From Eunapius fragilis (lineage: Eukaryota > Porifera > Demospongiae > Spongillida > Spongillidae), in contig OY811981.1 in NCBI GenBank assembly GCA_963681505.1, positions 4,917,383 through 4,981,382 of the forward strand: a DNA stretch of 64,000 nucleotides, written 5' to 3'. Shown in pieces: positions 1-64,000 of this stretch. The notes beneath the pieces were generated by a model, which worked only from the letters and a program-made list of their open reading frames with translations, searched no databases and had not been told where the DNA came from. Position 1 is the first letter of the stretch, and every line of letters starts with the position of its first letter. Position numbers and translations under genes: made by a program.

Positions 1-715
1 TAAATATAGGACTATGACATTTTCCCTTCTGATAAGACCTTGTTTCCTTGCTTTTTACACCACCAATGTCATAATCAAATCCTATATCCCACCAACTTTC
101 TCGTAGAGAATGTTTTTATTTACTTGTTTTCTTTATTTTTTTTCATACCCATTTAATTATACAAGACATTAGTCTCGTACCCAGACCGTCTATGACGTAA
201 GCGATTATCGCTGTAAACAGTATAATCACTACGTCCATACGTATGGACGTAGTGATTATACTGTTTACAGCGATAATCGCTTACGTCATAGACGGTCTGG
301 GTACGAGACTAACAAGACATAGGAGGCTGATAGTCGATTGTTTATCAAAGTATTATATTATATAAAAGCGAGTCCTCCAGCCGATTCTGAAGCTATTGGT
401 GAAATTTTCATCGCTTAGAAATGTTCCTGTCCTGAGTTATGCGTTGCCAAGAAGGAGGAGAAGAAGAAGACGACCCGCCCCTTGTTCCGAGACTGGGTAC
501 GAGGACGGGCAGTACACTCTTGTTCTCAACAACCACGCGGTTCAGCGACATGAAACAAAAACGAAACTACTCATTTTTGACTTCTAGATCGATTGCTAAA
601 ACAAGCTACACGATCCGATCGTCAGGAGTGTTGTTACAGACGGGTCGCGTTTTTTAATGACATTCATAGTCGGGGTCAAATCCTATATGGAAGTTTCTAA
701 CGAAACTTCCGATAT
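1..715 (+). repeat. Dispersed repeat of about 0.8 kb, copy 1 (interrupted by a MITE)
   Basis: This block is nearly identical to 35026-35810. The two copies share the segment from the left edge to about 150 and again from about 150 to 715, ending at the hairpin GGAAGTTTCTAACGAAACTTCC region. Copy 1 lacks about 200 bp present at 35181-35384 and carries an extra palindromic insertion at 170-311. It contains a TATAAAAG box near 361. I do not recognise the family; it may be a promoter-bearing end of a larger element whose body is missing here. Confidence 0.85.
170..311. mobile_element. 142-bp perfect palindromic MITE with 9-bp target duplication
   Basis: The element begins TAGTCTCGTACCC and ends GGGTACGAGACTA. 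Its two halves are exact reverse complements meeting at 240/241. It is flanked by ACAAGACAT at 161-169 and at 312-320. The paralogous repeat at about 35.4 kb has a single ACAAGACAT at that place and no insertion, so it gives the empty site. A 9-bp duplication is typical of Mutator-like elements and possible for Merlin; the superfamily is inferred. Related ends occur at 41786 and 42211. Confidence 0.93.
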
Positions 716-1852
716 GCTCATGGTAATAATAACACAGACAAAAAAAAAGGTTCTGCTGATGATGAATGAAGCAGGCACACCTGTATATTTCATGCTAAGA
801 CAGTGCAACCATATAATTATTGCCAATATCTTTATGGTCCTGCATAACACTCATTGCTGGTTTAACTTTTTTGCTGGTTCTGTGCTATGTTTGTTAGCAT
901 ACATTTAAATATCGGTGGGTTGTGGTGAAAGACCTTAATAATCCTGACCAGATGCCAACATGCTAGGAATTCAATAGTGAATTCTACCTCCAAATGATGG
1001 TAGTCTCAATGGCATCATGGCCCCTTGTGCAGTGGTCGTACTAGTGCAGAAACTAATGGATTGAACTAAAGCGAAACCCTGCATGACCAGTATATGGCAT
1101 GGGAACATGGTTGACTGAAATGGAAAAAGGATATTATAAGAGCTGAACATATACATACACCGTATGGACAACGTAAAAGCGAAAAGGATAGACAGCAGCA
1201 AAGCCACATCACCCCATGGTCTGTCTATATGATGTGCCCTATTGTGCCTCATTTGTCAGTGATGCAAAACGTTTGTAGTGAGTTTTAACCGATAGAAAGT
1301 CTATTTAGAAGTACACCAATTTTTTGCAGATCTCACCAGGCCAATACAAAGCTCATGAAAATGTATCATGATACTAATAAACATGGAAAACGTTTCTTCA
1401 AGTTCGTGCATTAACGAAGTAAGAAATGGCTCAGAAATATAAAAATATGGAGGCACACAAAATTAAGCTGTATGCTAGATTAAATTATCACTATTCTTTT
1501 AAAATAATAAATAAAATGAAGTTCTAAATACATTTACAACAAATTGACAGAGCGCGCTTCTTCTTAGGAGCAATCTAAATTTTTCGACGAACACGCACAG
1601 GATAATTACACTACAAATCCACCAGAAATAATATGTCTGAATCCTCGTTCATTAACTCGCCAGTTTGATGAAATACTGTGCTATTCAAGAATTTATCAAG
1701 GTTAAGAGGACATGATGTCCTCCTTCAGGGCCGTAGCCTTCAGTCCGGTTGTCATGCCTCGGAGATGTTCGGTGGGAATTTTTTAAAAACATTATTACAA
1801 TGTTACAAATCAGTCGTGTAATAGGAGCCATACCGGATGTACTCAGATGCTG
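716..1852. other. No gene recognised
   Basis: AT-rich sequence upstream of HSP70. Short open frames exist but none shows a recognisable domain, splice pattern or codon bias. Confidence 0.6.
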
Positions 1853-1950
1853 GAATATTCAACAACGTACGTCATTGTATACTATTATTTTCAATTTGCG
1901 TGTATAAATACACAATAGAATCTTCGGGAACATGCCTCGAAGCTTCTCGA
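1853..1950 (+). promoter_or_regulatory. Heat-shock promoter of the HSP70 gene (HSEs and TATA box)
   Basis: Heat-shock elements are inverted nGAAn units. GAATATTC lies at 1853-1860. A TATAAATA box lies at 1903-1910. A perfect three-unit site GAATCTTCGGGAA lies at 1918-1930, and GAAGCTTC lies at 1939-1946. The first site is about 45 bp upstream of the TATA box. The other two fall between the TATA box and the ATG, so they may sit in the 5' leader or serve a start further downstream. The motifs are seen directly; HSF control is inferred from the family. Confidence 0.8.
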
Positions 1951-2049
1951 TCATCAGGGCAATACAATAAATAAGCTCCCTTGCCCGTTGCCAGTCATGT
2001 ACCACAAAGCGAGACAGCGTAACAAGAGCGTGCAGAAGAAGCGACGAGA

Positions 2050-3999
2050 ATGTCTAAATCGCGAGCTCCAGCAATCGGTATTGACCTCGGAACCACTTAC
2101 TCCTGCGTGGGTGTCTTCCAACACGGCAAGGTCGAAATAATCGCCAACGACCAGGGCAACCGTACCACCCCCAGCTACGTCGCCTTCACCGACACCGAAC
2201 GTCTCATCGGAGATGCCGCCAAGAACCAGGTGGCCATGAATCCCAACAATACGGTGTTTGACGCCAAGCGAATGATCGGAAGGCGCTTTGACGACCCCAC
2301 CATCCAAGCTGACATGAAGCACTGGCCCTTCACCGTCGTCAACGAAGGGGGCCGACCCAAGATCCAGGTGGAGTACAAGTGCGAGACGAAGAACTTCTTT
2401 CCCGAGGAGATCTCTTCCATGGTGCTGACCAAGATGAAGGAGACGGCGGAGGCCTATCTTGGCACTACGGTAACGGACGCCGTGATAACGGTACCCGCGT
2501 ACTTCAACGACTCGCAGCGACAGGCCACGAAGGACGCCGGAGTTATAGCGGGACTGAACGTTCTGCGGATCATCAACGAGCCCACAGCTGCTGCCATCGC
2601 ATACGGACTAGACAAGAAACTGAAGGCCGAACAGAACATCCTCATCTTTGACCTCGGAGGGGGAACCTTTGACGTCTCAGTCCTGACCATAGAGGAAGGC
2701 ATCTTTGAGGTGAAGTCAACGGCAGGTGATACCCACCTTGGAGGAGAGGACTTTGACAACAGGATGGTGAACCATTTCATCCAGGAGTTCAAGAAGAAGC
2801 ACAAGAAGGACATGTCTGCCAACAAGAAGGCCGTTAGACGTCTGCGTACAGCCTGTGAGAGAGCAAAGAGAACCCTCTCGTCCAGTGCCCAGGCCAGCAT
2901 TGAGATTGACTCACTTTTTGAGGGCATTGACTTCTATACCACCATCACCAGGGCCCGCTTTGAGGAGCTGAATGCTGACCTGTTCAGAGGCACACTGGAG
3001 CCAGTGGAGAAAGCCCTTCGTGATGCCAAGTTTGACAAGTCCCAGATCCACGAGGTGGTGCTGGTTGGAGGATCAACTCGTATCCCCAAGGTCCAGAAGC
3101 TACTCCAGGACTTCTTCAATGGCAAGGAGCTGAACAAGTCCATCAACCCTGACGAGGCAGTGGCCTATGGAGCAGCTGTCCAGGCAGCCATCTTGAGCGG
3201 AGACAAGAGCCAGGAAGTGCAGGATCTCCTCCTCCTGGACGTCATCCCCCTCTCACTCGGTCTGGAGACAGCCGGTGGTGTCATGACAACCCTTCTGAAG
3301 CGCAACTCCACCATTCCCAAGAAGGAGACACAAACATTCACCACCTACTCTGATAACCAGACTAGCGTGCTGATCCAAGTGTACGAAGGGGAGAGGGCCA
3401 TGACCAAAGACAACAACCTGTTGGGGAAATTTGAGCTGACCCACATCCCACCAGCCCCTCGTGGTGTGCCTCAAATAGAAGTAACCTTCGACATTGACAG
3501 GAACGGCATCCTGAACGTGAGTGCAGTGGAGAAGAGCACAGGGAAGGAGAACAAGATCACCATCACCAATGACAAGGGAAGGTTGAGCGCCGATGACATA
3601 GACCGCATGGTGAAGGAGGCAGAGAAGTACAAGTCCCAAGATGAGGAGCACAGGGCCAAGATAGCTGCCAAGAACCAGCTGGAGAGCTATGCATTCCAAT
3701 TGAAGAGCACCATGGAGGAGGATAGCGTGAAGAGCAAGTTGAGTGAGGAGGACAGAAAGAAGGTGTTGGATAAAGTGAGTGAGGTGAGCAGCTGGCTGGA
3801 TAGGAACCAGACGGCAGAGAAGGGAGAGTTTGAGGACAAGCAGAAGGAGCTGGAGAAGGTGTGCATGCCAATCATGACCAAGCTGTACCAGACAGGAGGG
3901 ATGCCCAATGGAGCAGGGGGTATGCAAGGAAGTCCTCATGGAGGTGATGGAGCTGGTGGCAAGAAGAGCCAAGGCCCTACCATTGAGGAGGTGGACTGA
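2050..3999 (+). CDS. Cytosolic heat shock protein 70, intronless
   Basis: A 649-aa ATP-dependent chaperone that binds exposed hydrophobic peptides in the cytosol and nucleus. The N-terminal ATPase domain opens with the phosphate-binding [13 protein letters not shown] motif near residue 10, has [12 protein letters not shown] near 197 and [12 protein letters not shown] near 336. The substrate-binding domain and helical lid follow, then a GG-rich tail and the C-terminal EEVD that docks TPR co-chaperones, which marks the cytosolic class. Length matches the family. It is uninterrupted, as usual for stress-inducible HSP70 genes, and the heat-shock elements just upstream agree. Coding GC is well above the flanks. 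The start is the first ATG, directly before the conserved N-terminus. Confidence 0.98.
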
Positions 4000-4624
4000 A
4001 TGATGAATTGAATGTTCATTTTGTCTGTTCCAAGTTGTGTGTGTGGTAGTACTGATATGTTCCTATCCTTATTTCTGCTGTATGTACTATCATATTATAT
4101 TTACATGGCACAATGTGCCAAAATTAATATTTTAATTTATAATCACTTTTAAAAACTTTTAGGGCCAGCAAAAGTTATGCTTGCTTGAAATGCATGACGA
4201 ATTATAAATATAGTGCCTTATAACTTTACTAGTTTGCTTGCAGTATATATCCCGTTTGAAGCAACGTCAGGCGACTCAGGCCAAATTGTATTTTCCAACG
4301 TTAATCATAACGCCTAACTGCAAACAAATAACAATGCGTAACAGCTGCTAAACGTAACTATTGCGCGCCTATTGCGTAACAGCTACCCGTATATTATTGA
4401 CTGCCAATGCAAGCTAAAAAAAATCCCACGAGTAAAAGTTAACACTACAACACAGACAACATCCTTCGATAGAATTGCACTCCCTGCAAAGAAGAAAGAA
4501 AAAAGGATGAAGGGAAAAAAAATCGACCTCATCGAACCCCAAAAAGTGTCTCCTCCGTTGCATTGGAAGAAAAAAAATAATAATAATAAACCGACCTCAC
4601 AAGGATTCCAACCCACAAAACGTG

Positions 4625-4625
<1 letters not shown>

Positions 4626-4708
<83 letters not shown>
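4626..4708. repeat. (CA)n microsatellite
   Basis: About 83 bp of uninterrupted CA dinucleotides. Confidence 0.98.
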
Positions 4709-4709
<1 letters not shown>

Positions 4710-5536
4710 ACCGTTATATACATAGATGATGGAGATAGTCCTATTTTGGGAGGATCATCTGATAGTGGCTCTTGCTATGCAGTTCAATAATTGAAAACTT
4801 GCAGATGGCGTGAGATTTTGCTGGACCCCAAATGACATGGAGAGAAAGGGAACCTTTAAGGAACAACTTGCATGTGTACTTTCCTTGACTGATGCAGGCG
4901 GGCTAAGTTGTAGTGAGATTATTTAAACATTGCTAAATGGAAAATTTAATGTACTAGATTACAATTACCGTATATCAAAGCTAAAGGGTTAATTGTTATA
5001 CAAACCAGAGAAAAAATTTATTGTCTCTGTCTAAACAGAGTCGAGACAGCTGCATGGGGCTTTAAATCTGCAAAATTCTAGAGTCTAGGGTACGCTATTG
5101 ACTTCGGGGAAATTATGACATGGGAAAACGTCGCCATAAAATGGCACTTTTTTGTAATTAGTTAGTCCAACACTAGATGCGTAAGTCTAAAAATTTGCGT
5201 ACATAGGTCCAATTTCGTTATGATCCTTCAATGTGCAACGGGATCACTAATAATTAATTATCGCCTCAGAAGCCATGTGACCTATTTCTTATTCAAGCAT
5301 ATTGCCAAGTGGTATAGGCATAGATGTGAGGCTATTATTCGTAAAAGTTAATGAAAAAAAAAATTATTCGGCCAGCTATCATATTCTCCACTGTAAGGCA
5401 CGCTTGATTGGTAAATTCATTGCTAGCACGTGAGTGTTTCCAAAAATTGTTCTCACATTCGGTACTCACTGACCAGACGCGTAGGAAGGTACCGGAGCAG
5501 GGAAGAGACTTGTTCTTTTTTTGGATGATGTGTAGC

Positions 5537-5567
5537 ACCCCCCCCCCCCCCCCCACACACACACACA
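5537..5567. repeat. Poly-C followed by (CA)n
   Basis: A run of about 18 C directly followed by seven CA units. Confidence 0.95.
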
Positions 5568-6212
5568 AAAGTGTGGGGGCAATTTACCCTCACGGCTCCC
5601 GTGCTTCCTACGCATTGCAGTCTGCTGAGCTGCATTGGGTCTGGGCATGAGACCTTAGGATGCATCACACGACCGTATTAAAATTTTCAAGGCCAAAAAA
5701 AAAAAGTGAGAACATCGTGCATCCACGACGAAAATGCGCTCACTGTGGAATCATAGATGGAATTTACCAGGAACAAGGTTGTTTGGAATGTGTGCCTGTG
5801 TTGAGCCACATGTGCATGTGTGTATACACAGCTGCTTATTTTCAAAGGGAAATAAAACCTATGTTTATCAAGCCTGACTTCAATACCAGAATGACATACT
5901 TAATGTACCTTGGACCTGCCGACAGTTGGATTGTGAGGAATACTAGTAAGGTGAGCGTTGTACTTCGGCATTGCAAAAGCGCAATAATCACGTGCATGAT
6001 CACGAGATCACATTATTATTGGTTATTGAACGAACAGGGCATCACAGTATTGACAGTATTGACAGTATTCGCTGATTGCCAGTGTGAGATTGCAATACAT
6101 CAAAACTATACTATATAGCATGGACAATAATAATGTACGCAAGTCGAGCAATTGAATGTTAAAAGGAGGTATTCAAAGTGCCAGAGGGAGGGATTCTATG
6201 TGCCGGAAGGGG

Positions 6213-6251
6213 GGATTCTAAGTGCTCAAGGCACTTAGAATCCCCCCCACT
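6213..6251. repeat. Short inverted repeat (hairpin)
   Basis: GGGGGGATTCTAAGTGC is followed after a few bases by its reverse complement GCACTTAGAATCCCCCC. Upstream, 6174-6212 holds two weaker copies of the GGATTCTA motif. Function unknown. Confidence 0.8.
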
Positions 6252-7096
6252 CGCACTCTTGTCCCTATCAACCGAGTTTATATACCTGCAACCGACCAAT
6301 CAGGTTGCGCGAATCACCTCTGCTATTGTCTAAGCCAGTGTATAAGGCTTGGAAGTTTAGGCCAACCTGCAGTAGGGTTGATTTGAGAAAGGGTTTAGTG
6401 TTACTTTGTCAATAAGGTTGTCTAGGGTTTTGTTGTCTGTAGGGGGTAGATGTCTGTTTTAATGGTTAGTATGGGGGTTGTATGGTATACCGTAGAATAC
6501 CGGATTTAACGACTCCCCCCCCTTCCCCCCCCCGCCCCTTACGTGAGACCCTTAAAAAAAATGGCATGTTTTTGAAACGAGCGTGTCTCCTAAACCCATC
6601 AAGCCACCACATACCTTTTTCAAAATCATATTGTGGTGCCATTTCTTTCTTGTAGCATCTTACCGTTTGGGATTGCCCGGACATGCTTCACTTCTGGCTC
6701 GGTCCCACAGCTTACGTAGTTTGGGACGGTCATGTATTTCCAACTGCTCGTTTCTAAATGCAGAGAATCGGTGTATACTTAGTCACAACACCTTTCAACA
6801 CAAATACGACGTCTCTATTACTTTAACCTGTTGGTTTGAGGAGGTAAACACCAATGACTGTGACCATCCACATCGCTCCACCATTTGTTATTTCAGTTAT
6901 GGACGTAGATTAGGTTCCGAACCATGTCTATACAGCAAGGGATCTGAATGTGGAACGCGTGCACCCCTATTTAGGAACCCTAAATTATCATTGGGTAAGC
7001 CATAATTAGCTAAACTCTGATTAACCTCAATCTGTTTGCAGACGTATAGACGCTTGCGGTGCATGTCTTAAAGTAACCTACATATATACCGGTTAC

Positions 7097-7297
7097 ATGT
7101 CTCGTGTGTTGTCCGTTGCATTCGCTGTATTAAATATGAGTTCTCTGCAAAGTCGCAAATCGTACACCGTCAAATACAAGCTCCAAGTCATCAAATGGTA
7201 CCATGCAAATGGAAGCAATGCTCATGCTGCTGCAAAGCATTTTGCCATAATGCGATCAGTACTGATTGGATGGTTGGCTAAGAAGGATCTGATCTGA
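7097..7297 (+). pseudogene. N-terminal helix-turn-helix fragment of a pogo/Tigger-type transposase
   Basis: The frame contains RKSYTVKYKLQVIKWYHANG followed by a second helix (AHAAAKHFAI) and a stop after WLAKKDLI. This is the pattern of the psq/CENP-B-like DNA-binding domain at the start of pogo-type transposases and related domesticated proteins. It stops after about 60 aa. The rest of such a protein lies on the opposite strand just downstream (7371-8090), so the two halves are inverted relative to each other. Confidence 0.6.
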
Positions 7298-7370
7298 AAA
7301 ATGCACCCTATTGATGAACATTAAATCTCATTAAAAATTTTAATCAACGTTCACGCACATGTTTACAATG

Positions 7371-8090
7371 TTAATGATCTGTATCGAACCCTTCAAATTC
7401 GTCCCCTGACACCATTCCGTTATCTTCGTCTGAACTCTCGATGTCATCAACATCTTCATCTGAAGGCTTTTCGTCACTGATCTCTTCCAATGCTACCCGT
7501 GGGAACATTTTGTCATTCTCGCTACCGTCCACAGCAGCTGTGATACCACAGAGTAAGAATGATTCCTGTATGGCTTCAGCTTTTATGCTATCCCATGCAG
7601 CAGACACCCAGTTTATTACGTCGGGCCATGATGGTGTCTTAGGATTGCCATGAACAGTGCGTAGCGTGTGGTTAGAAAACCACTTAACCCACAAATCTCT
7701 CATGTGTTGTTTGAATGGCCGGTTCACTGAAACATCCATGGCTTGCTCCAGTGACGTGCAACCAGCCGGTATGAATATAAGCTCACTGTTGCAGTTCTTG
7801 TCAACGATATGTTTGCTTTCATCAGTCATGTGAGCCTTGCATGTAATAGTCTACGAGCAAAAGGACGTCGTGCAGCCATATTGGTACCATACGTAGTGTT
7901 CAACCACCAGTGATAGCGGTTATCCATCCATTAGTGCTTGCTGTCACTAACACGTTAGAGGACACTTTATAGTCTTCATGACACGTAGGCCCAGCTTCCC
8001 ACCCTTTTCCTTAAAAATGATGAGAGCTGGAACTTTCTCTCCTGCTCCATTGGCACAAGGTGAACTTCTCAAAATGGGCATGCATGAATA
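7371..8090 (-). pseudogene. DDE-domain remnant of a pogo/Tigger transposase
   Basis: The open part (7371-7829) contains IPAGCTSLEQAMDVSVNRPF and KQHMRDLWVKW, the conserved block of the DDE_1 endonuclease domain just before its third acidic position. An acidic C-terminal tail (SDEDVDDIESSDED) follows, as in Tigger proteins. Upstream on the same strand, translations such as NGAGEKVPALIIFKEKGGK and LVTASTNGWIT match the earlier part of the domain but need frame changes. The gene is therefore broken. Cut-and-paste transposition was its ancestral role. Confidence 0.75.
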
Positions 8091-8103
8091 GAATGTGCTG
8101 CAT

Positions 8104-8790
8104 TCAAACCAAGGATGATAAGCAAAAAATGTAAGTAGATAAAACGTAGTTTGTTAATATGATGACTAATGTACATACACCTTCATATCTGAACACATAA
8201 AATAGTTCAATTTGATAATTTATGCCATCCACTGTATGAAATCCTGTCTGCTGAAGTTGGTTAATTTTATCAAAGGAAGCAGCAAAAACTTTGGATATAG
8301 TGTCACATAATCCATCACCCTTAACCACAGCAAGGGTATGGTTGCCTGTATGCATTGTAATTAGATGGATAACCTGTAAGGAACTTACCTTGTCCAGAAA
8401 GGCATCACCCAGATGGCACCAGAATAGCAAATGATAGTAGTATGAATCTTGAACTTCTAGAAAATTTTGCACTATCACCAGAAATTCGAACTTTGATTCT
8501 TTGACCTGGGTTCGCTGAAATATGCATTTACAAAATGATACATGCTTTAAACAGTGACCCAAGAAATGCAATCTCGACATTTGTTTGCACGTTAGTTCAA
8601 ACGGTCGATGTGCTCCCTCAAATCCATTAATACGATTGAGCTTCATTCTCTGATTTAGTTCAACGTGTGCTTTTTAAATTCTAAGACACATTGGAAGCTC
8701 CAGGCAAATACTATCTAGATCATGATAGAAGCTGTCACTCACTCCGTATTTATCCAGAAGGTACAGAACCCTCAGATTGTTGCAGCTGTC
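8104..8790 (-). pseudogene. Decayed copy of an uncharacterised multicopy invertebrate protein
   Basis: The longest open stretch (180 aa, 8104-8646) includes GNHTLAVVKGDG and a segment ending GINYQIELFY. I associate this style of sequence with a large uncharacterised family in sponges and cnidarians, but that is from memory and weak. Further upstream on the same strand (to about 8790) a frame reads NLRVLYLLDKYGVSDSFYHD before an in-frame stop. No function is assigned. It lies directly upstream of the Tigger remnant on the same strand. Confidence 0.35.
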
Positions 8791-11640
8791 TACAATCTGA
8801 GTCATGTGACAGAAGTATTGTAAGACTCTTTCCAGCACCTGTCTGAACTTAGACTGTCAGGATGAAGCCCATATGATGGTAGAAATCTTAACGTTTCACT
8901 TGCACTCTCCACTATTTCACTCATTTTCCTTCTAGTGTGTCTGCTGCTTATTTTACATCCTCATGTGAATTGAGCATTGTGAAGAATTCATGTGCTTCAG
9001 CTAGTTATTGTTACGTATCCCTCATTTTGTGCAAGAAGTCTTGCAACATTGTATCAGCTTCTGCTAGTAAATAATTTGCATCGTCCTGTTCTATCATTAG
9101 CTCAGCTGTTGGCAAAGTTTCACCTTTAAAACAGCAAACCCATACTGCAGGTGGTCGTGAATTTTGTCAAGTGCAAGATGAAGCTGCATATGTAAATATA
9201 ACATTGACTTCATATAATAGAATCAGCCTGTGATTTTCACAGGTGCAAGCTAGTAATAAAATAAAACTAACCACTTTCACTTTAATGCAATGTAGTTGTG
9301 TAGGTAACAATTGCATAAACTAAGAACATGTACACTGTAAATATATTCAGCATCCTGTACGTTAAATATGTTTTTTTTTAGATATAAACACAGAATTGTA
9401 CGACATTCTACAATGACAGCTACAATATGGAATAATGTAGTTTAAAATAACTTAATCTCACTGCTTAATATAGATTTTCTTGGCCAGAAAATATCGTAGT
9501 TCCAGTCGCAACTCGTTTTTTTCTTCACAATTTTAGCAAAATTAAGTTTATGGCAGCTGGTTGCCATAACCCTAATTTTGCTTAATACATTAGAGAAACA
9601 AGGTGAAAAATATATTTGACGGTACAATAAGGGTTCAATGACAATTTTATCACTGCCAGCCCACATCAAAAATACGTATCCACCGGTGTTACTGAGTTGA
9701 GGAAATGCGATTATGAATATGAAATGAATCTTCCAAAGCTACAGCCTTATTCCAGGTTTTATGTTGTCTGCTCCACTTTCTACTGAAGATTGATCGGAAT
9801 TGAGAAATTGTTGGGCAAAACTGAAGTTGCTGGACTTAGATTTAAACGTTGCTGTGAAAATTGCACTTGGTTTACAGAAACTGTATTGTGTGAAACTACA
9901 GCTTTGTGGAAAGAATCCATTGTGTGATGGACCTTTTAATACAGTTTGTGACTGTTGCGGTCCACTGTGTGACCGTTGGTGTAACCATAAATATTAGAAG
10001 AAAGGGATTGGAAACCAACCCAATGAACACCAGTCAATGGTCCTGGCAGTTCCAGTACCCAGGCCTTTACAGAGAGAATGGCTGAATCTAGTGGAAGCTT
10101 AACTAGATAGTTTCATGGTGCGTTTGGTTATTATAGCGTCTATATTCTTATTGATGACTTATGGCATGCAATCGACAACATTATAGATGACAACCTGTTC
10201 AAGCTTCATTTACTCGTACCCACAACTTGAAGGACACAAGCCTGTGCTTTGAAGGAATGCATGGCTGGGAAATCAAATCAGTTGTTCAGGACTTCTTGGT
10301 GCACTTCTGTTTAGATCTGTCACACATCCTGTATTGCGATTAAGCATTCAATGTAAGACACTAGATCTATGTAATCTAAATTAAAACCGCTTTTTGGGCA
10401 TTGTTTGGTCATTCGGTTGTTCAGTCGAATCATATCCGGCAACGCAAACCGTTATTTGTTATTTGTACGAAACCCAAAATGTGTGTGTGTGTGTGTGTGT
10501 GTGCTGGTGTGTGCAGGCATGCGTTTGCGTGTGTGTGTGTGTGAGAGAGAGAGAGAGTATTCCCATGTCCCTTAAAAAAATCATTGTGATATGAATAATC
10601 GTTCAATACTCCTTCACCATTTTTCTTATCAAAATGTATATATACCAACCTTACTGCTTGTGTCACGTAAATTTCTGTGACTTGTGATAGTGTTTTTATA
10701 AATGCTCATGACAATTTGATAGTATACATTCATACGTACTCATCATCAGAACTTCATTTTACTTGTAACAACTCTGTTATTACGCAGCCAAAGAAGCATA
10801 TGTCCACTGGGGTGGAACGCTTTGCATCTTTAAACATTTCAGGAGCTTTGTAAGCAATTGTTCCTTTACCCGATTGCTGCTTTGTACACAGACCCTTCTT
10901 CATCTGGCAAAGTGTTAACAGATCTTTATTACATGAATTTATAATGCATACTGTACGATCATGTTTTACTGCAGAATACCATATCTGTGCAATACAGTAC
11001 TTTGAACACTGGTATTGTGTAAGATGTGGGGAAATTTGTGGAAAATCAGAAATAGCAAAATTCTCTTTTGAAACTGCTGATAGAAGTATTTAGTACAACT
11101 GGCTTTTTGATGGTCATTCCTGTTTTTTTTTTTATGAAAGGACCAGGTGTTTCACTGGCTTAAACCAGTCGGTGATAGTTGATCAGTTCAAATGGTGGTG
11201 GAAATTGGTACGCTTTTGTTAAATGCTAATACCACTGTCAATTGGACCAATCCAGGTAATAAAACGACGTGTATAGACTTACACATTGTTGTTGCGTTGA
11301 GTATGCAAGTTAATATCCGTTCTTTTTTGCTCGCAAAGGGAACAACTACTTTGTGCACAACTAACACAAGTGTGATTAATGTTGGTGATAGGATCCCAAA
11401 CACTACCTGACTAACCAAAGCTCATAGCTGCTATAATGGAAACCATTTTTGTTTTATTTCACTGGTCTAGAAGCTTGCACCATAAATCATATTAATCATT
11501 TAGCTCAATGTTAGCAAAGACAGCAGTGGAGTATGTCATGGCAGAACATCGAACATCTCACACCGATCACACTCATTCATCCCCTTCACACTTGTACATC
11601 CCCTTCACACTCATGAACGAGTATGAAGGGGATGAATTAG
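8791..11640. other. No gene recognised
   Basis: AT-rich sequence with a (GT)n/(GA)n microsatellite cluster at about 10480-10557. No convincing coding exon seen on either strand. Confidence 0.5.
10480..10557. repeat. Compound (GT)n/(GA)n microsatellite
   Basis: Two GT runs separated by a short non-repeat stretch, then a GA run. Confidence 0.95.
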
Positions 11641-11865
11641 AGTGTGAGGGGGGAGAATGTGATTGGGGAGAACGTGATCGGTGTAAGTGGGGAGAACGTG
11701 ATCGATGTGAGTGGGGAGAACATGATCGGTGTGAGTGGGGAAAACGTGATCGGTGTGAGTGGGGAGGGAGTGAATGTAACATGTGTGAATGTGAGTGATG
11801 AATGTGAGCGTGAATGAATGAGGGTGTGAGGGGGAGAACGAGATCGGTGTGAGTGGGGAGAGGTA
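11640..11865. repeat. 24-bp minisatellite (GTGAGTGGGGAGAACGTGAT type)
   Basis: At least five near-identical units of about 24 bp, GTGAGTGGGGAGAACGTGAT plus CGGT, lie at 11654-11770. A diverged unit lies near 11835. The peptide repeats read on either strand are by-products of the tandem array. Confidence 0.95.
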
Positions 11866-11879
11866 AATGTGACGTGTGT

Positions 11880-13316
11880 GAATGTCTAAGAACTTGATGT
11901 TTGCCTGAACACCCTCCTTGTCAATGGAAGCAACATTCAGGCAAATATTACCGTAAGCATCATAATTTAAGGAATGTCACAATGAAGGAATCTGTGGATT
12001 AACGCGTAACGATTTTCACAATTAAGGAAGGGCGCTGTGCGTAAATTTCACAATTAAGGAACAGGTCATGTGCTCTGTAAATCTTGAGTGTTTGTGTGGG
12101 ATTAGATCCAGCATGTCGCCTAGCCCTATAGATTTGATCTCACTAGCGTGTGCATGTTTTGTTATTTGTTGAGCTCAACTTGAAAACAGGGGAGGGGGTA
12201 ACTTGGGGTTTGATGAAGTGGTTGTTTGTGCTCCTCCGATCATGCAATTTGAAATCGAGTGAGTAGAATGTTTATACATGTATATAGCTAGAAAAAAAAC
12301 ATGGCCAGAAATGGAGGACATGAGTGAATATGTAAAGCTGTGATAGAGATTTGAGAATTCTGATTTCACCAATAAATTTGTCACCTTTTAAAATGATTTA
12401 TCATGTTTCAAGACAAGAAATTATTAATTCAAATCAATTAACTATAATTAATTTTTTCAAATTGAATTCCAAACACATTCAATATTCGCTAAAAATCGGT
12501 CTGATTATAATATACGTGTATCATGAAAAGAACATGAAGCATCCATTAACTAAATTCAAGCCAAATTAATTAATTACGACCGAGCATAATTAATTATATT
12601 CATAAACGTATGTCATTATGTAATACCTTGCGTCATCCTTTAAATATTGATGTGTCATCTGCTCGCGAGACTTCTGCTCTCGAGAACATTAAAATAGTAC
12701 GATACATTGTGCCAACCTCCGTTTCTGCAATGATAAAAACGAGTCTTCATGATACAAGTACGGTACGCCCACGCTTATGTGGATTGATGCAGCGCAAGTG
12801 TGCAAATTAAAAATTCTGCGTGCCAGACTAGTGTATAATAAAAACAGGTCCTGATATGTTTTTGTTGTTGCCGAAACACTATCAAAACTATATCCTACAT
12901 ACCATGTGCTAATTTAGTTGAGCGTTTTATTAGTTCCCAGATACCAAGTCATTTCGTGCATTTCTCACGCGACATAATAGTGGAACTAATCATGATAACC
13001 GATTGAGTATTTTAACACGAGGTGTCGCTACATCAGGCGGGAATGAGAATGGTAGTGGTGTTTTACCGTTTTGTTCGAGTACGTTTTAAGCCACAGCGTT
13101 CGAAGCTATCAAATAGCACATGGAAAAATTTCTGTTGTATACATGTAGCTCACAATTATTTCCCCATCTGTATCGTTTTTAATGTGCTGGTGCAATTTGG
13201 TCATATCAGCAAAAATCCATAGTGGGTCTTAATAATCGTGGGATTCGGGGATAAAAACACAAAGTTAAAGCAAGATCCCACAATATACATTTTACCATAC
13301 AACAAATGTGTAGTAC
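11880..13316. other. No gene recognised
   Basis: AT-rich. It includes three loose copies of a CACAATTAAGGA motif at 11975-12065. Nothing coding recognised. Confidence 0.5.
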
Positions 13317-13317
13317 A

Positions 13318-13391
13318 GTCTACCCCCGTTAGTAGCGCCACGTTTGTTCCCTGCGCTACTACCGTAGAATGCGCTTTTAACGGGGGTGGTT
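13318..13391. mobile_element. Tigger-like terminal inverted repeat / small MITE
   Basis: AGTCTACCCCCGTTAGTAGC is followed by GCCACGTTTGTTCC and ends GCGCTTTTAACGGGGGTGG, so the two ends are imperfect reverse complements. The same signature, with a nested insertion, occurs at 42158-42360. Ends of the form AGT(C/A)TACCCCCG are typical of pogo/Tigger elements. It may be the 3' end of the element whose C-terminal fragment lies at 13539-13754. Confidence 0.7.
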
Positions 13392-13538
13392 AATTATGGT
13401 CAAATGAATGTATTTGCGTATGTAAACTGAGATAAGCAGTGTACACAACACATGTATACATGTACTTAATGTATAGCTTGACCCTTTTCAGCAAGCAGCA
13501 AAAGTGCCCTGTAGTCAGCTTCAGTAAACAAAGCTATG

Positions 13539-13754
13539 TTATCTCCTACAAATTGAGCAAGGCTTAAGGCACTCCGTTTTGCCTCTCAGTGGCACAATTC
13601 GAGGTTCTACATTATTTGGATCAGCCTCTCCATCACTTTCATCATCGCTATCCTCAATGTCTCGACCCATCAACCTGGCAGCTATTTGAGCAATGGTCTC
13701 AGCCCCCTCAGTTTCCATCTCGCCTGGAGCATTCACCCACTCAGTTGCATTCAT
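13539..13754 (-). pseudogene. Possible C-terminal tail of a Tigger-like transposase
   Basis: A 71-aa frame with an acidic stretch (DIEDSDDESDGEAD) after a helical segment (ETIAQIAARLMG). This composition is usual for the tail of Tigger transposases, and the frame points toward the Tigger-like terminal repeat at 13318-13391. There is no catalytic motif, so the call depends on context. The upstream part is cut off at about 13760 by a different repeat (GTGGCGGATACAGG and a G-run). Confidence 0.4.
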
Positions 13755-13845
13755 GCGCAGTGGCGGATACAGGAATTCGGGAAGGGGGGGGGGGTCCGAT
13801 ATGAATAATTAATGAGGATGGCGGAGTACGATTCTGTATTAACAC

Positions 13846-13930
13846 ACACACATATGCACAACACACATACATGCACACACACATGCACACACATGCACAC
13901 ACATGCACTCACATGCACATGCACACACAT
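13846..13930. repeat. (ACACATGC)n imperfect minisatellite
   Basis: Alternating ACAC and ATGCAC units over about 85 bp. Confidence 0.9.
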
Positions 13931-14139
13931 TAATAAGTATTACTTTTCATAATGTAGTTCCTCAAGTCCTCATATTTCGAATTCATATATCCAGGTCCCT
14001 CCTGGATAAATGCAATGGTAGAGACTTCTGCTGCATGCATATATGTATGGTACACTTAATCAGGTTGCGCATTTAATATAGTGCTGAAATGTCAACTTTT
14101 GTATACAAGTATAAATTACATAATAATATGTACAACGTT

Positions 14140-14973
14140 TTACTGATACAAAATGCAAGATTGAAACATTCTTCTTCTGTGTTTAGTTACAAATAAATCA
14201 CAGATTGTTTCAACATTGATGTCCATTTCACTATGGATATGCATAAGGGCTAATCCTGACAACCTTTCCTCTGTCATTCGACTACGAAGATAGCTTTTGA
14301 TTCGTCGTAGTCCAGAAAACGGTCTTTCTGCTTCAGCACTTGTGATTGGAAGAGTACAACCAATGATTAGTAAAACTGTAATGTTTGGAAAAACATAACT
14401 GTCTGTCAGCTGAAGACTACTATGTAGATCAGTTGGAAGATCATTTGCATTCTTCCAATAGCGCTGCCATTGCTTAATTTCTGGGAGAAGTGATGATGGG
14501 GTTGGTATGTCAACCTCCCAGAACAAAAGTTTGGTTGCTAAACCTTGCACATCATTATCATTAATGATTGATGTTGGAACTAGCCTAAATATCTCACAAC
14601 CAACTCTATTTTCTGCATTAAATCTAGTGGTCAGTTCTGCTTCTAGATGATCTATAAAAGGTATTGCAACATTAATTCTATAATACTCTTCAGGTCCAGG
14701 AGTCGAATGACCTGTAGTGGCATTTGGACGATGTGCTTGTCTACCTACAAGTCTTGGCACAGTAATATCCACCCCAATCTCTTCTGCAATCCTTACACCA
14801 TCTTGAAACCATATGTTAAACTCTTCTTCCACATTATTTCTCAGATCTTTTATGTCACTGACTGAATAATCTATCATGTTGTATGCTTCCATAACATCAA
14901 TATCTCTTTTTTGTAACTTAACAGCAATAGGTTTCACTTTTTCCAGAACATTCTTAGCTATAAGGAACGTCAA
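14140..14973 (-). pseudogene. 5'-truncated hAT transposase, C-terminal part
   Basis: An uninterrupted 277-aa frame ending in the hAT dimerisation region: LPITSAEAERPFSGLRRIKS followed by YLRSRMTEERLSGLALMHIH. The AEAERPFSGLRRIK core is diagnostic of animal hAT proteins related to THAP12/ZMYM-type proteins. The BED or THAP finger and the first two catalytic acidic residues should lie upstream but are missing. An apparent splice acceptor (TTCATCACAG) at about 14978 marks the start of this exon, and directly upstream begins an unrelated inverted-repeat element (14989-15556). The fragment is open but cannot be a complete transposase. Confidence 0.85.
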
Positions 14974-14988
14974 TATATTCTGTGATGA

Positions 14989-15556
14989 AGTATATAGGGA
15001 ATACCGCGCCTATCCTGACGGTGTTGGTAGTGTCACCGGGAGCCGTGGGACGGGTGCATTGTACTGGTGGGGACGAGGACGGGGGGGGCCTGTGGACTGT
15101 GATATCATCGGTTGATAGTGTGACGAGTAGTAGTAAGAGTGAATCCCTTATCCACGTATTTTTCGGTTCGGTGACGCTCTCCGTCATATATACGTGTCAT
15201 ACGATTTGGCATGGCGTCTACATACATCTCTTAGCTCTCGTAATATGGGATTTGGCATCGCTCTTAGCTATGTCGAACCGTACGACTCACGGATATGTAG
15301 ACCTCGCCAAATCTCATGACACGTAGATATGAGGTCCTAGTCAAATCCCACCACACTTGGGGTATGAGCCCTGGTCAAATCGAAATATACGTGGATATGA
15401 GTCCAATGGACACTACACCATACTCAGGCCCCTACCGGCCGTCTATGCCCCCATCATAGCTGCAGGCCCCCCAGTCCTGGTCCCCGGCACACACCGGACA
15501 GCTCCCCGTGACGCTATACAACACCGTAAGCATAGGCGCGGTATTCCCTATATACT
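14989..15556. mobile_element. Fold-back element with long imperfect inverted repeats
   Basis: The left arm starts AGTATATAGGGAATACCGCG and runs to about 15110. The right arm (about 15455-15556) is its reverse complement with scattered differences. The centre has several GTCAAATCCC and GATATGAG repeats. No coding sequence is recognised. It abuts the truncated hAT gene on one side and the retroelement-like ORFs on the other, so it could be the terminal structure of a larger element. Class unknown. Confidence 0.75.
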
Positions 15557-15689
15557 AGGCACTGTCCGCGGCCATGTTGAATACCGAACGCGGGTCCTGG
15601 CGACATGTAACTTTTTGGGGAAGCTACAAAGGGCCGTCCGGATGGAGAGCCGGTCCCCTCCCGACACACAACCCGTGTCATGCCCGTCT

Positions 15690-15731
15690 GCCTTAACCGG
15701 GACGAACGAAGAGAGCCCCAGTCTGCCTTAA
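15690..15731 (-). repeat. 30-bp TTAA-containing mini-repeat (copy 1 and the start of copy 2)
   Basis: GCCTTAACCGGGACGAACGA plus AGAGAGCCCC. The second copy starts at 15726 and is split after its TTAA by the piggyBac element, resuming at 18254. Other copies: 18429, 19499 and 19535. Read on the minus strand in one frame the unit encodes GL(T/S)xFVPVKA. Confidence 0.85.
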
Positions 15732-18253
15732 CCTTTAATCTCCAGGGCCAGGTCCTACGCGTAGGACCAAACTTTCAACATTTGTTCTAACTTAAAATAA
15801 AATAATCTAGCATCCATGTCTTCATTGTTGTATGATATCACATCATACTTAATTTATCAATTAAAAATTAATTTTTATGTGATTCAGGTGGCCTGAAATA
15901 TCTAAATAAATGAATGCCATCCTTCAAAATGCATTATGTTAAATATTTTATTGTTGCAGAAAAATGTATGACAACTATAGGTTTTTTAAAATGATTTATC
16001 TAGCTTGATGTGTGTGCTACTTTACAAAATCTTTGGCAGTTCCATATCCAATCAGTTTTGCTATTTTCTACTGACGATGCAGTACTTCTTACATGCATTT
16101 AGCTATATTTTCAAAACAAACCTACTGACCAGATAGCACATAGATTGAGATGATAATGTTAATTAACTACAGTCCAACTCTGCCTAAATGGCTTCTGAAG
16201 CAGTCTCGTGTGCCTGGTTCACAGCATCCATACAGGTCATTCTCTCCAATGTTTGAGCATCCTACACAATAATATGACGTCTTTGCTGAACATATCCTGC
16301 ACTTCCGTTGCTTTCGACCAGTTGCACCACTGTATGAAGGGGTGTGTTTTACAAAATCTAGTCGATGGCGTACATCGATCTGTATGCAGTAAAAAAATGA
16401 AAGCAAATTATACATGTACATTACCATGGGTATTATGAGAAAATTACCTCTTCACTGACATCATCATGCTCATTGGAAGTGCTGCGTAGTTCCATTGGTT
16501 GATCAAGGTACTGGTTATGGATCAGCTGATAGGCAAGCTTCCCAATAAACCCTTTAAAATCATCAGTTGCATCACCATTCTTTTCAGCCTCAAATTTGTA
16601 TGCCATGTAAGCATCAACTACGTACATTCCAAAGATGGTTGCAAACATGCGATGCCACCAACAATGAGTGTACCATTCTCGCTCAAACGCCAAGGACCCC
16701 TGGTGGTAGTGATCGTGGACATCTATAGCACCAAAGCAGCTGAAAATAAGCTCTATCATTGAAGGTCGAGAGATCTCTTTATAGTAGGTAACTGTTTCAT
16801 ACATTCCATCTTTTTCCACCTTCTTGTGTCGTTTACGTTTGCTGGGATTCCCAGGAAGGGTGGTACCTGCATTTGAAATAATGGTCTTCAACTTTCTGTC
16901 TTTCCAACCAAGTGCATACATATTTGTGTTCTGTGGTGTCTTCGACTCTAACAAACACCAATCTCCTCTTGATGGTACTCCCCCTTCCGCAAGACCATTC
17001 TCCCAATCTTTCATGAATCCCATGGGATACTCCTTATGTGCAGTTTTGACCATGCCTTGAAAGTACAGACCCCTTTGTTCAAGAGCCAAGAGTGTCTTAA
17101 CCGACGAAAAGGCTGAATCAGCATGTACAATTCTCCCACTTCCAAAAAGAGATGAACATAAACGCAGCACAACTGCCGTGCCTTCTCCAAATTCTGCTGA
17201 GAAAGATTTACGGCGATTTGCGTCTTTGCCTTCCATAATGTCTAGCTTCAGGAGAATTCCTGTTGAACCACATGCCATAGATTTCAATTCAGCACCCACC
17301 CCTTCTAGTTTTCTCACTATCTTGGTCTTGTGAGGCATACCTTTAGCAACATACTCTGCTTCAGAACCTGTCCAAGAACTCATGCACTCATCTACCACAA
17401 CATGTTGACCAGGAATCACAAATTTCTCCCGAGTGATGTTAAAATCTGTGATTAGCTGCCTGATTGAAATCCAAGGATCCTACAAAACAGTATAATGAAT
17501 GACGTACACAATTTACAATGTGATCGTTGTACTTACATCCTCAACTCTCACAGCTGGCTTAGGATCAGCAAAAGAAAGACACTGTGTTATGTTTTGGAAT
17601 CGATGCCTGGTCATACCAAAACGGCCCCCAAAATCTGCACCAGTATATATTGTACCACCAGGCTGTACTCCTTGTTCCCAATATATTGTGATTGGACCCC
17701 TTTTACGCTCACACACCATTGCTAGTCTCAAGCCAAGGTATTTCAAAAATTCACCTCTGGTAAGCTGGACATGACCATTACTGTGCAAATTGGCATTTGT
17801 GTATGCCAACATTTGATTCAGCCCTCTCATAGGGTAAAGTTGGTACAAGTAATCAGTTTCTTTTTTGACATCAACCATTGTCAGTGCTTCAGGCCACCGA
17901 AATCGGGCAGAGTGAACATTATCTTTCGCAGATGGATCAATTAATAAAGTATCTCGTACTGCCCAAACACGCCCATGAGGTAACAAAGACTGCTTGTGGC
18001 TGGTAGGATGGTCAATATCTGCAGAAGGACCAGGTACATCATCGCTGTGAAACATTAAAAAATATACATGTACGTGAACTTTGCATCATGTATACTTGCA
18101 TGCATCCACTTTTTTGCTCTGAAAAGTATCACTGAAGACAATAGAATTTTTATTCCATTCTACTTGCATACCGTTTGCCCAAAATATTAACTTTTACCTG
18201 CGTCCTACGCGTAGGACGATCGTCCTACGCGTAGGACGTCTGGAGATTAAAGG
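15732..18253 (-). mobile_element. Complete piggyBac-type DNA transposon
   Basis: A 2,522-bp element flanked on both sides by the target duplication TTAA (15728-15731 and 18254-18257). The terminal inverted repeats are CCTTTAATCTCCAG and its exact reverse complement. Inside the ends are copies of a 16-bp palindrome, GTCCTACGCGTAGGAC: one on the left (15752-15767) and two on the right (18202-18217, 18222-18237). It encodes one three-exon transposase. TTAA targeting and a CCT/CCC-type terminus are hallmarks of piggyBac. Confidence 0.97.
16167..18055 (-). CDS. piggyBac-type transposase (three exons, apparently intact)
   Basis: Exons on the minus strand: 17537-18055, 16448-17479, 16167-16379. Introns are 57 and 68 bp with GT-AG ends, phase 0 throughout, giving 587 aa. 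It should catalyse TTAA-specific cut-and-paste transposition in the nucleus. The catalytic domain (DDE_Tnp_1_7) shows VVVDECMSSWTG, HADSAFSSVKTLLALEQRGL and AIDVHDHYHQG, matching the blocks around the acidic residues. The last exon encodes a cysteine-rich zinc-binding tail (CRIC, YYCVGC, then CCEPGTRDCF) as in active piggyBac enzymes. No stop or frameshift was seen. An extra 5' exon is possible because a TTTCACAG acceptor-like sequence overlaps the chosen ATG. Confidence 0.93.
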
Positions 18254-18838
18254 TTAACCGGGACGAACAAAGAGAGTCCCCTCATAAGCCCGGGGATCCT
18301 TCCCATGCTTCTTGTACGAGGCTGCGGTTGCCACGGTCATGTATACCTCGTACCTGTCATGCAATACGGCATATCTATTGCCACGCCCCACTTTCCCTGT
18401 TTTGGCATTCCAGGGCGCCTGCCCGTCAGCCTTAACCGGGACGAACGAAGTGAGTCCCTGCTTATCCCACTGTAGGTTAGCCTCCCGGTTAATTTGATTG
18501 CACCGGGGACCTCTGTACACGATATGTTTATAGCCCTCAGCCATAAAGTTCCAGCTCAAGGCTGGGTGTAACTGCCCGTGACGCTCAAAGGACGCCTTCT
18601 GTTGCTCCTTCTTCTCCCGCCACCATGGGCTATTAGCCGGGGCGAGTGAGTCAGCCTTACCAGAGACGCTCCGACTGGGTCTGGTGAAGGATTCATCCTC
18701 CAAGTCCCAATCGTGCTCCGGCTCACGCCATGGGTTCTCAAGTTCGCCGGGCATTGGGGTAAAACAGTCACGGTCAAGCTCTGCCTGGCTCCAAGCCTTT
18801 TGGCTCAGCGACCGGCAAGCCATTCCGTCTATATCCAT
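18254..18838 (-). CDS. ORF of unknown function in the retroelement-like block
   Basis: A 194-aa frame rich in W, R and E, starting MDIDGMACRSLSQKAW. It carries one in-frame copy of the GLTSFVPVKA mini-repeat (DNA 18429-18458). It ends exactly inside another copy of the same repeat (18254-18283), read there in a different frame that hits TAA. No domain recognised. The GC-rich codon use is unlike the AT-rich surroundings but like the gag-like ORF upstream, so all four ORFs from 20826 down to 18254 may belong to one element. Confidence 0.45.
   Translation of the reverse strand: MDIDGMACRSLSQKAWSQAELDRDCFTPMPGELENPWREPEHDWDLEDESFTRPSRSVSGKADSLAPANSPWWREKKEQQKASFERHGQLHPALSWNFMAEGYKHIVYRGPRCNQINREANLQWDKQGLTSFVPVKADGQAPWNAKTGKVGRGNRYAVLHDRYEVYMTVATAASYKKHGKDPRAYEGTLFVRPG
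18429..18458 (-). repeat. 30-bp mini-repeat, in-frame copy
   Basis: GCCTTAACCGGGACGAACGA plus AGTGAGTCCC. On the minus strand it adds about 10 residues (GLTSFVPVKA) to the surrounding ORF without breaking it. Confidence 0.85.
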
Positions 18839-18879
18839 ACATACATCTTTTCAAATGAGACTCGCTTTGCTCGTCTCGA

Positions 18880-19125
18880 TTTAGGCTCCCGGGAGCGTAT
18901 GGCGGCTACACCTGAGGCGTTTGCCCCTTGTGTGTTCGCCAGGCTCCCGTCTCGGGAGGCCAAAACACACGAACCGAAGGGCCGTGGCGGCTGCACCGGA
19001 GGCGTTTGCCTCTTGTGTGTTTGCCAGGCTCTTGGTAAACCGTCTCCGTAACAGCGCAAGTCCGTGCTTGACTTCAAGGGCGTTTGCCCCGTCAGAGAAG
19101 GCACAGGGACTCACTGGGGCCTTTG
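18880..19125. repeat. About 90-bp direct repeat, two full copies and a partial third
   Basis: GAGGCGTTTGCCCCTTGTGT followed by GTTCGCCAGGCTC recurs about 90 bp later as GAGGCGTTTGCCTCTTGTGT and so on; a partial copy of GGCGTTTGCCCC follows near 19080. The minus strand reads repeated ANTQxANASGxAA peptides. Confidence 0.8.
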
Positions 19126-19266
19126 CCCCGATAAACATCCGGTGTGTCACGCTCTTATGCAAACCCGGGTGTGGCAACATCCGGTGCGCAGTGCAAATTA
19201 ATCCAAACAACAATGGCGGCTACAATGAATGAACAACCTGACACGCTACAGGTCACAAGGGCCAAA

Positions 19267-19911
19267 CTACTTATTGTCCGGCTTCTTAACTTCGGGTATG
19301 GCAGCCTCCGGTACGCCGGCTTCAGGTAGAGACTCACTCCGTTCGCCTCCCTCAGGTACGGCGGCCTCAGGTACGGCAACAGCTGAGCGCTGCTCCTCTA
19401 GCTCCCGCTCCTTCATCTGAGCGGCCATGGCCTCCATCACGGAATCGACATCTTCTGCACGTGCCGGAGGCTCATCTTCTGTGTCCACACATTCGGTAGC
19501 CTTAACAGGGACAAACGGAGTGAGTCCCTCGACAGCCTTAACAGGGACGAACGAAGAGAGTCCCGGGAGGAAATCAGGAGGGAGTGTGCTGTTGAGCACG
19601 CTCTTGACATGCTCCAGGAATCCGGGACGCATCAGAGCCAAAGCGGCTGGCGGGGGCATGATCTGGGGCGTTCTGGCGTTAGCGGGTGAGAAGAATGCCT
19701 CCAGCATGAGCTGACGGGGCTCCTTGTCCCTGATGTTGGTAATAATCAGCCTCTCCATGTAGGTGGGCACAGCAAACCGGAACCCCGTGGCGCTGCGCTC
19801 GGTCACGCGCACCCCGGCCATCTGAGCCCTACGGATCAGGGTGTTCATCACATCGGTGGTCACCAGAGCCGCCTTCGCTGCCGCCTTCTTCGTCTCGTGG
19901 TGTGTCACCAC
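19267..19911 (-). CDS. ORF of unknown function with a repetitive tail
   Basis: A 214-aa frame. Residues 1-110 look globular (for example TGFRFAVPTYMERLIITNIR). Then come two in-frame mini-repeat copies (GLSSFVPVKA, GLTPFVPVKA) and an E/P/A-rich tail with repeated PEA(A/G)VPE units. It overlaps the end of the preceding ORF by 7 bp in another frame. No family recognised. It may be part of the same mobile element as the gag-like ORF. Confidence 0.45.
   Translation of the reverse strand: MVTHHETKKAAAKAALVTTDVMNTLIRRAQMAGVRVTERSATGFRFAVPTYMERLIITNIRDKEPRQLMLEAFFSPANARTPQIMPPPAALALMRPGFLEHVKSVLNSTLPPDFLPGLSSFVPVKAVEGLTPFVPVKATECVDTEDEPPARAEDVDSVMEAMAAQMKERELEEQRSAVAVPEAAVPEGGERSESLPEAGVPEAAIPEVKKPDNK
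19499..19564 (-). repeat. Two adjacent copies of the TTAA-containing mini-repeat
   Basis: GCCTTAACAGGGACAAACGG (19499) and GCCTTAACAGGGACGAACGA (19535), each about 30 bp with the tail (A/G)GTGAGTCCC or AGAGAGTCCC. Both are in frame in the ORF on the minus strand. Confidence 0.9.
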
Positions 19912-20189
19912 GCCATTGCCTCCACGATAAACTCCGTGATGACTAGTGAGTTCCTAGAGTTAGGTAACTCAATTTTGAGCGTCTGCTCCTCGTCCCCACT
20001 GTCCTCAGGTTCGCTATGCCCGGTGTCCCACTGGATGCATGACTCTCCACCATTTAACACTTCACCCAAAACAGGTGCTACATTCTCCCTATCAACACAC
20101 TCCATGCCTTCCATGGCCACATGCTCAACACACTTCATTTTAAAGGATACTCCTCCCTGGCTCCAGCCAGGGGTGCTGCCTTGGGGCAT
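19905..20189 (-). CDS. Small acidic ORF following the gag-like ORF
   Basis: A 94-aa frame overlapping the gag-like ORF by 50 bp in another frame. It is acidic (SEPEDSGDEEQTLKIELPNS) with no recognised domain. The overlap suggests either a programmed frameshift from the gag-like ORF or a frame-disrupting mutation; the sequence alone does not decide. Confidence 0.4.
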   Translation of the reverse strand: MPQGSTPGWSQGGVSFKMKCVEHVAMEGMECVDRENVAPVLGEVLNGGESCIQWDTGHSEPEDSGDEEQTLKIELPNSRNSLVITEFIVEAMAW

Positions 20190-20826
20190 TCCCTCCTGAA
20201 TGGCCTGGGTCGCCGCACTGGAAGCAGGAGCCCGCAGGGTACATCAGTTTTGGCACCGCAGCTATGGCAGGTTTGGGACTCGCAAAGGGTGCTTTGGGTG
20301 TAGGCTCGCTCCCCAGCCTAGGCAAACTCCTAGCCGCCAACCCCTCTCTTAACTTCACCTCCTGCACCTTCCTCCTCTTTGCCAGCTTCCGCTCCGCGGC
20401 ATTTTCCGCCTTCTCTATCTTCTTCTCGTCGTCAGAGTCATCAGCCAGCACATCCGCGTTGTACTCCTCGACGACTGCCCACCCCGACTCCGATCGATCG
20501 GCCAGTTTTATCAACTTCTCTCGGCGGGCAAGGAAAGATGTACCTTTGGCTATCTCCTTCTTGGCGAGGTTGAGATGTTCCTTCCCGCTCACTGCCTTCA
20601 CACGGTCTAGATAGCTAGCCGCCACCTCCAGCCGTTCTTTCACCTCCTTGTTGGCCTTATATTGGCATTCATTGCCTTTTTTCTTGAACACGTACGAGTC
20701 CTTGTGAGACTGTCTCGCCAGCCGCATACACGTTTCCTCCTGCCCTTTCTGCATCGCCTTCATTTGCTCCTGCATCGTCTGCATGCTACTAAGGAGGAGG
20801 TCCATCTTTTCTGCTTCGGTACCCAT
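20140..20826 (-). CDS. Gag-like protein with a CCHC zinc knuckle (retroelement, possibly DIRS-like)
   Basis: A 228-aa frame. The N-terminus is a coiled coil (METs and Qs: MQTMQEQMKAMQKGQEE). A middle lysine-rich region has IKLADRSESGWAVVEEYNAD and an acidic DDSDDEKK block, and a CFQCGDPGHSGGNAP zinc knuckle lies near residue 205 (C-x2-C-x4-H, with the last C replaced). I recall similar gag-like proteins encoded by tyrosine-recombinase (DIRS-type) retroelements in corals and sponges; this is family memory, not a search. No reverse transcriptase or recombinase is found next to it, so the element is incomplete. Confidence 0.6.
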   Translation of the reverse strand: MGTEAEKMDLLLSSMQTMQEQMKAMQKGQEETCMRLARQSHKDSYVFKKKGNECQYKANKEVKERLEVAASYLDRVKAVSGKEHLNLAKKEIAKGTSFLARREKLIKLADRSESGWAVVEEYNADVLADDSDDEKKIEKAENAAERKLAKRRKVQEVKLREGLAARSLPRLGSEPTPKAPFASPKPAIAAVPKLMYPAGSCFQCGDPGHSGGNAPRQHPWLEPGRSIL

Positions 20827-22955
20827 TAAAGAAAAAGTTTACAGCACGTGCATGACACTTAGACTGAACCAAAAGTCCCGCTCATACCTATTTAAACCCC
20901 CCACCACATGGCTATGTGCCGTATAACCAATCACATATTATTTATTTCAGAGTTTGATTCATGTGCCAAATGTTCCTTGGAAAACGCAACAGTCACATAG
21001 AAATTTAAAATGCAATTTATATGTGTTAGCATCTCTAACCAAGTTCTGCAAATTATATACAAGGGTCCTCATGTCATGCAATATACATAGACGTGCTTGA
21101 AGGTTGTTGGTGCCTCAATCGACCTTGGAGAGTGGCTGAGAATGGATGAGATGATGTTGTCAGTACTGAGGGTTGTGAGTTTGAATGACTTGGCCTTGAT
21201 TTGGTGCAGAGTAAATGCTGGAATGGTGTCTTCCATTGCAGATATTAAGACAAGATCTGCAATTCTTCCCAACGTGACGTTTCTTTAGGCACTAAGCATT
21301 GGCTGCATTTCTGTAGAACCAGTTTCATTGCTTCTGGATGCTCGCTATTGTACAAGAACTTGGAACATGTGGCTGTCAACAATAGCAACATCCTTGAATT
21401 GGGTAGGGGGGTGCAGCTGCTGTTGATTAACATTGACAGGCCTTTTCTTTGGCACATTATCCTCATCTGCAGTTGCTTGCTCTCTTTTGTATGAACCTCC
21501 TTCCCGATCATCACCAACTTGTCAAGGCTCCAACACTCTTCACCCACTCATCTGCTGACAATAATGCTGAGCAACCGGTGAAGTTGTTTCATGAGGATAG
21601 ATGACTGCCATACAACTCTGAAGGTATACCAGGTGACTTGGGGCTTCTGACATGACCAACTCATAGAGATGTCAGAATTCCCTTAAGGTCACATAGTGAC
21701 GAAACAACTTTGATAGATCTGCAACAGCAACTTCATGTGTTGTTTGCTTATTGCCGAACCTTAAGTATGGAACCAGCTTTAGCATTGTCAAGGCGGTCAG
21801 AGATAGACCAGTGATAGTGTCAGCCACATGCAGTGTGCAAATAGTTAAACCTATATATACCAGAACGCTCCAGATATTTGTATGAATCCCAGAATGTGGC
21901 CCAACTCATCTCAGTGTTGAACTTCTTTAGAGACAACCTTTGGTAGTTTGACATTCGATATCTGTTTCTGTTTTGGTTCAAATTCAGGCTTTGCTGTTAC
22001 GAATGGAGATGTACGCCAACATTTGACTCATAGAAGCCTGATGGTTGCATTAGACTGTTTCATGTACCTGCATCCTAGGTATAGCTGGTCGTTCTGAATG
22101 TGTGCATCACTCAGTATCCTAAATTGCCAATTGGGGTGGGATTGTGGTTAATTCCACCATTTATGGTACCTGTTTGCTAATTCAGTTTTCTTCTGTAGTA
22201 CTTCTAATAACATTACCAAGGTGGGGGGAGGGACAATGGGGATTTTGCCCCACCCCCCCCTTGCAACAAAATTTATGAATCCGCCCTTGCATTGGAGGGT
22301 AGCAACAAGGAGTAGTATTGCCCTCCTCCACAGCATGAATCACCAGAGTCGGCTAGCTGCAATACAGCTTTACCGGCAAATATTGAAATGGAAACAAAGA
22401 ATTAAATGTTAAGTGTAACTTCTTTATGTTAAGTGTAACTTCTTTATGATAACTTGCAAATTTATTAATGTTTATTTTTGCATTCTTATCTTGTTTCTGT
22501 AAACTATACATCGCATTTTACAAAGTCCTGAGGTTTGTCTCCCTGGAGACAGTGTGGACAACAATGTAGGGTTTCCTAATCCATTTGTCAAGTGGTTGGC
22601 TCCATATTTTCAGTTGCCTGTGCCATAACTCATGTTATGGACAACTTGGATCCACTTCAGTCATACAACATCTTTTTCAAACATTCTAGTAGTTTCCCCC
22701 CAGGATTGATAGGCCCATGTAAGAGACAATACTAGATGAATGATCACAATGCTTGTTTCTCATTTCAGCAACCCGCATTTCATGTTCAAAAAGGTAGAAA
22801 CACATTATTACAAATAATTACGTAATGGTAAAAAACACCTGACATGCCAAACGAGACATGGAAGTCAGTGTAAAGAGTAGTGAGAATATCATCTCATGTG
22901 TGTTGGTGGCCCAAAAGCCAAGAGAGGTTAGCGTTACAGAATGCTGCGTATGTCA
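20827..22955. other. No intact gene; likely decayed repeats
   Basis: Contains a G/C-run element end near 22220-22290 (GGGGGGAGGG, then CCCACCCCCCCC) and short open frames without domains. Part may be upstream remains of the Gypsy element that follows. Nothing else recognised. Confidence 0.4.
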
Positions 22956-22959
22956 GAAA

Positions 22960-23780
22960 GATATGGTATGATCACAATGCAAAGGAATGGGAAGTATCAG
23001 GAGAACAAGTATTTCTACTCTTATAGTAATCAGATGAATAAGTTGACGGCAAATTGGCATGGCTAACGAAGCGTGTGACACTGGTTATGGATGAAGTTGA
23101 CATGAATGATCGATGGAAGTGGTATCGTGTGTTTCATGTCAATGTGATCAAGAAGTGGAATTTACCTACATGTACTACCGTGTATTTCTGGGAAATAAGG
23201 AAATATTTTGAATGGCATTTGAGAAACTCCAGTTGTTTCAAGTAGCATTACAGGTAAGACAAGTCATTTGTCTTATGCTTTTAGAGATGAAGTCAAGTGG
23301 AAATTAAGGAAATGGAAAATGCAGACATCATTGAGCCGTCTTAACAGTGCATGTGCATCACCCATGGTAATGGTCTAAAAGGGTGGAACAGTGTGGATCT
23401 GTGCAGACTTTCAGTGGTTGAGCTGTTATCTAAAGAGGATGCTTGCCACATGCCATGAATTGATGAACTAATCGATAGGGTTGGAAAGGATATCTACTCA
23501 CAAATAGGCAAAAGTATACTGGCAGAGAAAATAGCATTTGCAACCCCCTTTGGTCTCGATCAAATCACTGTAATGCCAATTAGATTACAAGGCCAGGCCT
23601 GAACAACGTTTGATCAAAGCATGATGGATACTACATGATTTACAAAGGTTGGTGTGTTTTGCAGTAACATACCTGGATGGTAGTGATAATTGAAAGGGCC
23701 ATCTCAAACATTTGGATCAGGTATTTCGGAGACGACACAACTTCAGGTCTGAAGGTGAAGCCCTGCCAGGACCAGCTCCA
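22960..23780 (+). pseudogene. Decayed Ty3/Gypsy pol: integrase C-terminus directly followed by reverse transcriptase
   Basis: At about 22965-23180 the translation contains YDHNAKEWEV, then NKLTANWHG and RVFHVNVIKKW, the GPY/F module at the end of Gypsy integrases. About 100 bp on (23280 onward) it reads ENADIIEPS, ASPMVMV, TVWICADF, then KEDACHMP, IDELIDRVGK, FATPFGLDQITVMP and HLKHLDQVF, the successive blocks of a Gypsy reverse transcriptase up to and past the catalytic YLDD region (here YLDG). Many frameshifts and stops show it is dead. Integrase before reverse transcriptase is the Gmr1-like arrangement, not the usual Gypsy order. Confidence 0.8.
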
Positions 23781-24092
23781 TCAGCCACAGGAACATACTG
23801 AGGGTACTGACCAAGTGGCCCATCTAATCCCTGCACATGAATACTGAGAACATGACATGGCACAGATGAGGAAGAAATGGTGGAACCTCTAGCAGAACCA
23901 GATGAGCAAGCCCAAGATGTGGCCCCTGTGCACCTATTAACCCATCAAAGGTGGCCGACTGAAAGATTTAAAAGTTCATGCGTGGGTGTGTCCCTTTCAG
24001 AGGAGGAGCAGGCAATGTGACTGGGATCACCTAAAACTTGTATCTCTGGAATATTTATTTTGTCTTAGCATTTAAGGTGTATCTTTTGTATA

Positions 24093-24310
24093 CACTGTGG
24101 AAAAACACAGTTATACAGTACAGTATAACACGTGTATTCATTCGTTATACACATGTTATACACTAGAATACACATGTTATACGCACCGCGTATAACTCTG
24201 CGTATGGATACTATATACACAGCATTTCGTATAACGCTTATATACACGTACGGTATAACAGTGCGTATAACGAGATTAACATGTGTATAACAGCGTGTAT
24301 TTTTTAAGGG
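24093..24310. repeat. Left subterminal GTTATAC/GTATAAC motif cluster
   Basis: About ten GTTATAC or GTATAAC motifs in both orientations within 200 bp of the end. In plant CACTA elements such subterminal motifs bind the element-encoded accessory protein (TNPA); the same role here is inference. Confidence 0.85.
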
Positions 24311-24513
24311 GTGTGTACGTTAGTCACGTCACTAACCTCAAGTCCCAGTTTAGTATGCTGTAATCTTCCGAGCATTTCATACTAAATCTTGGAAATGCGC
24401 TCCGCTTTCGTGCAAAGCTCCCGCATTTTAATCCGAATATTATTCAGTTGCCAATGAAGGAATGGTACATACATGTACATGTACAGTCGATGTAACAAAA
24501 AAAAAAAAAAGTT

Positions 24514-25688
24514 CTATTGAGCAGCCAGCATCCACGGCAGAAGTCCGTCGGGAGGAGGGAGCCTCACGGGTGAACCCAGAGTGCGTTCTTTTCGCGCTGT
24601 TTTGGATGATCCATCGGCCCTCTTATAAATGTCATCCAGCGCAGAATTGAATTCCTCCGATCTCCAGCTTGGCCGCTTCCTCCTTATCTTTCCTTCTTCT
24701 TCTTCTTCTTCCGACATCAGCGTTGGGTTAAGGAGCACCCAGAACTCCTTTTCCGTTTCAAAAAGGTGTTTAGACCGACGTTCCCAAAGCTGCCATGGAG
24801 TAGCACGTGACTGTGGAAGTAATACGTTAACTTCTTTGCTTACGCGTTGTTGGCGAGAACGAATTCCTCGCCGCTTTGTTTCTTTGTTGGTACTCTCTCG
24901 TCTAAGTGTCCGTCTATACGTCGCTACTCCAACTACATATGGATCAAAATAGTGCTCACTGATGTTAAGTTACACAAACAAACCTCGAATGTCGCTGTTC
25001 TCAAAATCCGGCCCAATTTCAGCTACGATTTTGTCCACAACCGTGCAGTTGTGAGCGCTGGATATCCTAGAAATGTTCTGAAAAACAAAAATAACTAGCA
25101 CGTAACTCACGGCTCATCTGTTTTCAGGCGGCAGTCTTCACCAAAGGCCTCGTGAAGTTTTCTAATTTTCATCTTTTCAAAAGGAGGAACAAATATCGTG
25201 TGCATGCAAAAGTGTAATTGAATGCTTACCTGAAGAGATAGTGGCGTAATCCTTCTTCGTTTTGAAGACTTCTCACTGTTCGCGCCTGTAACTGCTCCCA
25301 CATGAGACTCGACAATGGCCTTTAAGGACTCCTCTAAGGCCGAAACGCGATCGCATGTGGACTGAAGGACCTGGTTGATCCTAGCAATTTCGCTACCGAG
25401 GAGGGCCTTGATCTCCTCAACAGCAGCTGAAACTATCCGCTGGTGTGATTGATGGTCATTCGGTAGAGCCTGACCTGGAAGCCACGACACATCATCTACA
25501 GGAATGCTGATTGATGGAGGTATGTGCATCCCCTGGCGAGGTCCATAAAAGCTGGTGGCGTTTGTCCCTGACGTCTGCTGCCTATATTCTGAGAAACCAG
25601 CTGCTTCGTGGTTCTGTTCACTACAAAGGTTCCTTGGAGTCAAAGGTGTGCGGGACTGACGACCGCGACCAGCAGGAGGAGTTGCCAT
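24514..25688 (-). CDS. CACTA accessory protein (four exons, 340 aa)
   Basis: Exons on the minus strand: 25230-25688, 25111-25172, 24984-25066, 24514-24932. All introns are GT-AG and phases match (0, 2, 1), giving a 1,023-bp frame from ATG (MATPPAGRGRQ) to stop. Residues 1-153 are polar with a predicted helix (EEIKALLGSEIARINQVL) and a basic SSKRRR cluster that looks like a nuclear signal. Exons 2-4 encode a compact segment (KIRKLHEAFGEDC, NCTVVDKIVAEIGPDF, VGVATYRRTLRRES) then a basic stretch and an E-run. The segment loosely resembles a BEN-type DNA-binding domain; I am not sure. Transcribed divergently from the transposase, it is the natural candidate for a TNPA-like subterminal-repeat binder. 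Confidence 0.75.
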
Positions 25689-25742
25689 TTCTGCAAGCTT
25701 TTGTGAGCCACGTGGATTTTTCGCGCGCAAAAATAATTAAAA
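25689..25742. promoter_or_regulatory. 54-bp bidirectional promoter of the CACTA genes
   Basis: Only 54 bp separate the two ATG codons of the divergent accessory and transposase genes, so both must share this core region or have leaders within each other's coding sequence. It includes CACGTGG and TTTTTCGCGCGC. No TATA box seen. Confidence 0.6.
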
Positions 25743-28601
25743 ATGAACGGCGAGGGAAATGAGTATGTGTGTATGGGATGCAATCAAAGTGTGTCAAAAG
25801 CAACTTACTATAGACACAAAATACCTGGTGTATGTTCCAGAAAAGTTACTCCATTGCGAAATGAGAATGCAACCTTCTCGGAAGGAGCTGAGTCCGAGCC
25901 AGAGTTAACACACAGTGCTAGCGCAGAGGAAGAGTCAGCTGAGAACATATTTGGCATAGAGTCGGGCGAGGTAGATTTGGAAATGGCAGGAGTAGAGGTT
26001 CTTCCGGGAGACGAAGAAGGTGCCGATGTTGCTCCAGATGACACAAGTGTTGCTGAAATTGACGTTGAATTAGAACTCACTACAACTCCTGAGGAAATGC
26101 GCCTGAATGCGTTTGTGAATACATTGGTGAGTTTCTTGACTTTTATTCAGCTGAAATTTGGTTTACCAGATAGAGGGTTGCAATCACTTCTTTATCTTGT
26201 TGCGTTTGTTATTGAAACAATTTATGCATTGATCCCATCAAACCACATATTAAGAAGCTTAAGGGATAAAATTCCAACGTCGCTTTATTCATTAAGAAAA
26301 CGTGCAATGCTACCAAATGCAGGCATAAGGCAGTATTGTGTCTGCCCAAAATGTGATACCTTGTACAGTGGTGGAAATCATACCATTCAAACCTGTACAT
26401 ACATTCAATTTCCCAATCATCCTCACAAAAGTCGCAAAGCTGCATGCAATGCATCACTTCTCAAAACAATAAAAAGCTCGTCATCTTACAAGCTTTTACC
26501 AAGAAAGTTGTACAGTTACAATTGCATCATAGAAAATGTTAAAAGGTTAATGTCACGACCTGGATTTATGCAACTCTGCAGGGCATGGAATGACAGAACC
26601 GTGTCAAGTGGAGTATTAACAGATATTTATGATGGTGGTTTGTGGAATGATTTTAGGAATTTTCAGGAAAGACCATTCTTGAATTTTCCTCATAACTTAG
26701 CATTTCTTTTGAATGTTGATTGGTTCCAGCCCTTTGATCATGTCCAATACAGTGTTGGTGTTCTATATCTTACTATTTTAAACTTGCCACGCTCTCAAAG
26801 GTACCTTTTAGAAAATGTTATTGTTGTTGGATGCATACCGGGCCCTAGCGAGCCCCACAACCTTAATCCTTACCTTGAACCATTGGTTGAAGATTTACTA
26901 ACCCTTTGGGATGGAGTAGTTTTCAAACCAGAGTCATATCCATTTCCAGTTGTAATTAGAGCCTGCCTTCTTGGAGTAGCCTGTGATCTTCCTGCAACCA
27001 GAAAAGTGTGTGGCTTCACTGGTCATACATCAACCCAAGGATGCTCCAAGTGCATGAAAACATTTAAATGTAATAGTTTTGGTGAAAAGCTTGACTATTC
27101 AGGATTTAATAGAGAAACTTGGATACCAAGAACTCAAGTTATGCATAATGAAGCAGTGAATGCTCTAGGTAAAGCAACTTGTTTATCTCAACAGGAGCGC
27201 ATTGAAAAGATGTATGCTGTCAGGATCTCAGCTCTTGTAAAACTACCATACTTCAACATAATTCGACAACATGTTGTTGATGCTATGCATAATTTATATC
27301 TGGGTACAGCCAAACATATGATTACCATTTGGAAGGAAATGGGATTGTTAACATCAAATGAATTAGACATAATTCAAAACAGGGTTGACGAAATGGATGT
27401 GCCACATGGCATTGGAAGGATACCAAATAAAATATCATCAAAGTTTAGCAGCCTAACAGCAGATCAGTGGCGAAATTGGACAAATATATATTCCTTGTAC
27501 GCACTGCATAATATTTTACCATCTGAACATTACTCATGCTGGAGTATCTTTGTCGAGGCATCGATTATTCTATCTCAATACTCTATATCTAAGGAAGACT
27601 TGAAGAAAGCTGATGAAAAATTGATTCTTTTTTGCCAAACATTTGAAACATTATATGGGTCTCAATCATGCACACCTAATATGCATTTACATTGCCACAT
27701 AAAGGAATGTGTTTTAGATTTTGGTCCAATTTCGTCATTCTGGGTATTTCCATTTGAACGTTTTAATGGAATAATGCAGTCATTTCTTAATAATTGGGTT
27801 TCTCCTGAGCTTCAAATGATGAAAAAGTTCATTTCATATCAGAATGTGATTTCTTTTCCCACATCAACCTCTGCCAAACTTGATTATATTCAGTTTGATG
27901 AAGGAAGCAGTCTGTTTGGAGAAGGATCTTTGGTGCAAACAGCAACAGATGGCTATGAGCGTCAGATATATGCGCAAAACTATATCTGTCCTCTCAATTC
28001 AATTAATGCTGTACAATTAAAATTTCATACAATTGGTCCTAGAATATTTGAAAACTATTTTTCTGATGATGAAGTAAAGAACATCACAAATGTGTACAGC
28101 TGGCTTTATCCTCAGTTCATTTCACACCCCCTATTTGTTTGCCGAACACATTTACAATTTTATGACTTGCATGCCCATGGAGAACATTTGATTTCCATCA
28201 GAGCTAGATCAATGCGTTCATGCACAATCATGGCAATATTTCCAAAGCTAGGTGGGACAATAGATCCTGAACAGAAAGTTCTTAGATTTGGAGAAGTTCA
28301 GTTCTTCATTCAACATTCCATTCAGTTACCAAACACAGCTATCACTACTGTTCATAGTCAAACAAAACACCTATTTGCTAAAGTCAAATGGTTCTGTCAA
28401 CATCCTGGAGAAAATACAGTCTCTTGGCCTCTGAAGATTGTTGCAACAGATTTTGAGCCAGACGGTCCATCAACATTTATTCCAGTCAGCAGAATAATAT
28501 GTAGATGTGCAATTGCTAAGAAACAACCAATAGCATTTGATTGTGGTCATGATGTTGTTAATATTGTGTGTCCTTTGTTTACTACAGTTGTTCAATTGTA
28601 A
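25743..28601 (+). CDS. TNP2-type CACTA (EnSpm) transposase, intact and intronless
   Basis: A 952-aa uninterrupted frame from ATG. Order: a small N-terminal zinc site (C10, C13, H25, C31); an acidic linker; a second cysteine cluster (C199, C201, C204, C218); then the RNase H-fold transposase domain. Candidate catalytic residues are D326 (LLNVDWFQPF), D513 (HVVDAMHNLYLG) and E672 (FPFERFNG). Between them is the zinc-bearing insert typical of TNP2 (C414, C423, H428, C434, C437) and the family block VVGCIPGPSEPHNLNPYLEP. The C-terminal third is conserved-looking but unnamed. It should cut at the CACTA ends and leave 3-bp duplications, which fits the element. No disabling change was seen. Confidence 0.92.
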   Translation: MNGEGNEYVCMGCNQSVSKATYYRHKIPGVCSRKVTPLRNENATFSEGAESEPELTHSASAEEESAENIFGIESGEVDLEMAGVEVLPGDEEGADVAPDDTSVAEIDVELELTTTPEEMRLNAFVNTLVSFLTFIQLKFGLPDRGLQSLLYLVAFVIETIYALIPSNHILRSLRDKIPTSLYSLRKRAMLPNAGIRQYCVCPKCDTLYSGGNHTIQTCTYIQFPNHPHKSRKAACNASLLKTIKSSSSYKLLPRKLYSYNCIIENVKRLMSRPGFMQLCRAWNDRTVSSGVLTDIYDGGLWNDFRNFQERPFLNFPHNLAFLLNVDWFQPFDHVQYSVGVLYLTILNLPRSQRYLLENVIVVGCIPGPSEPHNLNPYLEPLVEDLLTLWDGVVFKPESYPFPVVIRACLLGVACDLPATRKVCGFTGHTSTQGCSKCMKTFKCNSFGEKLDYSGFNRETWIPRTQVMHNEAVNALGKATCLSQQERIEKMYAVRISALVKLPYFNIIRQHVVDAMHNLYLGTAKHMITIWKEMGLLTSNELDIIQNRVDEMDVPHGIGRIPNKISSKFSSLTADQWRNWTNIYSLYALHNILPSEHYSCWSIFVEASIILSQYSISKEDLKKADEKLILFCQTFETLYGSQSCTPNMHLHCHIKECVLDFGPISSFWVFPFERFNGIMQSFLNNWVSPELQMMKKFISYQNVISFPTSTSAKLDYIQFDEGSSLFGEGSLVQTATDGYERQIYAQNYICPLNSINAVQLKFHTIGPRIFENYFSDDEVKNITNVYSWLYPQFISHPLFVCRTHLQFYDLHAHGEHLISIRARSMRSCTIMAIFPKLGGTIDPEQKVLRFGEVQFFIQHSIQLPNTAITTVHSQTKHLFAKVKWFCQHPGENTVSWPLKIVATDFEPDGPSTFIPVSRIICRCAIAKKQPIAFDCGHDVVNIVCPLFTTVVQL

Positions 28602-28922
28602 TTTCAGTTATGTTGAAATGAAATGAAGTTTTTGGTTAAAGGTATAATTCATTGCAGTCTGCATGGTTGTTAAGGTACTTTTACCAGATTATTCCATTAA
28701 GTGAACAACACTTCATTAATATGAAACAAAAACTGAAGCAAATTATATAATTGATATTGAACAATAACAAGACAAAACACAAACAGATATGAAAAGTTAG
28801 CATTGATAAAAACGTCACTAATACAACTTTATGTTCAGCATTTAGTCCACTGTAGGACATGAAATTTGAAATATGCGTCAAAATGAACAAAGAGATTACA
28901 GAGCTCAATAAAGCAGTTCGCA
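28602..28922. other. AT-rich spacer after the transposase gene
   Basis: Probable 3' flank of the transposase. No motif recognised. Confidence 0.5.
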
Positions 28923-29463
28923 TCCTACCACAGTCACTGGGTAAAGATCTGTCACGTTGGAAAGCTTAACAAACAAGCAATCCGTGTGAAAGAGTACGAC
29001 CAAGTTATGTCATTCCCACGTAAAATAGACAAAATAGATGCCATATGCTCACCTGATGTAGCCACGCCTACCCCTGTCACATGACCTCTTGCACTGTCAC
29101 CGGCGAGAAGGTCTGTCACATTGGAAAGCTTAACCAACCAGCAATCTGTCGATAAGAGGAAGACAAGTAATGTCATACCCACATACAATACACTAAATGG
29201 AAGCCACATACTCACCTGATGTAGCCACGCCTACCCCAGTCACATGACCTCTTGCACTGTCACTGAGATGAAGGTCTATCACATTGGAAAGCTTAACCAA
29301 TCACCAATCAGCCCGTAAGAATAAGACGAGTAATGTCATACCCACGTACAATAGACAAAATGGATGCCACATGTTCAACTGATGTAGCCACGCCTACCCC
29401 AGTCGCAAGACCTCTTGCACTGTCACTGGGGAGAAGGTCTGCTGCATTGGAAAGCTTAACCAA
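28923..29463 (+). repeat. 163-bp satellite, left part
   Basis: Units are marked by TTGGAAAGCTTAACCAA at 28957, 29120, 29284 and 29447, spaced 163-164 bp. Each unit also contains ATGTAGCCACGCCTACCCC and CTCTTGCACTGTCAC. The array is interrupted at 29463 by a nested transposon and continues at 36428. Confidence 0.97.
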
Positions 29464-29479
29464 CACTGTGCAAATGATT

Positions 29480-29585
29480 TGTTATACGATAGCGTATTCT
29501 ATAGCGTATATTCGAATATACCCCTTAAATATACGCACCTGCGTATAGAACCATATACACGGGTGCGTATATTGAAATATAACCG
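29480..29585. repeat. Subterminal TATAC/GTATA cluster of the nested element (left)
   Basis: GCGTAT, TATACGC and GTATAT motifs recur about every 10-15 bp. The mirror cluster lies at 36320-36415. Confidence 0.8.
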
Positions 29586-31128
29586 ATCACGTGACATTCA
29601 TGGTCGCTTAGCAAGCCTTTGAATTCACTTTGTGGCTATCTTGTCGGTCACCGTATACTAAGCGCTTCATATTCCGTGTATTTGTCCTACTCCCACCCCT
29701 CGTTCCCGATCCAATTTAGAATCCAATTGAAATTTTAATAATTTGCACAAGTACAACAGAACAACAAACTAACAGTCCGAGGTGGCATTCAGCATAACTT
29801 CGTTCCAAGTCGCCTGTACAGAACAACTGTAAATTCTTATCGTCAAAATTATTTAACTCACCGCATATGGATCCTTGCGAACTGTCGTGTTGATACAACA
29901 GACACATTGAAATGAAAACGAAATTGGCAACGCTTACCATTTAGTCACGTTTCATCTAGCAAATTGTGAACGTTGGGAAAGGTCAAGGAGGTTAAACGCT
30001 TACCGGACCTGTCAGCAACAAATCACGATGAAACTGTCTGATAATACCCGACTTGTCAAAGTGTCCGGATTCGCCCAACACGTAGCCAGTTACACGAACA
30101 ACTTTAGACAAATGGACGAGTATAGCAGCACTTCGCAAAACATGAAATGACATACCTTTTTCTACCGTGCTCCGTTGTGCCGGTTTCGGTTGCTCAACAG
30201 GAACACTTGGGACATGCCAAACTGGTGCAAATAGTCAGAGGTGATTAGCAACACTATTTCTCGTCAACTTAGTCTTACCATTCAAACCATACGCTGATCT
30301 CAAGAGTCCATTTTCAGAGTCTTCGCATTAAAAGCAATCAACACGCGGCAATGGAATAGCCCGCCTAAAATTTACAAGTCACGTGCGGTAAGCAAATCAC
30401 ATTCCTAATTGGAGCAGCCCTATACACCATCGCTCATGTCAGAAAGAGCACCAAAGATCATCACCAACACAATGAATCATGTCTGTTACCATGCAAGGAA
30501 GCGATGGCACCTAGATGAGATTTCTGGAGAACCCGAAATCATATTTACTAGCCTAAGGATCTGACATTGTGGAAACTAATTACTTCTAAAGTTTATTTGT
30601 ATAAATGCAATATCCGCTGTATACATAATTTAGTATACAGCTAACATGCGATCATGTACCAGTACAATACATATATACTCACGCTCGCAAGTGGCTGTGG
30701 TAAAAAAATTTGATAGGGGATAGCTTCGAGTAACCAGTACGTATACATACATGGACAGTGGCGTAGGAAGGGAATAAAAAGTGCAGCGGCCAAAGTTAAA
30801 TGGCGGAGTCCCCCGGGGAGGGTGAGGGAGGGGGGTGCCCCTCCCGCCCAGCCAGGGGGTATGGGGGAGCGCTGTAAGCTCCCCCATGCCCCAGAAGCCA
30901 ACGCTTTTTGCGTAGAAAAACACCCCCCAAAACGCAAAAACTGCACTTGTTTTTATGTGAAAACGTTATTCCGAAAAAAAATCCGTGTCCAATGAACAAT
31001 AGCAAGCATGCATGGAACAGAGCAATGTACGGGCAATTAACACGCTAAATGTCTGTTGGCAAAAAGCTTCCAAAAAAGGCTTCACGATGGCTACAACCTT
31101 TTGAAAATTCATTGCCGATTTCAATATA
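29586..31128. other. Non-coding interior of the nested element, left part
   Basis: No recognised gene. At 30757-30960 there is a GC-rich degenerate repeat starting CAGTGGCGTAGGAAG with GGGGGGTGCCCCTCCCGCCC. A related GTGCAGCGGC / CCTACGCCACTG end occurs inverted at 35930-35965. Confidence 0.5.
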
Positions 31129-34100
31129 CAGTAGGGACTCGAAGATACGGAAAAATCGCACCTCAAAGATACGGAAAATAAGGCACATTCATTGCTCATT
31201 AAATAAACAGTCCGTGGTCTTAACAAACCAACCACGTTGCCCTCTAATGCGATTCACCGCTGAAGGCGCCCTTACCTGAAATGTAATTCACTTGAGCGCG
31301 CCGCTTCGTTGTGCCTGGCAAAGTAAACAATCTGTTGTCGACTATTTCCATATTGTCCTCATGCCAGCCATAGGTTCCGCGCGTTTGCAGACCTCCCTAG
31401 CGCATATACCTGCCCCGCGCAATGCCCACTGCGTGCATGCATGCATGCATGCGGATGTAATATGCATTATGAGTTCTCCTTTCACACTCACCAATTCAAG
31501 TCTGTTGGTAAGACAATATTATTCAAAGAACTTCAAACAGGGGCCTACCTGTGACATTATTCATGCAGACTTGTTCGTGTCCATGTTGGTGCAATGATGT
31601 CTATGTTCACAGTTTATTTTAAAACTAAACAAAAATTGGCTAACCTGATTACAATCCCAGTTCATTGAGTGCCGGTACAATTTTATAATCTGATGTCTAT
31701 GCATGCATGTGTGACTGTATCAAAGAACATTTCTAAACTTTCAATTGCATCATTATAACTTTAAATTGTTTACCTTTACATGCATGCAAAGTGTGTGTCC
31801 CATTACAAATGCATTACTTATGACAACCTAGCCACATGTCCACACAGAACAATCACAGATCAATTGCTTTCTGGTCTCTGGCACCATGAGGTGAGATGGA
31901 CATTGCAGACAAATGTCTGTGATGTATGTATGATCAGGTCTGGCCAGTTGACACTTTTTATAGCATTTAGGAATTTACCAGTACCCCAGCTACACTATGT
32001 AGACATACATTTCATACATTGGTCCTTCTGTGTACCTCACCAGAATTAACATACCCATTGTACATAGTCTATCATTTATGTTAATGCAGACTTGTCTTTT
32101 TTCAACCATCCAGAATGTTGGCAACTGAAAATAATAAGCATTTTGCCATGTGCACAAAATTTAGATTTATAGGGAGTATCTTACCATGTCAAGGACAGGT
32201 TCCTCCACAAAAAATGCACGCGAAGAGTGAAACCAGAACCTTTCAGAATAAATTAATTGTTCCATGTCCATAACTTTAGCATAATAACTATGCATTCGAG
32301 TTCAACACTTTCCACATGGCGGTGCATACCTGCCACAAAATTTATGTAATATTTTTTAGAAGGCATTACAACAGATACAATGTACAAGAGGCATATAGGG
32401 ACAGGTAGCAACTTCAAGTGTATATATTTGCTCTATGTAAATGACTATGGACATGCATGAACCGTGTAGCACACGGCAATGGCAGTACTAGTACTAGTCT
32501 GCGATTGCAATAAAACTGACCCATCTGTTTAGCTTGCTAATGATTTTCCACGCACTTGCTAATGTACTCAGGTACATGTGGATTATATGTCGTGGGAGTT
32601 CTCAGTCCTCAAACAACTATATCATACCTGACCACCCGAAGGTATGTATGTATCGTGGAATTGAGGTACTGCTATTGAAAACTTATAGGGATGCGTTTTT
32701 ATTTACTTTTTAGCGCTAGTACAAAAGTATGTACCCTGTTTTATCATAGCTAAGAATACAACTAAAGTACGTGCAGAACTTACCACAAAACAGGTCACGC
32801 TTTGCGCATCAATTGGAGTTTCGATTGTTTGGAATACAATTTATAGCACGGGTGGCGAGGCAGAAAACTGAGTTTAGAACTTTACGAGAAGTTAGAAGTT
32901 ATTAAGGAAGTGAAGGCAGGTAAACCAATAGATGATATATCGGTGCTTGTGTACAGTTTGGAATAAGTAAGAGTCAGGCTTACCAACTCTATAAAGATAA
33001 GGATGCCTTGCAAGTATCAGCACGAAGTGACAGTGTGCCTGTCCACTCAAAGTTCAGAAAGAACAAAGCCAGGACACTAGAAATCAATCCCGCTGTGTTT
33101 GACTGGTTTTGTTCTGTGCGATCGTTTAGAGGTGCTGGTAAATCCTACCTCTTGCGATGGCTTCATTTGGAAGATGAGGTTATGATTCCAACCAGCGAGG
33201 AGGAATCATAACTACACGGTTCATGCATGTCCATGCATAGTCATTTACATAGAGCAAATATATACACTTGAAGTTGCTACCTGTCCCTATATGCCTCTTG
33301 TACATTGTATCTGTTGTAATGCCTTCTAAAAAATATTACATAAATTTTGTGGCAGGTACGCATATGCATTGCCATGTGGAAAGTGTTGAACTCGATGCAT
33401 AGTTATTATGCTAAAGTTATGGACATGGAACAATTAATTTATTCTGAAAGGTTCTGGTTTCACTCTTCGCATGCATTTTTTGTGGAGGAACCTGTCCTTG
33501 ACATGGTAAGATACTCCCTATAAATCTAAATTTTGTGCACATGGCAAAATGCTTATTATTTTCAGTTGCCAACATTCTGGATGGTTGAAAAAAGACAAGT
33601 CTGCATTAACATAAATGATAGACTATGTACAATGGGTATGTTAATTCTGGTGAGGTACACAGAAGGACCAATGTATGAAATGTATGTCTACATAGTGTAG
33701 CTGGGGTACTGGTAAATTCCTAAATGCTATAAAAAGTGTCAACTGGCCAGACCTGATCATACATACATCACAGACATTTGTCTGCAATGTCCATCTCACC
33801 TCATGGTGCCAGAGACCAGAAAGCAATTGATCTGTGATTGTTCTGTGTGGACATGTGGCTAGGTTGTCATAAGTAATGCATTTGTAATGGGACACACACT
33901 TTGCATGCATGTAAAGGTAAACAATTTAAAGTTATAATGATGCAATTGAAAGTTTAGAAATGTTCTTTGATACAGTCACACATGCATGCATAGACATCAG
34001 ATTATAAAATTGTACCGGCACTCAATGAACTGGGATTGTAATCAGGTTAGCCAATTTTTGTTTAGTTTTAAAATAAACTGTGAACATAGACATCATTGCA

Positions 34101-34561
34101 CCAACATGGACACGAACAAGTCTGCATGAATAATGTCACAGGTAGGCCCCTGTTTGAAGTTCTTTGAATAATATTGTCTTACCAACAGACTTGAATTGGT
34201 GAGTGTGAAAGGAGAACTCATAATGCATATTACATCCGCATGCATGCATGCATGCACGCAGTGGGCATTGCGCGGGGCAGGTATATGCGCTAGGGAGGTC
34301 TGCAAACGCGCGGAACCTATGGCTGGCATGAGGACAATATGGAAATAGTCGACAACAGATTGTTTACTTTGCCAGGCACAACGAAGCGGCGCGCTCAAGT
34401 GAATTACATTTCAGGTAAGGGCGCCTTCAGCGGTGAATCGCATTAGAGGGCAACGTGGTTGGTTTGTTAAGACCACGGACTGTTTATTTAAAGAGCAATG
34501 AATGTGCCTTATTTTTCGTATCTTTGAGGTGCGATTTTTCCGTATCTTCGAGTCCCTACTG
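31129..34561. mobile_element. 3.43-kb Tigger/pogo element with 1.34-kb inverted repeats
   Basis: It starts CAGTAGGGACTCG and ends CGAGTCCCTACTG, flanked by TA on both sides (31127-31128, 34562-34563), the Tc1/mariner target. Left arm 31129-32469 and right arm 33212-34561 are near-identical reverse complements, differing mainly by small indels and single bases. The 742-bp centre holds a decayed transposase N-terminus. Identical frames seen on opposite strands in the arms are mirror images, not two genes. Confidence 0.93.
32860..33211 (+). pseudogene. CENP-B-type helix-turn-helix remnant of a Tigger transposase
   Basis: Translations read LYEKLEVIKEVKAGKP, then in another frame GISKSQAYQLYKDKDALQ and NPAVFDWFCSVRS. 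This is the order of the Tigger DNA-binding domains (psq helix-turn-helix, then CENP-B helix-turn-helix). One frameshift lies near 32960, and the frame stops at 33211 where the right arm begins. The DDE domain is absent. Confidence 0.8.
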
Positions 34562-34871
34562 TAATAATAACGCTAAATCCATATTAAGTAGGTGACCAGT
34601 TTAGTTTGTTGTGAGATCTTGCCTGCGCGCATGTAATACAACAAAAAAAGCATCGCTACTTTCCAGATAGTACAGCCAAGGCCACTTGTCGAACCTTGAT
34701 GGTTGAAAACTACGTTGCGCGGGTACCTTATTACCGAAGCTTCTTTTCGGAAAAGGATACAATCTTGGTTGGTGCGCTTGTTCAGGAAAGCTAGCTGAAG
34801 TCGCCATAATGACACTTGCAACAGCCTGTAATTCACTAGCAGCAGCTGCTCAGCTGATTTGAATTACATCA

Positions 34872-35822
34872 ACAAGTAAATAAAAACATTCTCTACGAGA
34901 AAGTTGGTGGGATATAGGATTTGATTATGACATGGGTGGTGTAAAAAGCAAGGAAACAAGGTCTTATCAGAAGGGAAAATGTCATAGTCCTATATTTAGC
35001 ACACAAACAACACATGCCCTAGAAATGTGCTAAATATAGGACTATGACATTTTCCGTTCTGATAAGACCTTGTTTCCTTGCTTTTTACACCACCAATGTC
35101 ATAATCAAATCCTATATCCCACCAACTTTCTCGTAGAGAATGTTTTTATTTACTTGTTTTCTTAATTTTTTTTCATACCCAAGTAACCCAATTCTAAAAC
35201 ATCGTCTAGAACTTGAAGGTATTTCTCACGTCGTTTCGCTCGTTTCTTTTCTTGACGTGAAGGCATTTTGATAAAAACAACTTCACTAACAAAAAAGTAG
35301 CACAACAAACGACGATCGAATCACCAAAGAGTTTTTCTCTACTTGTTTTGCTATTTATACACATGCCGTTTATCTTTAGATACCGTAATTAAATTATACA
35401 AGACATAGGAGGCTGATAGTCGATTGTTTATCAAAGTATTATATTATATAAAAGCGAGTCCTCCAGCCGATTCTGAAGCTATTGGTGAAATTTTCATCGC
35501 TTAGAAATGTTCCTGTCCTGAGTTATGCGTTGCCAAGAAGAAGGAGGAGAAGAAGAAGACGACCCGCCCCTTGTTCCGAGACTGGGTACGAGGACGGGCA
35601 GTACACTCTTGTTCTCAACAACCACGCGGTTCAGCGACATGAAACAAAAACGAAACTACTCATTTTTGACTTCTAGATCGATTGCTAAAACAAGCTACAC
35701 GATCCGATCGTCGGGGGTGTTGTTACAGACGGGTCGCGTTTTTTTAATGACATTCATAGTCGGGGTCAAATCCTATATGGAAGTTTCTAACGAAACTTCC
35801 GATACATACTCGTATAAAGAAT
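34872..35822. repeat. 0.8-kb dispersed repeat, copy 2, preceded by a mirrored fragment of itself
   Basis: 35026-35810 matches 1-715 (about 98% by eye, without the 170-311 insertion and with 200 bp more). 34872-35003 is an inverted copy of its first 130 bp, so the unit is head-to-head around a 22-bp spacer. The whole block is flanked by a direct repeat of about 40 bp that starts TAATTCACTAGCAGCAGCTG (34831 and 35823). Confidence 0.85.
35162..35266 (-). CDS. Small conserved ORF in the 0.8-kb repeat
   Basis: A 34-aa basic frame (MPSRQEKKRAKRREKYLQVL, then an acidic/leucine stretch). It may be the first exon of a gene whose remainder is absent. It is missing from copy 1 because of the 200-bp deletion. 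Whether it is expressed is unknown. Confidence 0.25.
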   Translation of the reverse strand: MPSRQEKKRAKRREKYLQVLDDVLELGYLGMKKN

Positions 35823-36319
35823 AATTCACTAGCAGCAGCTGCTCAGCTGATTGAATTACATCAATACTGCCCGTATCATGTAAATTATAAGTTAACCCAT
35901 ATATTTTAATTTATTTTTCTCATATGAAAAAGTGCAGCGGCGCTGCAGCTCCTACGCCACTGCATGGAGTGCTCCATTCGTTGACTTTTGTTCGCTAAAA
36001 GGATGCTAAAATGACCATGTTAGCATCTGTAAACAAGTATGATTATAGGACAAGGTATGGTTTTAACCGGACCACTTATTCCTCGAGGGAAGAAAAAAAA
36101 GTTGTGACCCCCTGACGTATGCATTAACCGGCCCTCCCATACCGGCCATAGTTATAACCGGAGCACTTACTATAGTGTGGCTACACTAGCCTGTAAGATG
36201 AGAAAAGCATTTTAGCTGTGGCCAATGAATTTGCTAGTGTAATAAGCACACAACGGGTTATTGCTTGGTCATAACATTTTAATGGCTGCCTATGTAAACT
36301 GTGACGCAAGTGCGGTTGT

Positions 36320-36415
36320 GTATTCGTGAAATATACAACGTCGTATATTTCAAATGTACTGATCCGGCGTATATTTCAAGTATAGTCCAAAGTATACAGT
36401 ATCGTATAACAAACT
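36320..36415. repeat. Subterminal TATAC/GTATA cluster of the nested element (right)
   Basis: Mirror of 29480-29585, with motifs such as CGTATATTTCAA and GTATACAGTATCGTATAAC ending at the CACAGTG terminus. Confidence 0.8.
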
Positions 36416-36427
36416 ATTTGCACAGTG

Positions 36428-37875
36428 CAACCAGCAATCCGTCCGTGAAAGGAAGACAAGTAATGTCATACCCACATACAATACACAAAATGGAAGCCAC
36501 ATACTCACCTGATGTAGCCACGCCTACCCCAGTCACATGACCTTTTGCACTGTCACTGAGATGAAGGTCTATCACATTGGAAAGCTTAACCAACCAGCAA
36601 TCCGTCCGTGAAAGGAAGACAAGTAATGTCATACCCACATACAATACACAAAATGGAAGCCACATACTCACCTGATGTAGCCACGCCTACCCCAGTCACA
36701 TGACCTCTTGCACTGTCACTGAGGTGAAGGTCTATCACATTGGAAAGCTTAACCAATCACCAATCAGTCCGTAAGAATAAGACGAGTAATGTCATACCCA
36801 CGTACAATAGACAAAATGGATGCCACATGTTCAACTGATGTAGCCACGCCTACCCCAGTCACATGACCTCTTGCACTGTCACCGGGGTGAAGGTATGTTG
36901 CATTGGAAAGCTTAACCAACCAGCAATCCATCCGTAAAAGGAAGACAAGTAATGTCATACCCACATACAATAGACAAAATGGAAGCCACATACTCACCTG
37001 ATGTAGCCACGCCTACTCCAGTCACAAGACCTCTTGCACTGTCACCGGGGAGAAGGTCTGCTGCATTGGAAAGCTTAACCAACCAGCAATCCGTCCGTGA
37101 AAGGAAGACAAGTAATGTCATACCCACATACAGTACACAAAATGGAAACCACATGCTCACCTGATGTAGCCACGCCTACCCCAGTCACATGACCTCTTGC
37201 ACTGTCACTGAGGTGAAGGTCTATCACATTGGAAAGCTTAACCAATCACCAATCAGTCCGTAAGAATAAGAAGAGTAATGTCATACCCACGTACAATAGA
37301 CAAAATGGATGCCACATGTTCAACTGATGTAGCCATGCCTACCCCAGTCACATGACCTCTTGCACTGTCACCGGGGTGAAGGTATGTTGCATTGGAAAGC
37401 TTAACCAACCAGCAATCCATCCGTAAAAGGAAGACAAGTAATGTCATACCCACATACAATAGACAAAATGGATGCCACATGCTCAACTGATGTAGCCACA
37501 CCTATCCCAGTCACATGACCTCTTGCACTGTCACTGGGGTGAAGGTCTGTCACATTGGAAAGCTTAACCAATCACCAATTTCATACCCATGCACAATAGA
37601 CAAAATGGATGCCACATGCTCAACTGATGTAGCCACACCTATCCCAGTCACATGACCTCTTGCATTGTCACTGGGGTGAAGGTCTGTCACATTGGAAAGC
37701 TTAACCAATCACCAATTTCATACCCATGCACAATAGACAAAATGGATGCCACATACTCAACTGATGCAGCCACGCCTACCCTGTCACAAGACCTCTTGCA
37801 CTGTCACTGGGGTGAAGGTCTGTCACGTTGGAAAGCTTAACCAATTACCAATCTGTCCAAAAGAGTAAGACAAGT
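36428..37875 (+). repeat. 163-bp satellite, right part
   Basis: Continuation of the array: unit marks at 36579, 36742, 36905, 37068, 37231, 37394 and 37557 are exactly 163 bp apart, followed by two shortened units of about 137 bp. Apparent peptide repeats on both strands derive from the array. Confidence 0.97.
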
Positions 37876-38139
37876 AATGTGATGGCAATAAAGTACAGTG
37901 ACAAAGATTCCAATAAACAGAAGCATTGGGTATGATGCGACACACGTAGAAATTCACGTTTGTTCGCCGGACTGTAAAACTACTACAATTGTGAGACTTA
38001 ACATATCCTAATCCGACTACTGTAACTTTACCTTTCGAATTGAACGCACTTACCATTCATGCGATAAGTTAGCTCTTTGAAAACCAATAATTAAAGCATC
38101 ATTAACAGCAGTTATTATGTATTTCGATGTCAGTCAGTT
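37876..38139. other. Spacer between satellite and right end of the CACTA element
   Basis: Non-repetitive, no gene recognised. Confidence 0.5.
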
Positions 38140-38316
38140 ATACACAAGTGTGTATATCTCGAGGTGTTCACACATGGCGGCTGATAGGAATGAATACGTT
38201 TTATCAGTTATACGCCTGTTATACGTATGGTGTATATCCGAAGTATACCCAAATGCGTATAACCCTATGTATATTGAATATATACACATCGAGTATAACT
38301 GCCTTTTTCCATAGTG
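38140..38316. repeat. Right subterminal GTTATAC/GTATAAC cluster of the CACTA element
   Basis: Motifs in both orientations (CAGTTATACAC, CTGTTATACG, GCGTATAAC, GAGTATAAC) lead to the terminus CCATAGTG. Confidence 0.85.
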
Positions 38317-38597
38317 ATATATCGCAGTTCTCTCATTGCTATTTCCCAGAACCAGGGGGGCTACAGAACTTTTTTACTGCCCCCTCCTAAGGTATTTTTC
38401 TTCATGTATGAATATGTGTATTCATGTAATGTTTCATATCAACCAATGATTGTACAACATAATAAGTATGAACAATGCAAATTGCAGATGAATTAAATTT
38501 TTTACATCAATTAATCCTCAGGTTAGTAGATGAATAAAATGAAATCAGTATACTTACACCAATTTGTCAAAAAGACTGCCATGCAACAACAAAACCA

Positions 38598-40294
38598 TTA
38601 TGAAGCATTAGCACCTGCAGTCTGTTCACTAGTCATTCCCCTGGCAACGGTGTTTACATTTATAGGAGGCTCCTTGGTACCATTTCTGTACCCCTGCTTC
38701 CACAGGTCTTTCGTCACCACATTAACATCGAGGGAAACATGGCCTTGAGAACGCACTCTGGTGACTGGAGAATGAAGTAATGTGTGTTTGTGTGTGTGCG
38801 TGTGTGTGTGCTCACTCTCCCTTCCTTGGCCCTGAGCAACAAATTTCGGGTCTATAAACTCTGGTCGTGTGCCAATCAACCAGCTGGAAGGGAAACAGTT
38901 CGGGTATTCTGTCTCCAGAGCATGCAAATGCTCACCCAAGGAGCTTCTGGAAATGTGAAGAGGCCTCAGGTACAAACATGGGAACCTCCACTGTGTGCCT
39001 AAGAGAACAAACTGGATCACAAGTGCACTTGAATACATTTTACATATGTATGTGTGACAGGTAGCAAGTGCGTCACACACACACACACACACACACACAT
39101 ACATACACAGCTGGCGCATACTCATCCATGTGTGCATACATACAGATACAAACAAGGTCATCCACATTGGTACATAGTAAGGTAGGTGTTTAGAAAGTAA
39201 GAAATTCCTGGCCAGTCTTGCAATGTAAACAGATTCTAAAAAGCCTTTAATTCCTTTAGCTTTTAATCTCCAGACATCTAGGGCAAGTATTACAACACAT
39301 GTGCAGGTAAACCTTTGATACAGCTTAAATTATTGATTGGACTACTGCATAAAGACTTCATATAATTCTATTCTCAACAGTGAGATACAACAAATACAGA
39401 TAGCATATGTAAATAGACACGTTTAAAAACATACAAAATGAAATGGAAATTGTAGAAATCAATAAATAGAAGTTTCAAAATAAAGATACACTGTGTATTT
39501 AAGACGGTATGCTTCAAAATGAAACCTAAAACCCCCACTGTTTCAGCCAAAATGAATCAGGAAAAACCTTCAAAGTTGGTCTTAGATCTACAACTGATAC
39601 ATGTCTTAATCTGGGACATAAGCCTGAAGATTAAGGGTTAAACGTTTGAACTTAAATAATAATTCCAGTAGGTTACTTAACATGTGTCTGAAGGTTCTTG
39701 TTATCCTAATAACGGTTGTTGCTAATAATGGCAGGTGCATGACTACATTGTTATTTTGCAACCAGTGTGGAAACATTTATAAATGTCAACAAGTACAATG
39801 TACTAATATTAATTTACATCAGATAGACTAGTACATTTATCACTCACAAAAATACACAGCAAAACATTCCCTGTGCCTTCTTAACTCAAGATGGTTTTGG
39901 CTATCATGTGATGTTCCCTCCTATAGCCTCCTGTAGCCTCTTCCCTCCCCATACTCTCCCTCCCTCTTCCTCTCCCCACTAACACCCAGCTACGCACCTT
40001 CCAGGGGTGATTGGCATGTGTACACATCCATACCCTCGAACCTCATCACGTCCCAATGCATTCAGACCATACACACAAATCACCATCTGTGGCCCTGAGA
40101 AATACAAAACACTTATACAAGACAAGTTGTTACTCCCATCTGTAACTAGAGTTGAAACATACAGCCAAAAGGATTGGTACTCTTGAATGTGACATCTATG
40201 GGAAAATTCCATACAAAGTGTTTTTCAGGAGTGTTTCCTCTCTTTGTGGTCTGTGTGATACCCTCTGACAAGCCCTGAAACAATGCATTTTGTG

Positions 40295-40336
<42 letters not shown>

Positions 40337-40721
40337 ACACAGGGGGAAAGGATATCAGTGGAGGTAGCAACAACAGAAGGAATGCCTGGGCCCCAGGCCT
40401 TACGAGACATCGTGCACTCACTGACACAATTGCCCAGTCTTGGCCATACACAAAGGAGTAGTTGCAGTACAGCTCATCAAACTCCGGAAACTGCAATGAG
40501 GGAAGGTACCATGGCATATAATGGGTACGTAGTGATACAACCTTTAATATTTTGTGAGGGGTGGGGTGTGTACATGTATGTCTGTTCACTCAGTTAATAA
40601 CAGTACCACATCGTTAATTACCCGTCAGTACTAAAGTAGTTATTACCTCCGCCGAATTGATTTGCCCAGAAATCATGAGCAAAAAGACTGGATCTTCTCT
40701 TCCCGCTCGATCTTCGGCCAT
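38598..40721 (-). CDS. B9D1: B9 domain-containing protein 1 (transition-zone/MKS module)
   Basis: Seven exons on the minus strand: 40647-40721, 40422-40490, 40163-40274, 39998-40094, 38936-38998, 38816-38883, 38598-38764. All introns are GT-AG with matching phases, giving 216 aa (human about 204). B9D1 is part of the Meckel syndrome complex that gates proteins at the ciliary transition zone. The B9 domain is continuous across exons: [88 protein letters not shown], then [19 protein letters not shown]. The gene implies a ciliated host. Introns carry (CA)n tracts. It is head-to-head with the MPLKIP-like gene. Confidence 0.96.
39073..39099. repeat. (CA)n microsatellite in a B9D1 intron
   Basis: About 13 CA units in the intron between exons 4 and 5. 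Confidence 0.95.
40300..40335. repeat. (GT)n microsatellite in a B9D1 intron
   Basis: About 18 GT units in the intron between exons 2 and 3. Confidence 0.95.
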
Positions 40722-40787
40722 TTTCCTTACATAAATGTTGCCGAGCAACGAAGTAATTTAACCCCTTTATCTCAAACAAAGTTATAA
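40722..40787. promoter_or_regulatory. 66-bp bidirectional promoter between B9D1 and the MPLKIP-like gene
   Basis: The two ATG codons are 66 bp apart on opposite strands. The interval contains GTTGCCGAGCAACG, close to the X-box bound by RFX factors that control ciliary genes (GTNRCC-N0-3-RGYAAC). No TATA box. Motif seen; RFX regulation inferred. Confidence 0.65.
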
Positions 40788-41591
40788 ATGTCTCGAGGAC
40801 GATTTTACAATCAGCCGCCATTTGGAAATCCACCGTGGCAGCGGCCACCTATGGAGGCTCCCCCGAGGGGATACTGGAACCAGGGGCCCAGGTTTCGGGG
40901 CTATTCACCAAGGCCTTCGTGGGACTACTTTGGTCCAACCCCCTCCGATTACCAATACGGGCCCCAGAATTACCACGCCAAGAGACCAAGGTATGACCAG
41001 TTTCACGGTTACCCCAAGAGACCGAGGTACCAAGCCAACTGGGGAAACGCCTACGGAAATGATGACCCGTTTTACGATAAATTCATGCTGGAAAACCCGT
41101 GGAGGGAGCTGTTACCAAAGGGAGACACTGTCGACAGCCTCGCAGAGGCAGCTGCCAGATGTGGCAACGAACCGGCCATTTCTGATGCGCTCCATGCGCC
41201 TGAAAACACCACTACGTCTCACGTGTCGCTTGCCATCCCTTCAAGCCCCGAGAAGTGCCTAGATGCAGGTGACCCAACATCCTCTGGTGCACCTATGGCT
41301 TCCGGCGAGCCCATTTCCTCGGAACGCACCAGTTCGCTTTATTGTGATGACACCTTGGTGGCTGAAAAACCTTCATGTGTTGATGGACCAAATGTTTGTG
41401 GTGGACTGGTGGCTCTAGGGTCCTCACATGGGGGTGATCTTTTGGCTTTTGATGACCAAATGACACCTCCTGTTAGCCAGTCGTGTACCAGTGCTGGTAG
41501 TGATGAACTCGTACCCACCATTGATGGCGGGTCTTTGCCTGCTGACATTTCTTCAACTGTTGAGAGCGTTCCACCTTCTGATCAGTCTTGA
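40788..41591 (+). CDS. MPLKIP (TTDN1)-like protein, intronless
   Basis: A 267-aa disordered protein. The N-terminal 90 residues are rich in R, G, P, Y and W (MSRGRFYNQPPFGNPPWQRP). Then comes PFYDKFMLENPWRELLPKGD at residues 94-113. The SMLEDPW-type core is the conserved C-terminal signature of M-phase-specific PLK1-interacting protein, which in humans affects transcription and splicing-lariat processing. Here a long serine-rich acidic tail follows, longer than in the human protein. The assignment rests on that short motif plus the RGPY-rich N-terminus. Confidence 0.6.
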   Translation: MSRGRFYNQPPFGNPPWQRPPMEAPPRGYWNQGPRFRGYSPRPSWDYFGPTPSDYQYGPQNYHAKRPRYDQFHGYPKRPRYQANWGNAYGNDDPFYDKFMLENPWRELLPKGDTVDSLAEAAARCGNEPAISDALHAPENTTTSHVSLAIPSSPEKCLDAGDPTSSGAPMASGEPISSERTSSLYCDDTLVAEKPSCVDGPNVCGGLVALGSSHGGDLLAFDDQMTPPVSQSCTSAGSDELVPTIDGGSLPADISSTVESVPPSDQS

Positions 41592-41770
41592 ATGAATATT
41601 GGAAGGCCTCTCCAGTGATAGCACAGGCACACCTTACCTTACCCACTTGTGTCTGTAGTCACTGAGCTTGGCTTTTGTCTTTTTATAATTTCATTTGCCA
41701 ACTATACAATTACATGTATATAAACCCCCTTCCCTTCTTTTGTGCAATGCGGTGGGCAAAGTACTAGTTT

Positions 41771-42142
41771 TCCATACATATCGAAAGTCTCGTGCCCAGA
41801 CCCTCTAACCGCAGCTGCGGATGGATTACATCACCCCGTAGCTAGCTAGTCTGGGGACCCTAGCATGATGTAGGTGCGTATAAACTTGTTCTGGTTACTT
41901 TTTATTTGGGCATGTTTATATGATATTCATGATCTGCAAAACCATACTCTCACGTGAATGTAATCAACAAGGGCCCTTGTTCATTAGTCACGTGAGAGTG
42001 TGGTTTTGCTGATCATGAAATCATATAAACATATACAAATAACAAAAAGTAATCAGAACAAGTTTGGTATACGCGTGGTTCCAGACCCTACATCATGCTA
42101 GGGTCCCCAGACTAGTAGTTAGCGGATCTGGATTCCATACAT
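41771..42142. mobile_element. Degenerate palindromic MITE with another MITE nested inside
   Basis: TCCATACAT (9 bp) lies at 41771-41779 and 42134-42142. Just inside the left copy is AGTCTCGTGCCCAGACCCTC, closely matching the end of the 142-bp MITE at 170. The interior has GGATTACATCACC, shared with the element at 42211. The right end is eroded. The element at 41847-42114 sits inside it. Confidence 0.6.
41847..42114. mobile_element. 268-bp palindromic MITE with 9-bp target duplication
   Basis: It starts TAGTCTGGGGACCCTAGCAT and ends with the reverse complement. Inner arms also pair (ACTCTCACGTGA / TCACGTGAGAGT). Flanks are GTAGCTAGC (41838-41846) and GTAGTTAGC (42115-42123), a 9-bp duplication with one mismatch. 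TAGTCT ends and 9-bp duplication place it with the MITE at 170-311. Confidence 0.88.
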
Positions 42143-42157
42143 GTAATGAAATCAACA

Positions 42158-42360
42158 GAGTCTGCCCTCGTTAAGAGCACCACGTTTGTTCCCTTACTTA
42201 GGGCATAGAATAGTCTCGGCCCGGGTGGATTACATCACCGCTACGCGTAGCGGTGATACGATGTAATCCATCCGCACCTGCGCCCGGGGCCGAGACTAGG
42301 ATATCCCCTCTAACGAGGGAATGCGCTTATAACGAGGGCGCTATTAACGGAGACGGTAGA
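42158..42360. mobile_element. Tigger-like MITE interrupted by a TAGTCT-type palindrome
   Basis: GTCTGCCCTCGTTAAGAGCA and CACGTTTGTTCC on the left match the element at 13318. On the right AACGAGGGCGCTATTAACGG closes it. The 88-bp palindrome at 42211-42298 sits in the middle. Confidence 0.75.
42211..42298. mobile_element. 88-bp palindromic MITE (TAGTCT type)
   Basis: Ends TAGTCTCGGCCCGG and CCGGGGCCGAGACTA, with an inner palindrome CGCTACGCGTAGCG. A clear 9-bp duplication is not visible. Confidence 0.8.
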
Positions 42361-42545
42361 TTGAATCGGTTCACTTGACCCCACCCCTTTGTCGCTTGAT
42401 ATGAACAGTTTTGCGTTGCATAATTAGTTGTCATAATACACACACATAGCGCTTTCAAAAACATGGGAATAGAAATAGAAAAGAAAAAAAACAGTCCCAG
42501 AGGCGGCTACAGAATCCATATTCACCATATATGGACTCAACAATA

Positions 42546-43563
42546 CAGGGGGGACTCGCAAGTGGGGACTTTTCGCACCTCACAGATGGAGAAAATACGC
42601 AACATTCATTGCACCTTTAATATAACTGTCAGTTGATACAGCCCTGCCGACTTCAGTATCGCTTATAATTTCATTGGCTGTTGAATAACGTTGTGGGCTT
42701 ATTTATAGCGCTGCGAATACGCCCCCTTTCTCCAATCACAAAAGATTTAGTTCCTATAGCTAGCAGCATCTCCACGCCCTGCCTACTTCTTACCTTCTTC
42801 TTACACATTTGTCATACCAAATCGCCATAACCATATCCATTGACATGTTGCAAATGCATGATGGTGTGAGCCTACAGAAGAGCATCAATCCAAACACTGT
42901 ACCTTTTGCTTTTGTCGCACAACAGAAAATGGTGTGTTCACTGACAGATCTAAAATGAGTTGTCATGGTATGGTGGGGATTAGGATAACTGCATGCACTC
43001 CTCCCTTCCCAAATTTAGATCATCTGAACCTTGCAGCGAAACTGATGTCCTAGTCGCTACATGCATGTACATCCTTATTAATGTATGCCTACCTAATCCT
43101 TGTTACATGGTCAGATGCTCAACGAAGGTGCACGTGTATATAATCAACACTTGAGGTAAAATTGAAGTAACAGTGTACTGATAGTGCATCATTCAAAGTT
43201 TCCTACGTTGGGTTGGGTACTCAGGTTGTGTCCATCCCTCCACCAAGGTAACAAAGCAAGGTTGTGATGACTGGAAGTGAGCATGCCGGTATTAGGTACA
43301 TGTAGCTTTGTAATGAAGGTAAGAAGTAGGCAGGGCGTGGAGATGCTAGCTATCGGAACTAAATCTTTTGTGCTTGGAGAAAGGGGGCGGATTACGAAGC
43401 GCTATAAATAAGCCCACGACGTTTTCAACATCCAATGAAATTATAAGCGGTACTGAAGTCGGCAGGGCTGTATCAACTGACAGTTATGTTAAAGGTACAA
43501 TGAATGTTACGTATTTTCTCCATCTGCGAGGTGCATAAAGTCTCCACTTGCGAGTCCCCCTTG
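42546..43563. mobile_element. 1.02-kb non-autonomous Tigger-like element
   Basis: Starts CAGGGGGGACTCGCAAGTGG and ends CCACTTGCGAGTCCCCCTTG, flanked by TA (42544-42545, 43564-43565). The inverted arms extend about 255 bp (to about 42803 and from about 43312) with several mismatches. The central 500 bp codes for nothing recognisable. The termini resemble those of the element at 31129-34561. Confidence 0.9.
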
Positions 43564-44704
43564 TACCATATATGATCGTGAATACAATCTCAAGATCATG
43601 TAAGCAAAGATTCATATGTAATGAGGTTTCTTAATCTAATGATGAAGTCATGTCTCAATGTGTTTGGTTTGTGAATGCATGGCGAATTCATGGATGTGGA
43701 ATGAATTACGGCTAGAGAAGTTGTTTTTGAAGCAGTAGTTAAAAATGATTTCACCTTAATTGAAGATATGCGGAACCAATTTACGATAACGCATCAAATA
43801 TGAAATGGTTTATTTTTTAGGGAGAGTTTAGTAGGTCTATCCAATGGCATTATATTATGTACACACTGCACATCGCATGCATGTTTTGAACCTTTCAATT
43901 GTAGTTGCCTGTAAAGACAATACAATACAAATGGTCCTATGGTAAATGACACTGGCAGTACTTTATAGAGCCTCTAAAGAAAGGGACAAGAAGTAGGACT
44001 CGAGATCACAGCATCAGCCAGCAAAAATTAATAGTAGGTCTAAGTAAAACCCTTTGGGCAGAGCATGCAGGACAATGCTTACAAACATTTCTATCTGGGT
44101 TTTCCTTTTATTGTGAACTGGAAGGTTTATAATTAATTTAGAACCTTAGGCAAAGAATCACTTGCATGCCCTATGAACTTTTGGAACCATAATTGGTGCG
44201 GTTATACATTACCAGCTATTGTGGTCTGTTTGAGATAAGCAAAATGGAATATGCCTCGGTAATGTCGAGGAAGCTTCCACTCCAAACCAAGCAATGCTGT
44301 TTGGAGAGAATTAATTGGTTTTTAACCCCAAAATGGCAACATTTGCAGATATATGGTACAGTTCTCAACAAAATGTCCCCTCGCTATAAAATAATATTGA
44401 TGATCTATAAAACTCATGTTTTAACAGTATTGGATGCTGCATGCATGTTTCACAATGAGCAGTGCAATACTTTGGACCTTGTTGCAACGAGTCTACCAAG
44501 CTACTGTTCATTCATAGAACATCAGCTACATTAATTTCATCTATGGTTCCCGACTAACGGCTTATCTATATAGTGTGATCAAGTGGACAGGCCTGCTATA
44601 CTAATTTTCATATTTATTTATTCTCTAATTGGCATTTGCAACAAAAATATGACAATCACACTATTGGTTTCAGACTACATGCATGTATGTACACATAAAA
44701 ACGT
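43564..44704. other. Intergenic, no gene recognised
   Basis: AT-rich sequence between the MITE cluster and the 3' end of receptor copy A. Confidence 0.5.
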
Positions 44705-47700
44705 TCATGCTGTCGTTTCTGTTGCACCTTCAGTAGTACCATGAGTTACCTGGATAATTGTGTGCATGAAGTATCTTACATTAGCCAGCAAGTAGGACAC
44801 ATACCTCTTCCAGTTGCTTCTTAAGTGTCATGATTTCCATCTGAAGCTGTAAAACAGTTGCAGAGTCTTTGGTTGTGTTTGTTGCACTCACTGCTGATTC
44901 ATCTTGAGTTGTCGAGTCCTGCTCTGAATCCTTGTTCCATACTCCGTACACCTGCCGAGGGTTTACGAGTCATGCAAAAGAACTTCAATGGTGTGTCTGC
45001 TACCTTGGGTACAAATATGAGGCACAAGAGAGAGGTGTTCCCCAAGAGCAGGAGAGCTCCAATGACACCATAGCTGGCATTTACTGCATTCTGCACCAGT
45101 ATACCAACAGCTGCCAGGGCTACGGAGAGCACCACAATACCATATATGGAAGCACCAATCAGTTTGGAATCGTTCAGGTGCTTAAGATGGACTCCTCTGG
45201 TTTCCCAAGCGAGGAAGACCCCAACCACCAGCAGGGCACCTTTGTACATAAACAGGATGCTGAGCCAAACATATTGACTTTTTGCTGAGCACACCTGCAC
45301 TACCTGAGGCAAAGCAGACCCCTGGATGGGATGAGGACAAGAAGTTATTCTCATGGAGCATTTATTAGAATTGTGAGCTTTGCCCACAAATTACTACAGT
45401 GCAGTTACATTTTGCAGTGCTGCTGCAAATTCATGATCAAATCACATTGGTCCAAGAGCTTACACTTTGTGGCAGTTCATAATTGGTGACTTGTAGCCTA
45501 GCGGATGGCACTGCTGTAACAATGGCAAGGAAAACCAGGTCCACCAGTAGCACACAACCGACCATCCCAAACAGAAAAACATCATGGAGGAGCTGAGGGG
45601 GTTGAGAAGGCTGTTTCATTGCCAGCCAAACAGACCCACGGCTTAGATCATAATGTTCTAACAGCAAGCTAGGTCCCAGCACCTATACACCATTGCCATT
45701 CTTCAGCACCTAAACATTCTCACCACCTGCATGATAACATGCTGTATTTGTATGGGAACTTATTTTCAGTTGTACCACAAATGACAGGAAGTTGTATATT
45801 ATGCTTTTGACCATACCTGAAGTACACGAATTAACTCCGCATGCATTTTCTGATTATTTGTTAAGCTTATAGGCAGCAGCCATGCAACCATTGCCAGATA
45901 GTTCTTGTAAAGGGGACCGGTCAGGTGCTGGGGGGGGGGGGGGGGGGGGGGAGGCGCTATCTGCACATTCACTGATTGATTAGCCACGTACATCACGTCC
46001 AGCTACTTCAGATACTCATCAAAGAGATATCATATGATTTGTTGTTAGTAAAATTGTAAGACCGGCCAATTCATTACATATAGTGCAGTGGCGCGTCAAC
46101 TGGATCAATGCATGATTATACTAGTTCAAAACCTTGGTTGTACATTTGCAAAAACTAAGATTGCCATGCAATGTCATGCGCGCACCTATACCCTAGTGAG
46201 TTCTCGTCCATATACTAGTGTGCTCATCGGTATGCATGCACGACGTTTTGACTGGTGCTGCAGTCTGTACTTCCTGTTTACGAGGACGGCATGGTCACCT
46301 CGTCTACAGCTGTAACACTCACGGCAGACACATCACTGGACTGAGATACAAATTATAAAATTGATACTGCAGATTCCACCCCTAAGCAATTAACCAGGTG
46401 CACCTGGTTAATTGCTTAGGGGTGGAATCTGCAGTATCAATTATATAAAAATCATATGAAAGATGAATAAAGCATACTGGAGAGTCTATACCGCATTGAA
46501 AATGACGAACACGACAGCTTTGACACGTTGCAGTATAAATAGCTATCCCTAAGGCTAATGGGCATAATGTTCTTTTAATGATTGGGGTTTCATGTGGCGT
46601 ACATTTTTCTTAAAGTAAACAACAGGAAGATATTATGCAAACCCCAGAATTTTGGCACGTTTCTGGTGTTAAAAATCACTTATTATTCTTGTATCCATTC
46701 ATTTTAGGAGTTTGTTCATACAATTAGTCAAATTAGTTAAAGAAGGCACATACTTTCTTATATGTCTTTCTCTGTTTTCTGGCATTATTGAAGATGTAGT
46801 AGACCCTCCATGTCTTGGCTAATACTGTGCCAAAGACCAAGGTGAAGGCCAAACTGGCAACCCAGATATGTGCCTGAGTTTAAAAATAAAATAAAATAAA
46901 TTTTCATTTGTACACATCAAATCCAAATTGGTACCATGCAGAGGTTTAGAGCAGTGATATAAGACGCAATGCCTTCATCAACTCCAAACAGTATGACATC
47001 AATGTAAAACAAGATGGCTCCCACAATGATCATCACATTCAGATAGGGGCTGGAGAGCTTCACAACTCTATGTTTGGATGGACACCATGAATATTAGAGG
47101 ACCATACAAAGATTGTAACAACCTTGTCTTTGCATATATCAAGTTGAAAATAAGAATTCCGAGAGCAAAAAGTATCCCAAGAGAGGAGATCACTGTATAG
47201 ACTGCAAACAGAGCATAAGAGATGTACACTATTTCTTTATCCACAGGAACACCATCTATGGTGGAAGGAATTTGGGTAAGCAGCAACAGCACAATGAATA
47301 CGTACATGGAAATATGTCGCTCAGTTTATCCTCAAATACGACCAAACCAGTTGATTGTACTATTCCAATCAAGTGTCCTTCTTCAACTACTCCCCCAGCA
47401 TTGCCTATACATGGAATAGGTCACAAAAAATCTATCTCTTAGACTAGCAAATTATAAAGAAAACAGTACTCACTTTGGTACTGGAAGTATCTAATCATTC
47501 CAGTACGTCCATCACTTTTATCAAAGGATACAGTACCCTAAGGACAGCAGGTAAAGAAGTATGAAAAAGTAGCCATGCACTACATATTACTCTAGTGTTT
47601 ATGTCCAAAAGGGACATTGCATTAAAAGGGTTGTTACAACTGCAATATAGTTGCTCATTTTAAAAGGGACTGATTTCACAACCACTGTCATCAGTATTTT

Positions 47701-49955
47701 CTCAATCATTATTGCCCACACCTGCTTGTCCCATATGCCAGTCTGTTCACCAAGGCAGTATTAGTATGCCCACCATTGAAATATGCCCGCCATGGCAGCA
47801 TGCCAGTATGTCCACCATGACAAAGTACAGTACACTATACGCCCACATAAATCTAACTCTACATAGCATGACCCACAATGAGAAGTGCTGTATGTTAATG
47901 ATGACATTATTATTATAAGTGTCAGCTCCTCAGGTAACTGCCCACTGAAGCCATCTCAGTTACCTGCATATTTGTAACTGCACAGGCAACAGTGAACACC
48001 AAAAAGCCTGCCCACATGCTTGTGCAACAAATAACACTTTTGCATTCATACACTTGATATGGGTGCAAAAAAAGAACATATACCGTCATTCCTCTAAACT
48101 GTAACTTCTTTGCATTCTGATAGATAGCTGTTGAAGTGCCATAGGAGTCATACGTAAAATTCTCCAATGCAAAACCCTGCCCTGGATATGTAGAAACTTG
48201 ATTCAATGTGAGTACAAAGATAACATACATAACAGCTCATATGGTATAGCACACACATGCATAGTGATTTTGATAGTACCTTGTGTTGCATTGAGGGTCA
48301 GTCCAGCTGCCCAGATGGCATCTACTATATAGGGCACCTGGGATAGCAATGTCAAGTCAGTAACATGGACCTTTGTAAGCCTCTCCAGTATGATCTGGTC
48401 AAGCTGAGCTCTTGACTGTCATGTACACATTAAACAAAGGCATTAGAAAAAAAACCCACAAGTTAGAGTGAATGTAAAACTGACCAATCCCATAATATCA
48501 GTTGTGATGTTGAGTTCATTGGTAGGGACATATGGCTGGTAGTCAATGTAGATACTGTACAGTAATATTTCTTTGATTTCTGCCAGTGTGCAGGGGTCAG
48601 GGGAATACCCTCCAGGGAGTACCCACCAGCCTGTTGGGTACCAGGCAAAGAAGATCCAGAGGTATCCATTTTGAGGTGTCATCCCAAGATGGTAAGACTA
48701 TTATAGAGGACACTGTTATGATATTCCACTGTACAGTGAGAGCATCATGCTATACCTGACATAGAATCTCAGCTGCATTGAATGGGTAGGTGTTGACAAA
48801 GATGATGCGTGCTGATGAATCCTGTGCAATATGGTTACTAACTTGTACACTTTTAGACTAATAATTTAATGAACAGAACAGATCAAGAGCTCTCTTCACA
48901 TATAATAAATGTGAAGTGAATGAAACATTCTTGCCGAAAGATATGATGGAACCCCATGGGATTCAGACTTTGCCGCATTGACATGAAACTAATGCAAGAT
49001 CTCAAAATATACACTGTTTTAGGGATATGGTGTTGAATAAAGCTTAAGCCACTATTTATTACCTTCTGTAAGATAATTTTAATGTGAAGTATGTTTATTA
49101 TATACACAAAGGGACATTTCGCATGCCATGAACTGTTCCAGATATTTCCATGTGTAGTAAAAAGACATGTAACTCCCTATACCATTAATAAGTTACTAAG
49201 GGCCAACTCTCCTACTTAACTGAGATGGAAAATGATGCTGGCATGGTAGGAGACAGAGTGTGATTTAGTTCTGAGCCAGGATACCATATTCATCGCAAAT
49301 TAAATTTTAACATCAGTAATGGAGAAAAAAAATTTATGATTTTAGATTTATCATTGTTGCGTAGTTTATATAATTTCACACAGAATAATTAGCTCCTTGT
49401 TTAATTAAGTGAAAGCAACAAAATTGTGGTAATGGTGGAATGTCACACATAAGCACAATACTTGACCAGCAGATAGCATGCAGTTAATCTAACCCCTTAC
49501 ATGCAGATGGCCTTACACGTAGGTTTTGGACAACACTTTGGGTGCTTTCCCCCGTTGCAAAGGTGAACTCTAGTGCTGGTTTGAGCTCCAGTGCTTCCAA
49601 AGTGCTCCTGAGTCTTGACAATGTCTGTGCAAGGGCAGGCCAGTTAACAAGACTGATATACTGGGGAGAACCAGGCTGTTCTCACGGTTGTGAAAATTGC
49701 CTCTTGTTGAACGATGACAGCCATCCTTGACCAACCAAAGTGCAGCATGAGGGCAGTAATTCCGGTGACTATGTTACTGTCTGAGGCCAACACCCTCAGA
49801 AAGGTTGGGTACGTAGAATTGTCCCCAAGCTGGGGACTAGTGGAGAGGGGAGAGATCTGTGGGGGGTGAAAGCATGTGAGAGCCATACTATGTGCTGTAT
49901 TATAATGTGTGCTTGTGTGAGTGAATTGTGTGTGTGTTCATGTGTGTGTGTATGT

Positions 49956-50034
<79 letters not shown>

Positions 50035-53000
50035 ATGTAGTACAACTGCAGCCTGTAACCTGATCCATGTAATATGCTAGCACATCTTTGGCAGCTACTA
50101 CTAATTGGTATAACAGAAATGGCTCATAAGTGATTTGCATTCGCACCAAGTGTGTCAAATCGGACAGTTTCCAAAAAAATATAGTTTTTACTGAAAAGTT
50201 TTTAATGTGCTCTCCGTTTGAATCGCTATAACTCCGAACACTGAATTAATGCTACCGACTTACTATCTGCAGCACATCCTACAGCACCATTTCTCTATGA
50301 CAACATTGACACTGACATGCATATACATACAAGGGTGTTACACTTACGGTTCAAAACATAATTATGTCCTGCAGGCGAGTTCAAATCGCTTCGAATCGAA
50401 AAAAGGTAGAAGAATCCTGTCGCTATTGATGTGTCCTGTTCGTTAATTTTCGCTCTATCCGTTGCGAATATATAGCTGTATAATGTGCATGCACATTTTC
50501 CCTCTCGATGATTTACTCACCCGCCTCCCATACATTTGATGGGACGCGGTTTGCCGGAGTCATTTGCGGGAACAAGCGGGAAAATATGTATGCACTATGC
50601 ACTGCTACATTTTCGAAGCGGGTAGAGCAAAAATTAATTAACGAACAGGACAGAAGACTCTTCTACGCACATACCAATTTTGAAGCGATTTGAACTCTAG
50701 AAACAAAACTACACCCTACAAACATGTTCTTGTTCTGTATTCAGGTAACTCACCATCACAAGGTTCCAGTAAGGTGCAAGGGTGGCAATAGGAGAAGATG
50801 CCACAGAGCAGTCTGCCCCTACGATCATGATCTTGGTGGGCTCTTGTGTGATCTGCTCAAATAGACCACGTGTGGCCAAGGTCCCATCACACTAGGGGTG
50901 GGGGCATAAATGATGAAAAGGTGACCAGGAGGATGTATGCGCGTGAGAGGGAGAGGAGGAGGTGGTGGTGGGTGATACTACTCATAGATACAGCTGTTGT
51001 AATAATGAAGTAATTTCATAAATGGACAATGATACAGCTGCATGGTATTACGGATAATTTTACAACGGATTAAACAGTGCTCTCACCATGGTGTTATTGA
51101 TGCGGTCTATCAAAGAGAACAATTAATAACCCATCGATTAGATGGGTTGATGGCAATTAGTCAGTTCACGAAGATCCTATTGCATGCAGGGGGCGAAATA
51201 TGGTAATAAAACTGCTCGGGCATGCATACAGTGATTAACTATAACACAACAAAGCCTTAATTGGAGTCAGTTCAAAGTAGCGCGTTTTACATGCAACAAT
51301 GCTATTAAATAATTTGTTCACAATCGCATGTCCCAACATTTTTTTAAATTTTAAGGAATGTTCATGACTGTAAAAACTACTTAGCACTCTTGTAAAAACA
51401 CGCTAGTTTGAACTCCAATGGCTTTGTTGTGTTGTATGTATGTCCCAGCAGTTTTATATTACCACTATATATGTTACGGCCCAATATAAAACCTGACCCG
51501 TTTTATAACGGGTCGCCCGTTTTAAAGCCGGTCGACCGGTTTTAAAATCGGTCAACCGGTTCTAAAATGGGTCGACCGATTTTAAAACCAATATGCAAAA
51601 CTGACCCGTTTTAAAGCGGGTTGACCGGTTTTGAAACCGGGTACCGGTAACCTGATCAGTTAACAGTCAAAAAATTTAATGAAATAAATAGCATGCAGCA
51701 AATTAAAATAACGACGAGCGCACACAAAAAACAGATCTAAAAAGGCAAGTTCCTTGAGATCTAAAAAGGCAAGTTACTTGAGTACATTTAACTAAGTTTG
51801 GTTGGTGAATTGCGGGCCGTTATTTATCCTTGCATGAATCACGCATCCATGGTGTTGAAGGCGTGTTCCAAACATTTTCTGGTACAGTTATACACCCTTG
51901 ATGGAACCATTCCTTGCAAACGTCGCATTCCACCATGTTACCATCCTCTATGCTCCGACATGAGCAGATGATTTCAAGTAGCTGTGTCTCCTTTACCCTC
52001 TTCTTCCTTTTTCACATCTCACCATTAAAAGGTTCCATTTCATTTTGCATCAAGCAATGCAACACATGCTTTCTCATGTCAGTGTTAGAGAAGGTGATGT
52101 GTTGTGCATGGGTTATCTCCGGAACAGAGAGCTGCACAAAATGCTAATGCATAAAGACCACAGTCATTCGCATTATTCTGCTTGTCGACATTGATGAAAC
52201 GCAGGGTTACATTTGGTTCATGGGTCATAAGCAGTGCACATATCTGCTTTTGTGTGGTACTAGGTAGAGTGCAACACATGCTGTCATATATGTTGACTGT
52301 AGAGTAGGGACAACCGATAGTAGATATGGTAAGCCAATGGTTTCCACCAGAATTCAACACCTGCACAAACTCTTCTCCATCTACTATACAGCCCTGGAGT
52401 GCATGGGCGACATGACACCATACCTTTTCAAACGTCTTCTTAGCTTGTACCAACCATGTAACACATCCTTTTCATGGACATCACGAATGATTTCATAGAA
52501 TTCTTCAACATGCGCTACTCTTCTGTACTTATAAAGAGCGGTATTGTCCTCCCCCAAGCCCTATATAAATGACGCATTTATCTCAGTTTCCTACGCTAGA
52601 AGTTGCAAAAACACAACTTAATTTACATTTTGTGCGATGAATGGCAACAACACGCATCAATAGTCGTCTACAACTGACAAACAATTTAGTGAGAAGTACC
52701 TGCTCTTTTACTGGAACAACAAGACATCGCGACCTCCTAGACTAGAGATGTTCAGAATCTGGAATCCCTTCTTCGTAACAAAGAAGCACAAGTTCTTGTC
52801 AACAGACGATGGGTCTTTTATGGCGGTTTTAATTTTGTCTCCTAAGTCTTTGTAAACTACAACGCTATTGCCTCTATCATTGGAGGAAAACTTCTCGCAA
52901 GAAAGGCTCCAAACTCCTTCTCTCGATCGTACATATCCATTTCATAGCCAAATGCCAAAAAAATGCAACTGAACTGAGAAACGCACACTTAGAAATTGTA

Positions 53001-54659
53001 AACCACGTGTTCTTATAAAAATTAATTAGCCCGTTTTAAAGCCGGTTGACCGGCTTGGAAATGGGTTAACCCGCTTTAAATTGGGTCGACCCGTTTCAAA
53101 ACGGGTCAAAAGTTTTAAATCGGGCCGTAACATATACATGTATAAGAACATGAAACGTTATCCTTTATTGATATATCGCCCCCGGGCCCCTGCTATTGGC
53201 CTCGTTTGCCTTCCAAATACACTATTTACTATAATATTATGTTGTAAAGGACAACCTGATTCGCTGTGTTCTCTCAATTGAATTGTGCAGAAGTCATGCA
53301 GTCATTAGATAGTGCCGCTGTAATATACAGGGAAGGAGAAACGGCTTAGCAGCTTTAATTAAAAAGGTATACCCCCTGCTGCACTTCTGTACATTATAAA
53401 TTTAGGCTAAGCCCTGCACAGTTTAAATCTGCGCTTTCAGTCTGTTAGTTTTCACCTAAAAGATCTCACCTTTTACACGACAGAATAATTCAGAGTGAAA
53501 CAACCATCGAAGGCATGCATTATAGTATCAAGTATCTGTGTCCATCTGGCTCGCACTGCAGCAATAAAGGATAACGTTTCATGTTCTTATGGAACTAATG
53601 GGGTTAACATCACTACGAAGGACAAGTATGGCCTTAACTGATAGAGCAGGTGGCGTATATAGCATATAAATTCTTTTTTATCTGGAGCTTGGTTAGGTCT
53701 TTAGCACATGCATCGGAGGAAAAATCACGGCTTTGAAAGCGGCAACCACTCAATTTTCACTAGCAGAGGACGGACGATGCATGCCATTGACATATTTTAT
53801 GCCAGATGACTTATTATAATAATAAGCATGAAATTATAGGACAGCCTATACGATTCCACGCAAGTTGGATAGTGGTAGTGACTATCCTTCACGGCTAAAG
53901 AGCTTTCAGGTATTATAAAGCAATAGACTTGCTTGTCTATAGAGCTGCAAAACAGGTTTGAACTAAGAGGTTTTATGGAACCCGTTTTATCTCTTGACGA
54001 ACTCCTGCTTTAATAGCTAATTGTAAAGACTGCAACGCAGATATAGATTTCTTGTCAATTTGGCTTCACCACACTTAGCATACAGACCCCTTTGTTATAA
54101 CCTGGTTTTAAGAGTGTAAGCAAGATACGTAGGCTTGCGCCCATGCAGCTTAATGCCTCTAAGGTCTAGGCGGATAAATCTATGAGGGTATGGCGTACCC
54201 ATCCGGGCTGTAAGCTAAGCTAAGCTCCCCTCATCGTAGAAGGTATCGGTTTAAAAGGTCCGTAAATATTTGTGAACCATTATCTGCCTGCCATGTGCAC
54301 AAAAAGAAATTAGAACACTGTTGTGTCATAAAACGTGATGGAAGTTTAAAATAAGAAATAACCCCCCCCCCCCCGCCACCACGGGTATTTTAGGTGTTGA
54401 AGTTCGTGCAGTTGCTTACTTGTGGGTCCGAAATACTTGCATTTACTGAATAGCCCGGCAGCAGCCGCGAGTCGTTGTTCAATAACTCCAGAGCCAACCG
54501 AAGCCCTGTTAAAAAAGCTTCACCGCCCCCTAGTTCGGATTGATTTGTGAATACTCCGCTCAAAAATACAGCAAGTGTTAACTGCTGATCTACCACGGCC
54601 TCTGTTGTCCTATATCCAGTAAATAACAGCAGGGCAACAGAAAACCAAGCTCCATTCAT
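44705..54659 (-). CDS. Metabotropic GABA-B-like receptor, copy A (17 exons, complete)
   Basis: Class C GPCR at the plasma membrane. Minus-strand exons: 54420-54659, 50754-50891, 49686-49856, 49517-49660, 48756-48821, 48485-48697, 48280-48415, 48084-48181, 47474-47537, 47306-47404, 47123-47255, 46935-47067, 46754-46873, 45464-45592, 45004-45321, 44805-44951, 44705-44749. Phases join without error into 797 aa. Order: signal peptide (MNGAWFSVALLLFTG); Venus-flytrap module (LLPGYSVNASISDPQ, KIMIVGADCSVASSP, MLHFGWSRMAVIVQQ); seven membrane helices (TM1 ISSLGILFALGILIFNLIYA; loop KTWRVYYIFNNARK; FLAWETRGVHLKHLNDSKLI); and a C-terminal coiled coil (VLQLQMEIMTLKKQLEE). The FLAWETR and LNDSK motifs are specific to GABA-B receptors. 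There is no cysteine-rich domain, as expected. Ligand unknown. Confidence 0.95.
45930..45951. repeat. Poly-G tract
   Basis: About 22 consecutive G in an intron of receptor copy A. Confidence 0.97.
46359..46442. mobile_element. 84-bp perfect palindrome in an intron of receptor copy A
   Basis: The two 42-bp halves are exact reverse complements around GGTG/CACC at 46400/46401. TTATA lies directly outside each end (46353-46357; 46441-46445, slightly overlapping the palindrome). The equivalent intron of copy B has no such sequence, so it is probably a young fold-back MITE. Confidence 0.85.
49661..49685 (-). other. Predicted 25-nt intron of receptor copy A
   Basis: On the minus strand it reads GTGAGAACAG...TCTCCCCAG. 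Removing it joins QQEAIFTT to YISLVNWPALAQ in frame; leaving it in gives a stop six codons into the next exon. Copy B has the identical 25 nt at 62860-62884. Confidence 0.8.
49955..50031. repeat. (GT)n microsatellite
   Basis: About 75 bp of GT units in the intron between exons 2 and 3 of receptor copy A. Confidence 0.97.
51200..51466. mobile_element. Inverted-repeat element in intron 1 of receptor copy A
   Basis: The left arm has AACACAACAAAGCC and GCGCGTTTTA; the right arm has the reverse complements (TAAAAACACGC, GGCTTTGTTGTGTTGT) with a few differences. Ends are GGTAATAAAACTGCT and AGCAGTTTTATATTACC. It abuts the element at 51472. Confidence 0.7.
51472..53132. mobile_element. 1.66-kb transposon with CGGGTCGACC-type subterminal repeats
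   Basis: Ends TGTTACGGCCC and GGGCCGTAACA. Just inside each end are multiple copies of a module like TTTTAAAACGGGTCGACC in both orientations (51497-51650 and 53028-53118). Flanks are AT-rich, TATA on both sides, so the target duplication length is uncertain. It carries a Ulp1-type protease fragment on the minus strand. Superfamily not determined. Confidence 0.85.
52085..52453 (-). pseudogene. Ulp1/C48-type cysteine protease fragment
   Basis: The frame contains GGNHWLTISTIGCP (catalytic His), VNIYDSMCCTLPS (Asp) and NNANDCGLYALAF (Gln-like/Asn position and catalytic Cys in DCG), the order of SUMO-protease-type C48 peptidases. The frame is about 122 aa and lacks the N-terminal part of the domain; no transposase was found with it. 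Ulp1-like domains are common passengers of Mutator-like, Zisupton and CACTA elements. It lies inside the transposon at 51472-53132. Confidence 0.75.
53142..53590. mobile_element. 449-bp element with 29-bp perfect terminal inverted repeats
   Basis: ATAAGAACATGAAACGTTAT plus CCTTTATTG at 53142-53170 is perfectly repeated inverted at 53562-53590. The interior is non-coding. It is ten bases from the preceding element. Confidence 0.85.
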
Positions 54660-54831
54660 CGCCGTTCGTATGATGCAGCCACGCCCTCCCCCCCTTTTTG
54701 GGGGTTGGGGGGGTTTTAAATAGGCGTGCACGCAGTGCATTAAGTAAATTGGAATGGTTCACGTAAACATAACATAGCCGATTCCGCATCATGTTCCGTT
54801 GCGGCGGTCCGGGAGGGGGGAGGCCGCAACG

Positions 54832-54852
54832 CCCCCCCCCCCCCCCCCCCCC
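54832..54852. repeat. Poly-C tract upstream of receptor copy A
   Basis: 21 consecutive C. A second C-run lies at about 54362-54374 in intron 1. Confidence 0.97.
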
Positions 54853-54923
54853 AAAATAATCGTTGGGCAAATAATACAATTCAATTACAATAGCGCAAAT
54901 GCACGCCACATGAATCTGCGTTA

Positions 54924-55767
54924 ATGGCGACCAATGCTAGCTGCGTAGTAAACGACAAGCCAAGGCTGCCAAGCTCTACAAGCAATGAAGTGCCGAAGAA
55001 GAGAAAAGCGTCAGCGATTACCCGATATATTTTGCAAATGCCTGCTAGTGACCATGAAAAAGTGTGTCTGCGTAAGACGGCGTTAATTGGCTTTGACAAC
55101 TCCATAACAACGACTACACAGCAGGATCCAGTCTCAGTAGACAGTCGCTCACTGCGGCAACAGACTCCGTCTTCATTCACCTCTTTAGTGCACTCACTAT
55201 CCTCCAAGGCATGCAGAGACAGCAAAATGTGGCATCTGGATTTGGTCATATACATTGCCAGTTGCATGGTTGAAGCACATGCAAGCGCAGGTATGTGAAC
55301 ACGTAAGTGCATATGCAATGACTGAAAATAACCCGTCATAGATGAGGTCTGCACGGTTACAGCATTGACAAAACACCATGACATAATATTTGAAAAAGCG
55401 TGTATGTGCTTGATTTCAATGTCCAGCCACCAGACCTATAGACTTTGTGGAGGACATCAGTGCAACGACATCTTAGTAATGCAGACACTGAGGATGGAGG
55501 CGTTGAAGGATATTATCGTAATCTAACAGTTCCTTTTCTGCAGTGGACCATCTTTTCAGTAACAGTTCAGACTCGGGTATAGTTATGGTGCCCTTCGCAG
55601 TTCTCAGTAGGACTAAAAACAAACACCTGATATTGCCCCACGCAGGCATTAGTCCCTTTGCAGTGGGGGAACATTGCGATGTTAAACCGGAAACTAATAC
55701 TTATGTGCCTGTCCGGTATATACTTTCGGTTTCATCGAGATACATAGTCATAGAGGTGCTGTTCTAA
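54924..55767 (+). CDS. Two-exon gene of unknown function
   Basis: Exon 1 54924-55290 starts ATGGCGACCAATGC and ends before GTATGTG. Exon 2 55544-55767 starts after TTTTCTGCAG. The phases match (1) and the joined frame is 196 aa. It has a basic patch near residue 26 (PKKRKASAITRY), a serine/threonine-rich middle and a hydrophobic C-terminus (PVRYILSVSSRYIVIEVLF). No domain recognised. It is divergent from receptor copy A. The long antisense frame over exon 1 has no such splice support. Confidence 0.45.
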
Positions 55768-55915
55768 GTCGTCGAGGCTGTATAAACTAACATAATTTTT
55801 TCCGGCTTAGCTAGGCTAATGAAATTTCTTCACAGCATGTGCGAAAACCTAGCAGCAGAATGTATATACCAATTAATACAGCTATATAAATGCACATGCT
55901 TGCAGTACTTCGCTC

Positions 55916-56542
55916 TCATAATTCAGCATCATTCAGGTATGCCAGTTTTATGAAGTGGGCATCCACACTTGATGGAGGCGAGTGTTCATTGTTCGTTCTG
56001 AAGTACCCAGTCGGGCTTCCGTCAGTTGATGCCACGGTATAAACTGCGCCATCCAGATACGCTCCCGAATTTGTGTCATCCCAAATCAAGGTTCCGATGA
56101 TGCCTTGCTGAATAAGGTCGCGTTTTATGCACACGTATCTCTGGGCCAGGGCCCCCGTGGGCGGTTCGTAATCAAGGGTGATAATATCGCCCAGCGAAGC
56201 GTAATTACTTGGACACCGAGGTCGCCAGAACGCGACGTCTTGATAGCCTTTGGATCCTCGATCGTTCCATATCTGTAGGTAATCGACAGGGAAAGCAACT
56301 TCATCTGAATATTCTGGAGTAACCACTATGACCTCGTGGTCGGGTAATTCATCATGGTTTCGTTGGGCGGAATGTCCTATGATATACTCTCCAGGTAACA
56401 AGATTGGTTCAAAAATGGCGAGATCAAGTGTTGCTTTTGTCCCTGCATCAGTGTACAATCGAGCCATTTTGTCCGTTGTTCGAGCCCTCAGGCCTTGAGA
56501 GGTTGAGAACAAAATACTCATAGCGATAACAAGACCCCTCAT
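55916..56542 (-). CDS. Secreted Vps62-domain protein, intronless
   Basis: A 208-aa frame. Residues 1-19 form a signal peptide (MRGLVIAMSILFSTSQG). The rest matches the Vps62/DUF946 style: DLAIFEPILLPGEYIIGHSA, VDYLQIWNDRGSKGYQDVAF, WRPRCPSNYASLGDII, then YVCIKRDLI and IWDDTNSGAYLDGAVYTVA. Proteins of this family occur in plants, fungi and some invertebrates; their function is poorly known and some resemble pore-forming or membrane-binding beta-prism proteins. It lies between the two receptor copies on the same strand. The start is the only ATG giving a signal peptide. Confidence 0.7.
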   Translation of the reverse strand: MRGLVIAMSILFSTSQGLRARTTDKMARLYTDAGTKATLDLAIFEPILLPGEYIIGHSAQRNHDELPDHEVIVVTPEYSDEVAFPVDYLQIWNDRGSKGYQDVAFWRPRCPSNYASLGDIITLDYEPPTGALAQRYVCIKRDLIQQGIIGTLIWDDTNSGAYLDGAVYTVASTDGSPTGYFRTNNEHSPPSSVDAHFIKLAYLNDAEL

Positions 56543-57972
56543 CCTCTCTCATGAAGTTAGCAAATTCTTCAGTACATGTAATAGTAACTTGGTAGCGATG
56601 GATGCAGGCGCATTTTATAGCACGGACACGGCTGTTTGCATGAGGCTGAAAACTAGATTTGTAATTAGAACATTACGGTACGTGACCACATCAGCACTCG
56701 GAACCACCTCGTTAAGGATAGACGTTGTCGACCCTGAAATCATTGTTTACAATGCATGCTCCACATGTCCAATATCGGATGGCTAAGCCAGAATGGCTAA
56801 AACCATTCTTGTAGCAAATAACTAGTAAAAATGGCTCGAGCCATTGTAACATGCATGCAATATGTAGCAATTGTGAATGACACACTGCCAGAATTGCACT
56901 AGCCATTGTGACACACTACAATGGTTCCAGCAAGTCATGTTACTACAAATTAACTGGCTATGGAATGGCAGCATTCTGGTGATCACCTATATTGAAACTA
57001 TCTGCGCAAGAATGGCTCGAGCAATTACAACGTTGAAATGAAGAAACTGGGTTGTGTCGTGCAGAATAGTTCAATCGAGCACTTCTATCAAAGAATGTAG
57101 CATGACATGCACTATAGCTGAGCTAGACATTTTACTATTAAATGCCGCCAGCATTCTGACATGCCAATAACCTAATGCAAAGTACCAGCCAGCTTTCAAT
57201 AGATCATCTAACGTGTGAGCAAGCACTAGGACAATCAAGACCTAATTAATGTATTTTTATAAGTTAATTGGTATAATACGGATTAAAATTACAGGAAATT
57301 GAAGAGAATAAGATGAAGGGCCTACCAAATTTACCTATGGATAGATGAAATGGCTTATATGTTACGATTAACACGCACTGAGTTGATCATGTTTCTAAAT
57401 ATAGATTCAACGCACTTAAGCAATAAGCTAGTACTCAAATCTTACCTCACTGGCCAATTAAAAGTGAGCATGACCTTCCTGACCCTTTGGCCCTTCCATG
57501 GAGCTTTGGAAGGTACATTAGTATTGATGTAATAATATCAATAATGTACCAATTGATTACAATTTAATAGCTCTATATATTGGTCAACTGCTAAGAAAGT
57601 GAGTTGTCCAATGCAAGCCTGCTTTTGGCCGCCCTAAGGGCTTGTAGGAAGCAGCAATTACACAATCCTCATTATGACTGTGTGGCCTCTAATCAGTTGC
57701 GAAAACAGAGCACTCCATCTGTGGTACAACTCTTCGAAAGCTAAAAACGTACTCTGGGCTACAGTGAATGAGGAAAGCTGGGTTAAATCGATTGGCCTTG
57801 TTAATGCAGCACTGGTGTATCGATATTTTTTTATCAAGGAAATAACTGCAAGCACACACTGAGCAGTGGCGAATGAACTTATGAGTTTTATCACTTCAGA
57901 ATGATTTTAGGTATTGAACTGATTAACATTGCAATAAACACTCTATTAGTTTCAAACCACACAGATACACAA
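56543..57972. other. Intergenic region between the Vps62-like gene and receptor copy B
   Basis: At 56778-57030 an AATGGCT/AGCCATT motif recurs about eight times in both orientations. At 57510-57548 an inverted repeat (GGTACATTAGTATTGAT / ATCAATAATGTACC) could form a hairpin. No gene recognised. Confidence 0.6.
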
Positions 57973-60900
57973 TTAAGCTGTTGTTTCTGCAACACCTTCA
58001 GTAGTGCTACGTGTTGACTGGAACAGAATTGCATTTATGAGATGTGTCATATTGGCAAGCAGAAATGACATACCTCTTCCAGCTGCCTCTTAAGAGCAAT
58101 GATTTCTGTCTGAAGTTTTGCAACAGTAGCAGAATCTTTGGTTGTGTTTGTAGCACCCACTGCTGTTTCATCTTGAGTTGATGTGGCCTGCTCCGAATCC
58201 TTGTTCCATACTCCGTACACCTGCCGAGGGTTTAAGAGTCACGTGAAATGTCATCAATGGTGTGAGCATCTGTTACCTTGGGTACAAATATGAGGCACAA
58301 GAGAGAGGTGTTCCCCAAGAGCAGGAGAGCTCCAATGACACCATAGCTGGCATTCACAGCACTTTCCAACAGTATGCCAACAGCTGCCAGGGCTACAGAG
58401 AGCACCACAATACCATATATGGAAGCACCAATCAGTTTGGAATCATTAAGGTGCTTCAGGTGGACTTCTCTGGTTTCCCAAGCGAGGAAGACCCCAATCA
58501 CCAGCAGGGCACCTTTGTACACAAACAGAATGCTGAGCCAAACATATTCACTTTCTGCTGAGCACATCTGCACTACCTGAGGCAAAGCAGACCCCTGAAT
58601 GGGACGAGGACAAGGAGTTATTTACATGGAGCGTTAGTATTGTGACCACTGCCCACAAATTGCAATAGTACAGTTACATTTTGCAGCCTCCTGCAGTGCT
58701 GCTGCAAATTCAGATCACATTGGTCCAAGAGCTTACACTTTGTGGCAGTTCATAATTGGTGACTTGTAGCCTAGCGGATGGCACTGCTGTAACAATGGCA
58801 AGGAAGACCAGGTCCACCAGTAGCACACAACCGACCAGCCCAAACAGAAAAACATCATGGAGGAGCTGAGGGGGTTGAGAAGGCTGTTTCATTGCCAGCC
58901 AAACAAACACCCATCTCCCTAAAAATAAAAATAAAAATCTGTAGCCTACAATATACAACCAGTTGGCTATGGTGATGGTTTGAGATGTTTAGTGAGAGAA
59001 TGTGTTATTTTAGAGAGCCTTTACTGCATCGGAAATGAAGAACGCGACAATTAAGTTTTAAAGCCGTCCCTTAGTATACAAAATTCCACTACATTGCTTG
59101 TAAATCCCGATTTTAAAGACCCCTTTCATGTATTTCCAATTAAAGCCATATCAAGGATTGCATCCTCTTATGAACAGCTGTAGCTCAGTGTAGTACCATC
59201 CACAGTTTTACTGATGGAACAGAGCACCTGATAACAAAGGTAAAATTGTGCAACAACATTGTCACAGTACATTCCATCCAAAACTGTAACAATTTGCGTG
59301 CACCTCCAAGTGGTACCAATAATGCATCTAAATTTGGAAAAGCTTGAGGAATCGGACGGTGTGTATGCAATCTATCCCACGTGTAATTTGTAGACGTCAC
59401 TTCAAATGTATTCATGAAGGAGCATGTTTGTGGCAGAGCTCTCCTACCCAGGGATGCACTTAGCACCACTATGTATTAAGGCCAATAACATGCTCACAAC
59501 AAGCGACTTCTCTGTTGTGGGTAGCACATCCAACTTATTTTGCTCAGCAGACATATTAACATCTATCTCACATTTTGCGTGCAATTTTCACATCAGGTGG
59601 GCTCAACAACATTGAAATACACACCCAATATTTACCAGCAAGGTGCAGGATTTCATTGCCTTCTTTTGGCAGGACGGAATAAACAGACATGCCAAAGCTT
59701 CAGCAGTGGCTGTATCATGAATCACCGATGAAGGTGTGGTCATTGGCACAATTACCCATTGTGTTGGGGGTCCGAAGTTCCTACCAGGTCATAGGGCAAT
59801 GTACTATGCACAATTTCAACAAAACCAGTGCAGGGAAAGAAGAGGGGCTGCCCACACACAGATGTAAGTGAAGGAACTCTTGCAAAAAACCAAGACCAGC
59901 AATCCATAAAAGATAAGAGAATTCCTCTTCTGCAAGTTTTAGTTGAAATGTTACCTTCTGAAACACAAATGACATACTTCAGGGTTCAACACGCCTGAAT
60001 TGATTGCGTGCATTGAGACATATAAAGCTTTACTTGAACTGTATACTGTAGTTTGTACCATGGAAAATAAGCCAAGTGACATGTACGAAAGTACATGTAC
60101 ATAAAGCAGGATGAGAATGACGAAAAAGTATCCAACTGTTAGAGCAAATATGTGCTATGGCTATTTCTAAGGCACCAATTGATGTATCATATTGAAATCT
60201 TACCAAAAATTTGGCATGCTTCTCTTAAAACTACACTGTGTTAAAAATATTATACATGTACACATGTATAATATAAATAAAGAGCAGACATGAACCTAAT
60301 AATGTGACTGCCACAACCCCATCCCCAGGCCCAGAATGACATCATAAAAGGACCTATGCCATAAATGATAATAGCAAAAATGACAGAGAAAACACACTCA
60401 ACATTTTTTGATCCCAATATCTGTTCAAGTCATTGCAATTCAACATTACTTTTAAAGGAACCAGTGTATCAAATTGGCCCAAATTAGTTGAATAAAACAA
60501 ATTAGTTGAACAGAAATATATGTACATGGCATACATACTTTCTTATATGTCTTCTTCTGTTTTCTGGCATTATTGAAGATGTAGTAGACCCTCCATGTCT
60601 TGACAAATACTGTGCCAAAGACCAAGGTGAAGGCCAAACTGGCAACCCAGATACGTGTCTGAGTTTTAAAATAATAATAATAATATTTCAGTCATACACA
60701 TCAAATCCAAAGTGGTACCATGCAGAGGTTTAGAGCAGTGATATAAGACCCAATGCCTTCATCAACTCCAAACAGTATGACATCAATATAAAACAAGATG
60801 GCTCCCACAATGATCATCACATTCAGATAGGGGCTGGAGAGCTTCACAACTCTATGTTTGGATGGACACCATGAATATTAGAGGACCATACAAAGATTGT

Positions 60901-63055
60901 AACAACCTTGTCTTTGCATATATCAAGTTGAAAATAAGAATTCCGAGAGCAAAAAGTATCCCAAGAGAGGAGATCACTGTATAGACTGCAAACAGAGCAT
61001 AAGAGATGTACACTATTTCTTTATCCACAGGAACACCATCTACGGTGGAAGGAATTTGGGTAAGCAGCAACAGCACAATGAATACGTACATGGAAATATG
61101 TCGCTCAGTTTATCCTCAAATATGACCAAACCAGTTGATTGTAATATTCCAATCAAGTGTCCTTCTTCAACTACTCCCCCTGCATTGCCTATACATGTAC
61201 ATGGAAATTCTAATCCTAACAAATTATAAAGAAAACAGTACTCACTTTGGTACTGGAAGTATCTAATCATTCCAGTACGTCCACCACTTTTATCAAAAGA
61301 TACAATACCCTAAGAAGGTAACACTTATAAGCATAATGAAATATTCACTCTGACAGTATGTACATGTATACCATAGCAACAGTGAACACTGAAAGCCTGT
61401 TAACATGCATGTACTGCAAACGACATGCTACCAGGCATCCATACACTTGATATGGGTGCAAAAAAAGAACATATACCGTCATTCCTCTAAACTGTAACTT
61501 CTTTGCATTCTGATAGATAGCTGATGCAGTGCTATTGGACTCATACGTAAAATTCTCCAGTGCAAAACCCTGTCCTGGAAATGGTTCAATGTGCATACAT
61601 TCTTAACAAACAGTTCTCATCAAATACAATGGTCTAGATGCACACATACAGCACAGTACACGAAAGACTTTTGATAGCTATTGTACTATAGCTATCTTGG
61701 CTGTACTATATGCACGTTAGCTGTAGTATCTTGGCTATAGTAGTACTACAGCCAAGGTACTACAAATATATACCATGAAAATACATAAAACAACAGGATA
61801 CCATGGTAAGTGGGGTTCTGTTCTTCTCATCCACAGTGATGGAAAGGCACATATCACACATAACACGCAGAGTTTTTACCCAACACTGCAGCCCCTTCCT
61901 ACATCCATGGTGAGTTGTTATGAACTCTGTGGTAGATCTATCCCACAAGCATGTACATATCCTAGTTTGAACCCCCTCCCCCTCCCCCTCCCCTTCCTTT
62001 ATTTACATTCTCATACACTTGGTACATGCTATGATTCTGATGGTACCTTTGGTTGCATTGAGGGCCAGTCCAGCCGCCCAGACGGCATCTACTATAAAGG
62101 GCACATCGTTCAGCAATTTCAAGTCAGTAACATGGACCTTTGTAAGCCTCTCCAGTATGATCTGGTCAAGCTGAGCTCTTGACTGTCATCATCGCCAGCA
62201 CACAAAAGCCAAAGGCATTTAAAAAAATCCACATTGGTGAATGTAAAACTGACCAATCCCATAATATCAGTTGTGATGTTGAGTTCATTGGTAGGGACAT
62301 ATGGCTGATAGTCAATGTAGATACTGTACAGTAATATTTCTTGGATTTCTGCCAGTGTGCAGGGGTCAGGGGAATACCCTCCAGGGAGTACCCACCAGCC
62401 TCTTGGGTACCAGGCAAAGAAGATCCAGAGGTACCCATTTTGAGGTGTCATCCCAAGATGGTAAGACTATTGTAGAGGACACTGTTATGATATTCCACTG
62501 TACAGTGAGAGCATCATGCTATACCTGACATAGTATCTCAGCTGCGTTGGATTGGTAGGTATTGACAAAAATGATGCGTGCTGATGAATCCTGTGCAATA
62601 AGGTTATAGATACAAGTATATGTACTGTCCCAGCTTTGTTTATTTAATGGACAAAATGTTATCTATTCTTGCGGTAGCTAATCTAGTTAACCCTTTTAAA
62701 TGCAGATGGCCTTACACGTAGGTTATGGACAACACTTCGGGTGCTTTCCCCCGTTACAAAGGTGAACTCTAGTGCTGGTTTGAGCTCCAGTGCTTCCAAA
62801 GTGCTTCTGAGTCTTGACAATGTCTGTGCAGGGGCAGGCCAGTTAACAAGACTGATATACTGGGGAGAACCAGGCTGTTCTCACGGTTGTGAAAATTGCC
62901 TCTTGTTGAACGATGACAGCCATCCTTGACCAACCAAAGTGCAGCATGAGGGCAGTAATACCGGTGACTATGTTACTGTCTGAGGCCAACACCCTCAGAA
63001 AGGTTGGGTACGTTGAGTTGTCCCCAAGCTGGGGACTAGTGGAGAGGGGAGAGAT
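57973..63055 (-). CDS. Metabotropic GABA-B-like receptor, copy B (5' end outside the window)
   Basis: Fifteen minus-strand exons match exons 3-17 of copy A in length and phase: 62885-63055, 62716-62859, 62525-62590, 62254-62466, 62047-62182, 61477-61574, 61246-61309, 61090-61188, 60907-61039, 60719-60851, 60539-60658, 58737-58865, 58277-58594, 58074-58220, 57973-58017. It covers most of the Venus-flytrap module, all seven helices and the coiled-coil tail ending STEGVAETTA-like. Exons 1 and 2 are not found between 63056 and 64000, so they lie further right or are lost. Coding identity to copy A is high (TM1 identical), with more change in the ligand module and tail. No stop or frameshift seen. 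Confidence 0.95.
59185..59469 (-). pseudogene. Possible relic of an unknown coding sequence in an intron of receptor copy B
   Basis: A 94-aa frame (LPQTCSFMNTFEVTS, FPNLDALLVPLGGARKLLQF) reads like protein but stops at both ends and has no splice signals that fit the receptor. It lies in the 1.67-kb intron between exons 13 and 14. Family unknown. Confidence 0.25.
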
Positions 63056-64000
63056 CTGTGGGGGGTGGTGGGTGGGTGCTTGTGAAGCATGTGAGAGCCA
63101 CAATTACATACAGTAGGATAATAATGGGGTAGCTTCTGACAAAATGGCACATAAATATATAAACAAATATCTTGCATTACGAATGCTTTGGGTCTATCAG
63201 ACTATACAGACTTTTCTATATATCTAATGTCTTGTTGTCGGGTCATTCTGCCTCCTTTCACCCAGCAAATGGACAGCACCTCTCAGATTTTGGTGCAATT
63301 TCTCATATATGATTGTCATCATATGAGAAGACATTTGACCATTTTGTACTTTAATAACCTTAATGGTTTAGGAGATACACATTGTTGAATAATGATACAC
63401 TTCACTGATAAGTTCAACTTTCACATGTTTTATTTTGGTTCCCACTTATAGCCTAGTTGCATGTTTCACACCACTCAAAGATCTCATGAAGTGCAATCAA
63501 GGTACGATGTGCATTTTGGTGGGAGGTGAAAGAGTTAAACTATTAATTGGTTTATACTACAGATTTTACAAATACTGTTAGAAGAAGGTTGAAAATCACC
63601 ACTTTTTAAAAACCAGTTTGGACACCATACTGAACTTGGTGTTTTTTCATAATAAAAATGTTGATTATTGATAACCCCTGAGGACCAGAAATGGTTTTAT
63701 GTGTGAGCAGCCATTTTGAGTTGATTTAGCAGAAAGTGTGGCTAAGTGGATTACATAACGTTCAAACCTCAGCAATCAAAAGTTCAATTGTGAATGAAAT
63801 TAACTATTATGAAATTAACTGTTACTTCTACGTAATCCATAATTATAATTATATATATGAGCGCGTGTGTGCGCATGTATGCGACAGCTGTGGACTCGGT
63901 CACAAAGCAATGTCAGCAGGAACTTTAGCTCATTAGCCATGTACTGGTACAATGTACACCCACATCAGTATATCTAAGAGTGCGCGTACGCACGTGTACA
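63056..64000. other. Intron or 5' region of receptor copy B
   Basis: No exon resembling exon 1 or 2 of copy A is seen. AT-rich with no other recognised feature. In copy A the corresponding intron is 897 bp and exon 2 follows, so exon 2 of copy B may lie just beyond the window. Confidence 0.6.

Follow-up and report, generated by a model that had tools for sequence, protein, structure and literature searches.

CACTA (EnSpm) elements of plants produce 3-bp target-site duplications and carry subterminal arrays of repeats. The signature of CACTA/EnSpm transposases consists of DDE catalytic residues with CxxC and D(2)H motifs, and in maize Spm the TNPA protein binds repeats, pairs the element ends and recruits the transposase. 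The two Spm proteins are derived from one transcription unit through alternative splicing, as stated in the report on SmTRC1 of Schistosoma mansoni (PMC1636069). SmTRC1 itself has ends that start with CCC and a 2-bp duplication; its second protein is also formed by alternative splicing, and no relatives of this protein were detected in other animal or fungal elements (PMC1636069). PIF/Harbinger elements encode a transposase and a Myb-like protein, represented in vertebrates by HARBI1 and NAIF1, and the helper is described as having turned into a host gene (PMC9710019).

The window analysed here is a 64,000-nucleotide stretch of the genome of the sponge Eunapius fragilis. Apart from the locus described below, it displays an uninterrupted 658-amino-acid frame at 2023-3999 that is HSP70-like by eye and, at 16433-18085, frames that by eye resemble a piggyBac-type transposase.

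The locus at 24093..38316 (+ strand) most probably represents a recently mobile cut-and-paste CACTA (EnSpm) element with two proteins, transcribed divergently from a very short promoter that they share. Observed features are the ends and duplications, the copies, the open frames, the subterminal arrays and the recurrent divergent layout with its exon blocks. The outer element, termed family 1, includes a nested insertion; without the insertion and one CAA it comprises about 7257 bp (∼7.26 kb). Its left end, CACTGTGGAAAAA, is at 24093 and its right end, CACTATGGAAAAA on the reverse strand, at 38316, the terminal inverted repeats starting with CACTA or CACTG. The target-site duplication ATA is read at the flanks, at 24090..24092 and 38317..38319. 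The motif GTTATAC, counted on either strand (GTTATAC/GTATAAC), is present ten times in the first 230 bp (24093..24322) and five times in the last 190 bp (38127..38316). Shuffled ends contain on average 0.06 and 0.04 motifs against the 15 found in these 420 bp, and the 4.5 kb of interior at 24400-28900 has none on either strand. With these short-repeat arrays and a 3-bp duplication in all nine copies read end to end, assignment of family 1 to CACTA is solid. The initial annotation had described a CACTA element with matching ends, an ATA duplication and motif-rich subterminal zones, and had named non-coinciding ends in other copies as grounds for refutation; the ends of family-1 copies do coincide, and this part of the description stands.

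The genome scanned comprises 219 Mb in 24 contigs. The 13-mer CACTRTGGAAAAA occurs 38 + 35 times, compared with 7 + 7 for a reversed control, and the 31-bp left end 16 times at up to three mismatches (14 of them exact; control, 0). As nine of 12 loci taken at single 13-mer ends (L017-L028) lack family-1 sequence, which is present only in L022, L023 and L026, the 13-mer alone is insufficient to define the family. Loci L001 and L002 have right ends CACTATGGAAAAA and a subterminal sequence that differs from that of family 1; these ends are part of a sibling family, for which no left end could be located. Two more family-1 ends, 24.6 kb apart on contig C6 (3928985 and 3953552), enclose pieces of partner and transposase and may delimit another copy that has received a large insertion.

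Eight further copies, chosen for exact 13-mer ends 6.6-8.9 kb apart, were each read end to end and are 6595-8901 bp long. The 3-bp duplications of the nine copies (ATA, TAC, ACA, TCA, ACC, CAA, ATG, CAG and GTT) are all different, and the nine are therefore separate insertions. Over its first 5.37 kb, the copy in the window is 99.3-99.8% identical to all eight others. Over 4.84 kb without the satellite, and with gaps ignored, the nine copies differ pairwise by 0.12-0.46%, which argues solidly for a recent burst of family 1. In the same 4.84 kb, 3-12 substitutions are private to each copy, which also shows 0-26 gap columns, in a star-like pattern. Judged from these near-identical separate insertions, the element was apparently mobile until recently. 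L022 was left out of the full-copy count as a segmental duplicate of L010, with 99.99% identity over 7437 bp including flank. The 7.4 kb shared between contigs C1 and C2 takes in flanking sequence as well as most of a CACTA copy, and is either a recent interchromosomal duplication or an assembly duplicate.

A satellite of 163-bp units is situated between the transposase and the right end of the family-1 element; in the window it is split into a left piece (28944..29463) and a right piece of 163/137-bp units (36428..37852). A 28-mer of the unit has 163 genomic matches, of which the 100 places listed fall in or beside family-1 copies as judged by eye from position. A general genomic satellite was rejected on this distribution, and the satellite is the element's own, as annotated. 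Full copies contain 9-23 units, the window copy 13, and since the remaining sequence is near-identical, array length changes faster than the rest of the element. The nine copies are thus a good place to follow length change of a satellite inside a mobile element.

The satellite of the window copy is interrupted by a second CACTA element at 29464..36427, which holds further insertions. This element, a member of family 2, is 6964 bp long, starts with CACTGTGCAAATGATTTGTTATAC, terminates in the reverse complement of CACTGTGCAAATAGTTTGTTATAC and is flanked on each side by CAA. None of the eight other full copies contains it, and deletion of the element plus one CAA recreates the satellite site that is present exactly in the eight. 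The window copy was entered later by family 2, which landed in the satellite. The family-2 end pattern is found 100 + 129 times genome-wide, and its reversed control 0 + 1 times; of these 229 CACTGTGCAAATNNTTTGTTATAC ends 100 places were listed, and pairs spaced by ∼1.75 kb are common among them. Duplications of 3 bp were concordant in seven of eight end pairs checked, the discordant pair being L041/L042. Family 2 is probably a large non-autonomous CACTA family, with the nested element a larger member. Inside it, at 31127..34563, is a long inverted-repeat element with perfectly (100%) complementary arms of 1169 bp and a 1099-bp spacer; its ends, TACAGTAGGGACTC and GAGTCCCTACTGTA, suggest a possible TA-duplicating element. 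In addition, a hairpin with 142-bp arms plus a 407-bp stretch is seen at 34862-35167 and 35398-35804 of the window, with 98-99% identity to window positions 1-151 and 312-714 and weaker similarity elsewhere in some loci.

The transposase is encoded by a single open frame of 952 amino acids at 25743..28598 (+ strand). It matches PF02992 (Transposase_21, TNP2) with an E value of 4.4e-15 (55.9 bits; cut-off, 28.6), in keeping with the intact TNP2-type transposase originally annotated. The protein has an N-terminal Cys/His motif and displays the DDE, CxxC and D(2)H signature in D326, D415, the CxxC at 434-437, D513/H516 and E672; D326, D415, C434, C437, D513, H516 and E672 are invariant across an alignment of 12 transposases hand-picked from the homologue matches. 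Homologues number 709 at E ≤ 0.001 among 7992 scored candidates, with Branchiostoma and Glandiceps among those named. The frame is without stops in four of the nine full copies and broken in five, and a genome-wide search detected five full 954-amino-acid frames, including that of the duplicated L022.

On the opposite strand, 54 bp from the transposase start codon, begins a partner gene. The gap between the divergent start codons (25689..25742) is presumed to be a promoter common to both. The gene model has five exons, at 25230..25688 (N-terminal region, coiled coil and KRRR basic cluster), 25111..25172, 24984..25066, 24844..24932 (TYRRTLRR...SRQQR) and 24514..24789 (LWERRSK...MSEEE...RPSWRS...WM), separated by GT-AG introns of 57, 44, 51 and 54 nt, and would encode 322 amino acids. 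The main and strongest support for the gene is comparison with relatives. The same five-exon blocks are found in the same order beside CACTA transposases of this genome that are 39-51% identical to that of the window, and the partner proteins of L049, L050 and L051 display 34-41% identity to the window protein; blocks of L052 were compared by eye only. Splice points were set manually to satisfy GT-AG (one GC-AG, in L050), reading frame and similarity; the exact agreement of junctions among relatives is therefore partly built in. Tandem repeats are seen at 2200-3201 of L049, on the partner-gene side of the related element.

Partner exon 5 has 91 genome matches at E ≤ 0.01. Outside family 1, 19 of 71 are within 10 kb of a transposase match, all 19 head-to-head, where random placement predicts 1.09 in any orientation; the remaining 52 have no scored transposase nearby, 150 of 305 transposase candidates having been scored. 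Exon 1 has 19 matches outside family 1, of which 11 are within 10 kb and head-to-head and eight are away from a transposase. The lone partner loci L055 and L056 are copies of the L051 family, L056 being 95.6% identical to L051 up to the CACTGTGCC end of the latter at position 2398. Because of the head-to-head matches, and because the lone loci are L051-family copies, the partner is a repetitive, transposon-borne gene, many copies of which have lost the transposase or adjoin an unscored one. The recurrence of a divergent partner gene is well supported by these comparisons. The spliced divergent gene of the initial annotation is borne out by the shared exon blocks and layout, with splicing itself predicted. 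On many contigs exon-5 matches span only about residues 20-89 and have an internal TAG (some also a TGA); this group resembles a repeat with a fragment of the partner but no transposase.

The best Pfam match of the window partner is PF15394 (DUF4616), at 19.8 bits and E 4.7e-4, under the curated cut-off of 27 bits. The cut-off is reached by three of nine other proteins scored, and by two of the three relatives from this genome: L050 (35.8 bits, 6.5e-9), L051 (32.3 bits, 7.3e-8) and the Ephydatia protein P0122 (38.6 bits, 9e-10). Matches of L049, P0121, P0123 and P0125 are below it, and P0126 and P0127 have no DUF4616 match at E ≤ 1. Precomputed protein-database domains give PF15394 for P0121, P0122 and P0131. 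A DUF4616 search of the genome detected seven matches over the cut-off, all seven head-to-head with a transposase at a distance of at most 4.6 kb; as their scores are near-equal, they stem from few families. The exon-by-exon search, which could miss one, detected no stand-alone DUF4616 over the cut-off in this genome. Of ten protein-database relatives eight are from Ephydatia; two of these are so named at NCBI and the other six have an Em gene prefix, which we take to denote E. muelleri. Among the partner's database matches (10 and 6; exact 5-residue words required) there was no named vertebrate member, all being from Ephydatia or unnamed.

PF15394 presumably corresponds to the vertebrate C14orf93/RTFC (P19) family, with C14orf93 the human gene. 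DUF4616 is a single-copy gene family in vertebrates; C14orf93 (RTFC, mouse P19) has been linked to thyroid cancer, and we know of no molecular function for it. The gene lacks a known functional domain according to two reports (PMC5322522; PMC3161784). A basic RRKR is found at residue 298 of the human protein (PMC3161784), and bipartite nuclear signals are predicted from 291 and 369 in the 541-amino-acid mouse P19 (PMC10163356). On the profile of 524 positions, as counted by hand from match ranges, the KRKRR cluster of L051 lies at about 288-292 and the L050 segment TYKRTLKR at about 364-371; the published features thus fit those of the transposon proteins in position. Mouse P19 is reported to be secreted, to have a signal peptide and to attract microglia (PMC10163356), which counts against an origin of C14orf93 from a nuclear helper; a mainly nuclear and membrane location of RTFC is cited in another report (PMC5322522). 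It is tentatively hypothesized, at somewhat short of an even chance, that the DUF4616 gene is an ancient divergent accessory gene of animal CACTA elements and that vertebrate C14orf93 (RTFC, P19) is its domesticated copy.

In the proposed mechanism the TNP2-type DDE transposase would make the cuts. The DUF4616-like partner, with its coiled coil, basic cluster and small helical domain, would from its anatomy bind the GTTATAC arrays at both ends and, by analogy with TNPA of maize Spm, might pair the ends and recruit the transposase. Such a helper role in transposition is likely. Expression, splicing, DNA binding, protein interaction and present activity of family 1 are predictions of this model. 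The partner might instead be a captured host gene that rides in one transposon lineage and has no transposition role. The putative nature of its function and the single-copy status of DUF4616 in vertebrates would suit such an origin. Host gene fragments can occur in CACTA elements, as published (PMC1947982). The capture of a host gene is nevertheless unlikely, as the same divergent position and exon blocks recur across families with transposases only 39-51% identical to that of the window, and every one of the seven DUF4616 matches above cut-off in the exon-by-exon search adjoins a transposase.

The initial annotation had taken 24093-38316 as one complete element. An autonomous 14.2-kb element with the central 7 kb as cargo of its own is scarcely credible in spite of the terminal matches at both ends, and was rejected on the copy comparison: a second CACTA with its own ends and CAA duplication lies inside, at a satellite site otherwise continuous in all eight copies, and another family-1 copy, L023, has a 4038-bp member of the inserted family elsewhere in its sequence, flanked by a TAT duplication. 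It is also very improbable that the family is dead and owes the young look of its copies solely to segmental duplication or an artefact of assembly. L010 and L022 are indeed one duplicated segment, and transposase frames are broken in five of nine full copies, but nine different duplications denote separate insertions and every copy has private substitutions in a star-like pattern. The preferred reading remains a recently mobile two-gene CACTA element.

Such an element provides a group of animal CACTA elements with a second gene whose divergent layout is fixed. Family 1 shares with maize En/Spm and plant CACTA elements the CACT(A/G) ends, a Transposase_21 transposase, two proteins and, on generally known plant values, the 3-bp duplication and subterminal arrays. 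The partner differs from TNPA of Spm and other plants in that its best Pfam match is DUF4616, and no plant TNPA model is among its matches up to E = 1. Spm has one alternatively spliced unit (PMC1636069), in contrast to the two separate genes pointing apart found here. With SmTRC1 the element has in common an animal CACTA-superfamily affiliation, Transposase_21, a tandem-repeat region and a second protein (PMC1636069). CCC ends and a 2-bp duplication, as in SmTRC1, are not found in family 1, which has CACT(A/G) ends, a 3-bp duplication and a divergent partner in several families, in contrast to an SmTRC1 second protein without detectable relatives elsewhere in that account (PMC1636069). The view of the initial annotation that such elements are seldom described in early-branching animals is only partly right: reports of animal CACTA-superfamily elements go back to SmTRC1 in 2006 (PMC1636069), whereas no description of a divergent DUF4616-like partner was found among the matches listed in searches of the open-licence PMC literature. 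Compared with the PF15394 family, the partner displays a basic cluster, a helical region and a C-terminal block in conserved order, but has 322 amino acids compared with 541 in the mouse member (PMC10163356). The likeness to PIF/Harbinger is one of two-gene logic, with a DNA-binding helper that recognizes a subterminal motif (PMC9710019), such binding being predicted for the partner; the transposase belongs to another superfamily, the helper domain differs as far as tested and domestication is here proposed only. Domestication of a helper as C14orf93 would imply nuclear binding of short subterminal DNA repeats as the ancestral activity, which is directly testable. The proposal, under which this orphan human gene would be the CACTA counterpart of NAIF1 of Harbinger, gives a concrete hypothesis for the gene.
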